A DNA stretch of 64,000 nucleotides from Vulcanisaeta souniana JCM 11219. GTDB lineage: Archaea > Thermoproteota > Thermoprotei > Thermoproteales > Thermocladiaceae. The stretch spans positions 1,883,056 to 1,947,055 of the forward strand of contig NZ_AP026830.1 in NCBI RefSeq assembly GCF_026000775.1. The letters are read 5' to 3'. How positions within the stretch are numbered: position 1 is the first letter of the stretch; each line of letters opens with the position of its first letter. Below are positions 1-64,000 of the stretch, one piece after another. A program made the translations under genes and the position numbers. The notes under the pieces were generated by a model, which was not told the origin of the DNA, did not search any database, and saw only the letters and a list, made by a program, of their open reading frames with translations.

Positions 1-459
1 AACGAGGGCGGAACCACCACCACTTATTAGGAATAGTACGTAATCACCACTCCCAACATTACTTACTAGGTCAAGTATTTTCATACCGGCGTTGATGCTT
101 GCCTCGGTTGGTAATGGGTGTGTCGATTCGAGAATCCTTATTTTCCGTAAATTACCTGGTGTTCCCTTGGGTACTACGGCAATGCCATCAATTATCTTGT
201 CATATGCCATATCCTCAATGGCTCTGGCCATACCTATTGAGCCCTTACCTATGGCTATAACGTAGAAGTCATCAACCTCGTGATCCATGATCCTCACCTT
301 ACCATTGTTAATACTAATAGCCCTTGATGCCCTGAGGTATAGGTCTGAGAACTTGAGAATGACGCCAAGTAAATCACTCAACACATCACCGCTGAATACG
401 GGAAATACCACGTGTATTGTTAATGGCGATTGATTTTTTAAGGATTGGGTTATTGACAT
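1..459 (-). CDS. Glycerate 2-kinase (MOFRL/DUF4147 family), C-terminus cut by window edge
   Basis: Reading leftward from an ATG at 457-459, the frame stays open to base 1 (153 codons). It contains the family's N-terminal helix, a nucleotide-site segment IAIGKGSIGMARAIED, the STHPLPTEASINAG motif and the glycine-rich LISGGGSALV. These are hallmarks of archaeal glycerate 2-kinase, which makes 2-phosphoglycerate in the branched Entner-Doudoroff pathway. The C-terminal MOFRL domain lies outside the window. The start is uncertain: a GTG at 409-411 lies about 25 bp from the AT-rich element at 431-440 and fits leaderless initiation better than the ATG, which lies only 6 bp from the divergent start at 466. 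Confidence 0.85.
   Translation of the reverse strand, partial: MSITQSLKNQSPLTIHVVFPVFSGDVLSDLLGVILKFSDLYLRASRAISINNGKVRIMDHEVDDFYVIAIGKGSIGMARAIEDMAYDKIIDGIAVVPKGTPGNLRKIRILESTHPLPTEASINAGMKILDLVSNVGSGDYVLFLISGGGSALV
430..441. promoter_or_regulatory. AT-rich TATA-like element probably shared by divergent genes
   Basis: A run of T followed by AA is the only TATA-like sequence between the two divergent genes. It lies about 28 bp upstream of the rightward ATG at 466 and about 25 bp from a leftward GTG at 409-411. This is inferred from spacing only. Confidence 0.4.
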
Positions 460-465
460 AACCGT

Positions 466-1041
466 ATGATTGAGACCGAGAGACTTAGGACCAGGTTGAG
501 GGAACTGGAGGAGGTCAAGGATGAGGTAATTGGAACTGGGGTTAAGGTGAATAGGTTATCCAAGTCAGTGATATATTCATTAATAAGGGATGATGTCGAG
601 ACAGCACGCAAACACATTGGAGATATGCAGAGACTTGTTAATAAGCTCAGGGACTTAATAACCAAGTACCCAATGTATTATAACAATGCCGTCATTAGCC
701 TTCAGGAATATGTTGAAGCAATGACCATGTGGTTCTTCATAACAGAGAATAGGATACCGGGTCTCAGCGAGTTGGGTGTTGATGCCGAGCCCTACGTAAA
801 CGGCATTGCTGACTTCACGGGCGAGCTCAGTAGGAAGGCCACTGAGGAAATGATTAAGAATAACCTAGACTTTGCGTTGAGGGCTAAGAGAGTGATGGAG
901 GAATTGTACCTGGATTTACTCAGTCTCGAGCCTAGGGATTACGAGATGAGGAAGAAGGTTGATTATGTATCGTCTAACATTAATTGGTTGAATGAGAAAA
1001 TATTCTATAAAACATTAAATATTAGGACAAATCAGGAGTAA
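466..1041 (+). CDS. Translin family protein
   Basis: A 191-residue all-helical protein. The C-terminal part has the translin/TRAX signature LRRKVD-like (here MRKKVDYVSSNINWLNEKIFY), and the length is close to that of eukaryotic and archaeal translins, about 190-230 residues. Family members form octameric shells that bind or cleave RNA and single-stranded DNA. The acidic residues needed by the TRAX catalytic subunit could not be assigned confidently, so binding versus nuclease activity is open. It starts at an ATG with a TATA-like run about 28 bp upstream and is divergent from glycerate kinase. Confidence 0.75.
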   Translation: MIETERLRTRLRELEEVKDEVIGTGVKVNRLSKSVIYSLIRDDVETARKHIGDMQRLVNKLRDLITKYPMYYNNAVISLQEYVEAMTMWFFITENRIPGLSELGVDAEPYVNGIADFTGELSRKATEEMIKNNLDFALRAKRVMEELYLDLLSLEPRDYEMRKKVDYVSSNINWLNEKIFYKTLNIRTNQE

Positions 1042-1170
1042 ATCATTAGGGACCTACACGTGATCGCCCATGGAGAAAGGCTTAAAAATCTTCTAAATTT
1101 CTCGATCTCGTGACCTCCCTTCACCGGAAATACAGAAAATGAACAAAGTTCTACAGTAAATACAGGTGTA

Positions 1171-1390
1171 AAGCTGAGAAAGGCCCTGACGTTTTGGGAC
1201 CTGCTCTTCCTATCAATATCAGGGATGGTTGGTAGTGGTTGGTTATTCTCGCAGCTTTAGCAGGCGCTGCATATGCTGGTCCAGCCTCATTAATATCATG
1301 GCTCCTAGCCGGCGTTTTCTTCATATTCATAGGCCTCTCATACGCCGAACTAGGCTGTTTCGGAATAAACGGCACATTTAAATACTTTTA
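1171..1390 (+). pseudogene. APC-family amino acid permease, N-terminal remnant
   Basis: A first frame reads LRKALTFWDLLFLSISGMVG and runs to a stop at the codon after CAG CTT. A second frame then continues with AGPASLISWLLAGVFFIFIG and LSYAELG up to a stop at about 1390. Together they reproduce the first two membrane segments and the AGP and YAEL motifs of APC permeases, separated by a frameshift near 1250. No good start is present and the rest of the gene is missing, replaced by the TnpB gene that follows. The intact permease at 17141 belongs to another branch, so this is not a recent duplicate of it. Confidence 0.75.
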
Positions 1391-1422
1391 AACTCTTCTG
1401 ATTACTTGACGAGTGGGGAAAC

Positions 1423-2388
1423 GTGGAGAAGCTGTATAAACTTAGTGGGTTCGCTAAGTTGAAGAAGTTGTCAAAGACCCTTAAGAGAACAGTAGTGTTA
1501 GAGGGATGGACCAACAGGACTGGTAGACAAGCTCTCAGAGAAATTACTGAAGCATATAGAAGTATGCTACAGGAAATGCTTGACTACGCCGTGGAGAATG
1601 GGGCCTCACAATCAACACTGCACAGAGTCTTCTACCACAGGTTTCGTGAACAATACCCATGGCTACCCACTAGGGTCATCAAGAGTTGCTATAGGGATGC
1701 TGTTAGGAGGGCTAAGTCCTTCAGGGAGTTGAAGAGGAAGGGATTAGCTAGGACAGATAAACCAGTAGTGAGAAACGTGACTATAACCTATTCTGATCTG
1801 CAAGATTGGAGACTAGAGAATGGCGTTATCAAGGTAAGGACTCATAGAGGATGGGTAGAGATACACTATAGGGGTCATAAACAGCTACATAGATACCTCT
1901 ATAATGGGTGGAAACTCTCTAGTGAGTTAAGACTTAAAATAAGTGGCGGAGGGGTTATTGTCTACTTGACGTTTACGAAGGACTTCGAGGTAGTGTATGA
2001 TTCACGCAATGTCGTGGCTGTTGATGTTAATGAAAACAATGTTACATTAGCTCTATTCAAGGATGAGAGTCTACATGAAGTCTATAGGATAGATACTGGT
2101 CTTGGAAGAATAGTTATTGCCTATGCTGAGAGGCGGAGAAGGATAACCAAGGGTAGGTCTACTAAGATTAGGAGTGTGAAGAAGGTGCTTAAGAAGCTTA
2201 GGGAGAGGGAGAGGAAGCAGGATGTAATCTATAAGACTTCCAAGATAATTGAGGAGATTGCAGAGAAGAATAATGCAGTTGTAGTTGTGGGTAATGTTCA
2301 TAAAGGTAAGAGGAGACTAGTTAATAACGTTAAGAAGAACACGTTAAGGCATAGAATTCACAAAGGGTTAGGAAGCCTCGCCCTTTAG
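1423..2388 (+). pseudogene. tnpB: TnpB (IS605 OrfB family), C-terminally truncated
   Basis: Starts at a GTG with a TATA-like AAATACTTTTAAA about 35 bp upstream and encodes 321 residues. It has the basic N-terminal region, RuvC-I (VVAVDVNEN, Asp present) and the region preceding the expected RHRIHQW motif. At LRHRIHK the frame runs into the terminal hairpin of the neighbouring leftward element and stops. RuvC-III and the zinc ribbon are therefore missing and the protein cannot be an active nuclease. The RuvC-II position reads VVVGN, with no Glu where one is expected. Basic residues are abundant, as in RNA-guided TnpB proteins. Similar proteins normally have about 400 residues. Confidence 0.8.
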
Positions 2389-3495
2389 GGCGGGGAGGTA
2401 TTTTAATGCCCAATGTAGTGGTACATTGTCTCTTTCTTCCTCAAACCCACACCTGGGGCACGCCATTATCCTAGCATGCCTTGTAGCCTTCACTAACTTT
2501 AACCCAGCCTCGCACCTGGGGCATACTGTACTGTAGAGTCTCCTCTCTTCCCAGTAGACGCCGTACCATGATAAGACATTCTCCAAATACTTCGCAAAGG
2601 ATCGCAGGGTTCTTTGTAGGCTTGACCCCCTTAGGCTCTCATCATTCGGTACATCAATGAGGACTAGTGGTTCTTTACCGTGCCTCCTGGCAATCCTCCT
2701 AACCCTCATGACAATCCTATCCACGGTTTGCTGAATCCACGACTTCACACCCCCACCCAGCGTCATCCTTATTAATGAGGAGTACACGTTAATCTGCCTC
2801 TGGGTCAGGCACCCCTGGTTGTAGAGGTTATCCCTCAGCATCATCAGCCTCCTGGCGTGTAGCCACCTGCCACCCCTGTTGGGTGACCTATACTTCTCAG
2901 TCTTTATCAGCCTGCCATCTCAGTAATGCACCACAATACCGTGGGAACTGTTGAGGTCGACAACCACGAGGAGTGGGTTCCTTGGCGATTGAACAATGCA
3001 CCTCCTGTGGAGGATTATTTGTACAACGAGCTTACCATTCCTCTCGAAAACCCTCACACTCTTCTCATCTGGCTTCTCAGCCAGCCTCTTGCTTAACCAC
3101 TCCAATGCGCGCTTAGGTATCTCAATCTCCACTTTCTTATTAAGCCTAAGGATTAGCCTCCCATCCTTTATGAAGGCACCCTTCCTTTCATGCAGGGCAT
3201 CAACCAGCGGTATGTTTAGTAACATGGAATGAGGCATTGGCGTCTCCTCTATCCCCTTAAACAGGTACATTGGGTCTCCCTCATCAATCAGGTGCCAGCG
3301 CCAGTATGATTTTACCTCCTCATTTATTCCCTTCAATACTTCCTCAGACGGCTTCAGCCCAAGCCTCCTAGCCCAGTACAGGTGGGATGCCAGGGCTTGG
3401 TACCTCCTAATGAATTCCAGAACCTCCCCATCCACCCTAGCCGTTAGCGTCAGGACTCTGAAGCCCTCCTCAACCCTCAGTGGCGACAATAACAA
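2368..3495 (-). pseudogene. tnpB: TnpB-like RuvC nuclease interrupted by one in-frame TGA
   Basis: Two leftward frames, 2920-3495 and 2368-2919, are in the same register and separated only by TGA at 2920-2922. Joined, they give about 375 codons. RuvC-I is VVVDLNSSHGIVVHY, and the stop falls where Trp is likely (HY-stop-DG). A basic arginine-rich region follows, then RuvC-II (LVLIDVPNDE, Asp in place of Glu), a zinc ribbon (CPRC ... CPRC) and RuvC-III (RDNVPLHWAL). The TTG start overlaps the end of the small AbrB-like gene by 26 bp. The last codons run through the terminal hairpin. A G-to-A change in TGG would explain the stop; otherwise the gene looks intact, so decay is recent or the base is an error. 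Confidence 0.75.
2376..2395 (-). repeat. Terminal hairpin of leftward TnpB element
   Basis: An inverted repeat of 8 bp arms (one G-T pair) with a TTTA loop sits across the 3' end of the leftward TnpB frame. It has the same form as the hairpin at 3805-3825 and marks the right end of this element family. Confidence 0.6.
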
Positions 3496-3619
3496 TCACC
3501 TCCCTATCTTCTTCATACAGTTTCCTCGCCCTTTGGGCCAGCTCCTTCGGGATGTAGATTATGAGTCTACCACCACCATGGCTTGAGATCCTAGCCCTAA
3601 AGATAAACTCCACACCCAC
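3470..3619 (-). CDS. Small AbrB/SpoVT-like protein associated with TnpB
   Basis: A 49-residue frame runs from GTG at 3617-3619 (or GTG at 3611-3613) to TGA at 3470-3472. It is a beta-rich sequence with EFIFRARI, GGGRLIIYIPKELA and VIVIVA, which resembles one swapped-hairpin AbrB-type DNA-binding unit. A TATA-like AAATTTATAAT lies about 26 bp upstream, so the transcript is probably leaderless. It overlaps the following TnpB frame, which indicates co-transcription. It may repress the element. The assignment rests on pattern resemblance only. Confidence 0.5.
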   Translation of the reverse strand: MGVEFIFRARISSHGGGRLIIYIPKELAQRARKLYEEDREVIVIVATEG

Positions 3620-3671
3620 GTACTAACTAGAGAACAAAAAAATTATAAATTTTTTGCTCCCTTAGGTATTA

Positions 3672-3835
3672 GGAGTTGGGCTGGGGCGAGCCTAGCAGGC
3701 AATGAGCCCCAGCCTCCCCGAGGCTGACGGCGGGGCCTGAACAGTGATGCCGACCCCGTGAGAGGCGCCTGAAGTATGAGAGACGCCCTAGTGGGGACAG
3801 AACCCCCCGCCCCTTCAGGGCGGGGAGCCGTCAGC
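3672..3835 (+). ncRNA. Candidate omegaRNA/right-end RNA of a TnpB element
   Basis: This island is strongly GC-rich in an AT-rich setting. It has a perfect 9 bp stem (3679-3687 with 3706-3714), a GGCG/CGCC stem (3764-3767 with 3784-3787), an 8 bp terminal hairpin (3805-3812 with 3818-3825) and a long-range 9-base complement (GCTGACGGC at 3723-3731, GCCGTCAGC at 3827-3835). The rightward frame through it has three stops but resembles TnpB C-terminal tails. TnpB elements are known to make a guide RNA from the 3' end of tnpB and the right end, and the architecture fits that. Function is inferred; the parent TnpB is broken. Confidence 0.45.
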
Positions 3836-3958
3836 GTAGTAACTATCCACAATATCTTCCGTGAGGAACACAATTGTGATAAACACAAGTACTGCGTTTA
3901 ATTTAAAAATTAACTGATTTCAGTAACTACGAATGTAGCATTTAGAATTGGTGATTAA

Positions 3959-4840
3959 ATGAGTATTGATACGAACCACTCCAATGATGCTGAGGAGTTT
4001 AGGAAAGTACTTAGGGTGTTGGTTAATGGCGAACGTGTTAATGTAAACCCCGATACTCTTAGATTGGCTGGGTTGAATAAGGTATTGCTTCATGTTCTTA
4101 GGATTGTTGATTATCAGGGGGATTTGCGGCGGGAACAGGAAGAGAGATTAAGGAGGATCATAAATATGGTTCGGGAGATCGAGTATGCGCTGGAGGGAAT
4201 TGACCATGCGTTTATCAAGTTAGTTAAACCCGTCATATACGTACCGGCGGATATTGATATACTTGTCAGGAAGGATCAAGTACTGCTTGCCACGATCAGG
4301 TTGATCAGGCGTGGTTATAGTGTTTTGCTTTATGAGCCTTATACAATAACTCTGGTTAAGGATGGAATTAATGTGGATCTCTATGTGCATCCATCAGCTG
4401 CGAGCCTGGTTTATGCCAGGGGTGAGGAGTTCTTAGACCTCAAAGCTACCGGTGAGTACCATGGCGTTAAGATAACGACTATAGAGAGACACGCCGAAGT
4501 CGTATTGGCAATACTCCACGCAGTTTACAAGGAGGGTATAATCACACTTAATGATGCGTTGACAGTAATGTTCTGGCTGAATAATGATGCAGTGAACCTA
4601 TGCGCTAGGTTGGGGTGCATGAATGCCATGGAGCTCGCCTTATCCGTGACTTACCTTGCAATAAGGAAATCATTGATTTTGCCATATAAGTTACCAATAA
4701 GTGTTTGGTTCACGTACCTATTAACGAGAACCCTAGGAAATAGGCGATATACGTCATCAATTCTGCAGGGGATCAAGAGAGTCGGCGACGGCAAATTCAT
4801 ACCTCAATTAATTAATAGAATCATGAGAACTAGTTACTAA
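3959..4840 (+). CDS. Predicted nucleotidyltransferase (NTP_transf_5-like)
   Basis: A 293-residue protein with a helical N-terminus and then a nucleotidyltransferase core: IYVPADIDILVRKD near residue 100 (the two-Asp metal motif), LIRRGYSVLL, and VDLYVHPS with a further Asp. This matches the uncharacterised nucleotidyltransferase group related to PF14907, whose substrates are unknown. A GGTGAT ribosome-binding site lies just before the ATG, so this message has a leader, unlike most genes here. It lies directly beside the insertion-sequence nest and has no operon partner. The family call is fair; no substrate can be given. Confidence 0.6.
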   Translation: MSIDTNHSNDAEEFRKVLRVLVNGERVNVNPDTLRLAGLNKVLLHVLRIVDYQGDLRREQEERLRRIINMVREIEYALEGIDHAFIKLVKPVIYVPADIDILVRKDQVLLATIRLIRRGYSVLLYEPYTITLVKDGINVDLYVHPSAASLVYARGEEFLDLKATGEYHGVKITTIERHAEVVLAILHAVYKEGIITLNDALTVMFWLNNDAVNLCARLGCMNAMELALSVTYLAIRKSLILPYKLPISVWFTYLLTRTLGNRRYTSSILQGIKRVGDGKFIPQLINRIMRTSY

Positions 4841-4949
4841 ATTCACGAGCCTGTACTCTGAGTTACAGCATTCTTAATGCTCATGAACCTGCAATCAAGT
4901 GATGATTAAGATTGCCTAGTCGTTGGCCTTAGGCATTGAATTGATTAAA

Positions 4950-5951
4950 CTATATGGCGTTGTATTCCGCGTATGAGTAGTTTATTAGGTCTTTGAGTGT
5001 TATTAGTCCAGGTCTTGCGCTTAGTACTCTTGGTATTAGGTTGACTATTACTGCTGCAGTGGCCGGGTCGCCGGGCGTTCCAGTGCTTCTCCACGTGATC
5101 GACGGCTCACCCTCAAGCCTAACCTCCTCAAAATCCTCACAACCAACACAAGCCCTCAACTCAACCCTAATAACCTCCCTACCACCAATGAAGCCACTTC
5201 CGTGACCAACAACGCCCTTAACCTGTCCAGGCCCAACCTTGAAGTACTGCGTCTCGTAATTCCTCTCCGCAATTAACGCCTCCTGACCCTCCTCAACCCT
5301 ATCCAGCCTAAGACCAATGATACTGGCTAGTAGTAGTACTGACTCTGGGAAGCCCACGTGAGCCGTTATCTCACCCCTACTCAACGCCTCGGTGAATTGG
5401 CTTGGTGTCATGCCAAGGCCAATCTTCCTCTGGAAAGAATACCTCCTCTTTGAGGCATCCAGGGATCTAATCACTGTGATTTTATTGAGCTTCGTTAATG
5501 CCACTGAAAGCACCGCGGGCAATGCGTCAAATACGAAACCTGGGTTAACACCGGCGCCAAGCACTGTAGCACCGTGATCCCTGGCGTAATTATCAATAAG
5601 CTCCGCGAGGTCTGGGTACCTATACCAGGGCCATGATAGGGTCTCGCACGTTGATACGACGTCGGTACCAACCCTAATCGCCCTCATTATCTGTGAATAG
5701 ACCTTATCGAAGTAACTACCGGTCGAGTGAAGAACAACATCCGGGTCAGAATCCTTGAGGACCTTATCGGCATCATTCTCAACCTTGATACCCAACGACT
5801 TACCTAAACCTAGTACATCACCAAGATCCTTACCAACCTTCTGCGGGTCAATATCAATCGCACCAACAACATCAAATCCCCTATCAAGGGCTACCCTAGC
5901 TATTAAATGACCAATGGGCCCAACACCATAGATAACAACCCTAGTTACCAT
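4950..5951 (-). CDS. Dihydrodipicolinate reductase-like / 2,4-diaminopentanoate dehydrogenase family oxidoreductase
   Basis: 333 residues. The N-terminus is a Rossmann fold (VVIYGVGPIGHLIARVA) with IDIDPQKVGKD after the second strand, suggesting NAD(P) binding. The middle has the DapB-like HSTGSY and GAGVNPGFVFD motifs. The C-terminal domain is that of the Ord-type 2,4-diaminopentanoate dehydrogenases. Archaeal members of this group are usually annotated as dihydrodipicolinate reductase, but the substrate in Thermoproteales is not established. It is transcribed alone, with a TATA-like ATTATAAACG about 30 bp upstream of the ATG. Confidence 0.7.
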   Translation of the reverse strand: MVTRVVIYGVGPIGHLIARVALDRGFDVVGAIDIDPQKVGKDLGDVLGLGKSLGIKVENDADKVLKDSDPDVVLHSTGSYFDKVYSQIMRAIRVGTDVVSTCETLSWPWYRYPDLAELIDNYARDHGATVLGAGVNPGFVFDALPAVLSVALTKLNKITVIRSLDASKRRYSFQRKIGLGMTPSQFTEALSRGEITAHVGFPESVLLLASIIGLRLDRVEEGQEALIAERNYETQYFKVGPGQVKGVVGHGSGFIGGREVIRVELRACVGCEDFEEVRLEGEPSITWRSTGTPGDPATAAVIVNLIPRVLSARPGLITLKDLINYSYAEYNAI

Positions 5952-6406
5952 TATAAACTACATCACCTTAAACGTTTATAATTATTATCATCACGAGAAC
6001 CTACGTTACGAATAATAAAGAATCAACGAATAAATTATCGTCCTATAAACCTGGCCTTAGGTTTAGCAAGCTCATCATTGTCTCAGCGCTTGGGAACCCT
6101 TCGTCACTATAGACTCCGTATACTTCCTCATATCGTCATCAGTATTAAATAATTTTCGTTATATTTCAAATTCCAATTCACATCCACAGTCACATTGCGC
6201 AATATTCTGCATTTAGACCCGAAATAATTAATTTAGAATCTTGTGAATAATTATCATGGAAATCACTCGTTATTGTCCATTATTATGATTCAATAAGTCA
6301 TATAATTCCTTGTAATTACCCATGTAAAAAGAGAATGGCTAGGTTCAGTTTTTTCAGCATTTATGGTCATGATTATTTATTAAGGATAGAATAGGTGGTA
6401 AGGACA
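5952..6406. other. Intergenic region with a short C-terminal gene remnant
   Basis: No complete gene is seen. On the minus strand about 30 codons (6043 to about 6135) read like a genuine protein end (VYSDEGFPSAETMMSLLNLR) before TAG at 6043-6045. The frame is closed by stops just upstream, so it is a remnant of an unidentified gene. The rest is AT-rich and includes the promoter of the Cren7 gene, with a TATA-like run at 6371-6384. Confidence 0.4.
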
Positions 6407-6589
6407 ATGGCGGAATACACAGGCTATATGGAGAAGGAGTACGATGTCGAGTGTGATGGACAGATAATGAAGCTTAAGCCGCTGAAGGTCTGGATGCTCG
6501 CACCAAAGGGCAGAAGAGGCGTGATAATTGGTCTTTTTAAATGCCCAAGCGGTAAGATCGTTAGGAAAGCAATTGGTAGGGTTGAGTAA
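6407..6589 (+). CDS. creN7: Cren7-type chromatin protein
   Basis: 60 residues. The C-terminal two thirds carry the Cren7 signature [19 protein letters not shown] followed by [11 protein letters not shown], an SH3-like beta barrel that binds the DNA minor groove and kinks DNA. Cren7 is the conserved nucleoid protein of most Crenarchaeota and is lysine-methylated in Sulfolobus. The ATG at 6407 lies about 30 bp after the TATA-like run. A GTG 12 bases earlier would add four residues and is less likely. The N-terminal strand pair carries a Cys (VECDG) unusual for the family. The gene stands alone. Confidence 0.88.
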
Positions 6590-6643
6590 GATCTTTACCT
6601 TGATGAAGTTATCTTTAAAATAAGTCCATATCTTAATCACGAA

Positions 6644-7162
6644 ATGCATAATTACAATGTAATTGAGGCGCTTACTGAGGAGTACGGATCAAGACTTATG
6701 AAAACTCTTCAACAGGTTTGTAGGTGCAAGCATGAGTATGAAAGAAATAGAGAACTACTGAGATTGCTCAGTATAAATGATAGACTTTCCCAATGTATAA
6801 AAACAAAGACTCCATGTAACCTAGGGTTTATTGAGGTCAGGACTACCAGGAAATTCTTTGGCACCCAAGTGGTCATCGTTATGAATGGCAGGGAATTAAG
6901 TATTGACGAATTTAATAAATTAATATCAGCAGCCAAGTTCTTCAAGGAGTGGTACGAGAATGACTGCTCAATCGATATATACATGCAACCACTAATAGGT
7001 GCTGATCATTATGATCAAATTAAGGAATTCCTAGTGAAAAATCTCGATAAGCTACAAACCGTGTGCGATGGCGCAATACCGAGCCTAAGCCTCAATGGCC
7101 TACCTATCTATGTATCTAACGGCATTATTAAGGCAATGAAAGAATTAACTAGGAAAGCTTAA
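6644..7162 (+). CDS. Uncharacterised protein, predicted operon partner of UMP kinase
   Basis: 172 residues, not recognised. It is mostly helical, with several Cys in the N-terminal half (residues about 26-60) and a central strand pair (RTTRKFFGTQVVIVMNGREL). There is no membrane segment or signal peptide. A TATA-like TATCTTTAAAATAAG lies about 28 bp upstream of the ATG. The next gene, UMP kinase, starts 27 bp downstream, so the two are probably co-transcribed. The Cys residues are not in a regular zinc-binding spacing. Confidence 0.55.
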   Translation: MHNYNVIEALTEEYGSRLMKTLQQVCRCKHEYERNRELLRLLSINDRLSQCIKTKTPCNLGFIEVRTTRKFFGTQVVIVMNGRELSIDEFNKLISAAKFFKEWYENDCSIDIYMQPLIGADHYDQIKEFLVKNLDKLQTVCDGAIPSLSLNGLPIYVSNGIIKAMKELTRKA

Positions 7163-7189
7163 GAAAGTACTACACCATGAAATCCACAA

Positions 7190-7867
7190 ATGCTCAAGGA
7201 ACCATTCACACTTAAGTTAAGTGGGCATCTATTCGACAATGATAACCTATTGCCTAGTTACGTGAATCTGATTCACGAGTTCTGGAAAAACGGTTACAAA
7301 ATGGTGGTGGTGACTGGCGGTGGTTCTCTAGCTCGCCGATACATAGAACTTGGTAGGAGGATGAATGCTAATGAAGCTATGCTAGACCTACTTGGCATAT
7401 CAGTTAGTAGGTTAAATGCCCAATTACTTGCTGCTGCCCTTAGCGACATTGCCTACATAACAATACCCACTAACCTGGATGAAGTCTTTAGGGCTTGGTT
7501 AACAGGTAAGTTAGTAATCACGGGTGGCTTTCAACCAGGGCAATCCACAGCCACCGTTGCATTACTCGTCAGTGAATTCCTAGGCATTAAAAAAATGATT
7601 GACTGCGCAAACGTTGATGCGGTGTATACAAGCGACCCAAGGATCGACCCAAACGCAAAGAGACTAAGTAAGGTAAGCATTGCTGAATTAAAGGATATGC
7701 TCAAGTCAAAGACTGTTGCTGGAACATACGACTTACTTGATCCATGGGCACTGGGCATAGCTCAAAGAAGTGGAATCACAATATTCGTAGTTGGTTGCAA
7801 TAAACCAGAGACATTAAGGAGACTTATGATTAACGGCATTAGTGAGGGAACCATCATCACACCATGA
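7190..7867 (+). CDS. pyrH: UMP kinase, archaeal type
   Basis: 225 residues of the amino acid kinase fold. Visible motifs are LKLSGHLF at the N-terminus, VVVTGGGSLARRYI (phosphate and UMP binding), the conserved helix with RLNAQLLAAAL, GGFQPGQSTATVA and the DAVYTSDPR segment. Archaeal PyrH phosphorylates UMP to UDP with ATP. CTP synthase further on at 35224 belongs to the same pathway. Its last 54 bp overlap the 3' end of the convergent HD gene. Confidence 0.9.
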   Translation: MLKEPFTLKLSGHLFDNDNLLPSYVNLIHEFWKNGYKMVVVTGGGSLARRYIELGRRMNANEAMLDLLGISVSRLNAQLLAAALSDIAYITIPTNLDEVFRAWLTGKLVITGGFQPGQSTATVALLVSEFLGIKKMIDCANVDAVYTSDPRIDPNAKRLSKVSIAELKDMLKSKTVAGTYDLLDPWALGIAQRSGITIFVVGCNKPETLRRLMINGISEGTIITP

Positions 7868-8443
7868 ATACACTGATGCCATTAACCCCTGGATTACCTG
7901 CTTAACGCCATCAGGGAACTCATTAAGTAATCTCTCCATTAACTCCCTGTAGCTATTAATTAATTCCCTAGTATCATAGCCATTCTTAGCGTAGGTGCAC
8001 GCCCTCATGTACGTGGCCAGCTTATCCGTGAAATTCACAATCTTACCCTCAATACTTAATGCATACCTATATTCTCTGAAGTAATTATTTAGTTCCTCGG
8101 GCAAACCAAGTTCACTAAACAACCTAGTCTCTAGGTCCTTCCATTCATTGATTAGAGACCTCGCGTTATTACCTACATTACCAATCAATGCCTCATGTGC
8201 ATCATGTATAATAGACATGGAGATGCACTTACTCGCGTCAATGCTTCTGTCAACCCTCCTAACCTCATTACATATGAGAAGCGTTAGGTAACTTACCAAT
8301 AAAGTATGCTCACCAACACTCTCAGCAGTAGTGCGTGGAACCCCACGTTGTATCCAACCTACCCTGGGAATATTCATTAATATATCTACTATGGTTATTG
8401 CATTGGTTATTGATGACCCCACTCGATTATGGCGGGTACCCAT
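7814..8443 (-). CDS. HD-domain phosphohydrolase (YfbR/HDDC2-like 5'-nucleotidase)
   Basis: 209 residues. The metal-binding series is visible as SVGEHTLLVSYL, the pair IIHDAHEALIGN and the distal FTDKLATYM. This is the layout of YfbR-type 5'-deoxynucleotidases, which dephosphorylate dNMPs, although archaeal substrates are unproven. The ATG at 8443 is embedded in a TATA-like TTTTTAAA. A GTG at 8420-8422 lies about 29 bp from that box and may be the real leaderless start. The 3' end overlaps pyrH by 54 bp tail to tail. Confidence 0.75.
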   Translation of the reverse strand: MGTRHNRVGSSITNAITIVDILMNIPRVGWIQRGVPRTTAESVGEHTLLVSYLTLLICNEVRRVDRSIDASKCISMSIIHDAHEALIGNVGNNARSLINEWKDLETRLFSELGLPEELNNYFREYRYALSIEGKIVNFTDKLATYMRACTYAKNGYDTRELINSYRELMERLLNEFPDGVKQVIQGLMASVYSWCDDGSLTNAVNHKSP

Positions 8444-8466
8444 TTAAAAACTTATTAACAATTAAC

Positions 8467-8481
8467 CCCTAAAATTTAGGG
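8467..8481. promoter_or_regulatory. 15 bp perfect palindrome before the ksgA start
   Basis: CCCTAAAATTTAGGG ends two bases before the ATG of the Dim1/KsgA gene and lies between two divergent genes. It could be an operator or a 5' hairpin. With a leaderless start it would overlap the transcription start. Confidence 0.4.
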
Positions 8482-8483
8482 TA

Positions 8484-9311
8484 ATGCTTTCTGACATTGA
8501 CGTAGTGACTAGGGAGGACCTAATGAGACTTGTGATGAACCATAGGTTGAGATTGAGAAGGAGATTGAGTCAGCATTTCGTGATTGATCCGTTGGTTATC
8601 AAGGATATTATTAATCATGTACCTGTGAACTCACGGGTTCTTGAGGTTGGTACAGGGATTGGTATATTGACTTATTATCTTGCTAGGGTTGCGTCGCAAG
8701 TAATCACCATAGAGGTTGATGGAGGGCTTATTAGAATCGCCAGGCAGGTATTAAATGGATTAGATAATGTATCCATAATCCAGGGTGATGCCTTGAGGGT
8801 CCCATGGCCTCAAGCTGATATTGTTGTATCTAATGTGCCCTACTCTATAACCTCGCCATTAATAATGAGAATCATAAGGGAGAGAGTACCGAGGGCCTTG
8901 CTGACTATACAGAGGGAGGTCGCCAATAGGCTTGCCAGTGAACCGGGTAGTGATGATTACGGCAGGCTAAGCATAATTACGCAGTGTAATTACGCCATAA
9001 GCATCCTAGACACCTATCCACCTGACTACTTCTATCCTAACCCGGATGTCTATTCCTCGTTAGTGTTAATGATTGGGAAAGAGCCTTGTTACGGTGATCT
9101 CAAAATCCTCGAATCAGTGACTAACCTGCTCTTTAGGCACAGGAATAGGGTCCTCAAGTGGGTTCTCAGTAAGTACCTCGGTTCTGAACCAGTAAGTGCC
9201 GTGATCAAGGCTGGGATCAACATTAATGTTAGGGTTAGGCAACTAACTATTAATGAGTTGGTAAGCCTGACCGAGGTCCTAAGGCCCTACATTATTGGAA
9301 ATGAGGAATAA
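8484..9311 (+). CDS. ksgA: rRNA adenine N6,N6-dimethyltransferase (KsgA/Dim1)
   Basis: 275 residues. It has the N-terminal SQHFVID segment, SAM motif I (VLEVGTGIGILTYYL), an acidic residue after the second strand (ITIEVDG) and the catalytic motif IV SNVPYSITSP, the family's NxPY. The C-terminal helical domain follows (FRHRNRVLKWVL). It dimethylates two adjacent adenines in the 3' hairpin of 16S rRNA late in small-subunit assembly. The ATG lies directly after the palindrome. The gene end abuts the convergent RNase Z gene within 4 bp. Confidence 0.92.
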   Translation: MLSDIDVVTREDLMRLVMNHRLRLRRRLSQHFVIDPLVIKDIINHVPVNSRVLEVGTGIGILTYYLARVASQVITIEVDGGLIRIARQVLNGLDNVSIIQGDALRVPWPQADIVVSNVPYSITSPLIMRIIRERVPRALLTIQREVANRLASEPGSDDYGRLSIITQCNYAISILDTYPPDYFYPNPDVYSSLVLMIGKEPCYGDLKILESVTNLLFRHRNRVLKWVLSKYLGSEPVSAVIKAGININVRVRQLTINELVSLTEVLRPYIIGNEE

Positions 9312-9314
9312 CCA

Positions 9315-10238
9315 TTATGCGTTAATTAACAAACTCATTAAGTCCCTGGCGGCCACAACGTTTGGAAAAGCCTCGGAAGCCTCTGCAGCCAGAAGCTCAG
9401 GGTCGGAGTACCTATTGCTGATGTGTGTTAGTACCAACTTATCAACATTAGCCTTTCTGGCTATCCAGGCGGCGTCTATTGACCTAGAGTGCCCCTGGTT
9501 CCAGACGAGGTTTCCATCCTCTGCAGCTGAGAAGGTCGATTCATGAATGAGCACTTGAGCATTCCTAGCCAATTCGATTACTGAATTGCTAGGTGCAGTA
9601 TCGCCAGTATAGACCAGTTTAATCACCCCGCTGGACTTTATATCGATCACGTCCTCAGGCTTTACTACCTTGCCATCATCGAGGACCACGGTTTCACCCA
9701 TATGAAGTCTCTTCCAATAAGTCACCGGAACACCGAGTTTCCTTGCCCTCTCTGGATCGAACCTGCCCACGTAAGTCCTCCATTCAAGTGAGTAGGCACA
9801 ATCAGTCACCGTGTGTCTTGCCAATACACACTGCAGGTTGAAGTTCTCCTCATTAATTACCTCCTTTATATTCTCAGATGGCTCGATCTCATAAACCCAC
9901 ACATGGAATGGCGGATCACCAACAACCTCCATGGTGCTCCTCACGAGGTTCATTATCCCCCGGGGGCCACTGATTATTATATCCTCTTTCCTACCAAGCA
10001 TTGCCATTGTAGCCAGTAAACCTGGTAATCCAAACACGTGATCGCCATGTAGGTGAGTAATGAATACGTGGGTTACCTTTAATGGACTAACACCAACCTC
10101 AAGAAGCCTATATTGAATACCCTCACCAGCATCAAGCAGAATTCTCCTTTGTCCATCCTCAACCAATATCGCAGGTAAGTACCTGTCCTTGCCTGGCGTT
10201 CCAGCTCCTGTCCCTAAGAACGTTACTTTAATAATCAT
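9315..10238 (-). CDS. rnz: Ribonuclease Z, tRNA 3' processing endonuclease
   Basis: 307 residues from the chosen ATG (MIIKVTFLGTGAG). The metallo-beta-lactamase ligands are present: THLHGDHVFGLPG near residue 60, YTGDTAPS, HESTF and the C-terminal LTHISNRY. This is the short-form RNase Z layout, which removes tRNA 3' trailers. Two upstream ATGs would add up to 28 residues, but the chosen start lies about 28 bp from the palindromic TATA at 10261-10272, while the family starts just before the first strand. It is divergent from the gene at 10299. Confidence 0.92.
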   Translation of the reverse strand: MIIKVTFLGTGAGTPGKDRYLPAILVEDGQRRILLDAGEGIQYRLLEVGVSPLKVTHVFITHLHGDHVFGLPGLLATMAMLGRKEDIIISGPRGIMNLVRSTMEVVGDPPFHVWVYEIEPSENIKEVINEENFNLQCVLARHTVTDCAYSLEWRTYVGRFDPERARKLGVPVTYWKRLHMGETVVLDDGKVVKPEDVIDIKSSGVIKLVYTGDTAPSNSVIELARNAQVLIHESTFSAAEDGNLVWNQGHSRSIDAAWIARKANVDKLVLTHISNRYSDPELLAAEASEAFPNVVAARDLMSLLINA

Positions 10239-10260
10239 TCTGCTACGCACCATCTTAATT

Positions 10261-10272
10261 TTATTTAAATAA
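10261..10272. promoter_or_regulatory. Palindromic TATA element shared by divergent promoters
   Basis: TTATTTAAATAA is a perfect 12 bp palindrome whose centre is about 28 bp from the rnz ATG (10238) and about 32 bp from the divergent ATG (10299). One TATA box therefore appears to serve both genes. Confidence 0.5.
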
Positions 10273-10298
10273 ATAAGTCTCCACTTATTAAAGATAGG

Positions 10299-11027
10299 AT
10301 GGGTAGCATTAATACCATCCACGTCGAGGAATTAACGAGAAACTACAGACTATGCTATGATAAGGCAGGGCTCACGATATACATAGTACCCAGGAAAGAC
10401 CTTGGATCGTTAATAATGGGCAACGGCCTTAGGTTTAGTAATGAAGACATCCAACTATATGGAACAAAGATAATACTTTACATGCCCTGTACTGGGACCA
10501 TTTATGGGAGGTACCTGGTGCAAATTAACAATGAGTTAAGGGGATTGTATGTACTAACTGCGGATGAAGACTGCGAAGTAATTACCCAATGGAACGACCA
10601 AGGAATAAATCTGAAGCTCCGCCTAGTTGGTTCTGAGTCGTTAATAATCATCGTGAGACTCATGAGAATCGGTAAACGTAGGATCAAGCCCAGTAATTAC
10701 GCCCTCAGGATCATGAAGGCACTGGGGCTCTCGGGTAGATTGTTATATGCTGATGCAAATCACGAGATTCAAATATTCCGTATAGATAACTGGTTAGGTG
10801 CATGGATTACGGGTCCCTGTGTAAGCGAGGTCTCTATGGGGCCCTGGAGCTTGGTTTTCGATAAATGCGGCATCGCAATTAACGTCATGGACACTAATGG
10901 CACCCAGGCCCTCCTTATTAATGGCATTAATACAATTGTAATTAAGCGGCATTATCCGTCCCTCGGTAAGTGGTATGAATTGAATAAAGTCATTGGTCCT
11001 GGAAATTACCTGGTCGTGCTTAATTAA
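10299..11027 (+). CDS. Uncharacterised beta-rich protein
   Basis: 242 residues, not recognised. The sequence is dominated by beta-strand patterns (ILYMPCTGTIYGRYLVQI, IFRIDNWLGAWITG, ALLINGINTIVIKRHY) with few charged helices, no signal peptide and no membrane segment. Scattered Cys residues have no zinc-finger spacing. It shares the promoter region of RNase Z and ends 100 bp before the convergent HTH regulator. A cytosolic beta-sandwich or barrel protein is plausible; no role can be assigned. Confidence 0.5.
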   Translation: MGSINTIHVEELTRNYRLCYDKAGLTIYIVPRKDLGSLIMGNGLRFSNEDIQLYGTKIILYMPCTGTIYGRYLVQINNELRGLYVLTADEDCEVITQWNDQGINLKLRLVGSESLIIIVRLMRIGKRRIKPSNYALRIMKALGLSGRLLYADANHEIQIFRIDNWLGAWITGPCVSEVSMGPWSLVFDKCGIAINVMDTNGTQALLINGINTIVIKRHYPSLGKWYELNKVIGPGNYLVVLN

Positions 11028-11041
11028 CAACAATAATTATT

Positions 11042-11086
11042 CTATATCATTTCGATATAGTTACTGCGCGCAGACCAGGTTGCGCA
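11042..11086. repeat. Two adjacent inverted repeats between convergent genes
   Basis: CTATATC (11042-11048) is matched by GATATAG (11054-11060). TGCGC (11065-11069) is matched by GCGCA (11082-11086). Both lie in the 99 bp gap between convergent genes and could act as a two-sided termination or processing structure. Confidence 0.35.
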
Positions 11087-11126
11087 TGCCGTGGTTATTT
11101 TGTAATATGGCAGAGATTACGAGAAA

Positions 11127-11801
11127 TCAAAGGGCTAGGTTTGTGTGTTTTATGAATATGGAGTTAAGGCGTGGGCTATCAAGCATTATTACGTTGTTAA
11201 TCATGTAAACCCTGAATTCCTTAAGCACTAATTGTGCGTATAGGTACATTAATGCCTTGCCTGCATCATCGTTGTCAATACTCACGTGGTACTGCTTTCC
11301 AATTCTCTTGATCCAATCCAAGCATGTATCGTGTGTTGGACATTTATTCTTACAATCATGCGATGTAAACGTTGGTGTGAACAGGATGAATTTGCGGCCT
11401 CTCATATCTATGAACGCGCCGTAGTTTGTTGGTATCACTATTTTCATGCCATGCTCATTAGCCTCAAACTTAAAGCCTAGGTAAACCATGGCCGACGGAA
11501 CATAATAAATCCTGTTAGCCTCTCTACTTAGCCCTATGGATTTTGTCTCCTCATCACTCAATTGCCTGATCCAACCAAAGTCCTCCAGGGCCTTTACATG
11601 CCTATGAACAACGCCCTTAAGCATTCCTAATTCCTGCGATAATGATGTAACGGTCATTGGACTCCTGCTGAGCATGTCCATTATGCTTATCCTAACATTA
11701 TTACCTAGCAATATATCGAAAGATTCAATGGGCAGAATAGCCACTGACCTAATGTTCAACTTGAATATATCCAATTTACCGAGTGCGTTTATCCTAATCA
11801 T
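11127..11801 (-). CDS. Winged-helix transcriptional regulator (ArsR-like)
   Basis: 224 residues from the preferred ATG (MIRINALGKLD), which lies about 30 bp after a TATA-like GTTTTAAACT. An upstream ATG at 11885 would add 28 residues containing that TATA box. The helix-turn-helix is clear: RISIMDMLSRSP, TVTSLSQELGMLKGVVHRHV and KALEDFGWI, residues about 40-80. The C-terminal part has a Cys cluster (DCKNKCPTHDTCLDW), suggesting metal or redox sensing. Target genes are unknown. It is transcribed away from the arfC gene. Confidence 0.7.
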   Translation of the reverse strand: MIRINALGKLDIFKLNIRSVAILPIESFDILLGNNVRISIMDMLSRSPMTVTSLSQELGMLKGVVHRHVKALEDFGWIRQLSDEETKSIGLSREANRIYYVPSAMVYLGFKFEANEHGMKIVIPTNYGAFIDMRGRKFILFTPTFTSHDCKNKCPTHDTCLDWIKRIGKQYHVSIDNDDAGKALMYLYAQLVLKEFRVYMINNVIMLDSPRLNSIFIKHTNLAL

Positions 11802-12113
11802 TCGCGTACACAATTGCAGCAGTTCTGAGTTTAAAACCCTATTTTGGTAGGTCATAGGTAATAACAAACACGTAAATACCGCCAACGCACAGAAGCCGCT
11901 TAATACGGGTAAACAACTTGCTCAATCATGATCGTGAAATGCTGTTTAAAACCCACACCAAGTAGTTCCAACTACACTAATCAGTGGTTCAACGTAACAA
12001 ATAATCAAGTCATCCCACAATCGTTAGGCAAGACCTACTGCATATCCGCGATGCTCTTAGACATAAACAACACTAGATACTTTATTATTCCCCAATTAAC
12101 TAGCGCCAAGATA

Positions 12114-12773
12114 ATGAATAGACCCTATGTAATAATAGTCTCGGCAGCCACATTAGACGGCAGAATAGCCAGTAAGACCGGTTACTCAAGGCTTTCATGT
12201 CCCTTCGACCTCAAGAGACTCCACGAGGTTAGGGCAAGTGTCGACGCAATAATGGTTGGGGCTAATACCGTAATTAATGATGACCCAACACTAACGCCCA
12301 GGTACGTTAAGGCTATTAAGAACCCCATAAGGGTTGTCATTGATGGCAAATTAAGAATACCACTAACGGCTAAGGTAGTCACAAATAAGGAGGCACCAAC
12401 TATAATAGTCACCACGGAACAGGCAGATCGTAATAAAACCGCTCAATTAATAAACATGGGCGTTGAGGTATGGGTAATGAGTAAGGAACGCGTTAACCTT
12501 AGGGACGTCCTTGATAGGCTGTTCATGGAGAAGGGCGTTAAGAAAGTCCTTGTGGAGGGTGGTGGGCGCCTTAATTGGGAATTAATTAAGGAGGGGCTTG
12601 TGGACGAGGTTAGGCTTACGATATCGCCATACGTGTTTGGAGCAGGTACGTCATTCATAGAGGGCGAGGGATACCCAACAACAATGGAGGGACCGAGGTT
12701 AAGGCTTAAGTCCGTTAATATGTGTGAGTGTGGTAATGAGGTATTGCTTGACTATGTCATTGAAAAAGGCTAA
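12114..12773 (+). CDS. arfC: 2,5-diamino-6-ribosylamino-pyrimidinone 5'-phosphate reductase (riboflavin pathway)
   Basis: 219 residues from ATG 12114, the usual length for archaeal ArfC/RIB7. The RibD C-terminal reductase fold shows SAATLDGRIASKTG, the VRASVDAIMVGANTVINDDP signature, RVVIDGKLRIP, KKVLVEGGGRLNWELI and a final strand. It reduces the ribosyl side chain to ribityl, using NADPH, in archaeal riboflavin and F420 precursor synthesis. A longer frame opens at 11928, but those 62 extra residues lack family similarity and a TATA-like ACTTTATTATT lies 30-40 bp before 12114. Confidence 0.88.
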   Translation: MNRPYVIIVSAATLDGRIASKTGYSRLSCPFDLKRLHEVRASVDAIMVGANTVINDDPTLTPRYVKAIKNPIRVVIDGKLRIPLTAKVVTNKEAPTIIVTTEQADRNKTAQLINMGVEVWVMSKERVNLRDVLDRLFMEKGVKKVLVEGGGRLNWELIKEGLVDEVRLTISPYVFGAGTSFIEGEGYPTTMEGPRLRLKSVNMCECGNEVLLDYVIEKG

Positions 12774-12807
12774 TTCCCTTTTCTTAATAAAATGATGCCT
12801 ACGCCAG

Positions 12808-12930
12808 ATGACCTTTTACTATGGAATAATAGACCTTGATATGCTCAAGAAGGGAGTTAATAAGGTGAGGAAGTATATAAATGACGTGAAGAAACTCATT
12901 GCAGACAATCCCGCAGCAGTTTCAAGGTGA
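12808..12930 (+). CDS. Possible small protein or gene fragment
   Basis: A 40-codon frame begins MTFYYGIIDLDMLKKGV and continues as a charged helix with a KKLIADNP end. It has protein-like composition but no recognisable homology, no clear TATA box at the right distance and no known partner. It may be the tail of a lost gene. The rest of the 350 bp gap 12774-13122 holds only an AT-rich promoter region for the next gene. Confidence 0.2.
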   Translation: MTFYYGIIDLDMLKKGVNKVRKYINDVKKLIADNPAAVSR

Positions 12931-13122
12931 TGCCACACCTATTTCATGGCCCCTTCACCATGTTGGGCAGTAATGCTAATTCCGTAACCATCATCAATTT
13001 AATTCAACGTTTATTAACAGAATTTTTACATATAAGGCATCGAACTTGAGAGATAATTCAACTTTGCTCGACTCACTTTTCCTGCACGCCAGAGTAAAAA
13101 TGCCTAGAGGCTCTAAAAATTA

Positions 13123-14706
13123 ATGGGTATGGGTGTGGGTTTGAGGTGGTTGTTGATTGCAGTGGTCTTTGTTCTTGCCATTATTGATTCAATCTTCATG
13201 ATAGTTCTTACAAAGCCTTCATTAATAAGCACTGCAATTAATAGTGCCAAGGAACTCGCATTTAATGCAGCTCATTGGTTTGGTGTTACTAAGCCCGGCA
13301 CCGGCGTGGCAACTCCTGTTAAGCCTCAACCACTTACCCTGCCTGTTGCGGCTTATGTGATTGGACCTCCCCAATTCATTAATGAGTTAACTGATTTGGG
13401 CGCTCCTGCGTCTATGATTAGGCCTGTGAACTTAAGTGAATTGTCTGCGTTACCCACTGATTCGATTATAATTATTGATTGGGATTATGTGAATGGCACC
13501 ATGCATGAATCACTAAATCAATTATCCAACCAACTCCAAACCTTAATTAGTAGGAAGGACCTAATCATATTATACACTAAAAACCCGAAACAAACACAAG
13601 CCTTAGAGGAGGCAATAGCAATAGCCTGGGGTAATTACTACCATAGCACGGTGATTGGATACCCAGTAATTGGAGTTGGTAACGTGAGTGCTACTTACAT
13701 AGTTGGTTTTGGAGGTTATGGCTTGGAAATAAACGTGATACCGCAGTATGAATACGTAACAAATACCTTAAACGAATTAATAACGAATTGGTACTCAATA
13801 ACCCACAATACGCATAATCCAATAAGTGGCATGGACCCAACAAATATGGACCCATGTGAATACCTCATAAACCAATATGGAGACCAACTGAATGGGCAGT
13901 ATGGTTGGTTATTCTACACGGGGCCCACGAAATACGAGGATATTGCAGGCAATGAATTTGAGTATGACTATTGTACCTTGGTGATTAATGTATCGCCAAC
14001 CCAAGCGGCAACACCACAGTTCCCTGTTGACTACCTGGGCTATGCTAATTACATACCATCAAGTAGTGGAGGCTCGTTTGCTTATTATAACGTGGGTATA
14101 AACATGACGGAGGCCTATGAGGTAGATCAAGCCAATGGTTACAATTCATACATGGGCTGGGGAGGGGAGAGCGGCGTGGCTCAACCCAGTAATACGGGAT
14201 GTTCACTATTCAGTTACTCAACCCTTGAAATGGCCTTAGAGATCTTACAGCAGACGCTCGAGTTCATATTTGATGCAGCAACGAGCGATGGACAAGTTGC
14301 TGGTTTAACATCATCCTTAGCCATAATTAATAACCCATCTAATTTATACTTAAGCGATTTAGTATGGAACATTGGTGTAACCACAAGCTTGTGCACATCA
14401 GCCACGACAACGGCTGGTGCCCAATATCCAGTTGGCTTCGAGGTTGATGCGGCAGACGGAATTTGGTTCTTAAACGCAGGTGTTGGATCAACAAACACAG
14501 CGGCATCCCCGATATTATGGACGAGCGGAACCGTGCGCTATCCAAACTATGTTAATGGCGGTTACTACGTTGATTCTTTTGAAAGCACTATATACTTTGT
14601 ATTACAGTATAATCCGTCAACTTCGTATACAGTGACACTACAATCCACAAATGATAACTGGCTACCATTCATATTATACCAAGCAGAAAATACATGCCCA
14701 GGTTGA
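13123..14706 (+). CDS. Lineage-specific extracellular or surface protein
   Basis: 527 residues, unrecognised. An N-terminal hydrophobic segment (about residues 9-30) follows only one Arg and could be a signal anchor. The rest is Gly, Ser, Thr, Asn and aromatic-rich, typical of archaeal exported proteins, with N-glycosylation sequons (NVS, NGT, NMT). About 90-180 form a mixed alpha/beta domain (SIIIIDWDYVNG, DLIILYTKNP, EEAIAIAWG); the C-terminal half is beta-rich with few Cys. There is no C-terminal membrane helix. It is monocistronic and flanked by noncoding DNA on both sides. It could be a pilus, filament or S-layer associated protein, but that is inference. Confidence 0.5.
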   Translation: MGMGVGLRWLLIAVVFVLAIIDSIFMIVLTKPSLISTAINSAKELAFNAAHWFGVTKPGTGVATPVKPQPLTLPVAAYVIGPPQFINELTDLGAPASMIRPVNLSELSALPTDSIIIIDWDYVNGTMHESLNQLSNQLQTLISRKDLIILYTKNPKQTQALEEAIAIAWGNYYHSTVIGYPVIGVGNVSATYIVGFGGYGLEINVIPQYEYVTNTLNELITNWYSITHNTHNPISGMDPTNMDPCEYLINQYGDQLNGQYGWLFYTGPTKYEDIAGNEFEYDYCTLVINVSPTQAATPQFPVDYLGYANYIPSSSGGSFAYYNVGINMTEAYEVDQANGYNSYMGWGGESGVAQPSNTGCSLFSYSTLEMALEILQQTLEFIFDAATSDGQVAGLTSSLAIINNPSNLYLSDLVWNIGVTTSLCTSATTTAGAQYPVGFEVDAADGIWFLNAGVGSTNTAASPILWTSGTVRYPNYVNGGYYVDSFESTIYFVLQYNPSTSYTVTLQSTNDNWLPFILYQAENTCPG

Positions 14707-14906
14707 GATGAGTAGGATAATTTAAAATTATTTTAAATTTCAAATCTCCCTGGTGCTATTTTTAATGAGTTCACGGTAAATAATTTACTATATAAATTAA
14801 AGTCCATGGTTGTTGTAGCATTGATGATATTTCTAGGTTGATATTTAACCTTCGTACCTCATTGAATGACAAAAATTACAAAAATACTGGCATTAATTCT
14901 ATATCT

Positions 14907-15650
14907 ATGATGAGGGACATCTTAGTAGGTACCTGTGGATTTCCCACGGCGCGATCAAGATATTATTCGTTATTTAAAGTTGTGGAATTGCAGGAAACCT
15001 TTTATGACTTGCCAACGCAGGAGAGGATGAGTAAACTGGGGAGGGAGGCTCCTGCTGATTTTCAATTTGCTGTTAAGGTATTTCAGGGATTGACGCACAC
15101 GAGTGATTCGCCGACTTGGCGTAGAATGAGGAGGGCTAGGTTGACGGGTGATTTAAGTAATTATGGCTTGCTTAGACCCACGAGAGAGAATCTGGAACTT
15201 TGGGATGAATTTGTTAATGTGGTTAAGCCCCTTAATTCTGCATTCTATGTTTTCCAAACACCACCATCCATGGAGGTGAATGAGGACACTGTTAGGGGGA
15301 TTATCGAGTTCTTTCGCACAATAGGTGGCAGTGATAGGATTGGTTGGGAACCGAGGGGCGTTAGTTATAATAATGTTGATTTACTAAGGCGGGTCTTTGA
15401 GGAGACGGGTATTGTGCATGTTGTTGATCCCTTTAAGCATGAGGTTCTTGTTCCTCGTGACATAACCTACTTCAGGCTCCATGGGATTGGTAAGGGCGAG
15501 GTTAACTACTCGTATAAGTACACTGATGATGACCTTGGGAGACTTAAGGCTATTGTTGATGGTGCTGAGTCGTCCACCGTATACGTGATGTTTAATAACG
15601 TGCACATGCTTAATGATGCCCTCAGATTCATGAAGTTAATTGGGAAGTGA
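14907..15650 (+). CDS. DUF72 (YecE-like) TIM-barrel protein
   Basis: 247 residues from ATG 14907 (or ATG 14910). It begins ILVGTCGFP as in the family, then VVELQETFYDLP, FQFAVKVFQGLTH, a central AFYVFQTPPSM strand, WEPRG and the late YFRLHGIGKGEVNYSY with YVMFNNVH. DUF72 proteins form TIM barrels of unknown catalytic role, often near DNA metabolism or Fe-S genes. Upstream in-frame codons from 14838 precede the TATA-like stretch and are judged untranslated. The next gene starts one base after its stop, so the two are co-transcribed. Confidence 0.82.
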   Translation: MMRDILVGTCGFPTARSRYYSLFKVVELQETFYDLPTQERMSKLGREAPADFQFAVKVFQGLTHTSDSPTWRRMRRARLTGDLSNYGLLRPTRENLELWDEFVNVVKPLNSAFYVFQTPPSMEVNEDTVRGIIEFFRTIGGSDRIGWEPRGVSYNNVDLLRRVFEETGIVHVVDPFKHEVLVPRDITYFRLHGIGKGEVNYSYKYTDDDLGRLKAIVDGAESSTVYVMFNNVHMLNDALRFMKLIGK

Positions 15651-15651
15651 T

Positions 15652-16434
15652 ATGATGAGCACCTTCAGTAAGCAGGTCGCTGAGAAGGTTCTGAAGCTTC
15701 TCGGTAATGACCGTATTGAGGTTCTCGATAAGTGCAACTGCCTCAATTATACCTATGTGCTTATAGGCACAGGGCTTGGGGAGTTCCTTGGCATTGCCTA
15801 TACGCCAGCTGAGGATTTGAGGGCTGGCGAAGTTGGTGTCGTCCCTAGGGTTGAGGAACTCCCAGAGCTTGTCGTTAACTTGGATTCACTGGTTAGGGCC
15901 TTGGGGATTGCATTGATTAACGCCATATCCCATTACTTGGTTATGCGTGAAGGATTCAGGCTTTCTCAGGGTGATTTAAAGAGTGAGATCCTGAGATTCG
16001 TTAAACCCCCGTGCACGGCTTGTTTTGTTGGTAGTATTACGCCGGTTGCAGAGGCGCTCAGGGGTAGGTGCAGTGTTTATCAGCTGGAAAGGAGGAGCGA
16101 CTTGAGGCATGGTAGTTATCCTGATGTTGATGCGCCACTCATAATACCGAGGTGCGATATACTCGTTATAACGGGCTCTGCGATGGTGAATAACACAATT
16201 GATCAATTACTAGCCATGAGGAGGGGTGGGGCGGTCACCGTATTGAGCGGACCCACGGCCGCTACCTATCCCTCAGTGCTGCATGGATTGGGCATTGACG
16301 TCATCGGTAGTTCCCTGGTTAAGGAGCCTCGTTCCGTCATTGAGTTACTTAAGCTTGGAGCCGGCTATAGATTACTTGATAGGAAGGGGCTATTGTTTAA
16401 GTATGTGTCTGTAAGAAGCACTTATAATGGGTAG
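15652..16434 (+). CDS. DUF364-domain protein (putative heavy-metal chelation / Rossmann-like)
   Basis: 260 residues. The N-terminal half has the DUF4213-like ENLB fold (YVLIGTGLGEFLGIAYTP). The C-terminal half is DUF364: ACFVGSITPVAEAL, PRCDILVITGSAMVNNTID, and AVTVLSGPTAATYPSVLHGLGIDVIGSSLV. Family members are thought to bind metals or corrinoid-like ligands, without proof. The ATG follows the DUF72 stop by one base, and its own end overlaps the next gene by 8 bp, so three genes form one transcript. Confidence 0.78.
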   Translation: MMSTFSKQVAEKVLKLLGNDRIEVLDKCNCLNYTYVLIGTGLGEFLGIAYTPAEDLRAGEVGVVPRVEELPELVVNLDSLVRALGIALINAISHYLVMREGFRLSQGDLKSEILRFVKPPCTACFVGSITPVAEALRGRCSVYQLERRSDLRHGSYPDVDAPLIIPRCDILVITGSAMVNNTIDQLLAMRRGGAVTVLSGPTAATYPSVLHGLGIDVIGSSLVKEPRSVIELLKLGAGYRLLDRKGLLFKYVSVRSTYNG

Positions 16435-17005
16435 GAGGGTTGCCGTCATTATTAATTGCAGCAGGAGAAAGTCAGTTAATGATGAGCAAGTCGTGAAGAG
16501 ACTCGGTGGAATGCCTGGTTTTGACCTTGAGCGTGAGGATGAATATAGGAAGCTACTGAGTGATCTAATGAGACCTGCCTTAGACATGTATGATGGACCT
16601 GAGTTCAGAGTGCTCAGGCGTTTTAGGGGTTGTGCCGATGTTTTTGTGTTTTCGGCTAGGTATGGTGTAATAAGTGGTGATAGGTGGATAATACCCTACG
16701 ATGCTTACCTGGGTAATGCCGATGAGTCCGTATTGGATAAATGGATGGCTTATGGCAATCCTGACCTGAACCAATTGGTAAGTGGTAGGTGGGATTACGT
16801 GATTATTAGGTTAACTAAGACCTACATGAGGTATTTCAGGAAGTTAGTTGATCCGTGTAAATTAGGGGACGATTTGCATATAATCACCAGTAGGGGTAAC
16901 GCCTTTAATTGTGGTAATGCGGTTTATCACCATATTAGGGGTTTTGGCGATTCCCAATCAGTACTGAGGAAACTGTTAATGGAAAAGTGTTCTTTCCATC
17001 CCTAA
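16427..17005 (+). CDS. YaaA/DUF6884-like protein
   Basis: 192 residues. It starts VAVIINCSRRK and contains DVFVFSARYGVISGD and IIPYDAYLG, the pattern of DUF6884 and YaaA-type proteins, in which a Cys/Ser-rich first loop and an SA(K/R)(H/Y)G motif line a pocket. YaaA in bacteria binds DNA and limits oxidative damage; the archaeal role is unknown. It overlaps the DUF364 gene by 8 bp and is the last gene of a three-gene operon. A run of T after the stop near 17025 may end transcription. Confidence 0.6.
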   Translation: MGRRVAVIINCSRRKSVNDEQVVKRLGGMPGFDLEREDEYRKLLSDLMRPALDMYDGPEFRVLRRFRGCADVFVFSARYGVISGDRWIIPYDAYLGNADESVLDKWMAYGNPDLNQLVSGRWDYVIIRLTKTYMRYFRKLVDPCKLGDDLHIITSRGNAFNCGNAVYHHIRGFGDSQSVLRKLLMEKCSFHP

Positions 17006-17140
17006 TTGTCTCTTCATGAAAATTTTTAAAAGTATCTAGCTAAAGTATTATTTATTCACGTTGTTTTTAAATGAGTACTTTAGTAAAAGACAGTTAGCTT
17101 TTTAAAGACTTCATTTCTGTGGTATCATAAAATCATAAAT

Positions 17141-18583
17141 ATGATCAATAATGCAAATAATGGTGAACGTAATAGTACGGATACCGTAGAATTGCGTAGA
17201 GTACTTGGGTTTTGGGACGTATTCTTTGCAAGCCTAGGTGGTCAATCACCATTCCTCAGTGACCTGACCTACGCCTCGGCAGTTCTAGCTATAGCTGGCC
17301 TAGCGGGGCCCGTGGCAGTAATGATCGGTACTATTATTGCCTTCATCAATGGATTCGTGGTTGCGCGATTAAGTAAGAGGATCACTGAGACGGGCGGTTA
17401 TTATAAGTATGCAACTAAGTACCTTGGCGGTAGGCCAACGGGTTTCTTCATCGGTTGGAACTACCTATTCTACGCAATACCCTATGGCGCCACGTATGTG
17501 ATTGGTGCCTCGTACCTGGCCCAATGGATTTTGGGAATCCCCTGGCAGATAAGCCTACCCATATCACTGGCAACAACAACAGTATTGGCATATCTGGGCA
17601 TCAGGATCTCGGCTAAATACGCCATCTTCTCTGGTTCACTCGAGATGGTTGCATTAATATTAATATCCGTAACCTTGTTACTAATCTCGCATGGTATGTT
17701 CTTTAATCCGTTCATTTACGTATCTTCTATATCGTTGCCCACATTAATGATTGCCGTAGTTTACGCAATAGCAATACCCACAGGTTACGGCACAATCGCG
17801 CCGTTGAGCGGTGAGGTTAGGAAGGCAAGGGAGACCATTAGCCGCGCGGTTGAGGCAGTTATAATTACTGGAGGTGCCCTAGCTGCATTGGCCATTTACT
17901 CAACGGCAGTTGCCAGCTTATCATTCATGAATATTCACGAACTTGTTAGCTTCCTAAGTGAGGCAGCTGGTAAGGGTTTGTCACCAGTCATAATAATACT
18001 GCATCATTTCCTCGGTATGTTACTTGATCCAATAGTAATATTTGCCATGATAAATGACGGCGTACTTGGTAGTCTCGCCTATGTACTTGCATCATCAAGG
18101 ACGCTATATGCCATGGCTAGTGACGGTCAATTACCGAATGCATTATCCCTAGTTAATAGCAAGGGTAATCCCGTTATTTCCGTACTAATTAGTGCATTGA
18201 CGCTTGATGCCATTGCATTAGTAACGACCTACCTACTCGGCCCATTTAACGCGTTTTTACTCCTTGGTTTCTTATCAATGCTTGCTAACCTAATAGTTCA
18301 CCTATCATCTAATCTTGCCCTATTTAGAGCGGCGACTATTAAAATGAAGGCTGTACTGTATGGAGTTGATACCATGAGGAGTTTAGATAAGGCCGTGGCT
18401 ATTGCAGCGGCGTTAATAACGATATTTACAGCAATAGAATCCACACTGGGCATAAACCTTGTTAAGTTGATGCCCTACTTCATTAGTCTAGTTATAATTA
18501 CATTATACCTAGTGATAAAGGCATTAATAGCACGAAGAGGATTTTTCAAAGCCGGAATCCATAACTACAGAATGATCAAATAA
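17141..18583 (+). CDS. APC-family amino acid/polyamine permease
   Basis: 480 residues with about 12 predicted membrane helices. Family features include LRRVLGFWDVFFASLGG before helix 1, the broken first helix region, ITETGGYYKYATKYLGG between helices 2 and 3, IPTGYGTIAPLSGEVRKARE in the middle and SSRTLYAMASDGQLPN after helix 8. It imports amino acids or related cations with H+ or Na+; the substrate is not predictable. It starts at ATG 17141 after AT-rich DNA and ends one base before a convergent dead MFS gene. Confidence 0.85.
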   Translation: MINNANNGERNSTDTVELRRVLGFWDVFFASLGGQSPFLSDLTYASAVLAIAGLAGPVAVMIGTIIAFINGFVVARLSKRITETGGYYKYATKYLGGRPTGFFIGWNYLFYAIPYGATYVIGASYLAQWILGIPWQISLPISLATTTVLAYLGIRISAKYAIFSGSLEMVALILISVTLLLISHGMFFNPFIYVSSISLPTLMIAVVYAIAIPTGYGTIAPLSGEVRKARETISRAVEAVIITGGALAALAIYSTAVASLSFMNIHELVSFLSEAAGKGLSPVIIILHHFLGMLLDPIVIFAMINDGVLGSLAYVLASSRTLYAMASDGQLPNALSLVNSKGNPVISVLISALTLDAIALVTTYLLGPFNAFLLLGFLSMLANLIVHLSSNLALFRAATIKMKAVLYGVDTMRSLDKAVAIAAALITIFTAIESTLGINLVKLMPYFISLVIITLYLVIKALIARRGFFKAGIHNYRMIK

Positions 18584-18584
18584 A

Positions 18585-19793
18585 CTACTTCAATAATAGA
18601 AGTAGGGGGAGAAGAACCAGGGATATAATTATCATTAATATCCATGGTAATAAGTACGAAATAACCATAACCTCAGTAAATAATATACTAAGCCACATAC
18701 CTATAGCCATATTCAATGCGTTTAAAGTGGCTAGCGATAGCGCCGGATTCTCATGTTTAGTGACCAATGCGTATGCCGCAGTCAATGTTAACTCATTGGT
18801 ATAACCCATTAACCCACCAGCGATTATTATAGCTGCTATATTAAGCGTAGGAACAGAAATAAGGGATATTGTACCCAACACCGTTAACGTAACTATCAGC
18901 AAAACCTTATTCTTAACAATATCAATTATCCGCCCAGAAAGCCCTCCAAATATACTTGAAAAGAGCATAATTGATGTCAACAATGAGGATAAGTAAAGAG
19001 GTAAGCCCCTGGCAACTGCGTACGTTGGTAGTAAATTACCAGCTGTGTAATAACTTAGGGGCTCTATTTACTCCATTTAAAAATAAGATTAGAATCTTGA
19101 GTCAAACATATGGTCATGGTTAGTTACAAGCCGCTCTGGTCTGTTTCTATGACTGTCCAGTATCCTGGATTAACCTTATCCAGTAGTATCGTGTTTCCCT
19201 GTACTGGTATATGAATTACCCGGTTGAATTACCAAACCTAATACGTAATCTATGCATGTAACCGCCCTGGAAGAAAAATACGATAAATGCGAATGGAATG
19301 CCGATAATACTAAGTAATAGTATGGATAATTTCCATCCAAGGAAAGTGTACATAACGCCTCATATCAATCCTAACCCTGAACCAAGCCCAAAGGCGGCAT
19401 TATAAATGCCAAGCCATGTACCTACTCTATCAGGATGGGTTGTTGAGAGGATGGCAGCGCCTGTTGAAAAGAAGAGGGCGGCACCAATTCCTGCAATTAA
19501 CCTGAGGATCAGTACCTCAAGGAAACTATTACTGGTATTAATGAACCCGCTAAGGACATTATCAATAATCCCAAACCTGCTGTCCTTGCGTTGCCAAGGT
19601 AACTAGCAATGATGCCGGCGGGTATTTGAAAGGATGCTGCTCCCACAATGAAAATAAAGGGTACAAGACCCAATAATGTTTCACTGACCTTTAGCTCGGT
19701 ACCCATGATTGGTAGAGCCGGAGCCAGATAGAACCAGTAGGCACTGTATATTATTCTTGCTAGTATTATTATAATTATTATGGATTTTCTCAT
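18585..19793 (-). pseudogene. MFS transporter, broken by frameshift and stops
   Basis: The leftward N-terminal frame (19509-19793) holds two membrane segments and a typical MFS start. After a frameshift near 19515 the sequence continues as LRLIAGIGAALFFSTGAAIL and DRVGTWLGIYNAAFGLG, reaches an in-frame TGA near 19365 where Trp is expected, and goes on (FLGWKLSILLLSI). More breaks follow before a last open piece (18585 to about 19060) with four membrane segments. The total of about 400 codons equals a whole MFS protein, so the gene died by point changes without deletion. Confidence 0.8.
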
Positions 19794-19937
19794 TGCTCAT
19801 GGTATTTGTATTAATCCATTAATTTTTTACTGCAAGGGAAGTGGTTATTTAGTATATATCTTATATTCAATTATAAATAATATAAATATAAAAAGTAGAA
19901 CATACACTTTAAACTCAGTAATAATTTCATATTCTGT

Positions 19938-20486
19938 ATGAGTACGGCATCTATTATGGCTTTAGCCGCAACAGATCTTGTTTATGTAGTAGGTGGCGCC
20001 ATGTTAATGACCGTTGGCGGCGTAAACATGAACCTTGGAAAGAAAAACGAACCAAGGGACCTAGGTATCGTGTTCATAAGTGGCGGTATAATGCTACTAA
20101 TAGGTGTATTATTCGATGTAATGGCAGGTAACCCATTATCCGCAGCCGCAACCGCTGTCTTCGATGCAATCCTCTGGATGATTGGTATAGCCGCAACCAT
20201 AGGCAAGAGCAACCTATTCGCCATGAACCACGTACTACTTTATTCCGGAATATACTTCCTATTTGTCACGGTACTTGCTGGTCTAACCGGGCAAATACTA
20301 CTAGCCTTGGCACTCCTGTTTTTAGCATTCCAAGTCCTAACGGGTGCATTGGCAGGGTATAGGGCAAGTGCTAGATTGCACTGGATCTCAGGTCTGTTGG
20401 CCATTATTGATGGAGTGTTGTTCCTGATACTTGGCGCCGTAGTATCACTGGGTGTACCACCTCCACTTGGTATTATACCTCCATAA
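19938..20486 (+). CDS. Small six-helix membrane protein, GPR1/FUN34/YaaH (SatP)-like or AmiS/UreI-like
   Basis: 182 residues with about six hydrophobic helices and few charges. The segment ISGGIMLLIGVLFDVMAGNP followed by SAAATAVFDAILWM resembles the GG...GN...F..W core of SatP-type acetate/succinate channels, but the N-terminal NPAPLGL motif is not seen. Amide/urea channels of the AmiS/UreI group are a second possibility. It lies next to an acyl-CoA ligase and acyl-CoA dehydrogenase cluster, which favours uptake of a short organic acid. The 140 bp upstream are extremely AT-rich and contain several possible TATA boxes. Confidence 0.45.
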   Translation: MSTASIMALAATDLVYVVGGAMLMTVGGVNMNLGKKNEPRDLGIVFISGGIMLLIGVLFDVMAGNPLSAAATAVFDAILWMIGIAATIGKSNLFAMNHVLLYSGIYFLFVTVLAGLTGQILLALALLFLAFQVLTGALAGYRASARLHWISGLLAIIDGVLFLILGAVVSLGVPPPLGIIPP

Positions 20487-20517
20487 CCTTGGATTTCCAC
20501 TAATTGAATTTTAAAAA

Positions 20518-21456
20518 TTATATTACCTTTTGTTCTTCAATTTTCTCATCATCAATACTCACGCCCATGTCTCTAAGTAGGTCAAAAGCGTTGTCATATA
20601 GTACGGCTTCTAAATCACGTTTAGATAGTTCAGATGACTCAACGCAATTTAAGTTCTTAATCACTTGTCTAAACCTTAAGAACGGATAACCGCCGCCATA
20701 TAGTATTCTCTCTGCACCTATTGACTTCACTGCATTTCTACCAATTAGGGTGTTGAATAGTATGCATGATATGCCAGAAGTTTCTATGTATACTTTGTCA
20801 TACCTCTTCATTAGCCTCGTTATTCTTTCGAGCCATGGGTATATCATACTCTCGGAAATTCCTAGTGCGGACAGGACCATTCTAATACTATACCTGTCAA
20901 GGACCTCGCTGAGCGCATCAGGCATTAGGTTCTTGAAGCATATACCTACATCACGTGGGCACGGATCCAAATGCATTACCAACAACAAATCCTTCCTCTC
21001 CACATACTCTAAGATCGGTCTGAAGGCCTTGGCCTTTACTGGGTCGAATAATTGAAGGGTTGGTGACACCACAATACCCTGGACACCTAAATTATCCAGT
21101 TCACTGAGCTTCTCATGGACGTACTTGGCGCCAAGCGCAGGGTTAATACTGGCAAAGGGTATGAAGAAATCATAATCATTTGTTGATGCTTCATACCAAA
21201 CCTTCATGTTATCGTACATTCTCGGCGACCACAGACTCGTTAATCTCTCTATATACTTACCCCAAAGCAACGCAGAGTGGGGGTCCTCTATAGATAACTC
21301 TGTAAAGAATTCATTCGGCAATATATGAAGTAGTGGAAGCGCATCTATTGGCTGTAAAACGGCCCTCATGACTTTAATTAACGAAAGTTTATTCCTAATA
21401 GAGAGCAAGTCCGTGGAGGGGCATGCATGGAAATCAATTATCATATGGACAGACAC
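20518..21456 (-). CDS. Amidohydrolase-2 family TIM-barrel protein
   Basis: 312 residues. It begins with a DFHACPS strand (HxH-like region reduced to HAC), then FIPFASINPALGAKYVHEKL and LGVQGIVVSPTLQLFDP, a central VMHLDPCP (metal-site His) and a late RILYGGGYPFLRF, all in the order of Amidohydrolase_2 decarboxylases and hydrolases. The first metal-binding HxH is changed, so activity may be altered. It is convergent with the SatP-like gene and followed at 21502 by the ligase gene on the same strand, with which it probably shares a transcript. Confidence 0.65.
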   Translation of the reverse strand: MSVHMIIDFHACPSTDLLSIRNKLSLIKVMRAVLQPIDALPLLHILPNEFFTELSIEDPHSALLWGKYIERLTSLWSPRMYDNMKVWYEASTNDYDFFIPFASINPALGAKYVHEKLSELDNLGVQGIVVSPTLQLFDPVKAKAFRPILEYVERKDLLLVMHLDPCPRDVGICFKNLMPDALSEVLDRYSIRMVLSALGISESMIYPWLERITRLMKRYDKVYIETSGISCILFNTLIGRNAVKSIGAERILYGGGYPFLRFRQVIKNLNCVESSELSKRDLEAVLYDNAFDLLRDMGVSIDDEKIEEQKVI

Positions 21457-21501
21457 TAACCTAGTATTTTTAAATCCTATTTTAATATTTAATTTATATA
21501 G

Positions 21502-23193
21502 TCAGCTGCTTAACACGTTCTTATAAAGTTCCCTAAGCGCCTTTTTATCGGCCTTAGCTGTACTTGTCTTTGGTAATTCCCTCTCACTGATTATTACCTT
21601 GTCTGGAACCCACCATTTTGGTATTTCGCCCTTTTCCACGAACTTCATTAGGTAGTTCTTAATGTCATCTTCTGTGATCTTCTTCCCTGGTCTAGGCACC
21701 ACGACAGCCACGGGCCTCTCACCCCACTGAGGATGGGGCACCCCAATAACGGCAACCTCACCCACGGCTGGATGCGTGCTTATTATATCCTCAAGCCTAG
21801 TACTAACGATCCACTCACCGCCGCTCTTGATCACATCCTTAAGTCTATCCATGATCCAAATATACCCATCACTGTCCCAAACCGCCACATCGCCAGTGTG
21901 TAACCAACCACCACGCCACAAATCCTTAGTCTTCCCTGGGTCCTTATAGTAAGCTGGCGTTAACCATGGTGCCCTAACCACCAGTTCACCAATTGTCTTA
22001 CCGTCTCTTGGAACATCCCTACCCTGGTCATCAACAACCCTAAGAAACACCAGTGGTATCTGTCTGAGACCTTTCATTAAGAAGTTCTCCTTCTTATCCT
22101 CAGGCCAATTAAGGGACTGTGTCTTAAACAATGCCTGGGCAATCACTGGCGCCGTCTCTGATAGCCCATAGCCATTAATCACAATTATACCCCTAGACCT
22201 AGCCAACTTATAGAGACCTTCTGGTATTGCCGAGCCACCATTACCATACTTAAGGCCCTTTAAGTCGTATTTCGAGGAATCAGGGTGCGTAAGGAGTAGG
22301 TATAGTATTACTGGCACGCCGAATACGTATGTAACCTTCTCCTCACTGATAGTCTTCAATATGTAGCCCCAATCCATACGTCCAGTATAGATGTACCTCT
22401 GGCCTGTAAGGAACATGGCATGTGGGCCTCCCCAGGCATGTACGTGGTACATTGGCACGAGGGGCATTACCACATCCTTAATTGTGAGCTCATAGGGCGG
22501 CGCTGCCGTTGATATTGAAATTCCCATTGCATGTAACACCAGTTGTCTGTGTGTGAAGAACACGCCCTTGGGCAGACCAGTGGTGCCTGAGGTGTAGAAT
22601 AGGGTTGCCACGGTTCTTTCATCAACATCCCCAAACTCATACGGGTTTGACCTCTTTATTAAATCCTCATATTCATAAACCTCAATACCTGGAAGCTTGA
22701 CTTGAGGCGGTTCTGGCTTATCACTCATAACTACGACTTTCCTAATGGTCTTGAGCTTAGGCAGTATTGCCTGGAGTAGTGGCATGAACTCATCCTTAAT
22801 GAATAGTATTTCATCGCCTGCATGGTTAATTGTGTATACCAAATCCTCTGGTGAGTACCTAATATTCACAGTATGGAGCGTGGCACCAAGTCCGGGAACC
22901 GCATAATAAAGCTCCAGGTACCTGTGCGAATTCCACTCCAAAACACCAACCCTTGTACCCAGTCTCTTGGGATCACCAGGCTTAACACCAAGTTGCTCAA
23001 GAGCTGAAGCAAGTCTCCTAACCCTATCCCAAACCTGGGCGAATGTTAACCTTAACTTGGGGGCATCCGGCGGCGCATAAATGACCTCTTGTTCAGGAAA
23101 TGTATCGACACCCCACTTTATCAGGTTAAGAAGCGTCAAAGGATAATCATAGAACTCCTGGGCTTTTTCCACGAATTCCTCATTAATGGACAT
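21502..23193 (-). CDS. Acyl-CoA synthetase (AMP-forming, fatty acid or aryl acid CoA ligase)
   Basis: 563 residues. The P-loop motif TLFYTSGTTGLPKGV, the NGYGLSETAP motif, TGDVAVWDSDGYIWIMDR, the hinge LKDVIKSGGEW and the C-terminal catalytic Lys region LPKTSTAKADK are all present. The enzyme activates a carboxylic acid with ATP and CoA. The length and the LVPMYHVHAWGG segment match medium/long-chain ligases of the ACSF2/alkK type. It is divergent from the acyl-CoA dehydrogenase gene across a 270 bp AT-rich region containing an inverted repeat at 23244-23263. It likely feeds the dehydrogenase. Confidence 0.9.
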   Translation of the reverse strand: MSINEEFVEKAQEFYDYPLTLLNLIKWGVDTFPEQEVIYAPPDAPKLRLTFAQVWDRVRRLASALEQLGVKPGDPKRLGTRVGVLEWNSHRYLELYYAVPGLGATLHTVNIRYSPEDLVYTINHAGDEILFIKDEFMPLLQAILPKLKTIRKVVVMSDKPEPPQVKLPGIEVYEYEDLIKRSNPYEFGDVDERTVATLFYTSGTTGLPKGVFFTHRQLVLHAMGISISTAAPPYELTIKDVVMPLVPMYHVHAWGGPHAMFLTGQRYIYTGRMDWGYILKTISEEKVTYVFGVPVILYLLLTHPDSSKYDLKGLKYGNGGSAIPEGLYKLARSRGIIVINGYGLSETAPVIAQALFKTQSLNWPEDKKENFLMKGLRQIPLVFLRVVDDQGRDVPRDGKTIGELVVRAPWLTPAYYKDPGKTKDLWRGGWLHTGDVAVWDSDGYIWIMDRLKDVIKSGGEWIVSTRLEDIISTHPAVGEVAVIGVPHPQWGERPVAVVVPRPGKKITEDDIKNYLMKFVEKGEIPKWWVPDKVIISERELPKTSTAKADKKALRELYKNVLSS

Positions 23194-23243
23194 GTTAGTA
23201 TTTCATATTTTGGGGCAATCCTTAGACTTAACTTTTATTGTTG

Positions 23244-23263
23244 ATATATATCCCTATATATAT
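23244..23263. promoter_or_regulatory. AT inverted repeat between ligase and dehydrogenase genes
   Basis: Two ATATATAT arms are separated by CCCT in the divergent promoter region. The site could be an operator for an acyl-CoA responsive repressor, but simple AT repeats arise easily by chance. Confidence 0.25.
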
Positions 23264-23462
23264 TAGTAATAAAGGTAAAAAATTTAATTGCTAAAAATAA
23301 AATTAAATCAATAAAAATATCCTTAAATTATCCCCTGGGACCCATTACCTACGTTTTTGCATAATTGAAATTGAAACGTGACTAAAGGCGAATAAACCGT
23401 AATGCAGTATATAGGGTATTTATTGAATAGGTTTAAGAGAAACAAAGAAAGAACGCTACTTA

Positions 23463-24671
23463 ATGACCGATATATTAGACTTGTTCCCACAATACACTGA
23501 GGAACTAAAACTACTAAGGAAAACCACAAGGGAATTCGCACAGAGGAACTTCTCGCCTGAACTTGCCAGGGAGTATGAGAAGAAGGAGGAGTTTCCATGG
23601 GATCTTTACAAGAAGGCCGGTGAGCTCGGTTTACTGGCTCCATCAATACCCACTGATTATGGTGGTGGTGGGTTCTCAACATACCTAGCCGACATAGTCG
23701 TCACCGAGGAACTAGTGAGGGCTGAACCCACGCTGGGGCTTGCAATAATGGCTGGTCCCTTCACATCCCACATGCTTTACTTCTTCGGTACCGAGGAACA
23801 AAGAAAGAAGTACCTACCACCTATTTACAAGGGTGAGAACACATTCTTCGGAGCATACACAGAGCCAGAGCATGGTACTGACATCACTCAGTTAAATACA
23901 GTTGCAGAGAAGAAGGGTGATAAGTACATTATTAAGGGCATGAAGACATTCATAACAAACGCACCCACAGCAAAGTACGGACTACTCCTAGCGCAGACTG
24001 AACCCGAAAAGAGACACAGAGGACAAACTCTGTTTATAATACACACAGACTGGCCTGGCGTAACGATCAGGCGACTAACGGGCAAAATGGGACAAAGAAC
24101 AATACCAGTTGGTGAGATTTACCTCGATAACGTTGAGGTACCTGCCGAAAACGTATTGGGCGGGGAGGATAAGGGCCGAAACCAGGGCTTTTACTGGACT
24201 CTGGCGTACTTCAATGTATCAAGGATTGGCGTGGCTACCCTAGGCCTTGGCATCGCATTGGCCGCCTTCGACAAGGCGCTGGAGTATTCACAGAAGAGGA
24301 CTCAATTTGGCCAGCAATTAGTGAACTTTGAAATAATCCAAGAGAAACTGGCCAGGATGGCTATGTACATTGAGGCCGCTAGGTCATTGATTTACAGGGC
24401 TGCGTATTACATTGATGATTACCTGAAGTTTAAGATCGATCCAAGGGCCATGGGGGCTCTCTCAGGTGCTGCCAAGGTTTATGGAACGGAACTCGCTAAT
24501 TACGTGGTTGATGAAGCAATACAAATCCACGGCGGTTATGGATACTTCGAGGAATTTGATGTGGAAAGGTACTGGAGAGATCACAGGGTTACGAGGATTT
24601 ACGAAGGAACTAACGAAATAAACCTGCTAACAATAACCGATGCACTAAGAAGAGGTGTTTGGAAACCCTAA
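23463..24671 (+). CDS. Acyl-CoA dehydrogenase
   Basis: 402 residues with the three ACAD domains: N-terminal helices, the middle beta domain (FGAYTEPEHGTDITQLNT, KTFITNAPTA) and the C-terminal helical domain (YSQKRTQFGQQL, IQIHGGYGYFEEF, RIYEGTNEIN). The Glu of YEGTNE is the catalytic base in short/medium-chain enzymes. It is an FAD enzyme that introduces the alpha-beta double bond in acyl-CoA. No ETF genes lie nearby. The ATG at 23463 is preceded by a TATA-like AATAGGTTTAAGAG, fitting a leaderless message. The 4-hydroxybutyryl-CoA dehydratase-like gene follows on the same strand. Confidence 0.92.
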   Translation: MTDILDLFPQYTEELKLLRKTTREFAQRNFSPELAREYEKKEEFPWDLYKKAGELGLLAPSIPTDYGGGGFSTYLADIVVTEELVRAEPTLGLAIMAGPFTSHMLYFFGTEEQRKKYLPPIYKGENTFFGAYTEPEHGTDITQLNTVAEKKGDKYIIKGMKTFITNAPTAKYGLLLAQTEPEKRHRGQTLFIIHTDWPGVTIRRLTGKMGQRTIPVGEIYLDNVEVPAENVLGGEDKGRNQGFYWTLAYFNVSRIGVATLGLGIALAAFDKALEYSQKRTQFGQQLVNFEIIQEKLARMAMYIEAARSLIYRAAYYIDDYLKFKIDPRAMGALSGAAKVYGTELANYVVDEAIQIHGGYGYFEEFDVERYWRDHRVTRIYEGTNEINLLTITDALRRGVWKP

Positions 24672-24755
24672 TTAAATAAGTGATCTTTCCTAATTCAATA
24701 TTCATCGATACTATATATAAGTTACATTTAATTAATCATACTAGGGGCTCTACCT

Positions 24756-26165
24756 ATGCCTAGATCGCCAACTGACTACGTAAATTCCGTTAAAGATGGT
24801 AGAGTTGTTTACTACAGGGGCAAGAGAGTTGATGATATAACAACACACCCAGTAATTAGTATAGCGGTTAGGCATGCATCGGATCTGTTTGGTGTTAAGG
24901 AAAGGCTCTATGAAGACCCTAATTATGGTCTCGTGAGTAAATACTTTAGGATACCCAGGAACACGAATGATTTGCTCGATAGGTATAAGTTGATTTATGA
25001 GGATACTCTTAGGTTTGACGGCTTGTTTAACATAGTACAAGCCATTGGCAGTGATGCGCTTTTCTCATTAATGATAATTGCCAAGAAGGTTGATAAGAGG
25101 TACGGCACTAACTACTACAGCAGGGTAATGAAGTACTACGAGCATGTCGTTAGGAATGATTTGGCAATGGCAGTTGCGCAGACAGATGTTAAGGGCAACA
25201 GGGCCAAGAGACCCCACGAGCAGGAGGACAAGGACATGTACCTGAGGGTAGTTGAGGTTCGTGACGATGGCATAGTGGTTAATGGAGCCAAGATACACAC
25301 AACACAGGGACCGGTGGCTAACGAGATCATAGTACTGCCGTACAGAGCCCTGGTGGAGAATGATAAGGACTATGCCGTGGCCTTTGCAGTACCAGCGAAC
25401 ACCAAGGGCCTTAAATTCATCGTTAGGCCGGTGCTTGAGTATGATGGCAATCCCAACGCCGTTAATGCAGCAAGTAGATTTGAGGTGGAGGCATTGATCG
25501 TGTTTGATCATGTGTTTGTGCCGTGGGACAGGGTATTCATGTTTAGAGAATGGGACCTTGCAGGTCAACTGGCCTGGACCTTTGCCACGTATCATAGGTT
25601 CACGGCAATATCCTACAGGGCAGCCACTGCCAATTTATACCTAGGTGCCTCGCTTTATGCAGCTAGGGCTAATGGTATTGAGAATGCACCACATGTTAGG
25701 GATTGGCTTGTACAAATGATCATGTATAAGGAAGTATTAAGTATGGGCGCCATGGCTGCCGCCCTAGAGCCTTGGATTGATGAGGGAATAGCCATACCAA
25801 ATCCAGTCTACACAAACGTGAGCAAGCTATACGCCAACGCGCACTTCATAGACGTTGTACACGGACTCATCGATATTGCAGGCGGTTTAATAGCCACAAT
25901 GCCCTCACACGATGATTACGCCAATACGGAGGAAAGACAATACATAAGCAAATACCTCAGGGGCGCGATTGATGGCGATACGAGGTACAAAATAATGAGC
26001 CTAGTGAGGGAATTAGGCGCAAGCCACCTAATGGGTTACCTATTAACGGCCATGATACACGCCGAGGGATCTGAAGTAGCAAGCAAGATAGGAATGCTGA
26101 GGGAGTATAATTATAAGGAAGCCGAAGAATTAATAAATAGAATACTGAATAAAATAAAAATTTAA
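24756..26165 (+). CDS. 4-hydroxybutyryl-CoA dehydratase-like (HpaB family) flavoprotein lacking Fe-S ligands
   Basis: 469 residues of the acyl-CoA dehydrogenase-like HpaB/AbfD family (RSPTDYVNSVKDGRVVYYRG; AQTDVKGNRAKRPHEQ; GAKIHTTQGPVANE; VPWDRVFMF). In the clostridial dehydratase the [4Fe-4S] cluster uses Cys99, Cys103, His292 and Cys299. Here the aligned positions appear to be Asn92, Ala96, His280 and Tyr287, and the whole protein contains no Cys. It therefore cannot hold that cluster. It belongs to the second, non-canonical copy known in Crenarchaeota, or is a flavin monooxygenase or isomerase. It lies 84 bp after the acyl-CoA dehydrogenase gene. Confidence 0.8.
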   Translation: MPRSPTDYVNSVKDGRVVYYRGKRVDDITTHPVISIAVRHASDLFGVKERLYEDPNYGLVSKYFRIPRNTNDLLDRYKLIYEDTLRFDGLFNIVQAIGSDALFSLMIIAKKVDKRYGTNYYSRVMKYYEHVVRNDLAMAVAQTDVKGNRAKRPHEQEDKDMYLRVVEVRDDGIVVNGAKIHTTQGPVANEIIVLPYRALVENDKDYAVAFAVPANTKGLKFIVRPVLEYDGNPNAVNAASRFEVEALIVFDHVFVPWDRVFMFREWDLAGQLAWTFATYHRFTAISYRAATANLYLGASLYAARANGIENAPHVRDWLVQMIMYKEVLSMGAMAAALEPWIDEGIAIPNPVYTNVSKLYANAHFIDVVHGLIDIAGGLIATMPSHDDYANTEERQYISKYLRGAIDGDTRYKIMSLVRELGASHLMGYLLTAMIHAEGSEVASKIGMLREYNYKEAEELINRILNKIKI

Positions 26166-26477
26166 TCATATTTGTCTCATTAAAATAAAAATAAATACTT
26201 ACTATTTAATATAATAAAATGTTTATTAACCTTGATACTAAAAGTAACAAGTTATAAGTCTTGATTAGCCTAAGGAGCGGCCGACGGAAATAGTGTTATT
26301 GCAGTGGTAATAAGCGCTAATTATGCAGTTGATCTATATCTTGGGAAAGCTTGCTCAAGTATCCGCAATGGGGTTGAAAAGAGAGAATACTTAGATTATA
26401 ATCATTGTGTTTCAAGTACTTAGGTTATGGATGTTATTTACGTAGGTTACAACCTGGGGATCATAGCCTTAGATGCG
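26166..26477. other. Intergenic region with a possible gene fragment
   Basis: A plus-strand frame of about 50 codons at roughly 26275-26425 reads like protein (SVIAVVISANYAVDLYLGK) but has no start or family match. It is probably a decayed fragment. Otherwise the stretch is AT-rich with no feature I can support. Confidence 0.25.
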
Positions 26478-28274
26478 TTATTTTGATGACCGCTTTATCC
26501 TCAGTATCTCCTTAAGTAGTGCCATTTCATCCTCTGTTAGTTGGTCCTTGAATTGCGTCATTAGGGTTATTGCGTGCTCCTCGGGTACGTCTATGTATAG
26601 TTCATCGCCCTCCTTGATTTGCCTGCCGATCATTACGTTGCCCTCTATCGATATTGCTACCTCCATGCCCTTCCTGGCCTCCTGTATGTTTTTGCCCTTG
26701 TCCTGTATCTGCATTATTGTGCCTACCTTCTTACCATCACCTCTCATTAATGTATACCCAGGCTTTATAACGCCCTCAAGAACTGCCACACCCACTATCA
26801 CTGGGTTGCTCCTCCTAAATACGTAGCCGGGAAGTATCCTTATCTTCCCAGGCCTTATGTACTTATCGAGTTCCATCTCGATGAGCTTCGTCTTCTGCTC
26901 CTTGTACCACTGGGTGAATTCCTCGACTAGCCTGTAAAGTATTTCATTCCTGAATATCCTTACTCCATACTGCATTGCCTCAATCTCAATATCATGCGGC
27001 ACCTTAACATTAAAGGCCAGTATAACACCATATAACGGATTTTTCTTCTTCACAATGGATGCCTCGACCACATCCCTCCTACTCACATTACCAACATCAG
27101 CCTTCCTGACGGGTATACCCTGGCTCCTGAGGTAAATGACCATGGCCTCAAGTGTACCCAACGTGTCTGCCTTGGCAACAACACCCTCCTTATCCGTCTC
27201 AATCCTAACCTCCGAAACCTCCTCCTTAACCAACTTCATGTATTCATCCAATGAGGCACCCTGAGGAACAACAAATATTGGCGCACCTGGGACAACTTGG
27301 TCAAGTCCATCGGCAATTATCTTGACGCCGACTGCGGCCCTAACCTCATCCATGAACATGTACCTATCCTCGGGATCCCTCATCTCATTAAGTGGCTTTG
27401 GCAGGACCAACATCTTGACCCTTGTACTTACAGGCCCCTCTAGGCCTGCCGTAACCACCACGTCACCCTTCCTAATGACCCCGTCATACAACACCACATC
27501 GCCAGTGACACCCCAACCCTTCTCCTCCCTAATCTCCATAACAACGCCCTTACCAGGCCCGTATGTCACCCTCAACTTCTCCCTATTGAACCTCTGGCTC
27601 AACCCAGCAAGAACAACCAGCAGATCGGCTAGGCCCTCGCCGGTCACGGCACTCGTGGGGACAATAGGCACTTGAGCATTGAAGTCCCTTACCCTATCGT
27701 ACCTATCGGCATCCATACCTAACTTATTAAATTCCTCAATTATCCTGGCAATGGCTTCCTCAACTCTGCCCTGAACATCCTCCCTCTGCTTATCATATGA
27801 TTCAAGGAATGGCGCGTTCTCATTAGGTTCCCAACCGTATATCCTGTCAAGCTTATTCGCCGCAACCACAAAGGGTATATTCCTTGATCTAATTAAGGTG
27901 AGACTCTCGTAGGTTTGTTCCTCGAATCCCCTGGTGATGTCTATGACTAAAACAGCTAAATCAGCCACAGAACCACCCCTACGCCTTAGATTTGAGAAGG
28001 CCGCATGGCCCGGCGTATCAACCATGAGGAAACCCCTAATCCATACTCTACCCTTGAGCTTGAACTTGGCGAGTAATGGGTCGGCTATTTTCTCCACGGC
28101 ACCCCACGGTATGAAGGAGAGACCAATGTGCTGAGTTATCATGCCAGGTTCCCTATAGGCGACGAAGGTGCCCCTTATTTTATCGAGGAGGAGCGTCTTG
28201 CCTACATCAACGTGGCCAACTACTACGGTAATTGGTGGTCTATAATCCACTAATGATGCATCAGCCTTACTCAT
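26478..28274 (-). CDS. infB: Translation initiation factor aIF5B
   Basis: 598 residues, the normal archaeal length. It has GTPase motifs [11 protein letters not shown], the switch region [20 protein letters not shown] and AANKLDRI. Then come the second beta-barrel domain, the linking domain III and the C-terminal barrel ([19 protein letters not shown]). It promotes subunit joining and initiator tRNA positioning. No intein is present. The gene is divergent from L24e across 156 bp. Confidence 0.95.
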
Positions 28275-28430
28275 AATTACCCGGTATGAACAAGAAGTTT
28301 GACTTAAAAATCATTTTCCCACGATACTAAATACCCGTTTTACCTGGGTTGTGGATGTGAACTAGGAATTGAATAATCATTAAACAGGGAAACATAAACT
28401 TTAAAAAATATGATTAAATACGAACGCCGT

Positions 28431-28631
28431 ATGAGGATTTACACGTGCGCATTTTGTGGAAAGCAAATACCACCAGGCACTGGAATAATGTATGTTAAGA
28501 CTGATGGCACAGTACTCAGGTTCTGTAGTAGAAAGTGTTTTGTGAGCGCTACTAAGTACAACCGCGACCCGAGGAAGCTAGCCTGGATCAAAAAGAAGGT
28601 AAGGAAAGTAAAATCTAAGGCGCAGAAATAG
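28431..28631 (+). CDS. rpl24e: 50S ribosomal protein L24e
   Basis: 66 residues. It begins [18 protein letters not shown] with the zinc ligands CxxC and later CSRKC, then the RDPRKLAW segment and a basic tail. The upstream ATG at 28410 is close to the TATA-like ACTTTAAAAAATA (28396-28409), while 28431 lies about 28 bp from it and gives the usual family start. The NUDIX and Nth genes follow on the same strand. Confidence 0.92.
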
Positions 28632-28671
28632 TTAAGGAAAATTTTAAGATACGCCCAGTAATTCTGCATCA

Positions 28672-29202
28672 ATGGTTATAGTTTATAGTGGTAGACGAAT
28701 TACATTGGACGTATCTAAGGTAATGTTGCCTAATGGGCATGAGATGAATGTAGAGAAAATACTCTTTCCGCGCGCCATAGCTGCACTACCAATATATGAG
28801 AACAATAAGGTTATCCTGTTACGCCAATTTAGACCCGCCGTGAATGAATATGTCCTAGAAATACCCGCGGGGGTCGTTGAGAAGAACGAGACCCCTGAGC
28901 ATGCATTAATTAGGGAATTGAATGAAGAAATCGGGGCTGAGACCGACCACTTTGAAAAACTCTTTGAGGGCTTCACAACACCAGGTTATTCTACTGAGTA
29001 TATATTGATTTATCATGTTAATGTTAAGAAATTAGGTGAACCAAGGCCTGAGCCGCATGAGGTTATTGACAGGGTAGTTGTTGACTTTAGGGATGCAACT
29101 AACATGGTTCTTAATGGCAGTATTAGGGATGCCAAGACCGCGTTGGCAATAGCACTATATATGCTTAGGAGGGGTGATGGGCGTGATTCAGCATGGAGCT
29201 AA
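28672..29202 (+). CDS. NUDIX hydrolase (ADP-ribose pyrophosphatase type)
   Basis: 176 residues. The NUDIX box is complete: GVVEKNETPEHALIRELNEE then IGAE, near residues 62-85. The upstream VILLRQFRPAVNEYVLEIPAG is characteristic of ADP-ribose pyrophosphatases, which cleave ADP-ribose to AMP and ribose 5-phosphate. It has its own TATA-like AAATTTTAAG upstream, 40 bp after L24e, and its 3' end overlaps the endonuclease III start by 10 bp, so the two are translationally coupled. Confidence 0.88.
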   Translation: MVIVYSGRRITLDVSKVMLPNGHEMNVEKILFPRAIAALPIYENNKVILLRQFRPAVNEYVLEIPAGVVEKNETPEHALIRELNEEIGAETDHFEKLFEGFTTPGYSTEYILIYHVNVKKLGEPRPEPHEVIDRVVVDFRDATNMVLNGSIRDAKTALAIALYMLRRGDGRDSAWS

Positions 29203-29885
29203 CTGAGGAACTGGCGCTTAGGGCTCTTGCCAATGTTAAGATTGAGCCTCGGAAGTTCGCCACCATTTATGTGTATAGGAGTAGTAATGATATTTTTAAG
29301 GCGTTAGTTGTGACCATCCTGACGCAGAACACGAATGATAGAAATGCACTTAGGGCCTTTGAGAACCTTGTTAGGTTGGTTGGTGACGTAACACCCGATA
29401 GGTTAGTAGACATTGATGAGGATACCTTGGCTAATGCCATAAGGCCCGCTGGTATGCATAGGATCAGGGCTAGGAAGATCATTGAGTTGTCCAAGGTGAT
29501 TCTTGAGAAATATGGAGGTGATTTATCGCGGATTAAGGATCTCCCCCTCGATGAGGCCAAGAAAGTATTACTCGAGCTTCCTGGTGTTGGTGAGAAGACA
29601 GCCGATGTAATACTTGTTAATCTAGGCAAGTCAACATTCCCTGTTGATACTCACATAACCAGGATATCCATGAGACTTGGTATTGCTAAATCGAGGAATT
29701 ACCGTGAAATACAGCGGGCTTGGATGAACATATTAACACCAGATCCTGGCAGGTATTTGGAAGTTCACCTTAAACTTATTCAGTTCGGTAGGGATGTATG
29801 TACAGCCAGAAATCCAAGATGTAGTGTATGCGGGTTTAAAGAGGTTTGTAATTATTACATTAATAATGTTAAGGATAAAGCCTAG
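29193..29885 (+). CDS. nth: Endonuclease III, DNA glycosylase/AP lyase
   Basis: 230 residues. The helix-hairpin-helix is LPGVGEKTADVILVN with the catalytic Lys, and the catalytic Asp is in PVDTHITRI. The C-terminal [4Fe-4S] ligands follow the C-x6-C-x2-C-x5-C pattern (CTARNPRCSVCGFKEVC). It removes oxidised pyrimidines in base excision repair. The start overlaps the NUDIX gene, a pairing that suggests joint handling of oxidative damage. The stop lies 5 bp from the convergent proteasome gene. Confidence 0.93.
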   Translation: MELTEELALRALANVKIEPRKFATIYVYRSSNDIFKALVVTILTQNTNDRNALRAFENLVRLVGDVTPDRLVDIDEDTLANAIRPAGMHRIRARKIIELSKVILEKYGGDLSRIKDLPLDEAKKVLLELPGVGEKTADVILVNLGKSTFPVDTHITRISMRLGIAKSRNYREIQRAWMNILTPDPGRYLEVHLKLIQFGRDVCTARNPRCSVCGFKEVCNYYINNVKDKA

Positions 29886-29890
29886 TGGAT

Positions 29891-30544
29891 TTAATGAATT
29901 AGTTCCTTGAGGTATGGCGTTGAGTCAACTTCCCTGTAGCCTTCCTTGGTTATTGTTACGACATCAATACCCTCGCCACTCCCTGGATCGTGGTATATGG
30001 CAGACCTAACTGCCCTAACGGCGAGCCTAACGGCATCCTCAATACTCATATCTTTCCTATAGCCATCCTCAAGGACGCCAAATGCTGTCGGTGAACCGCT
30101 GCCTGTTGACATGAACTCGGTTTCCCTGGTTAGCGTTCCGAAGAAGTCCAGCATGTATATGATGGGGCCCTCGTCTGGATCCCAACCACCTAGTATCATA
30201 TGTACTAAGTAGACGTATGGCCTACTTGAGAACACCACAAGGGACGCATAATTGGCCAGGGCCTTTACTGATATAGGCTTCCCAGTATCTACCTTGTATT
30301 GTATGGCCATTGCCGTTAAGGAATCAAGGACCTTTTGCAGATCGGCAACGCCGCCACTCATGGTTGCTGCAATGTGATTGTCAATTTTCCAGATCTTAAC
30401 TCCCTTCTTCCTGTGGGCTATGTAGTAGCCAGCGGTAACTCTCCTGTCCGTGGCTAGTACAACGCCATCATTAATAACGATACCCACAGTGGTTGTTCCT
30501 GTCATTAATCGGTTAAGACCCTCATTATTCCTACTGAGCATCAA
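29891..30544 (-). CDS. psmB: Proteasome beta subunit
   Basis: 217 residues. A 16-residue propeptide ends ...MTG before the catalytic Thr (TTTVGIVINDGVVLATD). Asp17 of the mature chain, the KI lysine near mature position 33-34 (one-residue insertion) and the SGSGSPTAFGVLE and GIDVVTITKEG segments are present. This is therefore the active beta type. Thermoproteales usually carry a second beta gene elsewhere. The FKBP gene lies 48 bp upstream, on the same strand. Confidence 0.93.
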   Translation of the reverse strand: MMLSRNNEGLNRLMTGTTTVGIVINDGVVLATDRRVTAGYYIAHRKKGVKIWKIDNHIAATMSGGVADLQKVLDSLTAMAIQYKVDTGKPISVKALANYASLVVFSSRPYVYLVHMILGGWDPDEGPIIYMLDFFGTLTRETEFMSTGSGSPTAFGVLEDGYRKDMSIEDAVRLAVRAVRSAIYHDPGSGEGIDVVTITKEGYREVDSTPYLKELIH

Positions 30545-30591
30545 ACCAAGGAGAATTAGTTTATTAATAAATCTTAACCTGATTTCTACAT

Positions 30592-31368
30592 TTATTGAGA
30601 CGACTGCTGAGACTCAGGCTTTGACTCCACTTGTTTTTCCTCGGCCTTTACCTCCGCAGGTTTCGCCTCAACTTCCCTCTTTATTTCTATCTCATCAATG
30701 AACACGACCTTACCAACGTTTGTAAATCTACTACCGACCTCATCTGCGATCCTAGCCCTTATGGTGCCCATGTTCTCCATGAACAGTGTCTCAATGGGTA
30801 GCTTTATCGTTACCACGGAACCATCCTGGCTAAGCCCCACATTGACCTTTTCAAGTTCAATCCTTGGTATGTATTGCTTGATTATGTACTTTATCTTGTC
30901 CTCAGTTGTTTCCAGCCTCTTGATTATCTTTGCCGTAACAACAAGGGTCTTACCGGCCAGCGGGTGATTGAAATCAAGTGTCACCCTACCGCCAGTTATG
31001 CTAACGACCCTTCCCTGTTGATTATTGACCTCAACAATATCACCAACCTTAGGCAGCTTACCGTACCTATAGAACTCCCTGATGGATATTACCCTAACCT
31101 TACCTGGGTCCCTCTGCCCAAAGGCCTTGTCTGGCGGTATCTCCACGGTTATTTCCTGGCCCTCGCTCGAATTAATTAACGCCTGCTCCAGTGGTTCGAA
31201 GAGCTTTGACTCACCTATTATTATTAGGCGTGGTTCGTAAATCTCATCAGGCCTGTAAATACCTGCCTCCTTAGCCCTGTCTTCCACTGTGGTTTCCACG
31301 ACCTTATTATCATCCTTATCAACAACTGTATACTCAAGCAGTACGTAATCGCCCTTCTGAAACGGCAT
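30592..31368 (-). CDS. FKBP-type peptidyl-prolyl isomerase (SlyD-like, long archaeal form)
   Basis: 258 residues. Residues 1-150 form the FKBP domain with the IF chaperone insert (DYVLLEYTV, EGQEITVEIPPDKAFGQRD, VTLDFNHPLAGKTLVV). About residues 150-230 make the extra C-terminal domain of 26-30 kDa archaeal FKBPs. A charged tail rich in Glu, Lys, Ser and Gln ends the chain. It acts as a prolyl isomerase and folding helper in the cytoplasm. It is divergent from the DUF131 pair. Confidence 0.9.
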   Translation of the reverse strand: MPFQKGDYVLLEYTVVDKDDNKVVETTVEDRAKEAGIYRPDEIYEPRLIIIGESKLFEPLEQALINSSEGQEITVEIPPDKAFGQRDPGKVRVISIREFYRYGKLPKVGDIVEVNNQQGRVVSITGGRVTLDFNHPLAGKTLVVTAKIIKRLETTEDKIKYIIKQYIPRIELEKVNVGLSQDGSVVTIKLPIETLFMENMGTIRARIADEVGSRFTNVGKVVFIDEIEIKREVEAKPAEVKAEEKQVESKPESQQSSQ

Positions 31369-31454
31369 CGACTATGAACCAAGTAATTACCTTTTAAATT
31401 TTAAGGTTAGAGGAGAAATAGGTTTTAATTTCCCCCTAGGTTATAACATAAATA

Positions 31455-31736
31455 ATGGACATAGCCTACATAATGAGCCTGGCGGTATTACTATCAATAG
31501 TGATGGCATTGCTAGGGGTGATACTCATTATTATTGATGCAATGAGAGAACAAAAAAGAGAGGAAAACAAAGAGGAAGAGAAGAAGGAAAAGGAGGGAAA
31601 GAAGACCAGTGTTGGCGGTGTTGTGCTAATAGGCCCCATACCCATAGTGTTCGGTAATGACTCATCAGTTATCAAGTGGGCCATGGTATTGACAATAATA
31701 GTTGTCGTACTATTCATATTACTTACGTTATTATGA
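31455..31736 (+). CDS. DUF131 family membrane protein
   Basis: 93 residues. An N-terminal membrane helix is followed by a highly charged Glu/Lys stretch (about residues 33-50), the family motif GGVVLIGPIPIVFGND and a second membrane helix at the C-terminus. DUF131 (TIGR00304) proteins are small archaeal membrane proteins of unknown role. Its stop overlaps the start of the next gene (ATGA), and the next protein carries a variant of the same motif. Confidence 0.78.
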   Translation: MDIAYIMSLAVLLSIVMALLGVILIIIDAMREQKREENKEEEKKEKEGKKTSVGGVVLIGPIPIVFGNDSSVIKWAMVLTIIVVVLFILLTLL

Positions 31737-32065
31737 GGCGAGGCGACATGAGACTTTACCAACTCGGTATTTTGCTAATACTACTTGCCGTGATAATACC
31801 AATAATCACCATAACAATCATCATTGCCATTGGGATACCATCCACCAGAACCGCACTGACCAATGTGGGTGGAGCCATCATAGTGTTCCCACTTATTCCA
31901 ATACCAATAATATTTACCTTTGGTAAACCGCAAATAACACAACCATTGATTTGGCTAGCCTATGTAATGTTCATAATATTCCTAGCTCTAATTATATTTT
32001 CAGTGGTGCAGTTTTATAGGGCACGAAGGGAATACATGAGACAATGGCAAGATAAGAACAAGTAA
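31733..32065 (+). CDS. DUF131-related membrane protein, paralogue of the preceding gene
   Basis: About 110 residues from the ATG that overlaps the previous stop; an ATG at 31748 preceded by GAGGCGA is an alternative. Two membrane helices flank a GGAIIVFPLIPIPIIFTFG segment that parallels the DUF131 motif of the upstream gene. The C-terminal tail is basic (RARREYMRQW). The coupling suggests the two proteins form a hetero-oligomer. Function unknown. Confidence 0.65.
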   Translation: MRRGDMRLYQLGILLILLAVIIPIITITIIIAIGIPSTRTALTNVGGAIIVFPLIPIPIIFTFGKPQITQPLIWLAYVMFIIFLALIIFSVVQFYRARREYMRQWQDKNK

Positions 32066-32100
32066 TTACTTAATAAGCCCTGCATTTGGCAATAAACTTA

Positions 32101-33228
32101 ATGAGACTGTACTGGTCACCTGTCGAACTGGCAAGCAGACTGGTGAAAAGGGGCATCACTTATAACTTTGCCAGTGGGTCACCCGACCCTAGCTTATTAC
32201 CGATAAATGACGTGAAGAGATCCTTTGAAACCGTCTATGAGAATTACGGCACGGCAATACTGGCATATCCAGGCGCTGGCGGTTTGAGGGAATTAAGGAT
32301 TGAAGTCTCTAGGTACCTTAATGAGAACCTCAATATCAATGCAAATTGGAGGGATATCATAATCACTGCAGGCGCCCAACACGCGATTAAGTTACTGTCC
32401 CAGTTATTAATAAGGAGAAGGACCGCTATATACACCGAGAATCCAACATTTGTGGAGACCGTGGCTCCCATGAGATATGAGGGCGCCAGATTAATAGGAG
32501 TGCCAATTAGTGATGATGGCATGGATACCCATGAGCTTGAGAAACTTGCTAAAAATAATGGGCCTGGCATAGTTTATACCGTGCCCAATTGCCATAACCC
32601 AACTGGGGTCTCCCTTAGCAGAGATAAGAGAAAGCACTTACTTGAGATCGCAGATAGGTACGAACTTAGGATCATTGAAGACGATCCATACACACCATTA
32701 CATTCTAATGCCGAGCCCGCACTTAAGTCTATGGAAAACGATGTAATTTACGTAGGGACGCTTTCCAAAATACTGGGACCTGGCCTGCGAATAGGCTTTG
32801 TGGTGACCAGCGGTAGGTTAAGAAATAACTTGGAGATGATTGAGCAACATGACTTCGCCACATCAACGCTCACCCAATACATAGTTTATGACTTACTAAG
32901 GAGAGGCGTCGCCAATAGAGTTATTCATAATGCCCGCAGGCTATACCCCAGGAAGCTCAGGGAGCTCGTTGATTCATTAAATGATTATTTACCTGGGGCC
33001 ATCATGTACAATCCCTACTGCGGATTCTACTCCTTCATAAGGACTCAGATAAATGCCTGGGATTTATTGAGAAAAAGCATTAGGCAGGGAGTGGCCTTTG
33101 TGCCCGGAGACAGGTTCTTCATAGATGCAGGTAAACAGGACACTGCCAGGCTTAGTATTGGTTCCATAAGAACAGAACTTATAAGGGATGGAGTAAAGGT
33201 ATTAAGTAGTATAATTAAGGGCGTTTAA
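32101..33228 (+). CDS. PLP-dependent aminotransferase, class I/II (2-aminoadipate/MocR-like)
   Basis: 375 residues from ATG 32101. It has NFASGSPDPSLLP at the N-terminus, YPGAGGLRELR, the IITAGAQHAIKLL cofactor region, TVPNCHNPTGVSL, EDDPYTPL and the PLP Lys in GTLSKILGPGLRIGF. This is the fold-type I group of LysN/ARO8-like enzymes that use 2-aminoadipate, aromatic or branched substrates, so the amino donor is not certain. The last 4 bp overlap the end of the convergent surface-protein gene. Confidence 0.88.
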   Translation: MRLYWSPVELASRLVKRGITYNFASGSPDPSLLPINDVKRSFETVYENYGTAILAYPGAGGLRELRIEVSRYLNENLNINANWRDIIITAGAQHAIKLLSQLLIRRRTAIYTENPTFVETVAPMRYEGARLIGVPISDDGMDTHELEKLAKNNGPGIVYTVPNCHNPTGVSLSRDKRKHLLEIADRYELRIIEDDPYTPLHSNAEPALKSMENDVIYVGTLSKILGPGLRIGFVVTSGRLRNNLEMIEQHDFATSTLTQYIVYDLLRRGVANRVIHNARRLYPRKLRELVDSLNDYLPGAIMYNPYCGFYSFIRTQINAWDLLRKSIRQGVAFVPGDRFFIDAGKQDTARLSIGSIRTELIRDGVKVLSSIIKGV

Positions 33229-35096
33229 TTAATTACTATATACTTGTCTTTTGACCCACCGCCCTTGCTTAGTCCCCTGATTATTATTGAGATTATTAAC
33301 AGTAATATCAATAGACTTGCTATTATGAGAAGTGATTTAACGCCTAGATTACCCAGGGTCCATACTCTGATGAAGACCCTAGTTCCTGTGATGTTCACTA
33401 TGTAAACGTCACTACCGTAAATGACCATACCCAATGAAGAATTAGTGGGCACACAGTATTTACCGGGTCCTTCGTAGTATAGGCTACCAATGTTTAGTGT
33501 GGCTGTTGGTATTTCGTTATTTAGCAAGTCCACTGGCGTGAAATCAATTACGTGGGGATTAAGTACTACGTTACTAGTGGATTTACTACCATTAATTAGT
33601 AGCGTGCTTTGGTAAAGTAATGTGCCATTACCCACCAGGTATACTTGTATGTAACTACCGATTATGGCATTCGGTATATATACCTCTTGCCGTAAATTGC
33701 CGTTTAGCGGGATTACGTATTGACTACCACTATATTTAACAAGAAGATTTAGATCTAGGTCTGGACATTGTTGAGGAATTGATATGTTTAGCGTATAATT
33801 CGAGAATACTGGTATTGTTAATAAGCTATCCTGGGCTACGCTTCTTGTTCCCAGGCTCATTAATTCACCATTTACTAATGTATATAGACTATAATTACCT
33901 GGGTATACACACGTATTGTTGGTGAGCATCAGTAATGTGCCATTTGCATATAAATAAAGAGGGGCATCCACAGGGTTTCCAAGTTCATCAGTTATGGTTA
34001 TGCCTGAGTGCGTAACCAAGGGTAATTGTATTGTTAATGCAGACGCAGGTATTGAGTCCAGGTATATACCTATTGTCCTAATTCCATTAATCACGAGGTA
34101 TATCACCCTATCCATGGCTGGGTTTATTGCCACGCTTCCTGACAAGCTTAGTATCTCGCCATTCTGCGTAGTAATGAATACGTTGTTGCATGTTAATTTT
34201 TGTAACGATGTGTCTACGAACGTTATATCAACGGGCATTGTTGTTATGTTTATGCTACAGTATGGCGAATACGATAGATAGCTTGTCCATGGAGTTATCC
34301 CTGGAATGCCTGGATTTATTGGTGTGCAATTACTGTAGGAGTATTTAATCCATGGTGCGCCTGTTAACATGATTATTGGACGCGAGGGAGAAAGAAGGAT
34401 GAGGTTTTGCATACTGCTTATTGATGTGTAGTAATAGGGGGTTATTATGATATATGTGGTTCCATTGGTCGTGATCTCTACATTACTTGAATACGTAACA
34501 TAGGTAGTTATTTCAGCGTATGTGTTCAGGGATCCCACGTTGATGTTTGAGTACTCGGTATTTAATTGAGCCGTTAGGTAATTATTAATGCTTGCCCTGG
34601 CTGGTAATATTGATATAACCCTAACCAGCGCGAATAGATAGTTAAGCCCTGGAGTTAATGGTATTGATATGTTCATTGAACCCTGCGTAAGAACATACGT
34701 CATATTAGAGCCAGGTATTACCAAAGCCTCCAGTGGGTATTGACCGTACGAACCTATGCTTAGATAGAGGCCATATATTGGCAATGAACAATTAACGTTA
34801 GCACTAACATACTTAGGACTATAATTAATTGGTGTGCTCACGATAGAGCCGTTATACATAATCAATGCCGCTGACGTTATGCCCAGGTTGGATAATGGAT
34901 CCAGGTATGTATTGACCGTCACGTATCCTCCCTGGGAACAGTATTGATATATTGGTATTACCAGTTGATTACCGGTTATATTCATTATCTGCGTAAGTGT
35001 CTGATTATTATAATCAATGTTTATACCGATGTAATTAATAAATATCTGCGCATAAGTCAGTGTAGGAAGTGCCATAAGTACCACAAGTAATGTCAT
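33225..35096 (-). CDS. Large N-glycosylated surface protein with C-terminal membrane anchor
   Basis: About 623 residues from the preferred ATG, which begins a signal peptide (LLVVLMALPTLTYA then QIF). The ectodomain is Ser, Thr, Tyr and Asn-rich with more than ten N-x-S/T sequons and repeating beta-strand patterns. The C-terminus has one long hydrophobic helix (about SLLIIASLLILLLIISIII) and a short Lys-rich tail, so the protein stands on the outside of the membrane. The frame can be extended to an ATG at 35231 overlapping the pyrG stop; that would add a second hydrophobic stretch. Unrecognised; an S-layer associated or extracellular sensory role is possible. Confidence 0.6.
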   Translation of the reverse strand: MTLLVVLMALPTLTYAQIFINYIGINIDYNNQTLTQIMNITGNQLVIPIYQYCSQGGYVTVNTYLDPLSNLGITSAALIMYNGSIVSTPINYSPKYVSANVNCSLPIYGLYLSIGSYGQYPLEALVIPGSNMTYVLTQGSMNISIPLTPGLNYLFALVRVISILPARASINNYLTAQLNTEYSNINVGSLNTYAEITTYVTYSSNVEITTNGTTYIIITPYYYTSISSMQNLILLSPSRPIIMLTGAPWIKYSYSNCTPINPGIPGITPWTSYLSYSPYCSINITTMPVDITFVDTSLQKLTCNNVFITTQNGEILSLSGSVAINPAMDRVIYLVINGIRTIGIYLDSIPASALTIQLPLVTHSGITITDELGNPVDAPLYLYANGTLLMLTNNTCVYPGNYSLYTLVNGELMSLGTRSVAQDSLLTIPVFSNYTLNISIPQQCPDLDLNLLVKYSGSQYVIPLNGNLRQEVYIPNAIIGSYIQVYLVGNGTLLYQSTLLINGSKSTSNVVLNPHVIDFTPVDLLNNEIPTATLNIGSLYYEGPGKYCVPTNSSLGMVIYGSDVYIVNITGTRVFIRVWTLGNLGVKSLLIIASLLILLLIISIIIRGLSKGGGSKDKYIVIN

Positions 35097-35223
35097 CCAA
35101 AATAGGAGTTTAATCACGAAGACAATTAAGAAAGTGGTTATAAATAATACAAACACGTAAAATAACCAAGTTAATGATGATGCAGTTCGCAGTGGATTGA
35201 ATGACAGAGCCTTCGAAAACTGA

Positions 35224-36870
35224 TCATGCATAAACCGTGGTATTCACACTATATGGTGATGGTAATCCATGCTTCCTTCTGTAGGCGGCATTCAATAACG
35301 CCACAAATAACGGATGCGGTCTAAGCGGTCTACTTCTAAATTCTGGGTGGAATTGGGTCGCTACAAAGAAATAGTGGTGTGGGAGCTCTATGATCTCCAC
35401 CCTGGGTACATCAACCCTCCATGCTGAAAACACAAGCCCCTTTTCATTGAGGTCCTTAAAGAACTTCGGATTAATCTCATACCTATGCCTATGTCTCTCT
35501 GTTATTTCTGTAGTGCCATAGACGGCATGGGCTATTGTGCCCTTAACAATGTTTATCCTCCTATTACCAAGTATCATTGTACCACCCAACTCCTCAACAT
35601 TCTTCTCCTCAGGGGTAATGTCAATGACTGGGTATAGGGTGTTTGGATCAACCTCAGTGGTGTGCGCACCCTTAAGGCCGACTACGTTTCTTGCAAACTC
35701 AACTATAGCCAGTTGCATTCCATAGCATATGCCTAGGAATGGAATGTTATTCTCACGGACATATCTTATGGTCTCTATCTTGCCCTCAACGCCCCTGGCA
35801 CCGAATCCAGGTAATACGATTACCGCATCCGCATTATTAAGTTCAGTAATCTTAGTATGATCCTTCTCAATATCTTCGGTATCGCACCAAACAATATTTG
35901 GTTTAAGTCCTAACTTGGCTGCAGCATGCCTAATGGCCTCGACAATGCTTATGTATGAATCATGCAATTTCACATACTTACCGCACATGTATACATTGAT
36001 TTCCTCCTTACTACTTTCAAGGGAGTTAACAAAGGATATCCAGTCATTAAGCCTGGGCTCGGTTGGCGTTATCCCCAGCCTACTCAGTATGTATTTTCCC
36101 AAACCTTGTTCCTCAAGCAATAATGGTACCTTATATATTGTGTCCACGTCATATGAAGTGAAGACAGCACTAGTGGATACATTAGTAAATAGCGAGATCT
36201 TTCTCTTGGTTGATTCATCAAGTGGCTTTGGCGACCTCGCAATTATTATGTCAGGCTGTATACCAACCCTCCTGAGCTCGGCCACGCTATGTTGCAGTGG
36301 CTTTGTCTTAAGTTCGCCAGTAGTTGATAATAGGGGGACCAGGGCAACGTGGATGAATAAAACGTCATTGGGCATTTCAAGCTTCATCTGCCTTGCTGCC
36401 TCGAGAAACGGTAGACCCTCATAATCACCAACCGTACCGCCAATCTCTATTAACACAATGTCAGGTTTTTCCCGCCTTGTTATGAGCAGAATCCTTCTCT
36501 TAATTTCCTCAGTAACATGAGGTATTAACTGGACCGTTTGACCGAGGTACTTACCCTTACGCTCCCTCCTTATTACCGTATAATACACTTGACCACTGGT
36601 TATGTTGTGGTATTTTGGTAGCTCAAGGCCGAGGAAACGCTCATAGTGCCCTAGATCAAGGTCGGTTTCACCCCCGTCAAATGTAACAAAGACCTCGCCG
36701 TGTTGGAATGGATTCATTGTACCGGCATCGACATTTAGGTATGGGTCTATCTTAATGGCAGTTACATTATAACCTCTGGCCTGTAGTATTTTTCCAATTG
36801 ATGATGTTGTGATGCCCTTACCTAATCCTGACAATACACCGCCAGTTACAAAAATGTATTTGGTCGTCAT
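35224..36870 (-). CDS. pyrG: CTP synthase
   Basis: 548 residues. The N-terminal synthetase domain has FVTGGVLSGLGKGITTSSIG and KIDPYLNVDAGTMNP. The C-terminal glutaminase domain has PGFGARGVEGK, the nucleophile Cys in FLGICYGMQLA, and the catalytic FHPEF. It makes CTP from UTP, ATP and glutamine. The surface-protein frame begins just at its end. The promoter lies in the 50 bp after 36870. Confidence 0.96.
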   Translation of the reverse strand: MTTKYIFVTGGVLSGLGKGITTSSIGKILQARGYNVTAIKIDPYLNVDAGTMNPFQHGEVFVTFDGGETDLDLGHYERFLGLELPKYHNITSGQVYYTVIRRERKGKYLGQTVQLIPHVTEEIKRRILLITRREKPDIVLIEIGGTVGDYEGLPFLEAARQMKLEMPNDVLFIHVALVPLLSTTGELKTKPLQHSVAELRRVGIQPDIIIARSPKPLDESTKRKISLFTNVSTSAVFTSYDVDTIYKVPLLLEEQGLGKYILSRLGITPTEPRLNDWISFVNSLESSKEEINVYMCGKYVKLHDSYISIVEAIRHAAAKLGLKPNIVWCDTEDIEKDHTKITELNNADAVIVLPGFGARGVEGKIETIRYVRENNIPFLGICYGMQLAIVEFARNVVGLKGAHTTEVDPNTLYPVIDITPEEKNVEELGGTMILGNRRINIVKGTIAHAVYGTTEITERHRHRYEINPKFFKDLNEKGLVFSAWRVDVPRVEIIELPHHYFFVATQFHPEFRSRPLRPHPLFVALLNAAYRRKHGLPSPYSVNTTVYA

Positions 36871-36921
36871 AATAGTCAGGGTACAACTGGATATTTAATA
36901 CTTTCTTTTATACTAATGAGA

Positions 36922-37215
36922 CTATTTTCTACTCCTATTTTTCATAAGTTCTTCATAGACTCCCATTATTATTTCATGTCTCCTCTTCACCTTTCTCTCA
37001 AGGTCATATAACTGAGTCCTTAACCTATAAAGCTCGCTTCTCAGTTTATTCGTTCTATTAACCAGCTCTAGTTCGCTGGGTGTTAATATGTATTCGAAGT
37101 TCGCGTTTGGTTTTAACGTCCTTAGTACTAAGTATATGTCTAGTTTGCTAAAGCCTTTGCTTCTAAGTTCATTTATTACGCTTGTTATTTCCTTAGCTTG
37201 TGAAATTGAAAGCAT
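36922..37215 (-). CDS. Small coiled-coil protein next to a pilin
   Basis: 97 residues from the ATG at 37215, which lies inside the 3' end of the pilin gene (23 bp overlap), so translation is coupled. The N-terminal half looks like a small helical DNA- or protein-binding unit (INELRSKGFSKLDIYLVLRTL), and the C-terminal half is a Leu/Arg heptad coiled coil (NKLRSELYRLRTQLYDLE). There is no membrane segment. It could be a regulator or assembly factor for the pilin. Not recognised as any family. Confidence 0.5.
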   Translation of the reverse strand: MLSISQAKEITSVINELRSKGFSKLDIYLVLRTLKPNANFEYILTPSELELVNRTNKLRSELYRLRTQLYDLERKVKRRHEIIMGVYEELMKNRSRK

Positions 37216-37420
37216 TAGAAACCACCTTCTGAAGATCATTTATGAAACCACCCAGGGCATTATTAACGGAGTTCTGCAGGTGCATTATGCCATTAACAGT
37301 ATTACCAAACAACCCACTAATTAGTGATACGAGGGCTACGAGTACGGCCATCGATATCGCTATAAGAAGGACCTCCTCAATGAATATATCCCCTCTCCTT
37401 CTTATTTTCATGTTCATCAA
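37193..37420 (-). CDS. Minimal type IV pilin-like protein
   Basis: 75 residues. The start MKIRRRG followed by DIFIEEVLLIAISM is a class III signal peptide: basic residues, Gly at the processing site, Glu at mature position 5 and a long hydrophobic helix. The mature part would be only about 65 residues, the helix plus an amphipathic tail, much smaller than usual archaeal pilins, which have a beta-sheet head. A TATA-like CCTTAAATATG lies about 25-30 bp upstream. It overlaps the coiled-coil gene. No pilus ATPase or prepilin peptidase is in this window. Confidence 0.6.
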   Translation of the reverse strand: MMNMKIRRRGDIFIEEVLLIAISMAVLVALVSLISGLFGNTVNGIMHLQNSVNNALGGFINDLQKVVSNAFNFTS

Positions 37421-37458
37421 TATTATTAATACTCAACATCATATTTAAGGTACTACAT

Positions 37459-38451
37459 CTACCCAATAACCGCTGCCCTATTTCTAAAACCAATCTTTTT
37501 GGCAATATAAGGTATTAATATTGGCAAAACCACCGTCGCGTCCTCAAGAACAAAGGCCTGCCTAGCCGTTGGCTTTACCTTACCCCAGGTAATAGCTTCC
37601 TTAGGACGAGCACCACTCAGTGAGCCATCCCACTCAACAGCCATGGTTATGTAGACCACGTAATCAAGCCCACCGGCAAATTGACTCCACCAAATCACGT
37701 GGTGCTTGGAAATACCACCACCAATAATCAATGCACCTAGTGACTTACTTGAATATACAATATCCATTAACTCATGCTCATCCCTAAGCAGGTCAATCCT
37801 TACCTGCCTACCCCCGGTCCTCGTTCTTTGCATTTCGTTATATGTGAGTATTGCTGTGCCGAAGGCTCCATCCACAAACCCAGGTACATAAATAGGTACC
37901 TTAGCCCTAGATACCGCCCTCAGTATTGAGTAATCATCATCAATCCTCCTACCTAACTCCCAAAGCAATTCCCTAACACCCCATTCCTCCTTAATTCTCG
38001 ATAAATCCTCAAGTGATGAATGCACGAACTTCTCAATTAAAGGACCATAATGCTCCTTCCTAACAGCAACATTACCAATTCTATGAATACCTACCCTACT
38101 CATTTCAACATCATCAACATCGAAATAGCTCTGGTAATATTTACCACCCATGGACTTGGCGATGTCGTGATCCAACGTACCTGCAGTAGTAATTATGGCA
38201 TCTACGAAACCCCTTTCAATAAACTTAGCTATTAGGCCTCGAAGACCCGTGGAAATTAGATTACCCGTGAAGGAAAGAAAGACCGTTATGCCCGGGTTAT
38301 TATACATGCTCAGAAGGACCTCTGCGGCTTCGGCTATGTACCTACCCTGAAAGCCACCTATTCGTTTGTAGGCTTCTATTAAGTCGTCGATTACACTTAT
38401 ACCAACATCCAAGTCAACAACCTCATCTGATAAGAATGGTGAACTATCCAT
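37459..38451 (-). CDS. dys: Deoxyhypusine synthase
   Basis: 330 residues. Features are FLSFTGNLISTGLRGLI, IITTAGTLDHDIAKSMGG, VPIYVPGFVDGAFG and the catalytic GGGISKHHVIWWSQFAGGLDYVVYIT with the active-site Lys. It transfers the aminobutyl group of spermidine to a lysine of aIF5A. The substrate factor gene is not in this window. It is monocistronic, with a TATA-like GCATTAAAAAC about 28 bp upstream. Confidence 0.95.
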   Translation of the reverse strand: MDSSPFLSDEVVDLDVGISVIDDLIEAYKRIGGFQGRYIAEAAEVLLSMYNNPGITVFLSFTGNLISTGLRGLIAKFIERGFVDAIITTAGTLDHDIAKSMGGKYYQSYFDVDDVEMSRVGIHRIGNVAVRKEHYGPLIEKFVHSSLEDLSRIKEEWGVRELLWELGRRIDDDYSILRAVSRAKVPIYVPGFVDGAFGTAILTYNEMQRTRTGGRQVRIDLLRDEHELMDIVYSSKSLGALIIGGGISKHHVIWWSQFAGGLDYVVYITMAVEWDGSLSGARPKEAITWGKVKPTARQAFVLEDATVVLPILIPYIAKKIGFRNRAAVIG

Positions 38452-38495
38452 TGAAGACGAGAACTAATAATATGTTTTTAATGCTTATTACTTCC

Positions 38496-39176
38496 TTATT
38501 TTACGACCCTGATCTCCCTAATGAGTCCTTGCTTCGTTAAATCACTTATTATTTCTCTTACGTTTCTCATAGTTAGCTGCGACTTGTTGGATATCTCCTC
38601 AATTGACCTATTGCCATCAATCAACTTCAGGATCTCTAGATACTTATCGTTAAGTGAAAGACCCCTTAATCTCTCATTCAAGTCCTCTACAGGCACCGGT
38701 ATTTCAGCACCAGGTATTTTATAGAGATAAATCTTGTGGCTTCTCCACTCCTCATAGAGATCCTCCACAATTAAAGGCTTCCAACCAGGCATCTCAAAGT
38801 CGTGGGACACAACCCTGGTGCTTGGTCTTAACTCACGCTCAAGCTTAGGCTTTATCCTCTCATTAACACTCGTGAGTAGGTACATCGTGACCACATCCGC
38901 CTCTGACAAACTCTCCTCGAAGAAATTCCCATAGATCACGTGAATCCTATTATCAAGACCTAAATCCTTAACCCTCCTAAGGGTTTGTTCATACAGATCC
39001 TTCCTAATCTCAATGCATGCTGCCTCTGCGCCAAATTCCCTGGCGGCCATTATCACTATCCTACCATCACCACAACCAAGGTCATAAACGACTTCATTCC
39101 TTTTAACATTAGCCAACTGAAGCATCCTCCTAACCACAACCTCCGGCGTGGGTACAAACGGAACGTCGTAAGGCAT
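38496..39176 (-). CDS. aKMT-like protein lysine methyltransferase fused to a C-terminal winged helix
   Basis: 226 residues. Residues 1-160 match the archaeal aKMT lysine methyltransferase: FVPTPEVVVRRML at the N-terminus, SAM motif I YDLGCGDGRI, the acidic IEIRKDL, GNFFEESLSEADVVTMYLL and RVVSHDFEMPGWKP. The Sulfolobus enzyme is about 160 residues long and methylates Cren7 and many other proteins. Residues about 165-226 add a winged helix (ILKLIDGNRSIEEISNKSQL, REIISDLTKQGLIREI). The fusion suggests DNA or chromatin targeting. Substrate identity is inferred from the family; Cren7 is encoded at 6407. Confidence 0.78.
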   Translation of the reverse strand: MPYDVPFVPTPEVVVRRMLQLANVKRNEVVYDLGCGDGRIVIMAAREFGAEAACIEIRKDLYEQTLRRVKDLGLDNRIHVIYGNFFEESLSEADVVTMYLLTSVNERIKPKLERELRPSTRVVSHDFEMPGWKPLIVEDLYEEWRSHKIYLYKIPGAEIPVPVEDLNERLRGLSLNDKYLEILKLIDGNRSIEEISNKSQLTMRNVREIISDLTKQGLIREIRVVK

Positions 39177-39239
39177 ATTAAAATACGGAAAGAAATCGGG
39201 GCTATATAATCCTTTTCCAGTGCGTCTTTAGGCCCTAAT

Positions 39240-39790
39240 ATCTACGTTAAGGAAACAGGCACCATACTGACCCCCCGTCCTGAGGGTTGCCCTTAGGGTG
39301 GTTTATTGGTTTGTGGTTCATTGTCCTCATCCTCATTGCTGATGGGTTTAACCCACCCGCTCCACCCGTCCAGCGGTAAACCACGGACCTAGCCACCAAC
39401 CCATTACCCCAATCCCTAATTCAGAACCCAGGAATATGTAGAATATTAATTGCGGCGTTAAGTCTGCGTTTATGACCCCATGCAGGGTTACTTTGTAGTT
39501 CCTGTGTTTTCCATCACCATTCCCAATCCAGTAGACCCCAGGTATCCCACTGTTTCTGGGTTCTCCAATGCTATGATATGCACCCCGTGTGAGTGCGCGT
39601 TTCTGAGTATAGTGTGTATAGCCTCACAAAATAATGCCTGAAGCTCTTTTCTTTGAATAGCCCCTTGATGTTACCTGAGGAAATGTCGCTGTGTATCTCC
39701 ATACGATGCCACCTCGCTATTCACCACTACGAGGTTGATTCTAATGAGTGCTTGGCGGCCCTCGGTTTCTGAAACCCGCTCCTTGGTGGG
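39240..39790 (-). pseudogene. Decayed TnpB (IS605 OrfB) remnant
   Basis: Three parts of a leftward TnpB are seen in order but in different frames: an NSE/ASYG stretch like RuvC-I (about 39690-39720), IIALENPETVGYLG like RuvC-II (39541-39583) and NADLNAAINIL like RuvC-III (about 39438-39475). The tail (39361-39386) has VMGWWLGPWFTAGRVE. RuvC-II and RuvC-III are too close, which indicates an internal deletion including the zinc ribbon. Frameshifts and stops are numerous. The remainder of the gap 39177-39899 is noncoding. The tail matches the remnant at 54340-54480. Confidence 0.65.
39361..39386 (-). repeat. Conserved TnpB tail hairpin, copy 1
   Basis: On the minus strand this 26-base segment differs from 54382-54407 at only two positions. 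Both differences lie in one arm of a 5 bp stem around a CCGC loop and change C-G pairs to U-G pairs, so the fold is kept. Confidence 0.6.
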
Positions 39791-39899
39791 CAGTGAGGGG
39801 CTGGGGGGACCGTGATGAAATGCCTACGAAAAACCGCAGACAGGGAACGGTTATAAATATTCTTCTCTAGTGGATAATCCCTGTAATCATCGAGGTCAC

Positions 39900-40322
39900 T
39901 CACGGAATACCATCATTAACTCTACTTATTATTTTTACCTTGAGTCCCTCCTCGTCATAATTAACGTCAAGGTCAATGGCACCCCTCTTCTTAAGGACTC
40001 TAATTGCATCAATTAATAACTGCTTCTCCTGGGAAGATACTTTGGCCAATGCGTCATTTAAATCCTCGGAATTATTTATGATACTTAAGTACTTACCTAT
40101 TAAGGCTGAGTTTAGGTCTATCGAGGGCGCGTTTCGCTCAAATATCAGGCCATGAGCCGCCGAGTCGGCCATTGAATATATATTCAGTACTACGTCAGAC
40201 AAGGACACGCACTTGGTAATTATGTCATTTATCAATGAAGATAATTCCGAGAGCTCAGGATACTTACTCTCCAGTCTATTCATTAATATCCTTAATTCAC
40301 TTATCTTCTCGATCAGGTCCAT
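39900..40322 (-). CDS. Small helical protein, last gene of helicase-protease operon
   Basis: 140 residues from the ATG that follows a TATA-like TTTTTAATC by about 22 bp; a longer frame from 40394 would contain that box. It is almost entirely helical with a charged N-terminal coiled coil (IEKISELRILMNRLESKYPE) and a C-terminal pair of strands (IDLDVNYDEEGLKVKII). No membrane segment is present. It follows the M48 protease gene by 68 bp. Not recognised; it could be a soluble partner of the operon proteins. Confidence 0.45.
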   Translation of the reverse strand: MDLIEKISELRILMNRLESKYPELSELSSLINDIITKCVSLSDVVLNIYSMADSAAHGLIFERNAPSIDLNSALIGKYLSIINNSEDLNDALAKVSSQEKQLLIDAIRVLKKRGAIDLDVNYDEEGLKVKIISRVNDGIP

Positions 40323-40390
40323 TATGCCTAAGTATTGATTAAAAATGAAAATTAAACTAACCATTAAATTAAGCCACGAAATACACCCAT

Positions 40391-41641
40391 TCACTTTATG
40401 GAGGCGATCCTAATTAATCTACCTGAAACCGATGGATGAGAACTAAGAACTCTCGACCTCTTACTCGCTAATTCCTGATGCAGCTCCTTCCAGGTAACCT
40501 TAATCAACGCCATGGCTAAGTCCTTACCCGGTATGAACTTCATTGCGTATTTATCCGCAGAGTACTCGCTGAACCGCATAGTGAGTAATATCATGAATAA
40601 CTCCATGAATAAAGCACCAATTAGTATGGGTATCGCGGGTAGACTCATTAGCGGTATTATGTATGTTATTAACGCAATATTCACCAACTGGCTTAGTGAT
40701 ATCAGGAACAGGGCCTTCGCCGAGTCACCGTGAACGATGTGGCCAACCTCATGCATTATTACCGCGGTTAATTCATCACTATTTAGGCATGAAACCAGCC
40801 TTGAGGTTAATATAACATAGTTAATGCCGGGCAAGCCTATTGACGCGGCATTGCATTGATCCATGTTTATCAAGTAAATGCCATACTTCTTAACCCCTAA
40901 TTTGTCAAGTATTGAACTAATACTTATCACCTCTTCATTATATGCCTGCGGTTTTGTACCTGGATTATTAACCAACGTCATTATGAACCTCCTGATCTCT
41001 GTCAATGATTTTATATTCTCGATTCTAGATAGAAAACGTAGTGCTTCATTGAACCTCTGTTCATCGAATTCCCCATACTCGAGCGTTATTTTTATTATTT
41101 CGGAATTTCTTAGGTTTCCCCATCTTATCTTAAGCTGGAGAATGTATGAGTATATTATTGGTATAATGAGCGGTGATAACAACATTAATATTATTATGTG
41201 CATTGAAAGTATTACATTCATTATCCTTAATATTGTTATCACTATGGATATTATCATTATTAGTAATATTACAAGCCCTATTAGACCAACAGGTAATGAT
41301 CGCATTCTTGGCAAATCATTAACCCTGTAAACCCTATTACCCCTACGCAGAAGTAGTACTGTTATTTTACGCGCACCGTTGGTGCCCAAGTACCTTAGAA
41401 CCAGAGCGTTTAGGAGGACCTTAACCTTATCGTGTCCCTTAATCCTTATCTCGTGGTTTATACTTAGTTCAGCATTTCCGTGCTCATTACTTACTATTAA
41501 CCTCGTGACATCATTATTGATTTCCCTCTCTATGTATGGTATTCCAATAACGCTCAACAAATAACTCTCTATGTAATTAATTAGGGATTGAGGATCTTTT
41601 ATTAAATCACGGATTATTTGATATATCCTTATTGCCGCCAT
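40391..41641 (-). CDS. M48-family membrane metalloprotease (HtpX-like)
   Basis: 416 residues. The zinc motif is HEVGHIVHGD with a distal Glu in FSEYSADKYAM. Two hydrophobic helices lie before the protease domain (about residues 115-170) and two more after the zinc motif, as in HtpX, with the active site on the cytoplasmic side. The N-terminal 110 residues form an extra cytosolic domain not typical of HtpX. The start overlaps the upstream winged-helix gene by 35 bp, giving tight coupling within a DNA-helicase operon, which is an unexpected context for a quality-control protease. Confidence 0.8.
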   Translation of the reverse strand: MAAIRIYQIIRDLIKDPQSLINYIESYLLSVIGIPYIEREINNDVTRLIVSNEHGNAELSINHEIRIKGHDKVKVLLNALVLRYLGTNGARKITVLLLRRGNRVYRVNDLPRMRSLPVGLIGLVILLIMIISIVITILRIMNVILSMHIIILMLLSPLIIPIIYSYILQLKIRWGNLRNSEIIKITLEYGEFDEQRFNEALRFLSRIENIKSLTEIRRFIMTLVNNPGTKPQAYNEEVISISSILDKLGVKKYGIYLINMDQCNAASIGLPGINYVILTSRLVSCLNSDELTAVIMHEVGHIVHGDSAKALFLISLSQLVNIALITYIIPLMSLPAIPILIGALFMELFMILLTMRFSEYSADKYAMKFIPGKDLAMALIKVTWKELHQELASKRSRVLSSHPSVSGRLIRIASIK

Positions 41642-42065
41642 TCGTGGCTGTTTGTGCCAGGTTTATTTTTTGGGCATTAGCTAATTCCCTCAGCATATTT
41701 ATACTTGTATTACCTCTTCTCGTGGTCTTATAACCGTCAATAAAGGTCAGTATCTCATGGACATTATTATGCTCAAGTATTAACCAAAACTCGGTATCCC
41801 TTATTATACCGTAAACCTTGCCTCTAGCGCTCCTCTTAATAACCTTAACAAGCCCCAGCTCAACGAGTTCCTCAAGGAAATTCCTAACTATGACCGATTC
41901 CGAACGCGGGCTTTTCCTGGTCCATATAGATATGTCCTGGGCAACCTTCGCAGGTCTAAAGGTTATTAATTGACCCTTTGCGTTGAGGATCATGTCCTTT
42001 AGCATCTGTAGGATTAGGATTTTCACCTTCCTCGTGTCTATCATTAGGTTTTCCGTTGCTGTCAT
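41607..42065 (-). CDS. Winged-helix DNA-binding protein
   Basis: 152 residues. Residues 15-90 look like a winged helix (KILILQMLKDMI, RPAKVAQDISIWT, RNFLEELVELGLVKVIKRSARGKVYGII). The C-terminal 50 residues are polar and rich in Asn, Thr and Gln, like a disordered tail. It may regulate its own operon or be the DNA-binding part of the complex. It lies 105 bp after the HerA-like gene, and its end overlaps the M48 gene. Confidence 0.6.
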   Translation of the reverse strand: MTATENLMIDTRKVKILILQMLKDMILNAKGQLITFRPAKVAQDISIWTRKSPRSESVIVRNFLEELVELGLVKVIKRSARGKVYGIIRDTEFWLILEHNNVHEILTFIDGYKTTRRGNTSINMLRELANAQKINLAQTATNGGNKDISNNP

Positions 42066-42170
42066 CAGTGCACCAAGGTTCCCGTATATATCTGCTTAAA
42101 TAAATAAATTCAGAAATTGTGACACCCTCGTTCTTACGCATCACCAGAGTCTCATATGGCGCTTTTATTA

Positions 42171-43553
42171 TTAGCTATTTGTGTTATTTTTCAATTTCCC
42201 ATCAAACTCCAGTATCCTCTCAATAACCTTTTCATCGGCATCTAATATTCTCTCTATTTCATTAACCTTATCACGTAAATTAATAACCTCCCTCTCCAGC
42301 TCCATCACTTGCCTCCTGAATAGAGACTCATCTTGACCAGAGTTGACACTCGGTGGGGGTCCCTTATTGCCATCAAAATTACCCAATGCCTTACCATTAT
42401 TAGAATCAGTACCCAGACTGCCATTATTTCCAGTAGCTGAGTGATTAGTGACCTTGGGCTTTAAATTATTGTTATCAGCATTTACATCAGCATTAACTAA
42501 ATCATCGGTAGGCGCCTTGTCTTCTTCATGGTTAAATCTCCTAATAACCACATGAGCTGGCAACACCGACGCCCTTAGTGGTCTTATTTTGGCGATGCCT
42601 CTGCCCGTTATTACTATGGCCTCGTCTGTCGATATCTCACTCAGTTTATTGATTAAATCCCTCGAGAGGGACACGTCATTATCCAAAAGCCCTGGATTTA
42701 TCTTGAAGAGAATTATGTTGCAGTGTTTCAATATTAATGATTTTGGAACCACGTTACTTACGAGTATCGTCCTCAAGCCGTACTTCGCCAATTCCATTAT
42801 CACATGATCAACGATTGAATAACTGGGGCCATTTATATCAATCAGGTTCTGGGCCTCCTCAATGATTAATACATGCCTAACCCTCCTTTCTATTAATCCC
42901 TTTCTCATGTAGTTCATATAAAGCGCAGCCAATATTAATGACGAAACTAACCTTTTCTCTTCAATAATTGTTAAATCACTGAGATCCACGATAGCGTCAC
43001 CTTCCATAAGCGCCTCAATACTTACGATACCCTTACCAATGTTCATAGCCGAGTACTCAAGTCTCCTTAGGATGGCTGCCTTCATTTCTGCCTCAGTCCT
43101 TGTATTGACAAGGTAATTATCTATCCTCCTTATTAAATCGTTGAAGCTTGAATACCCACCATCACGTATTATTCTATAAAGCATGTACATACTTGGCTCA
43201 TTAAGGCCAAGACCAAAACCGAGAATTTCAGTTAGCAATTTAGGTGGTATTTTTTCGAGGTCTATGTTTATGGCTGACGTAGGCAGCGTAGGTAATATTC
43301 CCGTGTATTCTCCATGCCAATCAAGTGCGGTTACCACGTATTTTTGACTTAGTTCCTTAATCATCGCCTTAACTAGGGATGACTTACCACCCCTGGTGGG
43401 ACCCAGTATACATAGGTGCTTGTCAAACGGTATCCTGTAAGGCATAAGAAAGCGAGTACCCACTGTGACACCTTCAATTGAGTAACCCCTTAACAACGAT
43501 ATCACTGCTAACGAGGCAGGTACCGCAAGGGCGCCAATACTCAGTATGTCCAT
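42171..43553 (-). CDS. HerA/VirB4-like ATPase with N-terminal membrane anchor
   Basis: 460 residues. A hydrophobic segment at residues 3-22 is followed by Walker A (GPTRGGKS, 51-58), the HerA-type DWHGEY (78-83), Walker B (VLIIEEA, 228-234) and a C-terminal ITGRGIAKIRPL strand. HerA proteins are hexameric DNA translocases that normally pair with the nuclease NurA; no NurA is in this operon. A low-complexity Asn/Gly/Asp linker (about 345-400) leads to a coiled coil (LEREVINLRDKVNEIERIL). The membrane anchor and coiled coil set it apart from repair HerA and resemble DNA-transport motors such as CedB or VirB4, which I cannot distinguish. Confidence 0.72.
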   Translation of the reverse strand: MDILSIGALAVPASLAVISLLRGYSIEGVTVGTRFLMPYRIPFDKHLCILGPTRGGKSSLVKAMIKELSQKYVVTALDWHGEYTGILPTLPTSAINIDLEKIPPKLLTEILGFGLGLNEPSMYMLYRIIRDGGYSSFNDLIRRIDNYLVNTRTEAEMKAAILRRLEYSAMNIGKGIVSIEALMEGDAIVDLSDLTIIEEKRLVSSLILAALYMNYMRKGLIERRVRHVLIIEEAQNLIDINGPSYSIVDHVIMELAKYGLRTILVSNVVPKSLILKHCNIILFKINPGLLDNDVSLSRDLINKLSEISTDEAIVITGRGIAKIRPLRASVLPAHVVIRRFNHEEDKAPTDDLVNADVNADNNNLKPKVTNHSATGNNGSLGTDSNNGKALGNFDGNKGPPPSVNSGQDESLFRRQVMELEREVINLRDKVNEIERILDADEKVIERILEFDGKLKNNTNS

Positions 43554-43602
43554 AAAGTCTCATTAAAGGAGGCCCCAGGTAGGTTAATAAGGCACTAATT
43601 AA

Positions 43603-45195
43603 TCACCAGAGCGATGTGTTTAGGAATTGAGAAATACTTATGGGCTTCATCCTAGACATAAGCCACTTGGGCATGTACTTTCTATAACGATAAAACCTAC
43701 CATCCAACAGTACGGCAACCTTCTTATGCCTATCCAAATCCCTTAGTAACCTGCCAAGTATTTGTGTAGTTGTTGATATTGCGGGGAAGAGAAACGATAC
43801 CATAAACCCACCAATCCCCAATTTCTGGTAATACCGTGACTTTAGAAAACTCCATTGACTGTATTGAGGAAGCGGAAATCCAATAATCATGGCACCAATC
43901 AATTCCTGTTCAAGGAAGTTTATACCCTCACCAATTGGGTTCTGGGCATATGTTATCACCAGCGATTTCGTAGTCCTCGCACTCTCCTTAAACGGACCTA
44001 CTAGGCCCATGGCCTCGGAACCATCCCTAAGGATAAACGTTGGTATTCCCCAAACTGGTGGCGAGTAATTATTGACGTAAGTATTCATGTACTCAATACT
44101 TGGAAAGAAAACGGCCAGCCCTCCTATTGGTGGCGCTGACTCAATGAACGCCTTAATGCCCCTGTGGGCAATATCGAGGTACTCCTTCATTAGCCTGTTA
44201 CGAAACGTGAACTCGACGTCCATTACGGAGAAAACAGTGAAGTTCTCCTGGTACTCTCTGGGTAGGGAATCCACCGCTATGTAATGTGATGACCTAGGAA
44301 GGACCCTCATTATATGTGAGAACCTACTGCTAATTGATGCCGTGAGGAGGAGAGCCTTGTGCGCCCTCACTATTAAGTCGCGTATTGGTTTGAACGAGAG
44401 ACACCTCAGCCTAATTAATTTACCATCATAGGTGAAGGCGCATAGGTCGGTACCGTAATGCGTAAGTATTTCAATAACCTTGTCATTAAACGATTCAGAA
44501 CCCTCAAGAAGGTCATCAATTTCGAATTTCCTTAAAACCACGATTTCTCCCTGCGGTACATAACCCCTTATCCTACTGAATATTTTCCTGGCTAGGCCAT
44601 TACCATTTAATACCCACTGCCTTAACTCATCTATATCAATGTCTATGGAGGTCTCGAGACCTGCGATGACATTGTGGAACTCATCAATTATTACCAATGA
44701 TTTATCCCAGGAACCCATTATATTCATTAACCTGCCATAAAGTTCAGGACTTGATAGGTAGGCATGTGTTGATATTAATATGGGTAATTGAAAAGCTAGC
44801 GCCTCATTTACCTCATATGGGCATGAACCACTATTGTACAGCTCAAGTGGTTCGCAGGTAAGGGTTGGCTGCGGCACCGCGGCCTTACCAACCCTACACC
44901 TACCACTTAATCTATATAGGAGGCATTGCTTGGCGTTACTGGCATTAAAGGGGCACAGAGATTCCCTACCCAGTAAAATGATTGTTTTATCCCTAATATC
45001 GAACTGCTTCGTGAACCCACAGAGCTGTAGTGCCTCCGCCTTGGACCTAGTCATTATGAGTACACGGCCTCCATCATCAACCCACCTCTTCGCCAGACCC
45101 ACTGCTATTCTTGACTTACCAAAACCAGGGTATGCATTAAGAAGGATCACGTCCTTTTTCTTCAGTAATGAGTATACGTAATTATTAATGTCCAT
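43603..45195 (-). CDS. XPD/Rad3-type Fe-S DNA helicase
   Basis: 530 residues. Motif I is AYPGFGKS (21-28). Cysteines at about 81, 91, 100, 114 and 125, ending GSCPYE, correspond to the Fe-S domain of XPD/DinG helicases. Motif II is DEFH (171-174, in place of DEAH). C-terminal motifs are GEGINF and QILGRLLRD. It should be a 5'-3' helicase. Its divergence from canonical XPD (DEFH box, short Arch region) and its position in an operon with a HerA-like ATPase suggest a specialised role rather than general repair. It starts 49 bp after the 45239 gene. Confidence 0.8.
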   Translation of the reverse strand: MDINNYVYSLLKKKDVILLNAYPGFGKSRIAVGLAKRWVDDGGRVLIMTRSKAEALQLCGFTKQFDIRDKTIILLGRESLCPFNASNAKQCLLYRLSGRCRVGKAAVPQPTLTCEPLELYNSGSCPYEVNEALAFQLPILISTHAYLSSPELYGRLMNIMGSWDKSLVIIDEFHNVIAGLETSIDIDIDELRQWVLNGNGLARKIFSRIRGYVPQGEIVVLRKFEIDDLLEGSESFNDKVIEILTHYGTDLCAFTYDGKLIRLRCLSFKPIRDLIVRAHKALLLTASISSRFSHIMRVLPRSSHYIAVDSLPREYQENFTVFSVMDVEFTFRNRLMKEYLDIAHRGIKAFIESAPPIGGLAVFFPSIEYMNTYVNNYSPPVWGIPTFILRDGSEAMGLVGPFKESARTTKSLVITYAQNPIGEGINFLEQELIGAMIIGFPLPQYSQWSFLKSRYYQKLGIGGFMVSFLFPAISTTTQILGRLLRDLDRHKKVAVLLDGRFYRYRKYMPKWLMSRMKPISISQFLNTSLW

Positions 45196-45238
45196 AACGC
45201 CAATAAATAAATGCTCAAGTCAATTAATTAGGCACTGA

Positions 45239-45649
45239 TTAGGCAGATGGTTCATAAATACGTGTCTTGGATCCCTCAAGGAATTTCTTCTTGACATTTT
45301 TCATTTCATTAAAAGCATCATTAATCGCATTAAGTACCTTGGAATTTGACTTAACCTCGTCAAGTTCCTTGCAATTATTTAGCATTTTCTCGAATAATTC
45401 ATCAACTATCCTATCAGGTAGCCTCTCGAGGGCTTGACCGTATATCTTTGGTAACTCCTCACTTATGAACTTCACTACATCGTCAATACCCTCCCAATTA
45501 TCCTCCGCCTGTCTAATTATCGCCAATATCGTCTCTAGGCTATATCTTTCGTCAGCGGATAATTTATTATCATCGATATCCAGGTAGGTCCTATTTAGGC
45601 AATACCTAACGAACCTGTATATTAATGGATTTATGTTTAATGTGGACAT
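45239..45649 (-). CDS. Small helical protein, first gene of helicase-protease operon
   Basis: 136 residues, entirely helical and acidic, not recognised (YSLETILAIIRQAEDNWEGI, LPDRIVDELFEKML, INDAFNEMKNVKKKFLEG). There is no membrane segment or Cys cluster. A TATA-like ATTTTTAAAG lies about 25 bp upstream of the ATG at 45649, so this is the promoter-proximal gene of the six-gene leftward operon. It could be an adaptor for the helicase. Confidence 0.5.
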   Translation of the reverse strand: MSTLNINPLIYRFVRYCLNRTYLDIDDNKLSADERYSLETILAIIRQAEDNWEGIDDVVKFISEELPKIYGQALERLPDRIVDELFEKMLNNCKELDEVKSNSKVLNAINDAFNEMKNVKKKFLEGSKTRIYEPSA

Positions 45650-45762
45650 TGGGATCCCCGTGTTAATGGCGCTTTAAAAATCTAATTACCTAAGGTAGGC
45701 ATTATGCGACAAGTTAACAATTTATTTTTAAGTCAATGTAACCGGGTACTAATTGGGAAACC

Positions 45763-46515
45763 TTGATCGACACGCATGCACACTTAAGTAGGCTGGATAT
45801 TTATGGCCATGCGGATGAATTAATAAATGAAGCCAGTGGGGAGGGATTGCTCGGTATTATCAATGTTACGATGAGGCTTGAGGAAACTGCGAACGCATTA
45901 AACCTTGTGAATAGGTATAGGGGTTTTGTCTATACGGCGTTGGGTTATGACTATTGCGGTTTCGATATTAAGGAGGTCCAGGAAATAATGAGAATCATAA
46001 ATAAGAATAAGGAATTGATTGTTGGCATTGGGGAGGTCGGCCTTGACTACAGCAGGGTCAGGGACCCAATGCTTAGAGAAATATCACGCCACATATTCAC
46101 TAAGTGGATATTACTAGCCAGGGATCTTGAACTACCGCTGATTATTCACTCCAGGAAAGCTGAAAATGACGTGATAGAACTACTGAGTAGACATGGACCA
46201 GTTAAGTGCGTAATGCATGCATTTAGTGGTAACAAGAGTCAAGCAATAAGATTGTTAGAGTTGGGGTGCTATTTCTCAATCCCACCAACCGTAGTCAGGT
46301 CACAACAAAAGAGGGATCTAGCGGCCATAATACCCCTCAGTAGGTTACTCCTTGAGAGCGATACCCCTGAACTGGGCCCTAGCCCTGGCGAACCATCAAG
46401 ACCAGCACATATTAAGCTAGTCTTGGTTGAGTTATCGAGGATCCTAAACATGGACCCCGGAGACCTAGGTAATGTGGTGACCGAGAACGCATTATCGCTG
46501 TTTCAATTGAGATAG
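45763..46515 (+). CDS. tatD: TatD family metal-dependent deoxyribonuclease
   Basis: 250 residues. It begins IDTHAHLSRLD (metal-binding HxH), then GIGEVGLDY (Glu ligand), IIHSRKAE, CVMHAFSG and LLESDTPEL (Asp ligand) in the usual order. TatD proteins are 3'-5' exonucleases or endonucleases. The TTG at 45763 is the only start before the first motif, and a TATA-like ATTTATTTTTAAG lies about 35 bp upstream. The gene is divergent from the helicase operon across 113 bp. Confidence 0.85.
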   Translation: MIDTHAHLSRLDIYGHADELINEASGEGLLGIINVTMRLEETANALNLVNRYRGFVYTALGYDYCGFDIKEVQEIMRIINKNKELIVGIGEVGLDYSRVRDPMLREISRHIFTKWILLARDLELPLIIHSRKAENDVIELLSRHGPVKCVMHAFSGNKSQAIRLLELGCYFSIPPTVVRSQQKRDLAAIIPLSRLLLESDTPELGPSPGEPSRPAHIKLVLVELSRILNMDPGDLGNVVTENALSLFQLR

Positions 46516-46619
46516 TACTCAGTCCTGCGTGGTTTCTTCACTACTCATCTCCCCAGTCCTCATCATTCACACTTAACAACTTATTAACCCATTAATGTAT
46601 TTTTATGCAAGAAATCGCC

Positions 46620-47159
46620 ATGGGAGTTATTGATAGGATAATCGAGGAACTCAGGAATAGAGGGTTTAGGATTAGGGTTGTTCGTGATGACTCAATTAAG
46701 GCCGACTTGAACAGACTTACGGTTAAGGTTTGGCTTGCCTCCGGTGATTATTTCCCGTGGTGGTCTAACCCGCTTGACATGGTTAATGATCTTGAACTCA
46801 ATGACGTTAATGCGCTCTTTGTTATTTCTGAGAGACCATACGTTGTAAGTGACTATATAGTTAATAACCTGTCAAGGATTAATTACTGGTTCAATAAGGA
46901 GGTAAACGTAAAGGTGTACTCGGTAAACATTGATAGACTGGAGGAGGATCTTGAGGACGGCATAAACCTCGTAATAGCTAATCACTACAGGGAAACAAGT
47001 AATGTAACGCTTAAGGGAAATCCCTGTCCCAATTGTGGTTTGCCCATGACAATAACGTACACTTCAAGGTATTTCTCACATAGATGGGGGTCCTGGGTTA
47101 ATGAGTATGTCGAAGTTTGCGAAAAATGTAAAATAGTCTCCCATAGGTTAGTTCTTTAA
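46620..47159 (+). CDS. Uncharacterised protein with C-terminal zinc ribbon
   Basis: 179 residues from ATG 46620 (an ATG 15 bases upstream is possible). The N-terminal 130 residues are mixed alpha/beta (VKVWLASGDYFPWW, NALFVISERPYVV). The C-terminal part is a treble-type zinc ribbon (CPNCGLPM and CEKC). It is not recognised outside this lineage. The TATA-like GTATTTTTATG about 25 bp before the chosen ATG supports that start. It probably binds nucleic acid or protein through the ribbon. Confidence 0.55.
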   Translation: MGVIDRIIEELRNRGFRIRVVRDDSIKADLNRLTVKVWLASGDYFPWWSNPLDMVNDLELNDVNALFVISERPYVVSDYIVNNLSRINYWFNKEVNVKVYSVNIDRLEEDLEDGINLVIANHYRETSNVTLKGNPCPNCGLPMTITYTSRYFSHRWGSWVNEYVEVCEKCKIVSHRLVL

Positions 47160-47247
47160 TTAATAATATTTACCACACTGGAATTAACGTATATGTTCAA
47201 AATAATGCTTATTAACCACCAGAAAGTAAAATTGCGGAATATATTTT

Positions 47248-47733
47248 ATGCCGGATTTACCCTTCATGCCATTAGATGCAAGGTTCGCTGATGTACTGGG
47301 ACTTATAGACACCCTAGCCAATGAATTCAAGGGGCAGGCGGACATATTCATGATCGCCAAGGAAATGGAGTCAGACATAGATGACCTTATGCCGGCCCTA
47401 AACGCTGCTGTTTACCTTGGTTTTGTTGAGGTTAAGGGTGGTGACATTAGGATCACGGATGCAGGGAGGGAATTCCTTAATGCTAAAATTAGTGATAGAA
47501 AGAAAATACTAAAGCAGAAATTAATTAATCTCGAACCATTCCACACAGCCTATGCCTTAGGCCTGCATAGGCCATTCACTGTGGATAACCTTATTGAGAA
47601 ATTGAATGAGAAAGGCTACATAGAAACCAGGGAGCCGGGAATTAGACATTTACTTGAGATTTTACTGGCGGAGTGGGGTGTCTTTGCCGGTATGCTTAAG
47701 AAGAGGGGCGACGAGTACATAGCGCTGCCATAA
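47248..47733 (+). CDS. Stand-alone AAA_assoc_C domain protein (ABC ATPase-associated)
   Basis: 161 residues. It starts LPFMPLDARFADVLGLIDTL and has GQADIFMIAKEMESDIDDLMPALNAA, AVYLGFVEV, ITDAGREFL and ILLAEWGVFAG. This is the domain (PF09821) that is often fused to the C-terminus of nitrate/sulfonate-type ABC transporter ATPases. Here it stands alone without any ABC gene nearby. It is a winged-helix-like regulatory domain, probably sensing substrate state. It is convergent with the 47735 gene with a 1 bp gap. Confidence 0.75.
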   Translation: MPDLPFMPLDARFADVLGLIDTLANEFKGQADIFMIAKEMESDIDDLMPALNAAVYLGFVEVKGGDIRITDAGREFLNAKISDRKKILKQKLINLEPFHTAYALGLHRPFTVDNLIEKLNEKGYIETREPGIRHLLEILLAEWGVFAGMLKKRGDEYIALP

Positions 47734-47734
47734 C

Positions 47735-48178
47735 TCATTTATTCACTTTGACGAAAACCATCCCAGAAACAATGACCTCCTCAATAACTCCATCATTAAG
47801 TAATTGATTATATATTAAACGCCAATTATCCGGGACGTTATTACTGAGCCAGTCTTCAAACGCCGGCTTGGGTACCATTTCCTGTATCTCACTCCTTATC
47901 CTATCTACGACCACCTGAAGGTTTGTCTTTTTCTCATTACCTGGATTGCCCAATTCCCTGGTTGGATAACTCTTTACTACCCTCCTTATGTAGAAGGTGT
48001 CGTCCAACGTACTGTATATGACCTCAAAAAGCCCTGTTTTACTCAACTTATTGAGCATCTCTATACTGATCCTAATCCCTAATGCACCCTCAATCTCCTC
48101 AATACTAACCCACTTATCATCAATCAGCTTTATTAACTTCTTTATTAAATCATCATTATTTACTATCAATGAATTCAC
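47735..48178 (-). CDS. Uncharacterised protein with two helical/winged units
   Basis: 147 residues. An N-terminal winged-helix-like unit (KLIKLIDDKWVSIEEIEGAL, LSKTGLFEVIYSTLDDTFYI) is joined by a charged linker to a C-terminal unit (EDWLSNNVPDNWRLIYNQLL, VIEEVIVSGMVFV). It has no known family. It is divergent from the 48237 gene with 58 bp between them. Confidence 0.45.
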   Translation of the reverse strand: MNSLIVNNDDLIKKLIKLIDDKWVSIEEIEGALGIRISIEMLNKLSKTGLFEVIYSTLDDTFYIRRVVKSYPTRELGNPGNEKKTNLQVVVDRIRSEIQEMVPKPAFEDWLSNNVPDNWRLIYNQLLNDGVIEEVIVSGMVFVKVNK

Positions 48179-48236
48179 GTGGATGACTGTTATTACTCAT
48201 ATAAATCTTAAATAGCTAATTTAAAAGAAGCAATTA

Positions 48237-48959
48237 ATGACGGTATCTTTCAAGATACCCACGGTAGTGGTGATTGGCAGGATTGGTAATGAATTAGCCA
48301 CCTGGAGTACTGATGGCACCACAACGATGTTGGGTAACGTACCCGGCATTGAAATGGTTAATGAACTTAAGGTTGAGAGACAAATAATGGGCCACATGGC
48401 ACTGGCATCCTTTGGTCAATACGTGATCAAGGCAATAGACCTAGATAGTAGGTTTGGTTCATACACATTAAATGAGAATACCCTTGTGAAAATACCCAGC
48501 AGGGGTAACGCTGATTTTAAGAAGTATAATGATTGGTTCACCATAAGAAACACCTTTATATTAATAGGTGATCCTCGTTCCACAAATGCCGCTAACCACT
48601 ACCCGTTAATATGCCCCTACAGGGTTGGTGATACGCTGTTCATTAATATAGGGTTCATAAGCACGGAAAGCATTAAGGTAGTATTAACGTTACTCGATGT
48701 ATTACGTAATAACGCAGGTAACGGTTACCTAAACACGGCATGCATGTGTAGGATACCATCTATGCCCCTGGAAATAGCCCTTATAAGTAGTGACAAGTAC
48801 TTACTGGTAAGGACGCACTTGAATGAATCCCAGACAATAACCAGTAGTAAGTACTTAGTTCTTCTAACTAAGGGCGGTAACGTGATTATCAAGTACACAC
48901 CTAATGAGGAACCAATAAATACAGTAATCAATGTACTTAATGAGATGAAAAAATACTAG
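48237..48959 (+). CDS. Uncharacterised alpha/beta protein
   Basis: 240 residues, not recognised. The sequence is strand-rich with segments such as TVVVIGRIGNELATW, YLVLLTKGGNVIIKY and LEIALISSDKYLLV. The N-terminus VVVIGRIGNE recalls a nucleotide-binding turn, but no Walker motif is complete. There is no membrane segment or signal. A TATA-like CTTAAATAGCTAATTTAA lies 15-30 bp upstream. The gene precedes ThiR by 71 bp on the same strand, but ThiR has its own TATA-like box. Confidence 0.45.
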   Translation: MTVSFKIPTVVVIGRIGNELATWSTDGTTTMLGNVPGIEMVNELKVERQIMGHMALASFGQYVIKAIDLDSRFGSYTLNENTLVKIPSRGNADFKKYNDWFTIRNTFILIGDPRSTNAANHYPLICPYRVGDTLFINIGFISTESIKVVLTLLDVLRNNAGNGYLNTACMCRIPSMPLEIALISSDKYLLVRTHLNESQTITSSKYLVLLTKGGNVIIKYTPNEEPINTVINVLNEMKKY

Positions 48960-49030
48960 CCTTCTTAACCAATTTGAGTCAACTAACCGTAATAATAAAG
49001 AATTATTAACTTCACCAACCTTATTACCAC

Positions 49031-49981
49031 GTGAGTATAAGTACTGGACTTGAATTTGTGTCTGACAACATTATGCCAATAATAAGGAGTTTAGTAGCCA
49101 AGAAACTCCTTGAAAATGGGTATAGCCAACTCAAGGTAGCTAAGGTGCTTGGTATAACACAACCAGCTGTTAATAGGTATGTCAATAGGAACTATGATGA
49201 AATGCTAAGTAAAATTGAGACACTGGGAATTAGTAGGGATTGGGTGATGAGGGTTGTTAATAATGTCGTTGAGCTAATAATGAACAATAAGGAATATGAA
49301 GCCCTTGAGTACCTAACGAACACCATAATAATGGAACTTGGTTCCCTAAGACTATGTGACGCCCATAGGAGACTCGTTTCATCACTACCAACAACCTGCA
49401 ACGTATGCTCGGTACTAATAACGGGCATTGCTGATTCGGTAATTAGGAACATGGAGAGAGCACTTTCAATTATTGAATCACACCCAGAAATACAATCCAT
49501 AATACCGAGGGTACTAATGAACATTGTTGAGGCTAAACCTGGGGCCTTAACCGAGGACGACGTGGTCGGCGTACCCGGCAGAATCGATGCTCACGGCGGC
49601 AGAGTCATCATAGGCTCAAAACCCATATATGGCGGTAGTAGGCACCTTGGTAGGTTAATCATTAGGTGCATGAGAATAAACCCAAGGTATAGATCAGTGG
49701 CCAGCATTAGGTATGATGATAGGGTGGAGATGGCGCTCAGGGAATTGGGTATACGGTATATAAAGGTTGGCCCTCATGAAGATCCCAGTGAGGATAGCGT
49801 CATAAATTCAGTCGTTAACTCACTGGGTAACGATAGAGAATTAGATGTTGTGGTGGATCTTGGGGGTTATGCTCTTGAGCCGATAACATACGTTTTTGGG
49901 ATGGACTCAGTAGATGTTGCACTAAAGATCATATCAATAGCATTAAAAATAACTCAATTAAGTCCTAATCCTATTAATTAG
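49031..49981 (+). CDS. thiR: ThiR-type thiamine regulator (HTH plus ThiN domain)
   Basis: 316 residues from GTG. The N-terminal HTH (LENGYSQLKVAKVLGITQPAVNRYV) is followed by a linker with Cys pairs and a ThiN domain (about 150-310; VVGVPGRIDAHGGRV, YGGSRHLGRLI, VASIRYDD, VDLGGYALEPITYVFG). In archaea this domain order is a thiamine-phosphate-sensing repressor of thiamine genes, and ThiN is also the archaeal thiamine-phosphate synthase domain, so activity is possible. A TATA-like AATTATTAAC lies about 30 bp upstream. The likely target here is thi4 at 58104. It overlaps the convergent ligase gene by 24 bp. Confidence 0.82.
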   Translation: MSISTGLEFVSDNIMPIIRSLVAKKLLENGYSQLKVAKVLGITQPAVNRYVNRNYDEMLSKIETLGISRDWVMRVVNNVVELIMNNKEYEALEYLTNTIIMELGSLRLCDAHRRLVSSLPTTCNVCSVLITGIADSVIRNMERALSIIESHPEIQSIIPRVLMNIVEAKPGALTEDDVVGVPGRIDAHGGRVIIGSKPIYGGSRHLGRLIIRCMRINPRYRSVASIRYDDRVEMALRELGIRYIKVGPHEDPSEDSVINSVVNSLGNDRELDVVVDLGGYALEPITYVFGMDSVDVALKIISIALKITQLSPNPIN

Positions 49982-50866
49982 GCGATTTATGATATACCCA
50001 GCTGGATTAACACCGGTGGCTTTCTTGAATCCCTGCCAGGACATTGTTGGATTAACCTCGAGTATGAAATACCCATCCCTCGTCTCTGCAATATCAACAC
50101 CACCATAATCAAGGCCAAGCACCTCAATAGCCCTTAACGCTAATTCACTCAACTCACCCGTGACCTTGGCAGGCTCTGGCTTGGCCCCCTGAGCCACATT
50201 ACTCTTCCATGAAACACCCCTCCTGAACTCAGCCCCAATCACCTCATTACCGACAACCACAACCCTGTAATCACCATTACCAACCTTATCGAGGAACCTC
50301 TGCACATACATGGGCTTATTCAGGTTAGTTAGATAACTGAATATGTGCATTGCCACGTCAGCATCATCAACCTGGAAAACGCCAAAGCCCATGGCGCCCC
50401 TGATCTGCTTAATCACTGACTTACCAAATTCCTTAACAGTATTATAGGCAACAAACATGTTTTCACTAACCACAGTATCAGGAACCGGCAATCCATGCTT
50501 AGCAAGCAACATGAGCGAAATAAACTTGTCGCTGGCCAGTAACCAATTCATTACTGGATTCATTACATAAATACCATTAAGTTCGAAGGCCCTAACAATC
50601 CAAAGTCTGTGGACGAATTGCTCAAAATCACGAATCACACCAATGTGCCTAAGCACTGCACCTGATACGCTCAGTTCCTCATAGTTAGACCTACCAATTA
50701 ATTGATAATAATTAATGTTGCCCCTACCGAACTTAACGCCAATCATATCAATATAAATCCTCTTGATCCTGTGACCCAGGGACCTAATGGCATCCTCTAA
50801 ATCAACGACGTCCTCCGGATTATACTCAACTTCATACGGCCTTATTATACCTATATCCACATCCAA
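49958..50866 (-). CDS. RimK-family ATP-grasp ligase
   Basis: 302 residues. ATP-grasp features are KFISLMLLAKHGLPVPDT, SVIKQIRGAMGFGVFQV, YVQRFLDKVGNGDYRVVVVG, AEFRR and the metal-binding ILEVNPTMSWQGFKKATG. It belongs to the group containing LysX, MptN/CofF-like glutamate ligases and RimK, which add an amino acid to a carboxyl group. The exact substrate cannot be read from the sequence. It overlaps ThiR at its 3' end tail to tail. Confidence 0.82.
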   Translation of the reverse strand: MDVDIGIIRPYEVEYNPEDVVDLEDAIRSLGHRIKRIYIDMIGVKFGRGNINYYQLIGRSNYEELSVSGAVLRHIGVIRDFEQFVHRLWIVRAFELNGIYVMNPVMNWLLASDKFISLMLLAKHGLPVPDTVVSENMFVAYNTVKEFGKSVIKQIRGAMGFGVFQVDDADVAMHIFSYLTNLNKPMYVQRFLDKVGNGDYRVVVVGNEVIGAEFRRGVSWKSNVAQGAKPEPAKVTGELSELALRAIEVLGLDYGGVDIAETRDGYFILEVNPTMSWQGFKKATGVNPAGYIINRLINRIRT

Positions 50867-50954
50867 AACAATAAAAATGGTTTTATTAATTTAAGCCCAT
50901 GTAAATGAACATACGCACTTGTATAAGTAATGTATACGTAAAATAAACGTAAAC

Positions 50955-52298
50955 TTACTCAATCCTTAATTTATCTGGGTCCAGTGATGCAGGAATGACT
51001 CCCTTCCTAAACCTACTGATGTCTGAGCTGATTGGTCTGGTTGCATCAATCCCCATCTTTGTGGTTATGCCCTGCAGAGGATCAATGGCAACAGGATCAA
51101 GTGTAGAACCCCTGGCATACTTAATGAGTACTAAGTCCTCGTCTGCCCTAAACCTCGTCGCCATAGCCCACTCAACCTCGCTTGGATCATCGATGTTTAT
51201 GTCATCATCAACCACAACAACGTACTTAAGGCTTGGATGAGCTGCAAAGGCCGCCATAATGGCATTCTTGGGATCACCATCGCTCTGCTTCCTAATGGCT
51301 ACTACAGCGTGTAACCACCCGCAACCACCATCTGTTAACCTGACTGATTTAACCTCAGGAACTACATTACTAACGAATTGCCAAATCTTGGCCTCTTTCT
51401 CAATGCCCATTAGTAACTTATGCTCGGAGTAACCAGCCACAAGGGCCTGGGCAATTAATGGGCCGTCCCTCCTTACATAGATCCTTGTTATTCTAACAAC
51501 TGGTTGTTCCCTAACCTCATCGTAGGTACCAAGTACATCCATACAGGGTCCCTCCTTGGTTGTTTCCCTGGCCGATATGTAACCCTCCATAACCACCTCG
51601 GCATGCGCAGGAGCAGGTACACCATTATCAAGAGACTTAACCTTGAGTGAACCATTCAATAGGGCATTTGCCATGTTTAACTCGAAGGTGCCGAAGGATG
51701 GTGATGAAGCAGCTGCAACCAAGATGGCTGGGTGCAAACCCCAAGAGATCGATATTGGTGTGTCCTTACCGATTTCCCTATTTCTCATGTAAATCCTGTA
51801 TAGGTGCCTTGGCACGAGCCTAATGACAAACCTATCAGGGCCTATTGGAGTAAGCCTATGAATACTTGCATTTAATACGTTCTCCTTAGTATCCATGCCA
51901 ACAACTACTGCGCTTGTCAAACAAGGACCCGGTTCCAATTCGAAATACCTAGGTATTGGTAACTTTGTTAAATCAACACTAGGTAACGGGTCATAAACCA
52001 CATTGTTTGTTTCCCCGGGCCTATACGATGGAGCAACCTCCTCAGCCCAAAGAAGTCTTCTGTAGAATTCAACATCAGTCTTCACACCGAGAGCTCTGTA
52101 CACTTTATTCCTGGTATTAACGATATTACCCACGACATGCGTATCCCTAAACCCACGTACATTGGTGAACTCAAGAGTGGGCCCCTTGTCAAACTTAGTA
52201 ATTACGTATGGTATTTCATAATTGATGTCCAGTTCATCATTAACAAACCTTAACATGCCCGCGCTCCTTAGTCCAGACAGGAATTCCCTTAGATCCAT
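50955..52298 (-). CDS. UbiD family decarboxylase
   Basis: 447 residues. The UbiD pattern is present: GPTLEFTNVRGF, RYFELEPGPCLTSAVVVG, ASIHRLTPIGPDRFVIRLVPRH, a central PVVRITRIYVR and the metal- and prenyl-FMN-binding VVVVDDDINIDDPSEVEWAMATR. These enzymes are prenylated-FMN dependent (de)carboxylases of aromatic or unsaturated acids; archaeal UbiD homologues act in ubiquinone-like or mevalonate pathways. No UbiX flavin prenyltransferase lies beside it. Confidence 0.88.
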   Translation of the reverse strand: MDLREFLSGLRSAGMLRFVNDELDINYEIPYVITKFDKGPTLEFTNVRGFRDTHVVGNIVNTRNKVYRALGVKTDVEFYRRLLWAEEVAPSYRPGETNNVVYDPLPSVDLTKLPIPRYFELEPGPCLTSAVVVGMDTKENVLNASIHRLTPIGPDRFVIRLVPRHLYRIYMRNREIGKDTPISISWGLHPAILVAAASSPSFGTFELNMANALLNGSLKVKSLDNGVPAPAHAEVVMEGYISARETTKEGPCMDVLGTYDEVREQPVVRITRIYVRRDGPLIAQALVAGYSEHKLLMGIEKEAKIWQFVSNVVPEVKSVRLTDGGCGWLHAVVAIRKQSDGDPKNAIMAAFAAHPSLKYVVVVDDDINIDDPSEVEWAMATRFRADEDLVLIKYARGSTLDPVAIDPLQGITTKMGIDATRPISSDISRFRKGVIPASLDPDKLRIE

Positions 52299-52540
52299 TA
52301 ACCTATGCTGAGCTCCTTAGAGTAAAATAATTTTACTACACCATTAGAATGCCATGACTTATTAATGTATAAACCCGGCGTTTCAGATGCGTGGGTATCA
52401 TCTCATACACCATTTAGCTTAGATCCAAAAGTCTCAAACCCAGCGTTCTCAAGCATAATTATTGAAAGCATAATACTTCGTGGTTATTCAAGGTACTTGT
52501 ATCCATGAATTGTTGGATCAATAAATTAACTCATTAGTGT

Positions 52541-52729
52541 TTATCGTGCCCTAGTCTGCTCGAATACTGTATATCCACACTTACCGCAGGCCCACCTTGG
52601 GACTGGGACCTTGTGGTAAGCCATTACAGACCCGCATCTCGGGCAAATTCTCCTGAGAAACTTCATCGTACCATTTTCATTATCAATCTCATACCATGTG
52701 TGTGCTCTAGCCTTTACTTCCTTGGGCAT
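52541..52729 (-). CDS. rps27ae: 30S ribosomal protein S27ae
   Basis: 62 residues. The N-terminal [11 protein letters not shown] and the zinc ribbon [12 protein letters not shown] with ACGKCGY match archaeal S27ae. The 240 bp upstream of UbiD and downstream of this gene (52299-52540) hold no supported feature. Confidence 0.93.
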
Positions 52730-52797
52730 TCAAGGCATCGAATCCCCTCTGTCCTTTTAAGATTTTTCCTCCACGGGTCACGAATTCACGGGATAAC

Positions 52798-52882
52798 CCT
52801 TATATATTTCAGGGCGACTTATTATCCGGTGATTGATGTAGCCAGGGCTGAGCTGGTGAATGTGAGTCTCCCTTAATGAGGG
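52798..52882 (+). ncRNA. Strong promoter followed by an unassigned small transcript
   Basis: A textbook TATA box (CTTATATATTTC, about 52798-52810) reads rightward with no gene on the plus strand for 1.7 kb. The expected start, about 52830-52835, begins GGTGATTGATG. Downstream is a CTGA box (52848-52851), a second GGTGAATG and a CCCT/AGGG hairpin (52870-52882). This resembles a C/D box guide RNA loosely, since the boxes are not canonical. A 15-codon leaderless frame starting at GTG is the other reading. Confidence 0.3.
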
Positions 52883-52887
52883 CCACA

Positions 52888-54090
52888 TCACCACAGCGAG
52901 ATCCAATTGGCGCTTCTGTGTTCCTCGAGCACGTCTTGGTAAACCCTCTTCGTCCAACGGGCTATCCTATCCCAGGTATACCACTTGAGCACGGATTCCC
53001 TGGCGTTTCTCGCGATCCTTTCCCTTAACTCATCATTACTTAGCAAGATCTTTGAGGTCTCAATGATCTCCTCGGTGTTATTGGGCATTACCTTAACGCC
53101 ATTATACCAATCACGGACGATCTCATCAGGTCCACCAACTTTAGATGTAATGACGGCTAGCCCTGTTGCCATGGCCTCAAGTATCGTTATCCCAAAGGGT
53201 TCATACCTACTGGGTAGTATTGCCAAGTCAGAAACCTTTAGTATTGAGTAAAGTGTCTCATCATCAACCCTACCAGTGAAGTAAACCTTGTTCCATATGC
53301 CCCATTCATGCGCTAATTCCATTAAGTGTTCCCTCATTGGCCCATCACCAACAACAAGAAGCTTCAGGTTCCAATCCCACTTAAGTAACTCCCTGAATGC
53401 GGCAAGTACCAAGTCAGGGCCCTTCTCATGAACCAACCTACCAACGAAGACTATCAACCTTTCACTGGGCAATGCGTATAGGTCCCTAAATCCTGGTTTT
53501 ACACTAATGGAGTCTATGTAATCCACATCGATTCCATTGGGTATCATTATCAACTTATCCTTGGGAACTCCGTGAACAGCCGAAACCTCATTTAACATAT
53601 AATTACTGCAAACAATAACCTTCCAAGCCTCGTAAGTAGCCCTCCATTCCCATGAATGAATTATGAACTGTTCCTCATTATGAATACCCCCACGTCTGCC
53701 AGCCTCAGTTGCGTGTATCGTGACTACCAAGGGCTTACGTAACATGTGCTTTAGGGCTATGCCAGCAGGTCCGGTTAACCAATCATGAACATGTATCAGG
53801 TCAAACCCCTGCTCGTCATACACCTTAAGCGCCTCCTCGATCATTTCCTCATTGAAGTTTAGGACCCACGTAATGAAACTCGTTGATCTGAACCTAAACG
53901 GGTCAACCCTCCTAATATGAACCCCATCAACCTCATCCTGAAGCGGCGCACCAGGTAGTGAGATGCTTATCACAGTTGTATCAACTCCATCCTTAACTAA
54001 ATGCCTAGTAATGTGATAAACATGCCTCCCTAGGCCGCCAATCATGTGTGGAGGAAACTCCCAACTAAGGTGCAATACTCGTATTGCCAC
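52888..54090 (-). CDS. GT4-family glycosyltransferase (glycogen synthase-like)
   Basis: 400 residues with the GT-B fold. The N-terminal domain has VLHLSWEFPPHMIGGLGRHV and LIHVHDWLTGPAGIAL. The C-terminal domain has FVGRLVHEKGPDLVLAAF, LLVVGDGPMR and the E-x7-E motif in EPFGITILEAMA. This is like the short archaeal glycogen/starch synthases that use UDP- or ADP-glucose, though other GT4 acceptors are possible. It starts at ATG 54090 after a TATA-like run and is transcribed alone. Confidence 0.85.
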   Translation of the reverse strand: MAIRVLHLSWEFPPHMIGGLGRHVYHITRHLVKDGVDTTVISISLPGAPLQDEVDGVHIRRVDPFRFRSTSFITWVLNFNEEMIEEALKVYDEQGFDLIHVHDWLTGPAGIALKHMLRKPLVVTIHATEAGRRGGIHNEEQFIIHSWEWRATYEAWKVIVCSNYMLNEVSAVHGVPKDKLIMIPNGIDVDYIDSISVKPGFRDLYALPSERLIVFVGRLVHEKGPDLVLAAFRELLKWDWNLKLLVVGDGPMREHLMELAHEWGIWNKVYFTGRVDDETLYSILKVSDLAILPSRYEPFGITILEAMATGLAVITSKVGGPDEIVRDWYNGVKVMPNNTEEIIETSKILLSNDELRERIARNARESVLKWYTWDRIARWTKRVYQDVLEEHRSANWISLW

Positions 54091-54285
54091 AAATAGCTTT
54101 TCCTTAGATCTATTTTAAAGTAAATTCTATGTGAAAATATTCGATAACTTACGATATTTGATTTAATTCACTGTTTCCCACCATCCATTCATCCCTCTGC
54201 CTTAGTTACTTTACCCAGTATTCTAGGTTAGAATCAGAAAGCCTATTACTCAAAATAATGCATCATGTCCATCATAATTGACTAA

Positions 54286-54513
54286 TTACCTTAATGGGAA
54301 ATCAGCAAGTAGGAAGAAATGCTGAGGTTTGAGGGTATTCCTTGAACTCACTGGGGTGAAGTAATGGACTGGAGGCTCGGCCCGTGGTCCACCGCTGGAC
54401 GGGTGGAATGACCAAAGGCCGCTGGCAATTAGGATGAAGGCAACGAACCAACCCCAAGAACCTACCCAAGAACAAGGAAGAGGCCAGTAAAGGGAAAAAG
54501 CATGAATTCTCAT
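54286..54513 (+). pseudogene. TnpB C-terminal tail remnant, copy 2
   Basis: A rightward frame segment VMDWRLGPWSTAGRVE is nearly the same as the tail of the remnant at 39361-39440, and nucleotide similarity extends for roughly 100 bases (tail then AGGATGA and GAACCA blocks). No RuvC or zinc ribbon sequence is left. The remainder of the gap 54091-54600 is AT-rich noncoding DNA with the promoter of the adenylate kinase gene near 54565. Confidence 0.5.
54382..54407 (+). repeat. Conserved TnpB tail hairpin, copy 2
   Basis: GTCCA and TGGAC pair around a CCGC loop. The other copy (39361-39386, minus strand) has GTTTA opposite TGGAC, which still pairs through U-G. Twenty-four of 26 bases are identical. 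Confidence 0.6.
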
Positions 54514-54600
54514 AGGGCTTACTATCTTTCTTTTAAGGGTGTAATTCCATGGTGCATTCCGTGTAATAAAATTTAAAATTAATGGGTATTAGCTTGCTCC

Positions 54601-55200
54601 GTGAAGATTGTACTTGTTGCCGTGCCGGGCAGTGGTAAATCAACTACGTTAAAGTTCGTTAGGGAGATGCTTTCTGATGTGGCGATTGTTAATTACGGTG
54701 ATTACATGTTGGAAATCGCTAAGAGGCAGTACGGAATCACCAATAGGGATGAGATGAGGAAGAAATTACCCGTGGATGAATATAGGAAGGTTCAGGAACT
54801 TGCTGCCGAAGAGATTGCAAAATTACCAGGTGATGTTATTATAGACACTCACGCCAGCATTAGGGTTCAGGGTGGTTTTTACCCGGGCCTTCCTGATAGA
54901 ATAATGGCAAAGCTTAGGCCAGATGCAATAGTGCTCATGGAGTTTGATCCAAAGGATATAATGGAAAGGAGGGCTAAGGACGTGGGTCTCAGGGACAGGG
55001 AATCAGAGTCACCGGAGGACATTGAGATGCATCAATTAGCCAATAGATACTATGCTTTTGCGGCGGCGAATGCAGGTGAATGCTCAGTGTACATATTTGA
55101 TTTCAGGAAAAAGGTTCAGTCAAGGCCGTTTGAACATGCAGAAATGGCCGCGCGAATGATCGTTGACTTAATACTAAGGGGTAGAAGTGCCACTAAGTGA
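54601..55200 (+). CDS. adkA: Adenylate kinase, archaeal type
   Basis: 199 residues from GTG. The P-loop is AVPGSGKST, followed by IVNYGDYMLEIAKR and VIIDTHASIRVQGGFYPGLP, the archaeal AdkA pattern distinct from bacterial Adk, with the late RRAKDVGLRDRESES lid-like region. It interconverts AMP, ATP and ADP. A TATA-like AATTTAAAATTAATG lies about 30 bp upstream, consistent with a leaderless GTG start. Confidence 0.93.
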   Translation: MKIVLVAVPGSGKSTTLKFVREMLSDVAIVNYGDYMLEIAKRQYGITNRDEMRKKLPVDEYRKVQELAAEEIAKLPGDVIIDTHASIRVQGGFYPGLPDRIMAKLRPDAIVLMEFDPKDIMERRAKDVGLRDRESESPEDIEMHQLANRYYAFAAANAGECSVYIFDFRKKVQSRPFEHAEMAARMIVDLILRGRSATK

Positions 55201-55260
55201 TTCGTTGCCTTAATCGAGGCGCGAAATATTTAAAATAACATGGCCCGGTTCAAGACCTGT

Positions 55261-55788
55261 ATGAAGGCCTTAATAATTGTTGCTGACGTTTCATATAAAG
55301 GAGAGTATTCAATGGCGGTGCAGGCGCTTAGGCAATTGAGTATGGAGGTCAGTACTGGGTTAGTAAGTAAGACTGCGAATATTAACTTCGACATAGACCT
55401 GTCTAGGGGTGTAGGTGAGGATCTCCTTACTAATTATGACCTTGCTGTATTTATAGCTGGTTACTGGGCTTATTACGCCGCCACCGGCAAGGATATGCCT
55501 GGCAAGGTTAAATCCGTGGTTAATAGGGAAGCCTTCGAAAAACTACTTACTCAGTCAATAAGTAATGGTAAGATAACGGTACTACCACTTGCAGTGCCTG
55601 CCTACGCCGCTAGGCTGGGCTTACTAAAGGGTAGGAAAGCCACGGTATACCCAACCACGGACTTAATAACCATACTCAAGAATAATGGGGTTGAATACAT
55701 AAATAACGATTTGGTAATTGATGGTAATGTAGTAACCCTGAAGAGAACCACCGTTGAATCACTAACCAAGGCATTTAGTAAACCATGA
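55261..55788 (+). CDS. DJ-1/PfpI superfamily protein
   Basis: 175 residues from ATG 55261. An upstream ATG at 55240 is too close to the TATA-like AATATTTAAAATAAC for a leaderless message. It has the early ALIIVADVSYKGEYS strand, DLAVFIAGYWAYYAA, LGLLKGRKATVYPTTD and the final VIDGNVVTLKR, the order of the DJ-1/PfpI fold. The nucleophile position, normally Cys in an AxCxG elbow, reads VLPLAVPAYA with no Cys, so protease or glyoxalase activity is unlikely. Confidence 0.65.
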   Translation: MKALIIVADVSYKGEYSMAVQALRQLSMEVSTGLVSKTANINFDIDLSRGVGEDLLTNYDLAVFIAGYWAYYAATGKDMPGKVKSVVNREAFEKLLTQSISNGKITVLPLAVPAYAARLGLLKGRKATVYPTTDLITILKNNGVEYINNDLVIDGNVVTLKRTTVESLTKAFSKP

Positions 55789-55903
55789 CTATTATTTTTA
55801 ACTTTCATGGCTCCTTGGCAATAAATACTATCCCTATTCTTCGAAAATTAAGATTAGGCAAAGAAATAGTTTAAATTACCCCATGTTCTACGCATAGTTG
55901 GTA

Positions 55904-56974
55904 ATGATTTCATCACAACGTAAGTCGCTGGAAATGTATGAGATACCTAGAGTAATCGTGTTCGGACCAGGCGCGATTAGTAAGGCTCCTGATATTCTTA
56001 GTAAGATTGGGCTTGAGGGACTGAGGGGTTTGATACTGATCGGCCCTCGATTCGGTGGGCATCTACTTGATAAGATCGAGTGCAGGATCTGCGATGTTGA
56101 GGAGGTCGATGAGGTAAGCCCCGAGAAAATAATTGCATTATCAAATAAGTATTCCCGGGTTATTGATTATATAGTTGCCCTAGGTGGTGGTAGAATAATT
56201 GATTTTGGGAAGGCCATGGCTCATATAATGAATGCGCCCTATGTGTCAATACCAACCATTGCTTCTCATGACGGTATTGCAAGCCCCTACGTATCGCATA
56301 TACTCCAGCTAGACCTCAGTAAGCATGGTATTAGTAAGGTTCAGAGATCCCCAATAGCCATTATAGCCGATACGTCCATAATACTCGAGGCCCCAAGGAG
56401 GTACTTACTAGCTGGCATCGGTGAGTTAATTGGTAAGTTAATAGCGGTTAAGGATTGGGAACTAGCCGTTAGAGTTAAGGGCGAGGAGTTCAGTGAATAC
56501 GCAGCAGCTCTGGCAAGGGATAGTGCATTAATAGCACTTAGGAATAGGGATAGGTTGAAGGTTCATAATGAGGAAAGTGTGAGGATAGTCGTGAAGGCCC
56601 TCCTAGGTTGTGGTGTTGCCATGGCAATAGCAGGTAACTCAAGACCATGCAGTGGATCTGAGCATTTATTTAGCCACGCGATAGACCTGCTGGCTAGGGA
56701 CAAAGGATTTAGGCCTGCATTGCATGGGGAGCAGGTAGCCCTTGGCGCCATAATGATGGCCTACCTACATGGCATGAAGTGGAGGAGAATTAAGTCATTT
56801 CTACAGAGCCTGAACATACCAATTACAGCCAAGGAGCTTGGTATCGATAGGGAAATAATCATTGAGGCATTAATGATGGCACATAACGTTAGGCCAGATA
56901 GGTTCACAATACTTGGTGCGGGTCTAACGCGTAAGGCAGCTGAGAACCTGATTGACGTTACGGGCGTTGCCTAA
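55904..56974 (+). CDS. egsA: sn-Glycerol-1-phosphate dehydrogenase
   Basis: 356 residues from ATG 55904. It has VIVFGPGAISKAP, the NAD-binding YIVALGGGRIIDFGKAMAH, SIPTIASHDGIASP, zinc-site segments (SEHLFSHAIDLL and ALHGEQVALGA) and the closing DRFTILGAGLT. It reduces dihydroxyacetone phosphate to G1P, the stereochemical origin of archaeal lipids. A TATA-like AGTTTAAATTAC lies about 31 bp upstream. Confidence 0.95.
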   Translation: MISSQRKSLEMYEIPRVIVFGPGAISKAPDILSKIGLEGLRGLILIGPRFGGHLLDKIECRICDVEEVDEVSPEKIIALSNKYSRVIDYIVALGGGRIIDFGKAMAHIMNAPYVSIPTIASHDGIASPYVSHILQLDLSKHGISKVQRSPIAIIADTSIILEAPRRYLLAGIGELIGKLIAVKDWELAVRVKGEEFSEYAAALARDSALIALRNRDRLKVHNEESVRIVVKALLGCGVAMAIAGNSRPCSGSEHLFSHAIDLLARDKGFRPALHGEQVALGAIMMAYLHGMKWRRIKSFLQSLNIPITAKELGIDREIIIEALMMAHNVRPDRFTILGAGLTRKAAENLIDVTGVA

Positions 56975-57169
56975 TTACTTCCTTACCATAAATAAGGTAA
57001 CTACTGACTTCGGTTAGTTAACCCAGGGGTTTTGGTTTTCTGTTAATGGAGGTTTATTTCTATTTCTTTATTCGTTGCACTAAGGATGGCAACTCACTGA
57101 ATGATAAGTAAGGTGAGTATCAAACCAGTAAGGGGATGTAAACCAGATGAAAAAAGAGCTGAGGTTACC

Positions 57170-58060
57170 TTAGATAACCTTAATCAGTAGGTAGCTAAAT
57201 ACTAGGCCTATTATTATTGATGTTGCAAACCCAAGGAGCAATTCGTTGAAGTATCTGAGGTTTATTATTCTAAATCTATGCGCAGCGCCAACACCAACTA
57301 GTCCGAAGGATGTGGTCACTGTTATGGGCATTGGTACGGAATAGAGGGTCCCAATTTCCATTGCCATGAATGAAAATAATTGCACCGTGAAGCTTGTTAA
57401 GGGTCCTATCGTGAACAGCCCCGTACCAAGTCTATACAGGGTTCTCCAACCAATTAGTAAGACACCCAGTATGGAACTAATCACAATCACCAGTAAACCC
57501 CTATAGCTAAAGCCCAGCAATGCCCATAATAGACCAAGGTTATTTGCGCCAAAGGAGAAGGAGAGCAGGAACACGGTGAGTATGGATAAGGCTCGGTAAA
57601 CACCAATGTACTTAAAGGAAAGCCTTGAAAACGCGCTGAGTGATTTATAAAGAATGTACGAGAGGAACATCACTATTATGGGTAAGGACAACCAATAGCC
57701 AAGCACAAAAACAGCATTGCTCAGTAGATGCCCCATGGCTAATGAAGCGCCAATAAGACTAGCGTACAGAGACCCTGTTAATGACATTGGAACCCTCATG
57801 CCCTCGCCAACGAGGAATATTATTATGGCCACAGTCATCGCCACCATGGCTGCATCCCCGCTCACCACATTAGCCCTCATGTAGGTACCCTGAAGCCATA
57901 GACCAAGCACATACCCAAGCAGTGATAAAATGATGGCGTATTTGTAATCGATTGATCTAGACCCCACCGCAGCACCTGCATTAGCGGATAAATTATTCCC
58001 TGATACTAAAAACGAGAGTAAGAAGGCCAATGCATAATCTATGAGTAGGGAATTCGTCAT
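57170..58060 (-). CDS. PiT-family-like inorganic phosphate (or anion) permease
   Basis: 296 residues with about eight or nine hydrophobic helices. The PiT repeat motif GNNLSANAGAAVGSR is near the N-terminus and SFGANNLGLLWALLG is its second copy. Both are characteristic of the Pho-4/PiT fold, but the protein is shorter than the usual 400 residues. It follows thi4 by 43 bp on the same strand and is probably in its operon, which would link it to thiamine or phosphate-ester supply. Substrate is uncertain. Confidence 0.72.
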   Translation of the reverse strand: MTNSLLIDYALAFLLSFLVSGNNLSANAGAAVGSRSIDYKYAIILSLLGYVLGLWLQGTYMRANVVSGDAAMVAMTVAIIIFLVGEGMRVPMSLTGSLYASLIGASLAMGHLLSNAVFVLGYWLSLPIIVMFLSYILYKSLSAFSRLSFKYIGVYRALSILTVFLLSFSFGANNLGLLWALLGFSYRGLLVIVISSILGVLLIGWRTLYRLGTGLFTIGPLTSFTVQLFSFMAMEIGTLYSVPMPITVTTSFGLVGVGAAHRFRIINLRYFNELLLGFATSIIIGLVFSYLLIKVI

Positions 58061-58103
58061 ACAATGAGTATGTAGACCTTACCTTTTTAAGCGCAACTCA
58101 TAA

Positions 58104-58892
58104 TCATTTAGACCTTAAGTCATTAATTATTAATTCAGCAATTCTTTTTCCGCTCATGATCATAGAGCCGAATATAGGCCCCATTCTGGGTAAACCATAA
58201 GCTGCGGCAACAGCCATGCCAGTCACGTAGAGGCCTTCCATGACCTTACCCGTGTACTTAATAACGAGGTCCTCGGCAACCGAGGCATACGCGGACTTCT
58301 CACCATGAATCGTTAAGCCCAAGTCCGGGTTCTTTCTCGCCGTTACTGCGGCCACCTCAGCATCATGGCCAGTGGCATCTATGACAGCCCTAGCCTCGAT
58401 GAAGAAGGGATCTGTATGAACACCGGCCATCTGCACGGTAGACCAATAAACCGCAAGACCAGCAACCCTGGGTGGATTATCCCTAATTATTACGTCATCA
58501 ACGTGAACCCCAAGGAGAAACCTAGCCCCCGCATCAATGGCCTTAACGGCGAGTTTGGCAATCATCTCAGCAGGATCAACGGCAAATAATCCATCACCCA
58601 TGTCCTGAAGCCTAATACCAAAATCCCTACCCAAGATCTCAGAGGCAGGGTATTCAACAACAATACTTGGTAGGTGACTGGCGGCACCGCCAATGCCACC
58701 ACCGAATGAGAATCGTCTCTCCAGGACTATAGTCTTTAAACCAGCCCTGGCTAGGTAATAAGCCGCGGTCATACCTGAGGGACCTGCGCCAACGATCGCG
58801 ACATCAACGCTTGAGTACTCATCAAGTACCTTTAAAGCGCTCCTCATTATTGCACGGGTTATGTTTGATTCGGAAACCGAAATGCCCGCCAT
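58104..58892 (-). CDS. thi4: Thi4 family thiazole synthase
   Basis: 262 residues. The N-terminal FAD/NAD fold ([25 protein letters not shown]) is followed by the GGIGGAAS loop and the C-terminal [20 protein letters not shown] and [13 protein letters not shown]. At the site of the sacrificial Cys of yeast Thi4 the protein has His (MAGVHTDP). It should therefore be the archaeal, multi-turnover type that uses sulfide as sulfur donor. It makes the thiazole carboxylate precursor of thiamine from NAD and glycine. The ATG is preceded by a repeated ATAACTTG element at the promoter. Confidence 0.9.
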
Positions 58893-58900
58893 ATAATCAC

Positions 58901-58930
58901 CAAGTTATTGAACATTAATAAGCAAGTTAT
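58901..58930 (-). promoter_or_regulatory. Direct repeat of ATAACTTG around the thi4 promoter (candidate ThiR operator)
   Basis: CAAGTTAT occurs on the plus strand at 58901-58908 and 58923-58930, starts 22 bp apart (about two helical turns). Between them lies the TATA-like CTTATTAATG, about 27 bp before the thi4 ATG. The layout is that of a repressor site overlapping the promoter. That ThiR binds it is inferred. Confidence 0.4.
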
Positions 58931-59003
58931 AAATATTATGCCAAAAACCAGACAAGACCATTAACCGCCATGTCCTTATTAATTACCGAGCCGCAAGCCA
59001 CTA

Positions 59004-59216
59004 ATGCCATTCACGTTAAACAAGGCACCTGGGCAATTAAGGTGTTCAAACTGCGGGAGGATAATAATTAGCCAACCAATAGTGGTTAAGACATGCTGCG
59101 TAAATAGGCCATGGGTTTTCTGCTCCGAGGAATGCTATAATGAATTCCTAAGGAGGTGGGTAAGGAATCAGGAACCACACAAGGGAAGGAACTCATTAAG
59201 GAGAGATGTGCTGTAA
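59004..59216 (+). CDS. Small TRASH/MYM-like zinc-finger protein
   Basis: 70 residues. Zinc ligands are in LRCSNCGR, VVKTCCVNRP and VFCSEECYNEFLRRW, the pattern of TRASH or MYM-type fingers used in archaeal metal sensing. A basic tail (HKGRNSLRRD) could bind nucleic acid. It is not fused to an HTH. Its neighbours are Thi4 (divergent) and a NifX-like gene (convergent). Function is unknown. Confidence 0.65.
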   Translation: MPFTLNKAPGQLRCSNCGRIIISQPIVVKTCCVNRPWVFCSEECYNEFLRRWVRNQEPHKGRNSLRRDVL

Positions 59217-59265
59217 AAATTAACTTACTCTAAGGTTTTTGATTAAGGCTGAACTACTAGGGTAA

Positions 59266-59676
59266 TCACTTAATGTCTTCCTCCTTGGCCGCGTTTCTTA
59301 ACTGCTCAATAAGCGTATCTATTGGGGTACCTGGCTCAACAAAGAATAACTGGACACCCATTGACGTAAAATATTCATAACTCGTCTCACAGGCCCCACT
59401 AGCTATTACTGCGTCGACATCCCTTAACGCATTCTCATGAAGCCATTGATACTTAGCGATACCATGTATTGGAATCCCTGATCTAGACAGTGACTCATGG
59501 ATCACGGCCGGATCATCAGTATCCGGGATATTACCAAGGGGATTATCCCTACTCTCCACGAGCCTAATATCCTTAGTATCCTCACTAAGTTCATATATTA
59601 CGTATTTCTTAGCATGCGCAAAGTGACCATCACTTATTGACTTCCCATCATCCGTAGCTACTGCAATCCTTACCAT
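59266..59676 (-). CDS. NifX/NifB-C-like (dinitrogenase Fe-Mo cofactor family) protein
   Basis: 136 residues from ATG 59676; the frame extends upstream to 59724 but the family begins at VRIAVATDDGKSISDGHFAHAKKY. It continues IPDTDDPAVI, VDAVIASGACETSYEYFTSMGVQLFFVEPGT and IDTLIEQL. It is PF02579, a small ribonuclease H-like domain that binds Fe-S or metal cofactors; archaeal stand-alone copies have no nitrogenase link. The Cys in the SGAC loop is retained. Confidence 0.82.
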   Translation of the reverse strand: MVRIAVATDDGKSISDGHFAHAKKYVIYELSEDTKDIRLVESRDNPLGNIPDTDDPAVIHESLSRSGIPIHGIAKYQWLHENALRDVDAVIASGACETSYEYFTSMGVQLFFVEPGTPIDTLIEQLRNAAKEEDIK

Positions 59677-59724
59677 ATGACTATGATCAACACGATACTT
59701 AATAAACCACTGCGCTAAAATCAA

Positions 59725-60377
59725 GCAAAATTAACACACTAGAACAAGTCAGGCATTAATGCATTAACCCACCGTAACAGGGTAAGGAGGAACTGAACAA
59801 GAATTTGGCACACCGTATTAGCACTTAATTGTATGTATAATTGTTTTATTTAGAGTTGATCCCCGTTTGCCTGCTTCATCCTTGTGTGTTATTCTGGTGG
59901 TTTGTCTCTATCGTTCATTACCTTGATCTCCCTTAATGCCCTGGATAGTTGCTTATAATTGCCGCAATGGCGTTAAAGCATGTCAGGAATTGACGAAAAT
60001 TAATTCCCACAACTCACCAACCTGCACATTAGTCACATTAAGGTTAACCAATGCCTATTGTTATTAATGCTGTGGCCTTTATCAACCCCAACCAACCTTG
60101 AACCCTGTTGACCCACAACGCCCTGATCATCGACCACTTAATCAATACATTAAACTCAGTGGCAATAGCCACGGTGAGGGGGTTGGAGCCAGCGATTGGG
60201 GCTTTGAGACCAATGGATGGCTTATTCATGGGCCCATCACCACTCACGCTCACGGTGCTGTTGATGTCACTGTTGGGTCGTAATTGATAGCCCTAGTGAA
60301 TTGTAAGAATTAAGTTAAAATTAACTGGTTTAGTAATGATGATTTAATGCGGAGTGTTGCCTTAAGGATGTGATGGT
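59725..60377. other. Long gene-free region with decayed minus-strand coding remnants
   Basis: No intact gene is seen. On the minus strand, pieces read like degenerate protein in different frames: VAIATEFNVLIKWSMIRALW (about 60120-60190), GWLGLIKATALITIGIG (about 60050-60105) and GNYKQLSRALREIKV (about 59920-59970), each ending in stops. They may be one dead gene of about 130 codons, whose family I cannot name. Confidence 0.35.
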
Positions 60378-60986
60378 ATGCGTCGAATACGAGTGTCGAT
60401 AGATAAGGACATAGTTAATGTAGTTATAGTTACTGTTTTGATAACGGTATTTGTATTCGTGGTGATCATCATCACGTTCTTGATAACTAAATCTCTGACC
60501 ACCACTTCTGTGGTGAGTAATGCTATTACTACGATGGCATTAGCTGTTTCGATATATTATTACGTATTGCATATCTCAGAAATGAAGAAGCAGAATGAGA
60601 CACTTAAAGAGCAGCTTGATGTAATGAGAGCGAGACCGATCCTTAAGTGGCATGAAGGTCATGTTGGTAATATAATTTCCTTCTGGGCAATTGACAGTCT
60701 CCAGCATGATGTTAATCTGCAAATAACCTCTGGTGTGGGGGATGTTGATGTCAAGGCCCCAGCTAGGAATGTGGTAGCTCAGGATAGGGTATATGCATGC
60801 CCAACCAATAGCCAATCAGATAAAGGGCAGAATTCAACCTTGGAGGGGCTTGAGATGAATAGTTATCGAATATTGAGGTTAAAAGGTCTCCAACTAATAA
60901 AGATAAAGTTTATACCATTAGAGGTAGGTATGTACAGCATAATGAGATACCACTATTACTGCGATTTAGAATCCAATGGGCAATAA
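60378..60986 (+). CDS. Uncharacterised membrane protein with extracytoplasmic or cytosolic beta domain
   Basis: 202 residues. Two hydrophobic helices (about residues 13-38 and 44-66) are followed by a short charged coiled coil (EMKKQNETLKEQLDVMRAR) and a beta-rich C-terminal domain (about 85-200). The helix-helix-coil-domain plan recalls small membrane sensors. It overlaps the next gene by 11 bp, so both are made together. Not recognised. Confidence 0.5.
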   Translation: MRRIRVSIDKDIVNVVIVTVLITVFVFVVIIITFLITKSLTTTSVVSNAITTMALAVSIYYYVLHISEMKKQNETLKEQLDVMRARPILKWHEGHVGNIISFWAIDSLQHDVNLQITSGVGDVDVKAPARNVVAQDRVYACPTNSQSDKGQNSTLEGLEMNSYRILRLKGLQLIKIKFIPLEVGMYSIMRYHYYCDLESNGQ

Positions 60987-61488
60987 TGATTATATTAACG
61001 ATGTATACAATGGCGTAATTACGGAAATATCGGTGTTAAGGGTATTGGCCGTGAAGGAATACCGGAGTAATTTGCGCACGGTCTTCTTACTCATAGGCTC
61101 TCAAGAACCCGTAAAAGAGGATATCAACGTTGATAGCTACCTCATCCTAAATATTGACTTAAGTAGGGCAAAGACGTATGACTTTAATTACCTAGTTATT
61201 GATATGTTAGTGGTTGGCGAAAATACAAAGAATGCGTTCAAAGCTCTGTTATTCGTTGACGTGAATAACGGCATTAAAGTGGTTAGCTATGATTATGAAG
61301 ACTGCGTTAGTATTACGTTTAGCCTACTAATCATTAATAATGCCAGGGAGAACCCAGAGGTTTGCAAATTAATTGGGGAAGCTACGATTGGCTCAGTGGC
61401 AGAGATGAAGTCAAGAACCCTAGAAATACCTTGCTTACCAAGTCAAATAATTCTAATTCCAAGCCAACGTACAATAATAATAAAGTAA
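60976..61488 (+). CDS. Uncharacterised soluble protein, partner of upstream membrane protein
   Basis: 170 residues, mostly beta-strand (NLRTVFLLIGSQEPV, NYLVIDMLVVGENT, GIKVVSYDYED, LPSQIILIPSQRTIIIK). It has no membrane segment. The start overlaps the end of the 60378 gene. The domain size and strand pattern are similar to the C-terminal domain of that neighbour, so the pair could be related halves of one complex. Function is unknown. Confidence 0.45.
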   Translation: MGNNDYINDVYNGVITEISVLRVLAVKEYRSNLRTVFLLIGSQEPVKEDINVDSYLILNIDLSRAKTYDFNYLVIDMLVVGENTKNAFKALLFVDVNNGIKVVSYDYEDCVSITFSLLIINNARENPEVCKLIGEATIGSVAEMKSRTLEIPCLPSQIILIPSQRTIIIK

Positions 61489-61621
61489 AAGTATATATGA
61501 AGGCATATAATATGGTAATGAAATAATGACTTGGATCATGTGGCTTCTAAACCTCAGTAATGGTAAGCATATTTAACAATTAAATTACTTTTATTTATAG
61601 GGAAATGCAGTGTGTTGCTTA

Positions 61622-62929
61622 TTATACATGGTATTTTTCGGCGGGTATTGTTATTCTATTTTGGATTATATTTATTATTCCTGAAATTACTATTATTGCT
61701 AGGAATAGCATGAAGCCTTTAATAACATTGCCTGCCGCTGCCACTATTAATGATACTGATATTAATGGGCCGAGGAAGAACCCGGCGGAGGCTATTGCAC
61801 CTGCGTAAAATACGAAGTCGCCAGAAATACCTGGTGGAACCACCTCAGTCATTTCAGCCCAGTAATTGGGTATGTTAAACAGTATTAATGCGGCTAATGT
61901 GGCGCCTACGGTATACACGATGTAATTGCCCTGGGGGAAGAGTAGCGTTAGGAAGCCTATGAAGGATATTATGTACGAGATAGTCCTAGTTAGATTCCTT
62001 GCCCTGAATGTCTCCCTAATCGTGCGCGTCCTTCTAACTAGTATTGAACCGAGTATGGCACCACCCCAAATGCCAAGTCCTGAGATTATTCCGTAAATAA
62101 GTACCGTGTTGGATACGGCAGGCACCGAATAGCCAAGCCAATAACCATATGTTGGTACTAGGTATGGAATTGATGCGAAGGCCATCGTTGTGGCTATTTG
62201 CGCAAAGCCTATTGCGTAGGCTATGGGTAGCTTATACGGTGGTGGGCAGCCATGCTTACCTCTCTCAGCCAGGTTCCTAAGCCTATTAATAACTAGGTAA
62301 TCATTGTAACCAGGCGCATCCCTATATAGTACAAGGAATATTGCCGTGGCAACCACATCCATCACGCCCGTTATTAAGAATGCCATCCTCCAACCAATCT
62401 GCTCAGCAATGGCCTTCTCAATAAACCCACCAAGGGCTGACCCAAACTGTAATGCCGAGAGCGGGGCCGCCATGGCTATTGCCAACTCACCCTTACTAAA
62501 CCAACCCCTGAGATTTAGTGTGGCCAACCCCAACTCCATGAACCATAATCCCTGTATAAACCTAAGCACAACAATGGCGTTGTATGAGAATGTAAATGGT
62601 ATTAAAAACAATGGAATTATTAGGAATACCTGAGCCAGTATGACCGCGAGCCTAACCCTCGTATTCATCCAACCATTAAAATTGCCAAAGTATATTACGA
62701 ATAATCCCAATGAATATGTGAGTACGCCAAGGTAGTAGATGAATGTTGATGGGGGTATACCAAACTCCTTAGCTATATTAGGTAATGCCAGTGGATAATT
62801 AACTAGTGTTACGCTGTTTATTGTCATCATCAACAACCAAATACCGAGCATAACCCACCTATACCTAAATGTGCCCCAGGTCCTTTCCCACCCCCTAGCC
62901 CTATTCTCATCTGGAAATACGCGAGACAT
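61622..62929 (-). CDS. MFS transporter
   Basis: 435 residues with about 12 membrane helices. It has an acidic/basic N-terminus, a helix 1 region beginning VMLGIWLLMMTINSV and the inter-helix 2-3 region GNFNGWMNTRVRLA, with a long central loop (about residues 205-240). It is intact, unlike the MFS pseudogene at 18585. It follows the OsmC gene by 32 bp on the same strand, so both are likely one transcript; the substrate may relate to peroxide or organic acid export, which is guesswork. Confidence 0.85.
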   Translation of the reverse strand: MSRVFPDENRARGWERTWGTFRYRWVMLGIWLLMMTINSVTLVNYPLALPNIAKEFGIPPSTFIYYLGVLTYSLGLFVIYFGNFNGWMNTRVRLAVILAQVFLIIPLFLIPFTFSYNAIVVLRFIQGLWFMELGLATLNLRGWFSKGELAIAMAAPLSALQFGSALGGFIEKAIAEQIGWRMAFLITGVMDVVATAIFLVLYRDAPGYNDYLVINRLRNLAERGKHGCPPPYKLPIAYAIGFAQIATTMAFASIPYLVPTYGYWLGYSVPAVSNTVLIYGIISGLGIWGGAILGSILVRRTRTIRETFRARNLTRTISYIISFIGFLTLLFPQGNYIVYTVGATLAALILFNIPNYWAEMTEVVPPGISGDFVFYAGAIASAGFFLGPLISVSLIVAAAGNVIKGFMLFLAIIVISGIINIIQNRITIPAEKYHV

Positions 62930-62961
62930 TTTAAATCACCACCTTAATAGTGACGCTTATC

Positions 62962-63507
62962 TTAGTCTGGTATGTAGAGATCCCTCCTTTGCTTATCGTT
63001 AACGCTCACCCTAAGCTTAACTGGAACTTGCTTAACGAGGGTCTGCAGTACGGGTGATTCAGCCACTATGTATGGTAAAACGTACTTTTCGAACTTATCC
63101 CACTCTGGGGTCTTCACATTAACCTCAATCACAATGTCATTAAACCCAGGCCAACCAACTGATGGGTCAAACATCGAGAGCAATTCATGCCTTCCGCGTA
63201 TAGTTATTGAGACGTCCTCAAGGGATATATCATGCAGTGCCGAGTTCCAGGCAATTATCTGCGTAATGCAACCAGCCAATGACGCTAATAACAGCTCACC
63301 TGGTCTAGGTGCGTTATCATCACCGCCAAGTGCACTTGATGTATCCATCGTAACACTAAAATTCCTGATCTTAACCTCAACCTTAGCCTTACTAGCAAGC
63401 CTACTGGAAACCTCAACACTAACATAGGCATTACCACCCTCCCTCCACTTCGAAATAGACCCCTCCAAAACCCTCTTATCCACAGGCTGAACCATACATT
63501 GTGACAT
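62962..63507 (-). CDS. OsmC family protein
   Basis: 181 residues from ATG 63507 (an ATG at 63495 is possible). The core has the family's GELLLASLAGCITQIIAW with the conserved Cys, VSITIRGRHELL and a C-terminal CysPx-like strand order (VLQTLVKQVPVKLRV). OsmC/Ohr proteins reduce organic hydroperoxides with a Cys pair, but the N-terminal partner Cys is not obvious (only C6), so it may be a YhfA-type non-peroxidase. A TATA-like TTTATTTTTAAT lies 20-30 bp upstream. Confidence 0.8.
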   Translation of the reverse strand: MSQCMVQPVDKRVLEGSISKWREGGNAYVSVEVSSRLASKAKVEVKIRNFSVTMDTSSALGGDDNAPRPGELLLASLAGCITQIIAWNSALHDISLEDVSITIRGRHELLSMFDPSVGWPGFNDIVIEVNVKTPEWDKFEKYVLPYIVAESPVLQTLVKQVPVKLRVSVNDKQRRDLYIPD

Positions 63508-63845
63508 AGTCAAAAAATTAAAAATAAATTATTCCACATAAAATGTAAGATAAGAAAATACATAAATAAGACTTAATTCATATAACAATTCATTCATTAG
63601 TATAATACATATTCAAATTAATTACCGATGAAGCAGTAATAAAATTGAGGAGATTGACACCATTTAAGTATGGATTATGCCGGCATCAAAGATAAACCTA
63701 AAGAGATAAAAACACTAAATTACCACTGTTGCGATTGTGTATGGATGGTTGTTTGCCGATTGTTGTTTAGGGTTTACGTTAATAATCAGGTCTTGTTAGG
63801 TGTCTTGGTATTGGGGTGTTGATTACGTGGATGTTGTGGTTAGGT

Positions 63846-64000
63846 ATGGTTAGGCGTATTGAGGTTAATGGCGTTAGGTTGCTTAGGCCAGTCCGTGGTA
63901 GGGGTTCAAACAGTTAATTCACAATACCGAGAGAGGTTAGGGAGGAGTTTGGTGTCAGGCCACTTGATGAGGTTGAGGTAATCAGTATAAGGCCGAAGAC
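63846..64000 (+). pseudogene. AbrB/SpoVT-type DNA-binding gene with in-frame TAA, cut by window edge
   Basis: From ATG 63846 the frame reads VRRIEVNGVRLLRPVRGRG then TAA at 63915-63917, and continues in the same frame as FTIPREVREEFGVRPLDEVE and VISIRP. The second half is the standard AbrB swapped-hairpin signature (fTIPkevReefgv). A single-codon change broke it, unless the stop is a base error. The interval 63514-63845 shows no other gene; it is AT-rich. Confidence 0.6.

Follow-up and report, generated by a model that had tools for sequence, protein, structure and literature searches.

The window, a stretch of 64,000 nt from Vulcanisaeta souniana JCM 11219 (contig NZ_AP026830.1, positions 1,883,056 to 1,947,055), contains six genes, A to F, that are all on the minus strand. 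Gene A (45239..45649) is the first of the operon and encodes a predicted soluble helical bundle of 136 aa. It is followed by gene B (43603..45195), which encodes an XPD/Rad3-family Fe-S helicase of 530 aa, and by gene C (42171..43553), which encodes a membrane-anchored ATPase of the HerA/FtsK superfamily (460 aa). Gene D (41607..42065) encodes a winged-helix-like protein of 152 aa that is present in all operons, gene E (40391..41641) an M48 (HtpX/Ste24-like) membrane metalloprotease of 416 aa, and gene F a coiled-coil/winged-helix protein. The ORF of gene F spans 39900–40394, but homologue alignment places the start at an in-frame ATG at 40322 and not at the GTG at 40394, which gives a protein of 140 aa (39900..40322). 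Gaps of 43, 49 and 105 bp separate genes A to D, and D and E overlap by 35 bp. The compact, one-directional layout described in the original prediction is found as stated, with the catalytic motifs intact.

The order A-B-C-D-E(-F) is kept in four genera, Vulcanisaeta, g3 (of the same family), Thermoproteus and Pyrobaculum. Proteins from the other genera have roughly 20–45% identity to those of the window, and the retention of the same order at this level of divergence shows that the operon is more than chance. Most homologues keep the synteny, and the scatter over other contexts that would have spoken against the original prediction is not seen. The operon is surrounded by conserved housekeeping genes and its inheritance looks vertical. 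It is missing from genera g2, g4 and g8 and from genome G039. This supports the original proposal of a DNA-processing module at the membrane that is conserved and has helical proteins as its dedicated partners.

XPD is a helicase of transcription and repair. Gene B is a second XPD copy in the genome; the other one, at C1:1792781, is canonical. Gene B matches the Pfam families Helicase_C_2 (1.5e-16) and DEAD_2 (6e-5), and comparison with archaeal XPD structures gives a profile E value of about 1e-35 with nearly the whole length aligned. The Walker A motif AYPGFGKS (45112..45135, minus strand) has invariant residues in the alignment, motif II is DEFH (44674..44685, minus strand; DE(F/A)H in the alignment), and a QxxGRxxR motif is also present. 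Four Fe-S-type cysteines, C81, C91, C100 and C125 (44821..44955, minus strand), are invariant together with the helicase motifs in 12 homologues, as expected of the XPD/Rad3 family. Gene B differs from other XPD/Rad3 helicases in being an extra copy and, apparently, in the segment that joins motif II to motif III, the place of the Arch domain in XPD. Judged from sequence, this segment is about 115 aa in Vulcanisaeta and appears shortened to about 35 aa in Pyrobaculum and Thermoproteus. Outside the order, matches to gene B are only at the level of canonical XPD.

Gene E matches Peptidase_M48 (7.6e-22) and Ste24p (3.5e-16). It has an HExxH motif (HEVGH, 40739..40753, minus strand) and a downstream ExxAD, and H297, E298, H301 and E359 are invariant in the alignment, which is the pattern of M48 proteases. 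These motifs and the membrane helices are shared with the HtpX/Ste24 membrane proteases. However, scores are far below the HtpX equivalog cut-offs, the Vulcanisaeta protein has a long divergent N-terminal region, and the operon setting is different. In eukaryotes, an XPD-family helicase works with a DNA-linked protease. By analogy, protein bound to DNA could be unfolded or displaced by B and C and then degraded by E at the membrane, a form of DNA-protein adduct repair that would account for a helicase, a pump and a metalloprotease sharing one operon. We consider this very improbable, as E is of the membrane HtpX/Ste24 type and not of the SprT type, and the co-occurrence of the operon with a secretion ATPase (see below) would be unexplained.

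Gene A has a conserved motif, F-x-R-x-C-x-N-x-x-Y, and its AlphaFold model (pLDDT 85) displays five to six helices; a comparison of the fold with the PDB found no relative at E ≤ 0.001. A match of gene A to the PADLOC model PDC-M48B (1e-4) is probably noise from helical composition, since the neighboring M48 protein E misses that model. Gene D is a putative winged-helix protein by its residue pattern, and searches for families and structures gave no significant match. Gene F has helices at the N-terminus and a winged-helix-like C-terminus. For gene F, an hhalign comparison of the alignments A5 and A7 gives a probability of 84%.

Gene C matches DUF87 (4.6e-10) and has Walker A and B motifs, with Walker A (GPTRGGKS) at 43380..43403 on the minus strand. 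Hydropathy and the AlphaFold model both indicate an N-terminal membrane helix at residues 3–25 (43479..43547, minus strand). In the model it is followed by two strands and then by the ATPase core; a VirB4-like N-terminal domain is absent. After a disordered linker there is a C-terminal helix of 50 residues (42180..42332, minus strand). It is possibly the counterpart of a separate ORF of 57–72 aa found between C and D in Pyrobaculum and Thermoproteus, although the alignments do not prove that this ORF is a split-off C tail.

In a phylogenetic tree, the gene C family forms a clade with 100/100 support inside a CedD-containing clade (95/94). It is outside both the repair HerA proteins and the TedB/VirB4 proteins. 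The kinship to Ced that was originally considered possible is supported through the position of C with CedD. The grouping with NurA-linked HerA that would have spoken against the originally proposed module was looked for in the tree and is not seen. The HerA-superfamily ATPase core is common to C and to the HerA-NurA and HerA-Mre11-Rad50 systems, but C has no HAS-type N-terminal domain. Separate repair-type HerA copies are present in the genome, one of them beside Mre11-Rad50-like genes, and there are three NurA matches, none of which is near the operon. On the basis of the tree and the gene context, a NurA-HerA repair role for C is rejected.

CedD (SiRe_1715 in Sulfolobales) is a damage-inducible ATPase. 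It is essential for DNA import in the Ced system (PMC11868833). C resembles CedD in having a membrane helix and a HerA-type ATPase core, but differs in the absence of the VirB4-like N-terminal domain and in its location in an operon with XPD and M48 genes. The CedD profile (NCBIfam NF053655) matches C at 7.6e-20 and 71 bits, below the curated cut-off of 600 bits. Only VirB4, and not CedB or CedD, has been assigned to Thermoproteales (PMC11868833), and a CedD counterpart in this order is previously unreported. In a micrarchaeote, CedD-clade genes adjoin a T4SS-pilin gene. A membrane-anchored ATPase of the FtsK/HerA superfamily next to a winged-helix gene would also suit an FtsK-like machine that translocates or segregates chromosomes at the membrane and in which D replaces the DNA-reading winged-helix domain. 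Such a role is quite improbable: there is no septum-linked gene nearby, and the operon is absent from g2, g4, g8 and G039, so that members of the order can divide without it.

HerA-like ATPases and DinG/XPD-like helicases are known in defence systems, and PADLOC gives superfamily-level matches for B and C and a weak match for A, but none for D, E or F. No PADLOC system fits, the genes include no nuclease or effector, and the conserved housekeeping neighborhood and apparently vertical inheritance are not those of a defence module. An antiviral role, one of those initially suggested, is highly improbable.

A relation to the Ted conjugation-like system was also initially considered. Ted (PMC9905601) is found in the same archaeal order and has an ATPase of the HerA superfamily that is located at the membrane or close to it; HerA-like genes are reported at Ted loci (PMC9905601), and the genome of the window has a TedC-like pilin and TedB. 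However, the ATPase clades and the loci are separate and the distributions are unrelated. Among genomes at least 90% complete, eight operon-positive genomes have no TedB and six of the seven operon-negative genomes have it (TedB profile counts 10/8/6/1; Fisher 0.35). TedC is too divergent to be used as a marker, with matches in 7 of 61 genomes. The TedB profile and the unlinked loci speak against the Ted link, and that the operon is an accessory DNA-processing module of Ted is extremely improbable.

The strongest clue comes from a second locus that is kept or lost with the operon, and which was invisible to the original prediction. This locus is near the thermosome gene and consists of a TFB-like gene, a TadA-like secretion ATPase and a small membrane protein (180–253 aa). 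The ATPase is present in all 18 operon-positive and in none of the 7 operon-negative genomes that are at least 90% complete (Fisher 2e-6, a value that ignores kinship among the genomes), and there are at least three joint losses. Two incomplete MAGs (G019 and G024) have the operon and no match to this ATPase. The ATPase serves as the marker because the membrane protein evolves too rapidly to be followed with a profile made from one sequence.

The content of the locus is that of subclade 4D of Thermoproteales, described in 2016 as the "most unusual" type IV pilus-like system, of unknown function (PMC4858521). A secretion ATPase, a membrane protein, a TFIIB homologue and a nearby RNA polymerase subunit-like gene are common to both, and there is no pilin in the locus. 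We regard it as probably 4D, an assignment by gene content. Neither a pilin nor partners beyond the locus had been reported (PMC4858521); its links to genes A to F and to CedD-linked ATPases are new here. The 4D ATPases and those of lineages f4, f6 and f7 group together in one clade (100/99), apart from the other T2SSE proteins of the genome. In these related lineages, the gene of the 4D ATPase orthologue shares an operon with a pilin-like gene and that of a CedD-clade ATPase. A thermosome-side location is common to cedD of Sulfolobales, the CedD-like genes of f4, f6 and f7 and the 4D module of Thermoproteales.

An alternative to DNA transfer is a machine coupled to transcription or repair, in which the XPD-like helicase, the TFB-like factor and the two pump ATPases would work close to the membrane on the DNA of the cell itself, e.g., to control initiation, to open DNA as TFIIH does or to clear stalled complexes. 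Genes D and F resemble winged-helix proteins and the XPD family is one of transcription and repair helicases. The 4D locus encodes a protein with a TFIIB-type Zn ribbon and the adjoining gene weakly matches RNA polymerase subunit G; a transcription-related role or pathway has been suggested for 4D (PMC4858521). The similarity of the TFB-like factor to TFB3 of Sulfolobales, a DNA-damage activator, is over the Zn ribbon only, and orthology is not claimed. This type of function is unlikely, as it does not explain why C is anchored in the membrane, why a membrane protease is present, or why orthologous ATPase and pilin-like genes share an operon in f4, f6 and f7.

A pilin-like ORF of 75 aa (37193..37420, minus strand) lies outside the operon, at a distance of 2.5 kb, and is a tentative associate. 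An HMM built from f4, f6 and f7 proteins only matches it at 2e-7, over a short hydrophobic stretch. Its homologues in f4, f6 and f7 precede CedD-clade ATPases. The ORF is conserved in Vulcanisaeta and g3, and no homologue was seen in Pyrobaculum or Thermoproteus.

That A to F and 4D represent a joint system is well supported. The best explanation, which we hold with a little less than even confidence, is that each forms one half of a single membrane machine that Thermoproteales inherit vertically. Its role is probably to move DNA across or along the membrane, most likely through the envelope; DNA transfer as the function is inferred, as are its direction, the contacts between the partners and DNA as the cargo. 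C, anchored in the membrane and probably a hexamer, would be a DNA pump of the CedD clade, and B a strand-translocating helicase of XPD type that opens or pulls DNA for it. The TadA-like 4D ATPase may drive a membrane-located pilin or pseudopilin, E may mature or remove membrane subunits, and A, D and F could be adaptors or regulators, D and F having folds of a putative DNA-binding type. Like Ced in Sulfolobales, the machine would serve recombination by taking up or exchanging DNA. Several points weigh against this reading: C is without the VirB4-like domain of CedD, no membrane channel was identified for the machine, and the pilin-like link is a short hydrophobic match that is not seen in Pyrobaculum or Thermoproteus. 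The ribosomal-type genes upstream of A in Thermoproteus, the transcription-related role suggested for 4D, the kinship ignored in the co-occurrence statistic and the two MAGs that have the operon and no 4D match also count against it. A more specific proposal, which is somewhat doubtful, is a third and undescribed machine for DNA transfer in archaea, distinct from Ced and from Ted, with a 4D motor, a CedD-clade pump that has no VirB4 domain, an Arch-reduced XPD that helps drive DNA across the envelope, and a membrane protease.

Two orphans, the six-gene operon and the 4D pilus-like system, are joined here, and both connect to CedD. No description of the combined system was found in the literature searched. 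If the proposed machine is real, XPD-family helicases gain a role at the membrane, beyond repair and TFIIH. How Pyrobaculum and Thermoproteus strains that have no TedB could exchange DNA then becomes testable, as does the identity of the DNA-moving ATPases of such systems, a question left open for export (PMC11868833).

A single promoter before position 45649, also initially proposed, is not established, as AT-rich TATA-like stretches are present upstream of D and F as well. The TATA-like sequence TTTTTAA upstream of A is conserved across Vulcanisaeta. Comparison by eye of the region upstream of A with that upstream of the TFB-like gene showed no common motif. In Pyrobaculum and Thermoproteus, A is directly downstream of other co-directional genes. 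Those in Thermoproteus are ribosomal by eye (L31e-like), which suggests constitutive expression.

The 2.43-Mb genome of Vulcanisaeta souniana is a single contig and carries the six-ORF operon A–F (positions 39900–45649) on the minus strand. All six ORFs are present as the original prediction described them, and F starts at the ATG at 40322; that the promoter ahead of A is the only one is not established. C, the HerA-like ATPase, was searched for in 61 genomes, a sample that includes some incomplete MAGs, and 40 enlarged loci were then extracted, in which gene order was read with iterative HMMs. The proteins most closely related to C come from Vulcanisaeta contigs, and one of them is 90% identical to it. 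The order A-B-C-D-E is common to Vulcanisaeta, g3 (a genus of the same family), Thermoproteus and Pyrobaculum. F belongs to the set because an ORF of approximately 120–140 aa follows E in these genera; distant versions of F have only weak mutual similarity. Pyrobaculum and Thermoproteus also have a coiled-coil ORF of 57–72 aa between C and D. The genes are present in rearranged form in family f3 (G026), and the operon is split in three Pyrobaculum genomes: C is gone from it in G028 and G029, and A-B is separate from C-D-E in G036. B and C are found in the same genomes, and both are missing from genera g2 (5 genomes), g4 (3) and g8 (2) and from genome G039. Outside the order Thermoproteales, matches to B are only at the canonical-XPD level. 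The operon is flanked by housekeeping genes, with pyrG close by in Vulcanisaeta, g3 and Pyrobaculum, and its inheritance looks vertical and not that of an island. In four Thermoproteus loci (L056, L057, L059 and L061) the gene upstream of A looks, by eye, like one for ribosomal protein L31e, and the operon may therefore be expressed together with translation genes there.

The catalytic motifs attributed to B, C and E are intact, with no variation among relatives. They are Walker A, four Fe-S-type cysteines, DE(F/A)H and QxxGRxxR in B, Walker A and Walker B in C, and HExxH and ExxAD in E. B matches archaeal XPD structures with a profile E of about 1e-35 and is, by sequence, a true XPD-family protein, paralogous to the canonical XPD of the same cell. 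The XPD family has 5'-3' polarity. B is only about 400 aa in Pyrobaculum and Thermoproteus, where the segment between motifs II and III, the site of the Arch domain in XPD, is down to about 35 aa. E belongs with the HtpX/Ste24-like membrane M48 proteases. The predicted structure of A is a confident helical bundle, and a structure search with this model gave no known fold relative. D and F look like winged helix proteins from their sequences.

The predicted model of C runs from a membrane helix through two strands into the ATPase core, and a disordered linker then joins this core to a 50-residue helix. In fold, the model is closest to DndH, HerA and VirB4. In a maximum likelihood tree of 45 ATPase domains, the C family is a single clade (100/100) inside a superclade (95/94) that includes CedD, the DNA-import ATPase of Sulfolobales, and related proteins of Desulfurococcales, Thermofilum-like and other lineages. 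C does not group with repair-type HerA, two copies of which in its own genome fall outside the superclade, or with TedB, which also lies outside. C is the top-ranked protein of the genome with the CedD profile, yet it scores far under the profile cut-off. With this score and its place in the superclade, C therefore belongs to the CedD clade without qualifying as CedD under the curated definition; it differs from CedD in being without the N-terminal domain. Two adjacent HerA/VirB4-superfamily ATPases of 707 aa (with membrane helices) and 573 aa are present at L082:7836-11667 (G000, 937–941 kb) and again in G004 (L151); the tree groups them with neither C nor repair HerA.

In loci L077, L079, L092 and L093 from families f4, f6 and f7, a CedD-clade gene closes an apparent operon in the order T2SSE ATPase, two membrane proteins, an 82–87 aa pilin-like protein and the CedD-clade ATPase. 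Downstream are an adenylate-kinase-like gene and then, where the contig reaches, a thermosome gene. To our knowledge, CedD is otherwise known in these lineages only in T4SS-like contexts. The cedD gene of Sulfolobales adjoins a thermosome gene too, and the SSO0283-family neighbourhood at that site has already been noted (PMC2948915). The thermosome neighbourhood of the window genome (L208) has a TFB-like gene, a T2SSE ATPase and a membrane protein, and is without a CedD-clade gene; the arrangement is the same in Pyrobaculum and Thermoproteus. This arrangement matches the "subclade 4D" system, whose function its authors called unknown, perhaps transcription-related (PMC4858521). The 4D ATPase and the CedD-linked ATPases form one clade (100/99), apart from the other T2SSE proteins of the genome. 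Upstream of the 4D-locus TFB-like gene, an ACTCTC-type stretch recurs in several genera (L237–L254) and is possibly a regulatory site. A micrarchaeote locus (L121:6756-14168) has a CedD-clade ATPase near a T4SS-pilin (PF18895) gene, together with a six-helix membrane protein and a second HerA/VirB4-like ATPase.

With the window genome's own 4D ATPase as query and a cut-off of E<=1e-25, a 4D match is found in all operon-positive and no operon-negative genomes at least 90% complete (18/0/0/7, Fisher 2e-6, kinship ignored). Over the whole order (45 genomes) the table becomes 31/2/0/12; both exceptions are incomplete MAGs (87% and 69%). Other secretion-ATPase candidates do exist in operon-negative genomes and score worse than the 4D matches. 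At least three joint losses of operon and 4D are required (g2/g4, g8 and G039). Operon A–F and the 4D module probably constitute one joint system. The relation to Ted that had been thought possible was not borne out: among genomes at least 90% complete, a TedB profile finds a match in 10 of the 18 with the operon and in 6 of the 7 without it (Fisher 0.35), a distribution that argues against Ted as the operon's partner.

An HMM of CedD-linked pilin-like proteins matches a 75-aa ORF at 37193–37420 (2e-7); among all ORFs of the loci extracted by then, it found, beyond itself, only Vulcanisaeta and g3 homologues. The ORF is conserved about 2.5 kb downstream of F in both genera, a suggestive position. 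As evidence of function, a hydrophobic match this short is weak. With an overlapping 105-aa coiled-coil ORF it occupies 36922–37420, between pyrG and deoxyhypusine-synthase-like genes. Both ORFs are kept in Vulcanisaeta, and the pilin-like one in g3 too.

DNA crossing the envelope would be the likeliest cargo of the joint system, since DNA import requires CedD (PMC11868833) and, in several lineages, CedD-clade genes have pilus-type or T4SS-pilin genes as neighbours. We hold DNA transfer as the function with slightly less than even confidence. The main rival is a role in transcription or repair, for which the TFB-like gene and the informational neighbours argue. If the function is DNA transfer, C may form a ring at the membrane that pumps DNA, with B unwinding or pulling a strand. 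The 4D ATPase would drive the pilin-like element, E would process membrane subunits, and A, D and F could adapt and regulate.

The window genome has a Ted-like cluster (L089:5374-10633) with a TedC-like pilin (match to 8dft, 1e-4). Its TedB is of the Thermoproteus/Pyrobaculum type and not that of most Vulcanisaeta, which suggests horizontal gain. Very long open frames (about 2,800–3,000 aa) adjoin tedC/tedA-like genes in Pyrobaculum and Thermoproteus (L144, L145, L146 and L152). At 1423–3495 of the window, a 321-aa ORF and its neighbours appear by eye to be fragments like a TnpB/IS605-type transposon protein.
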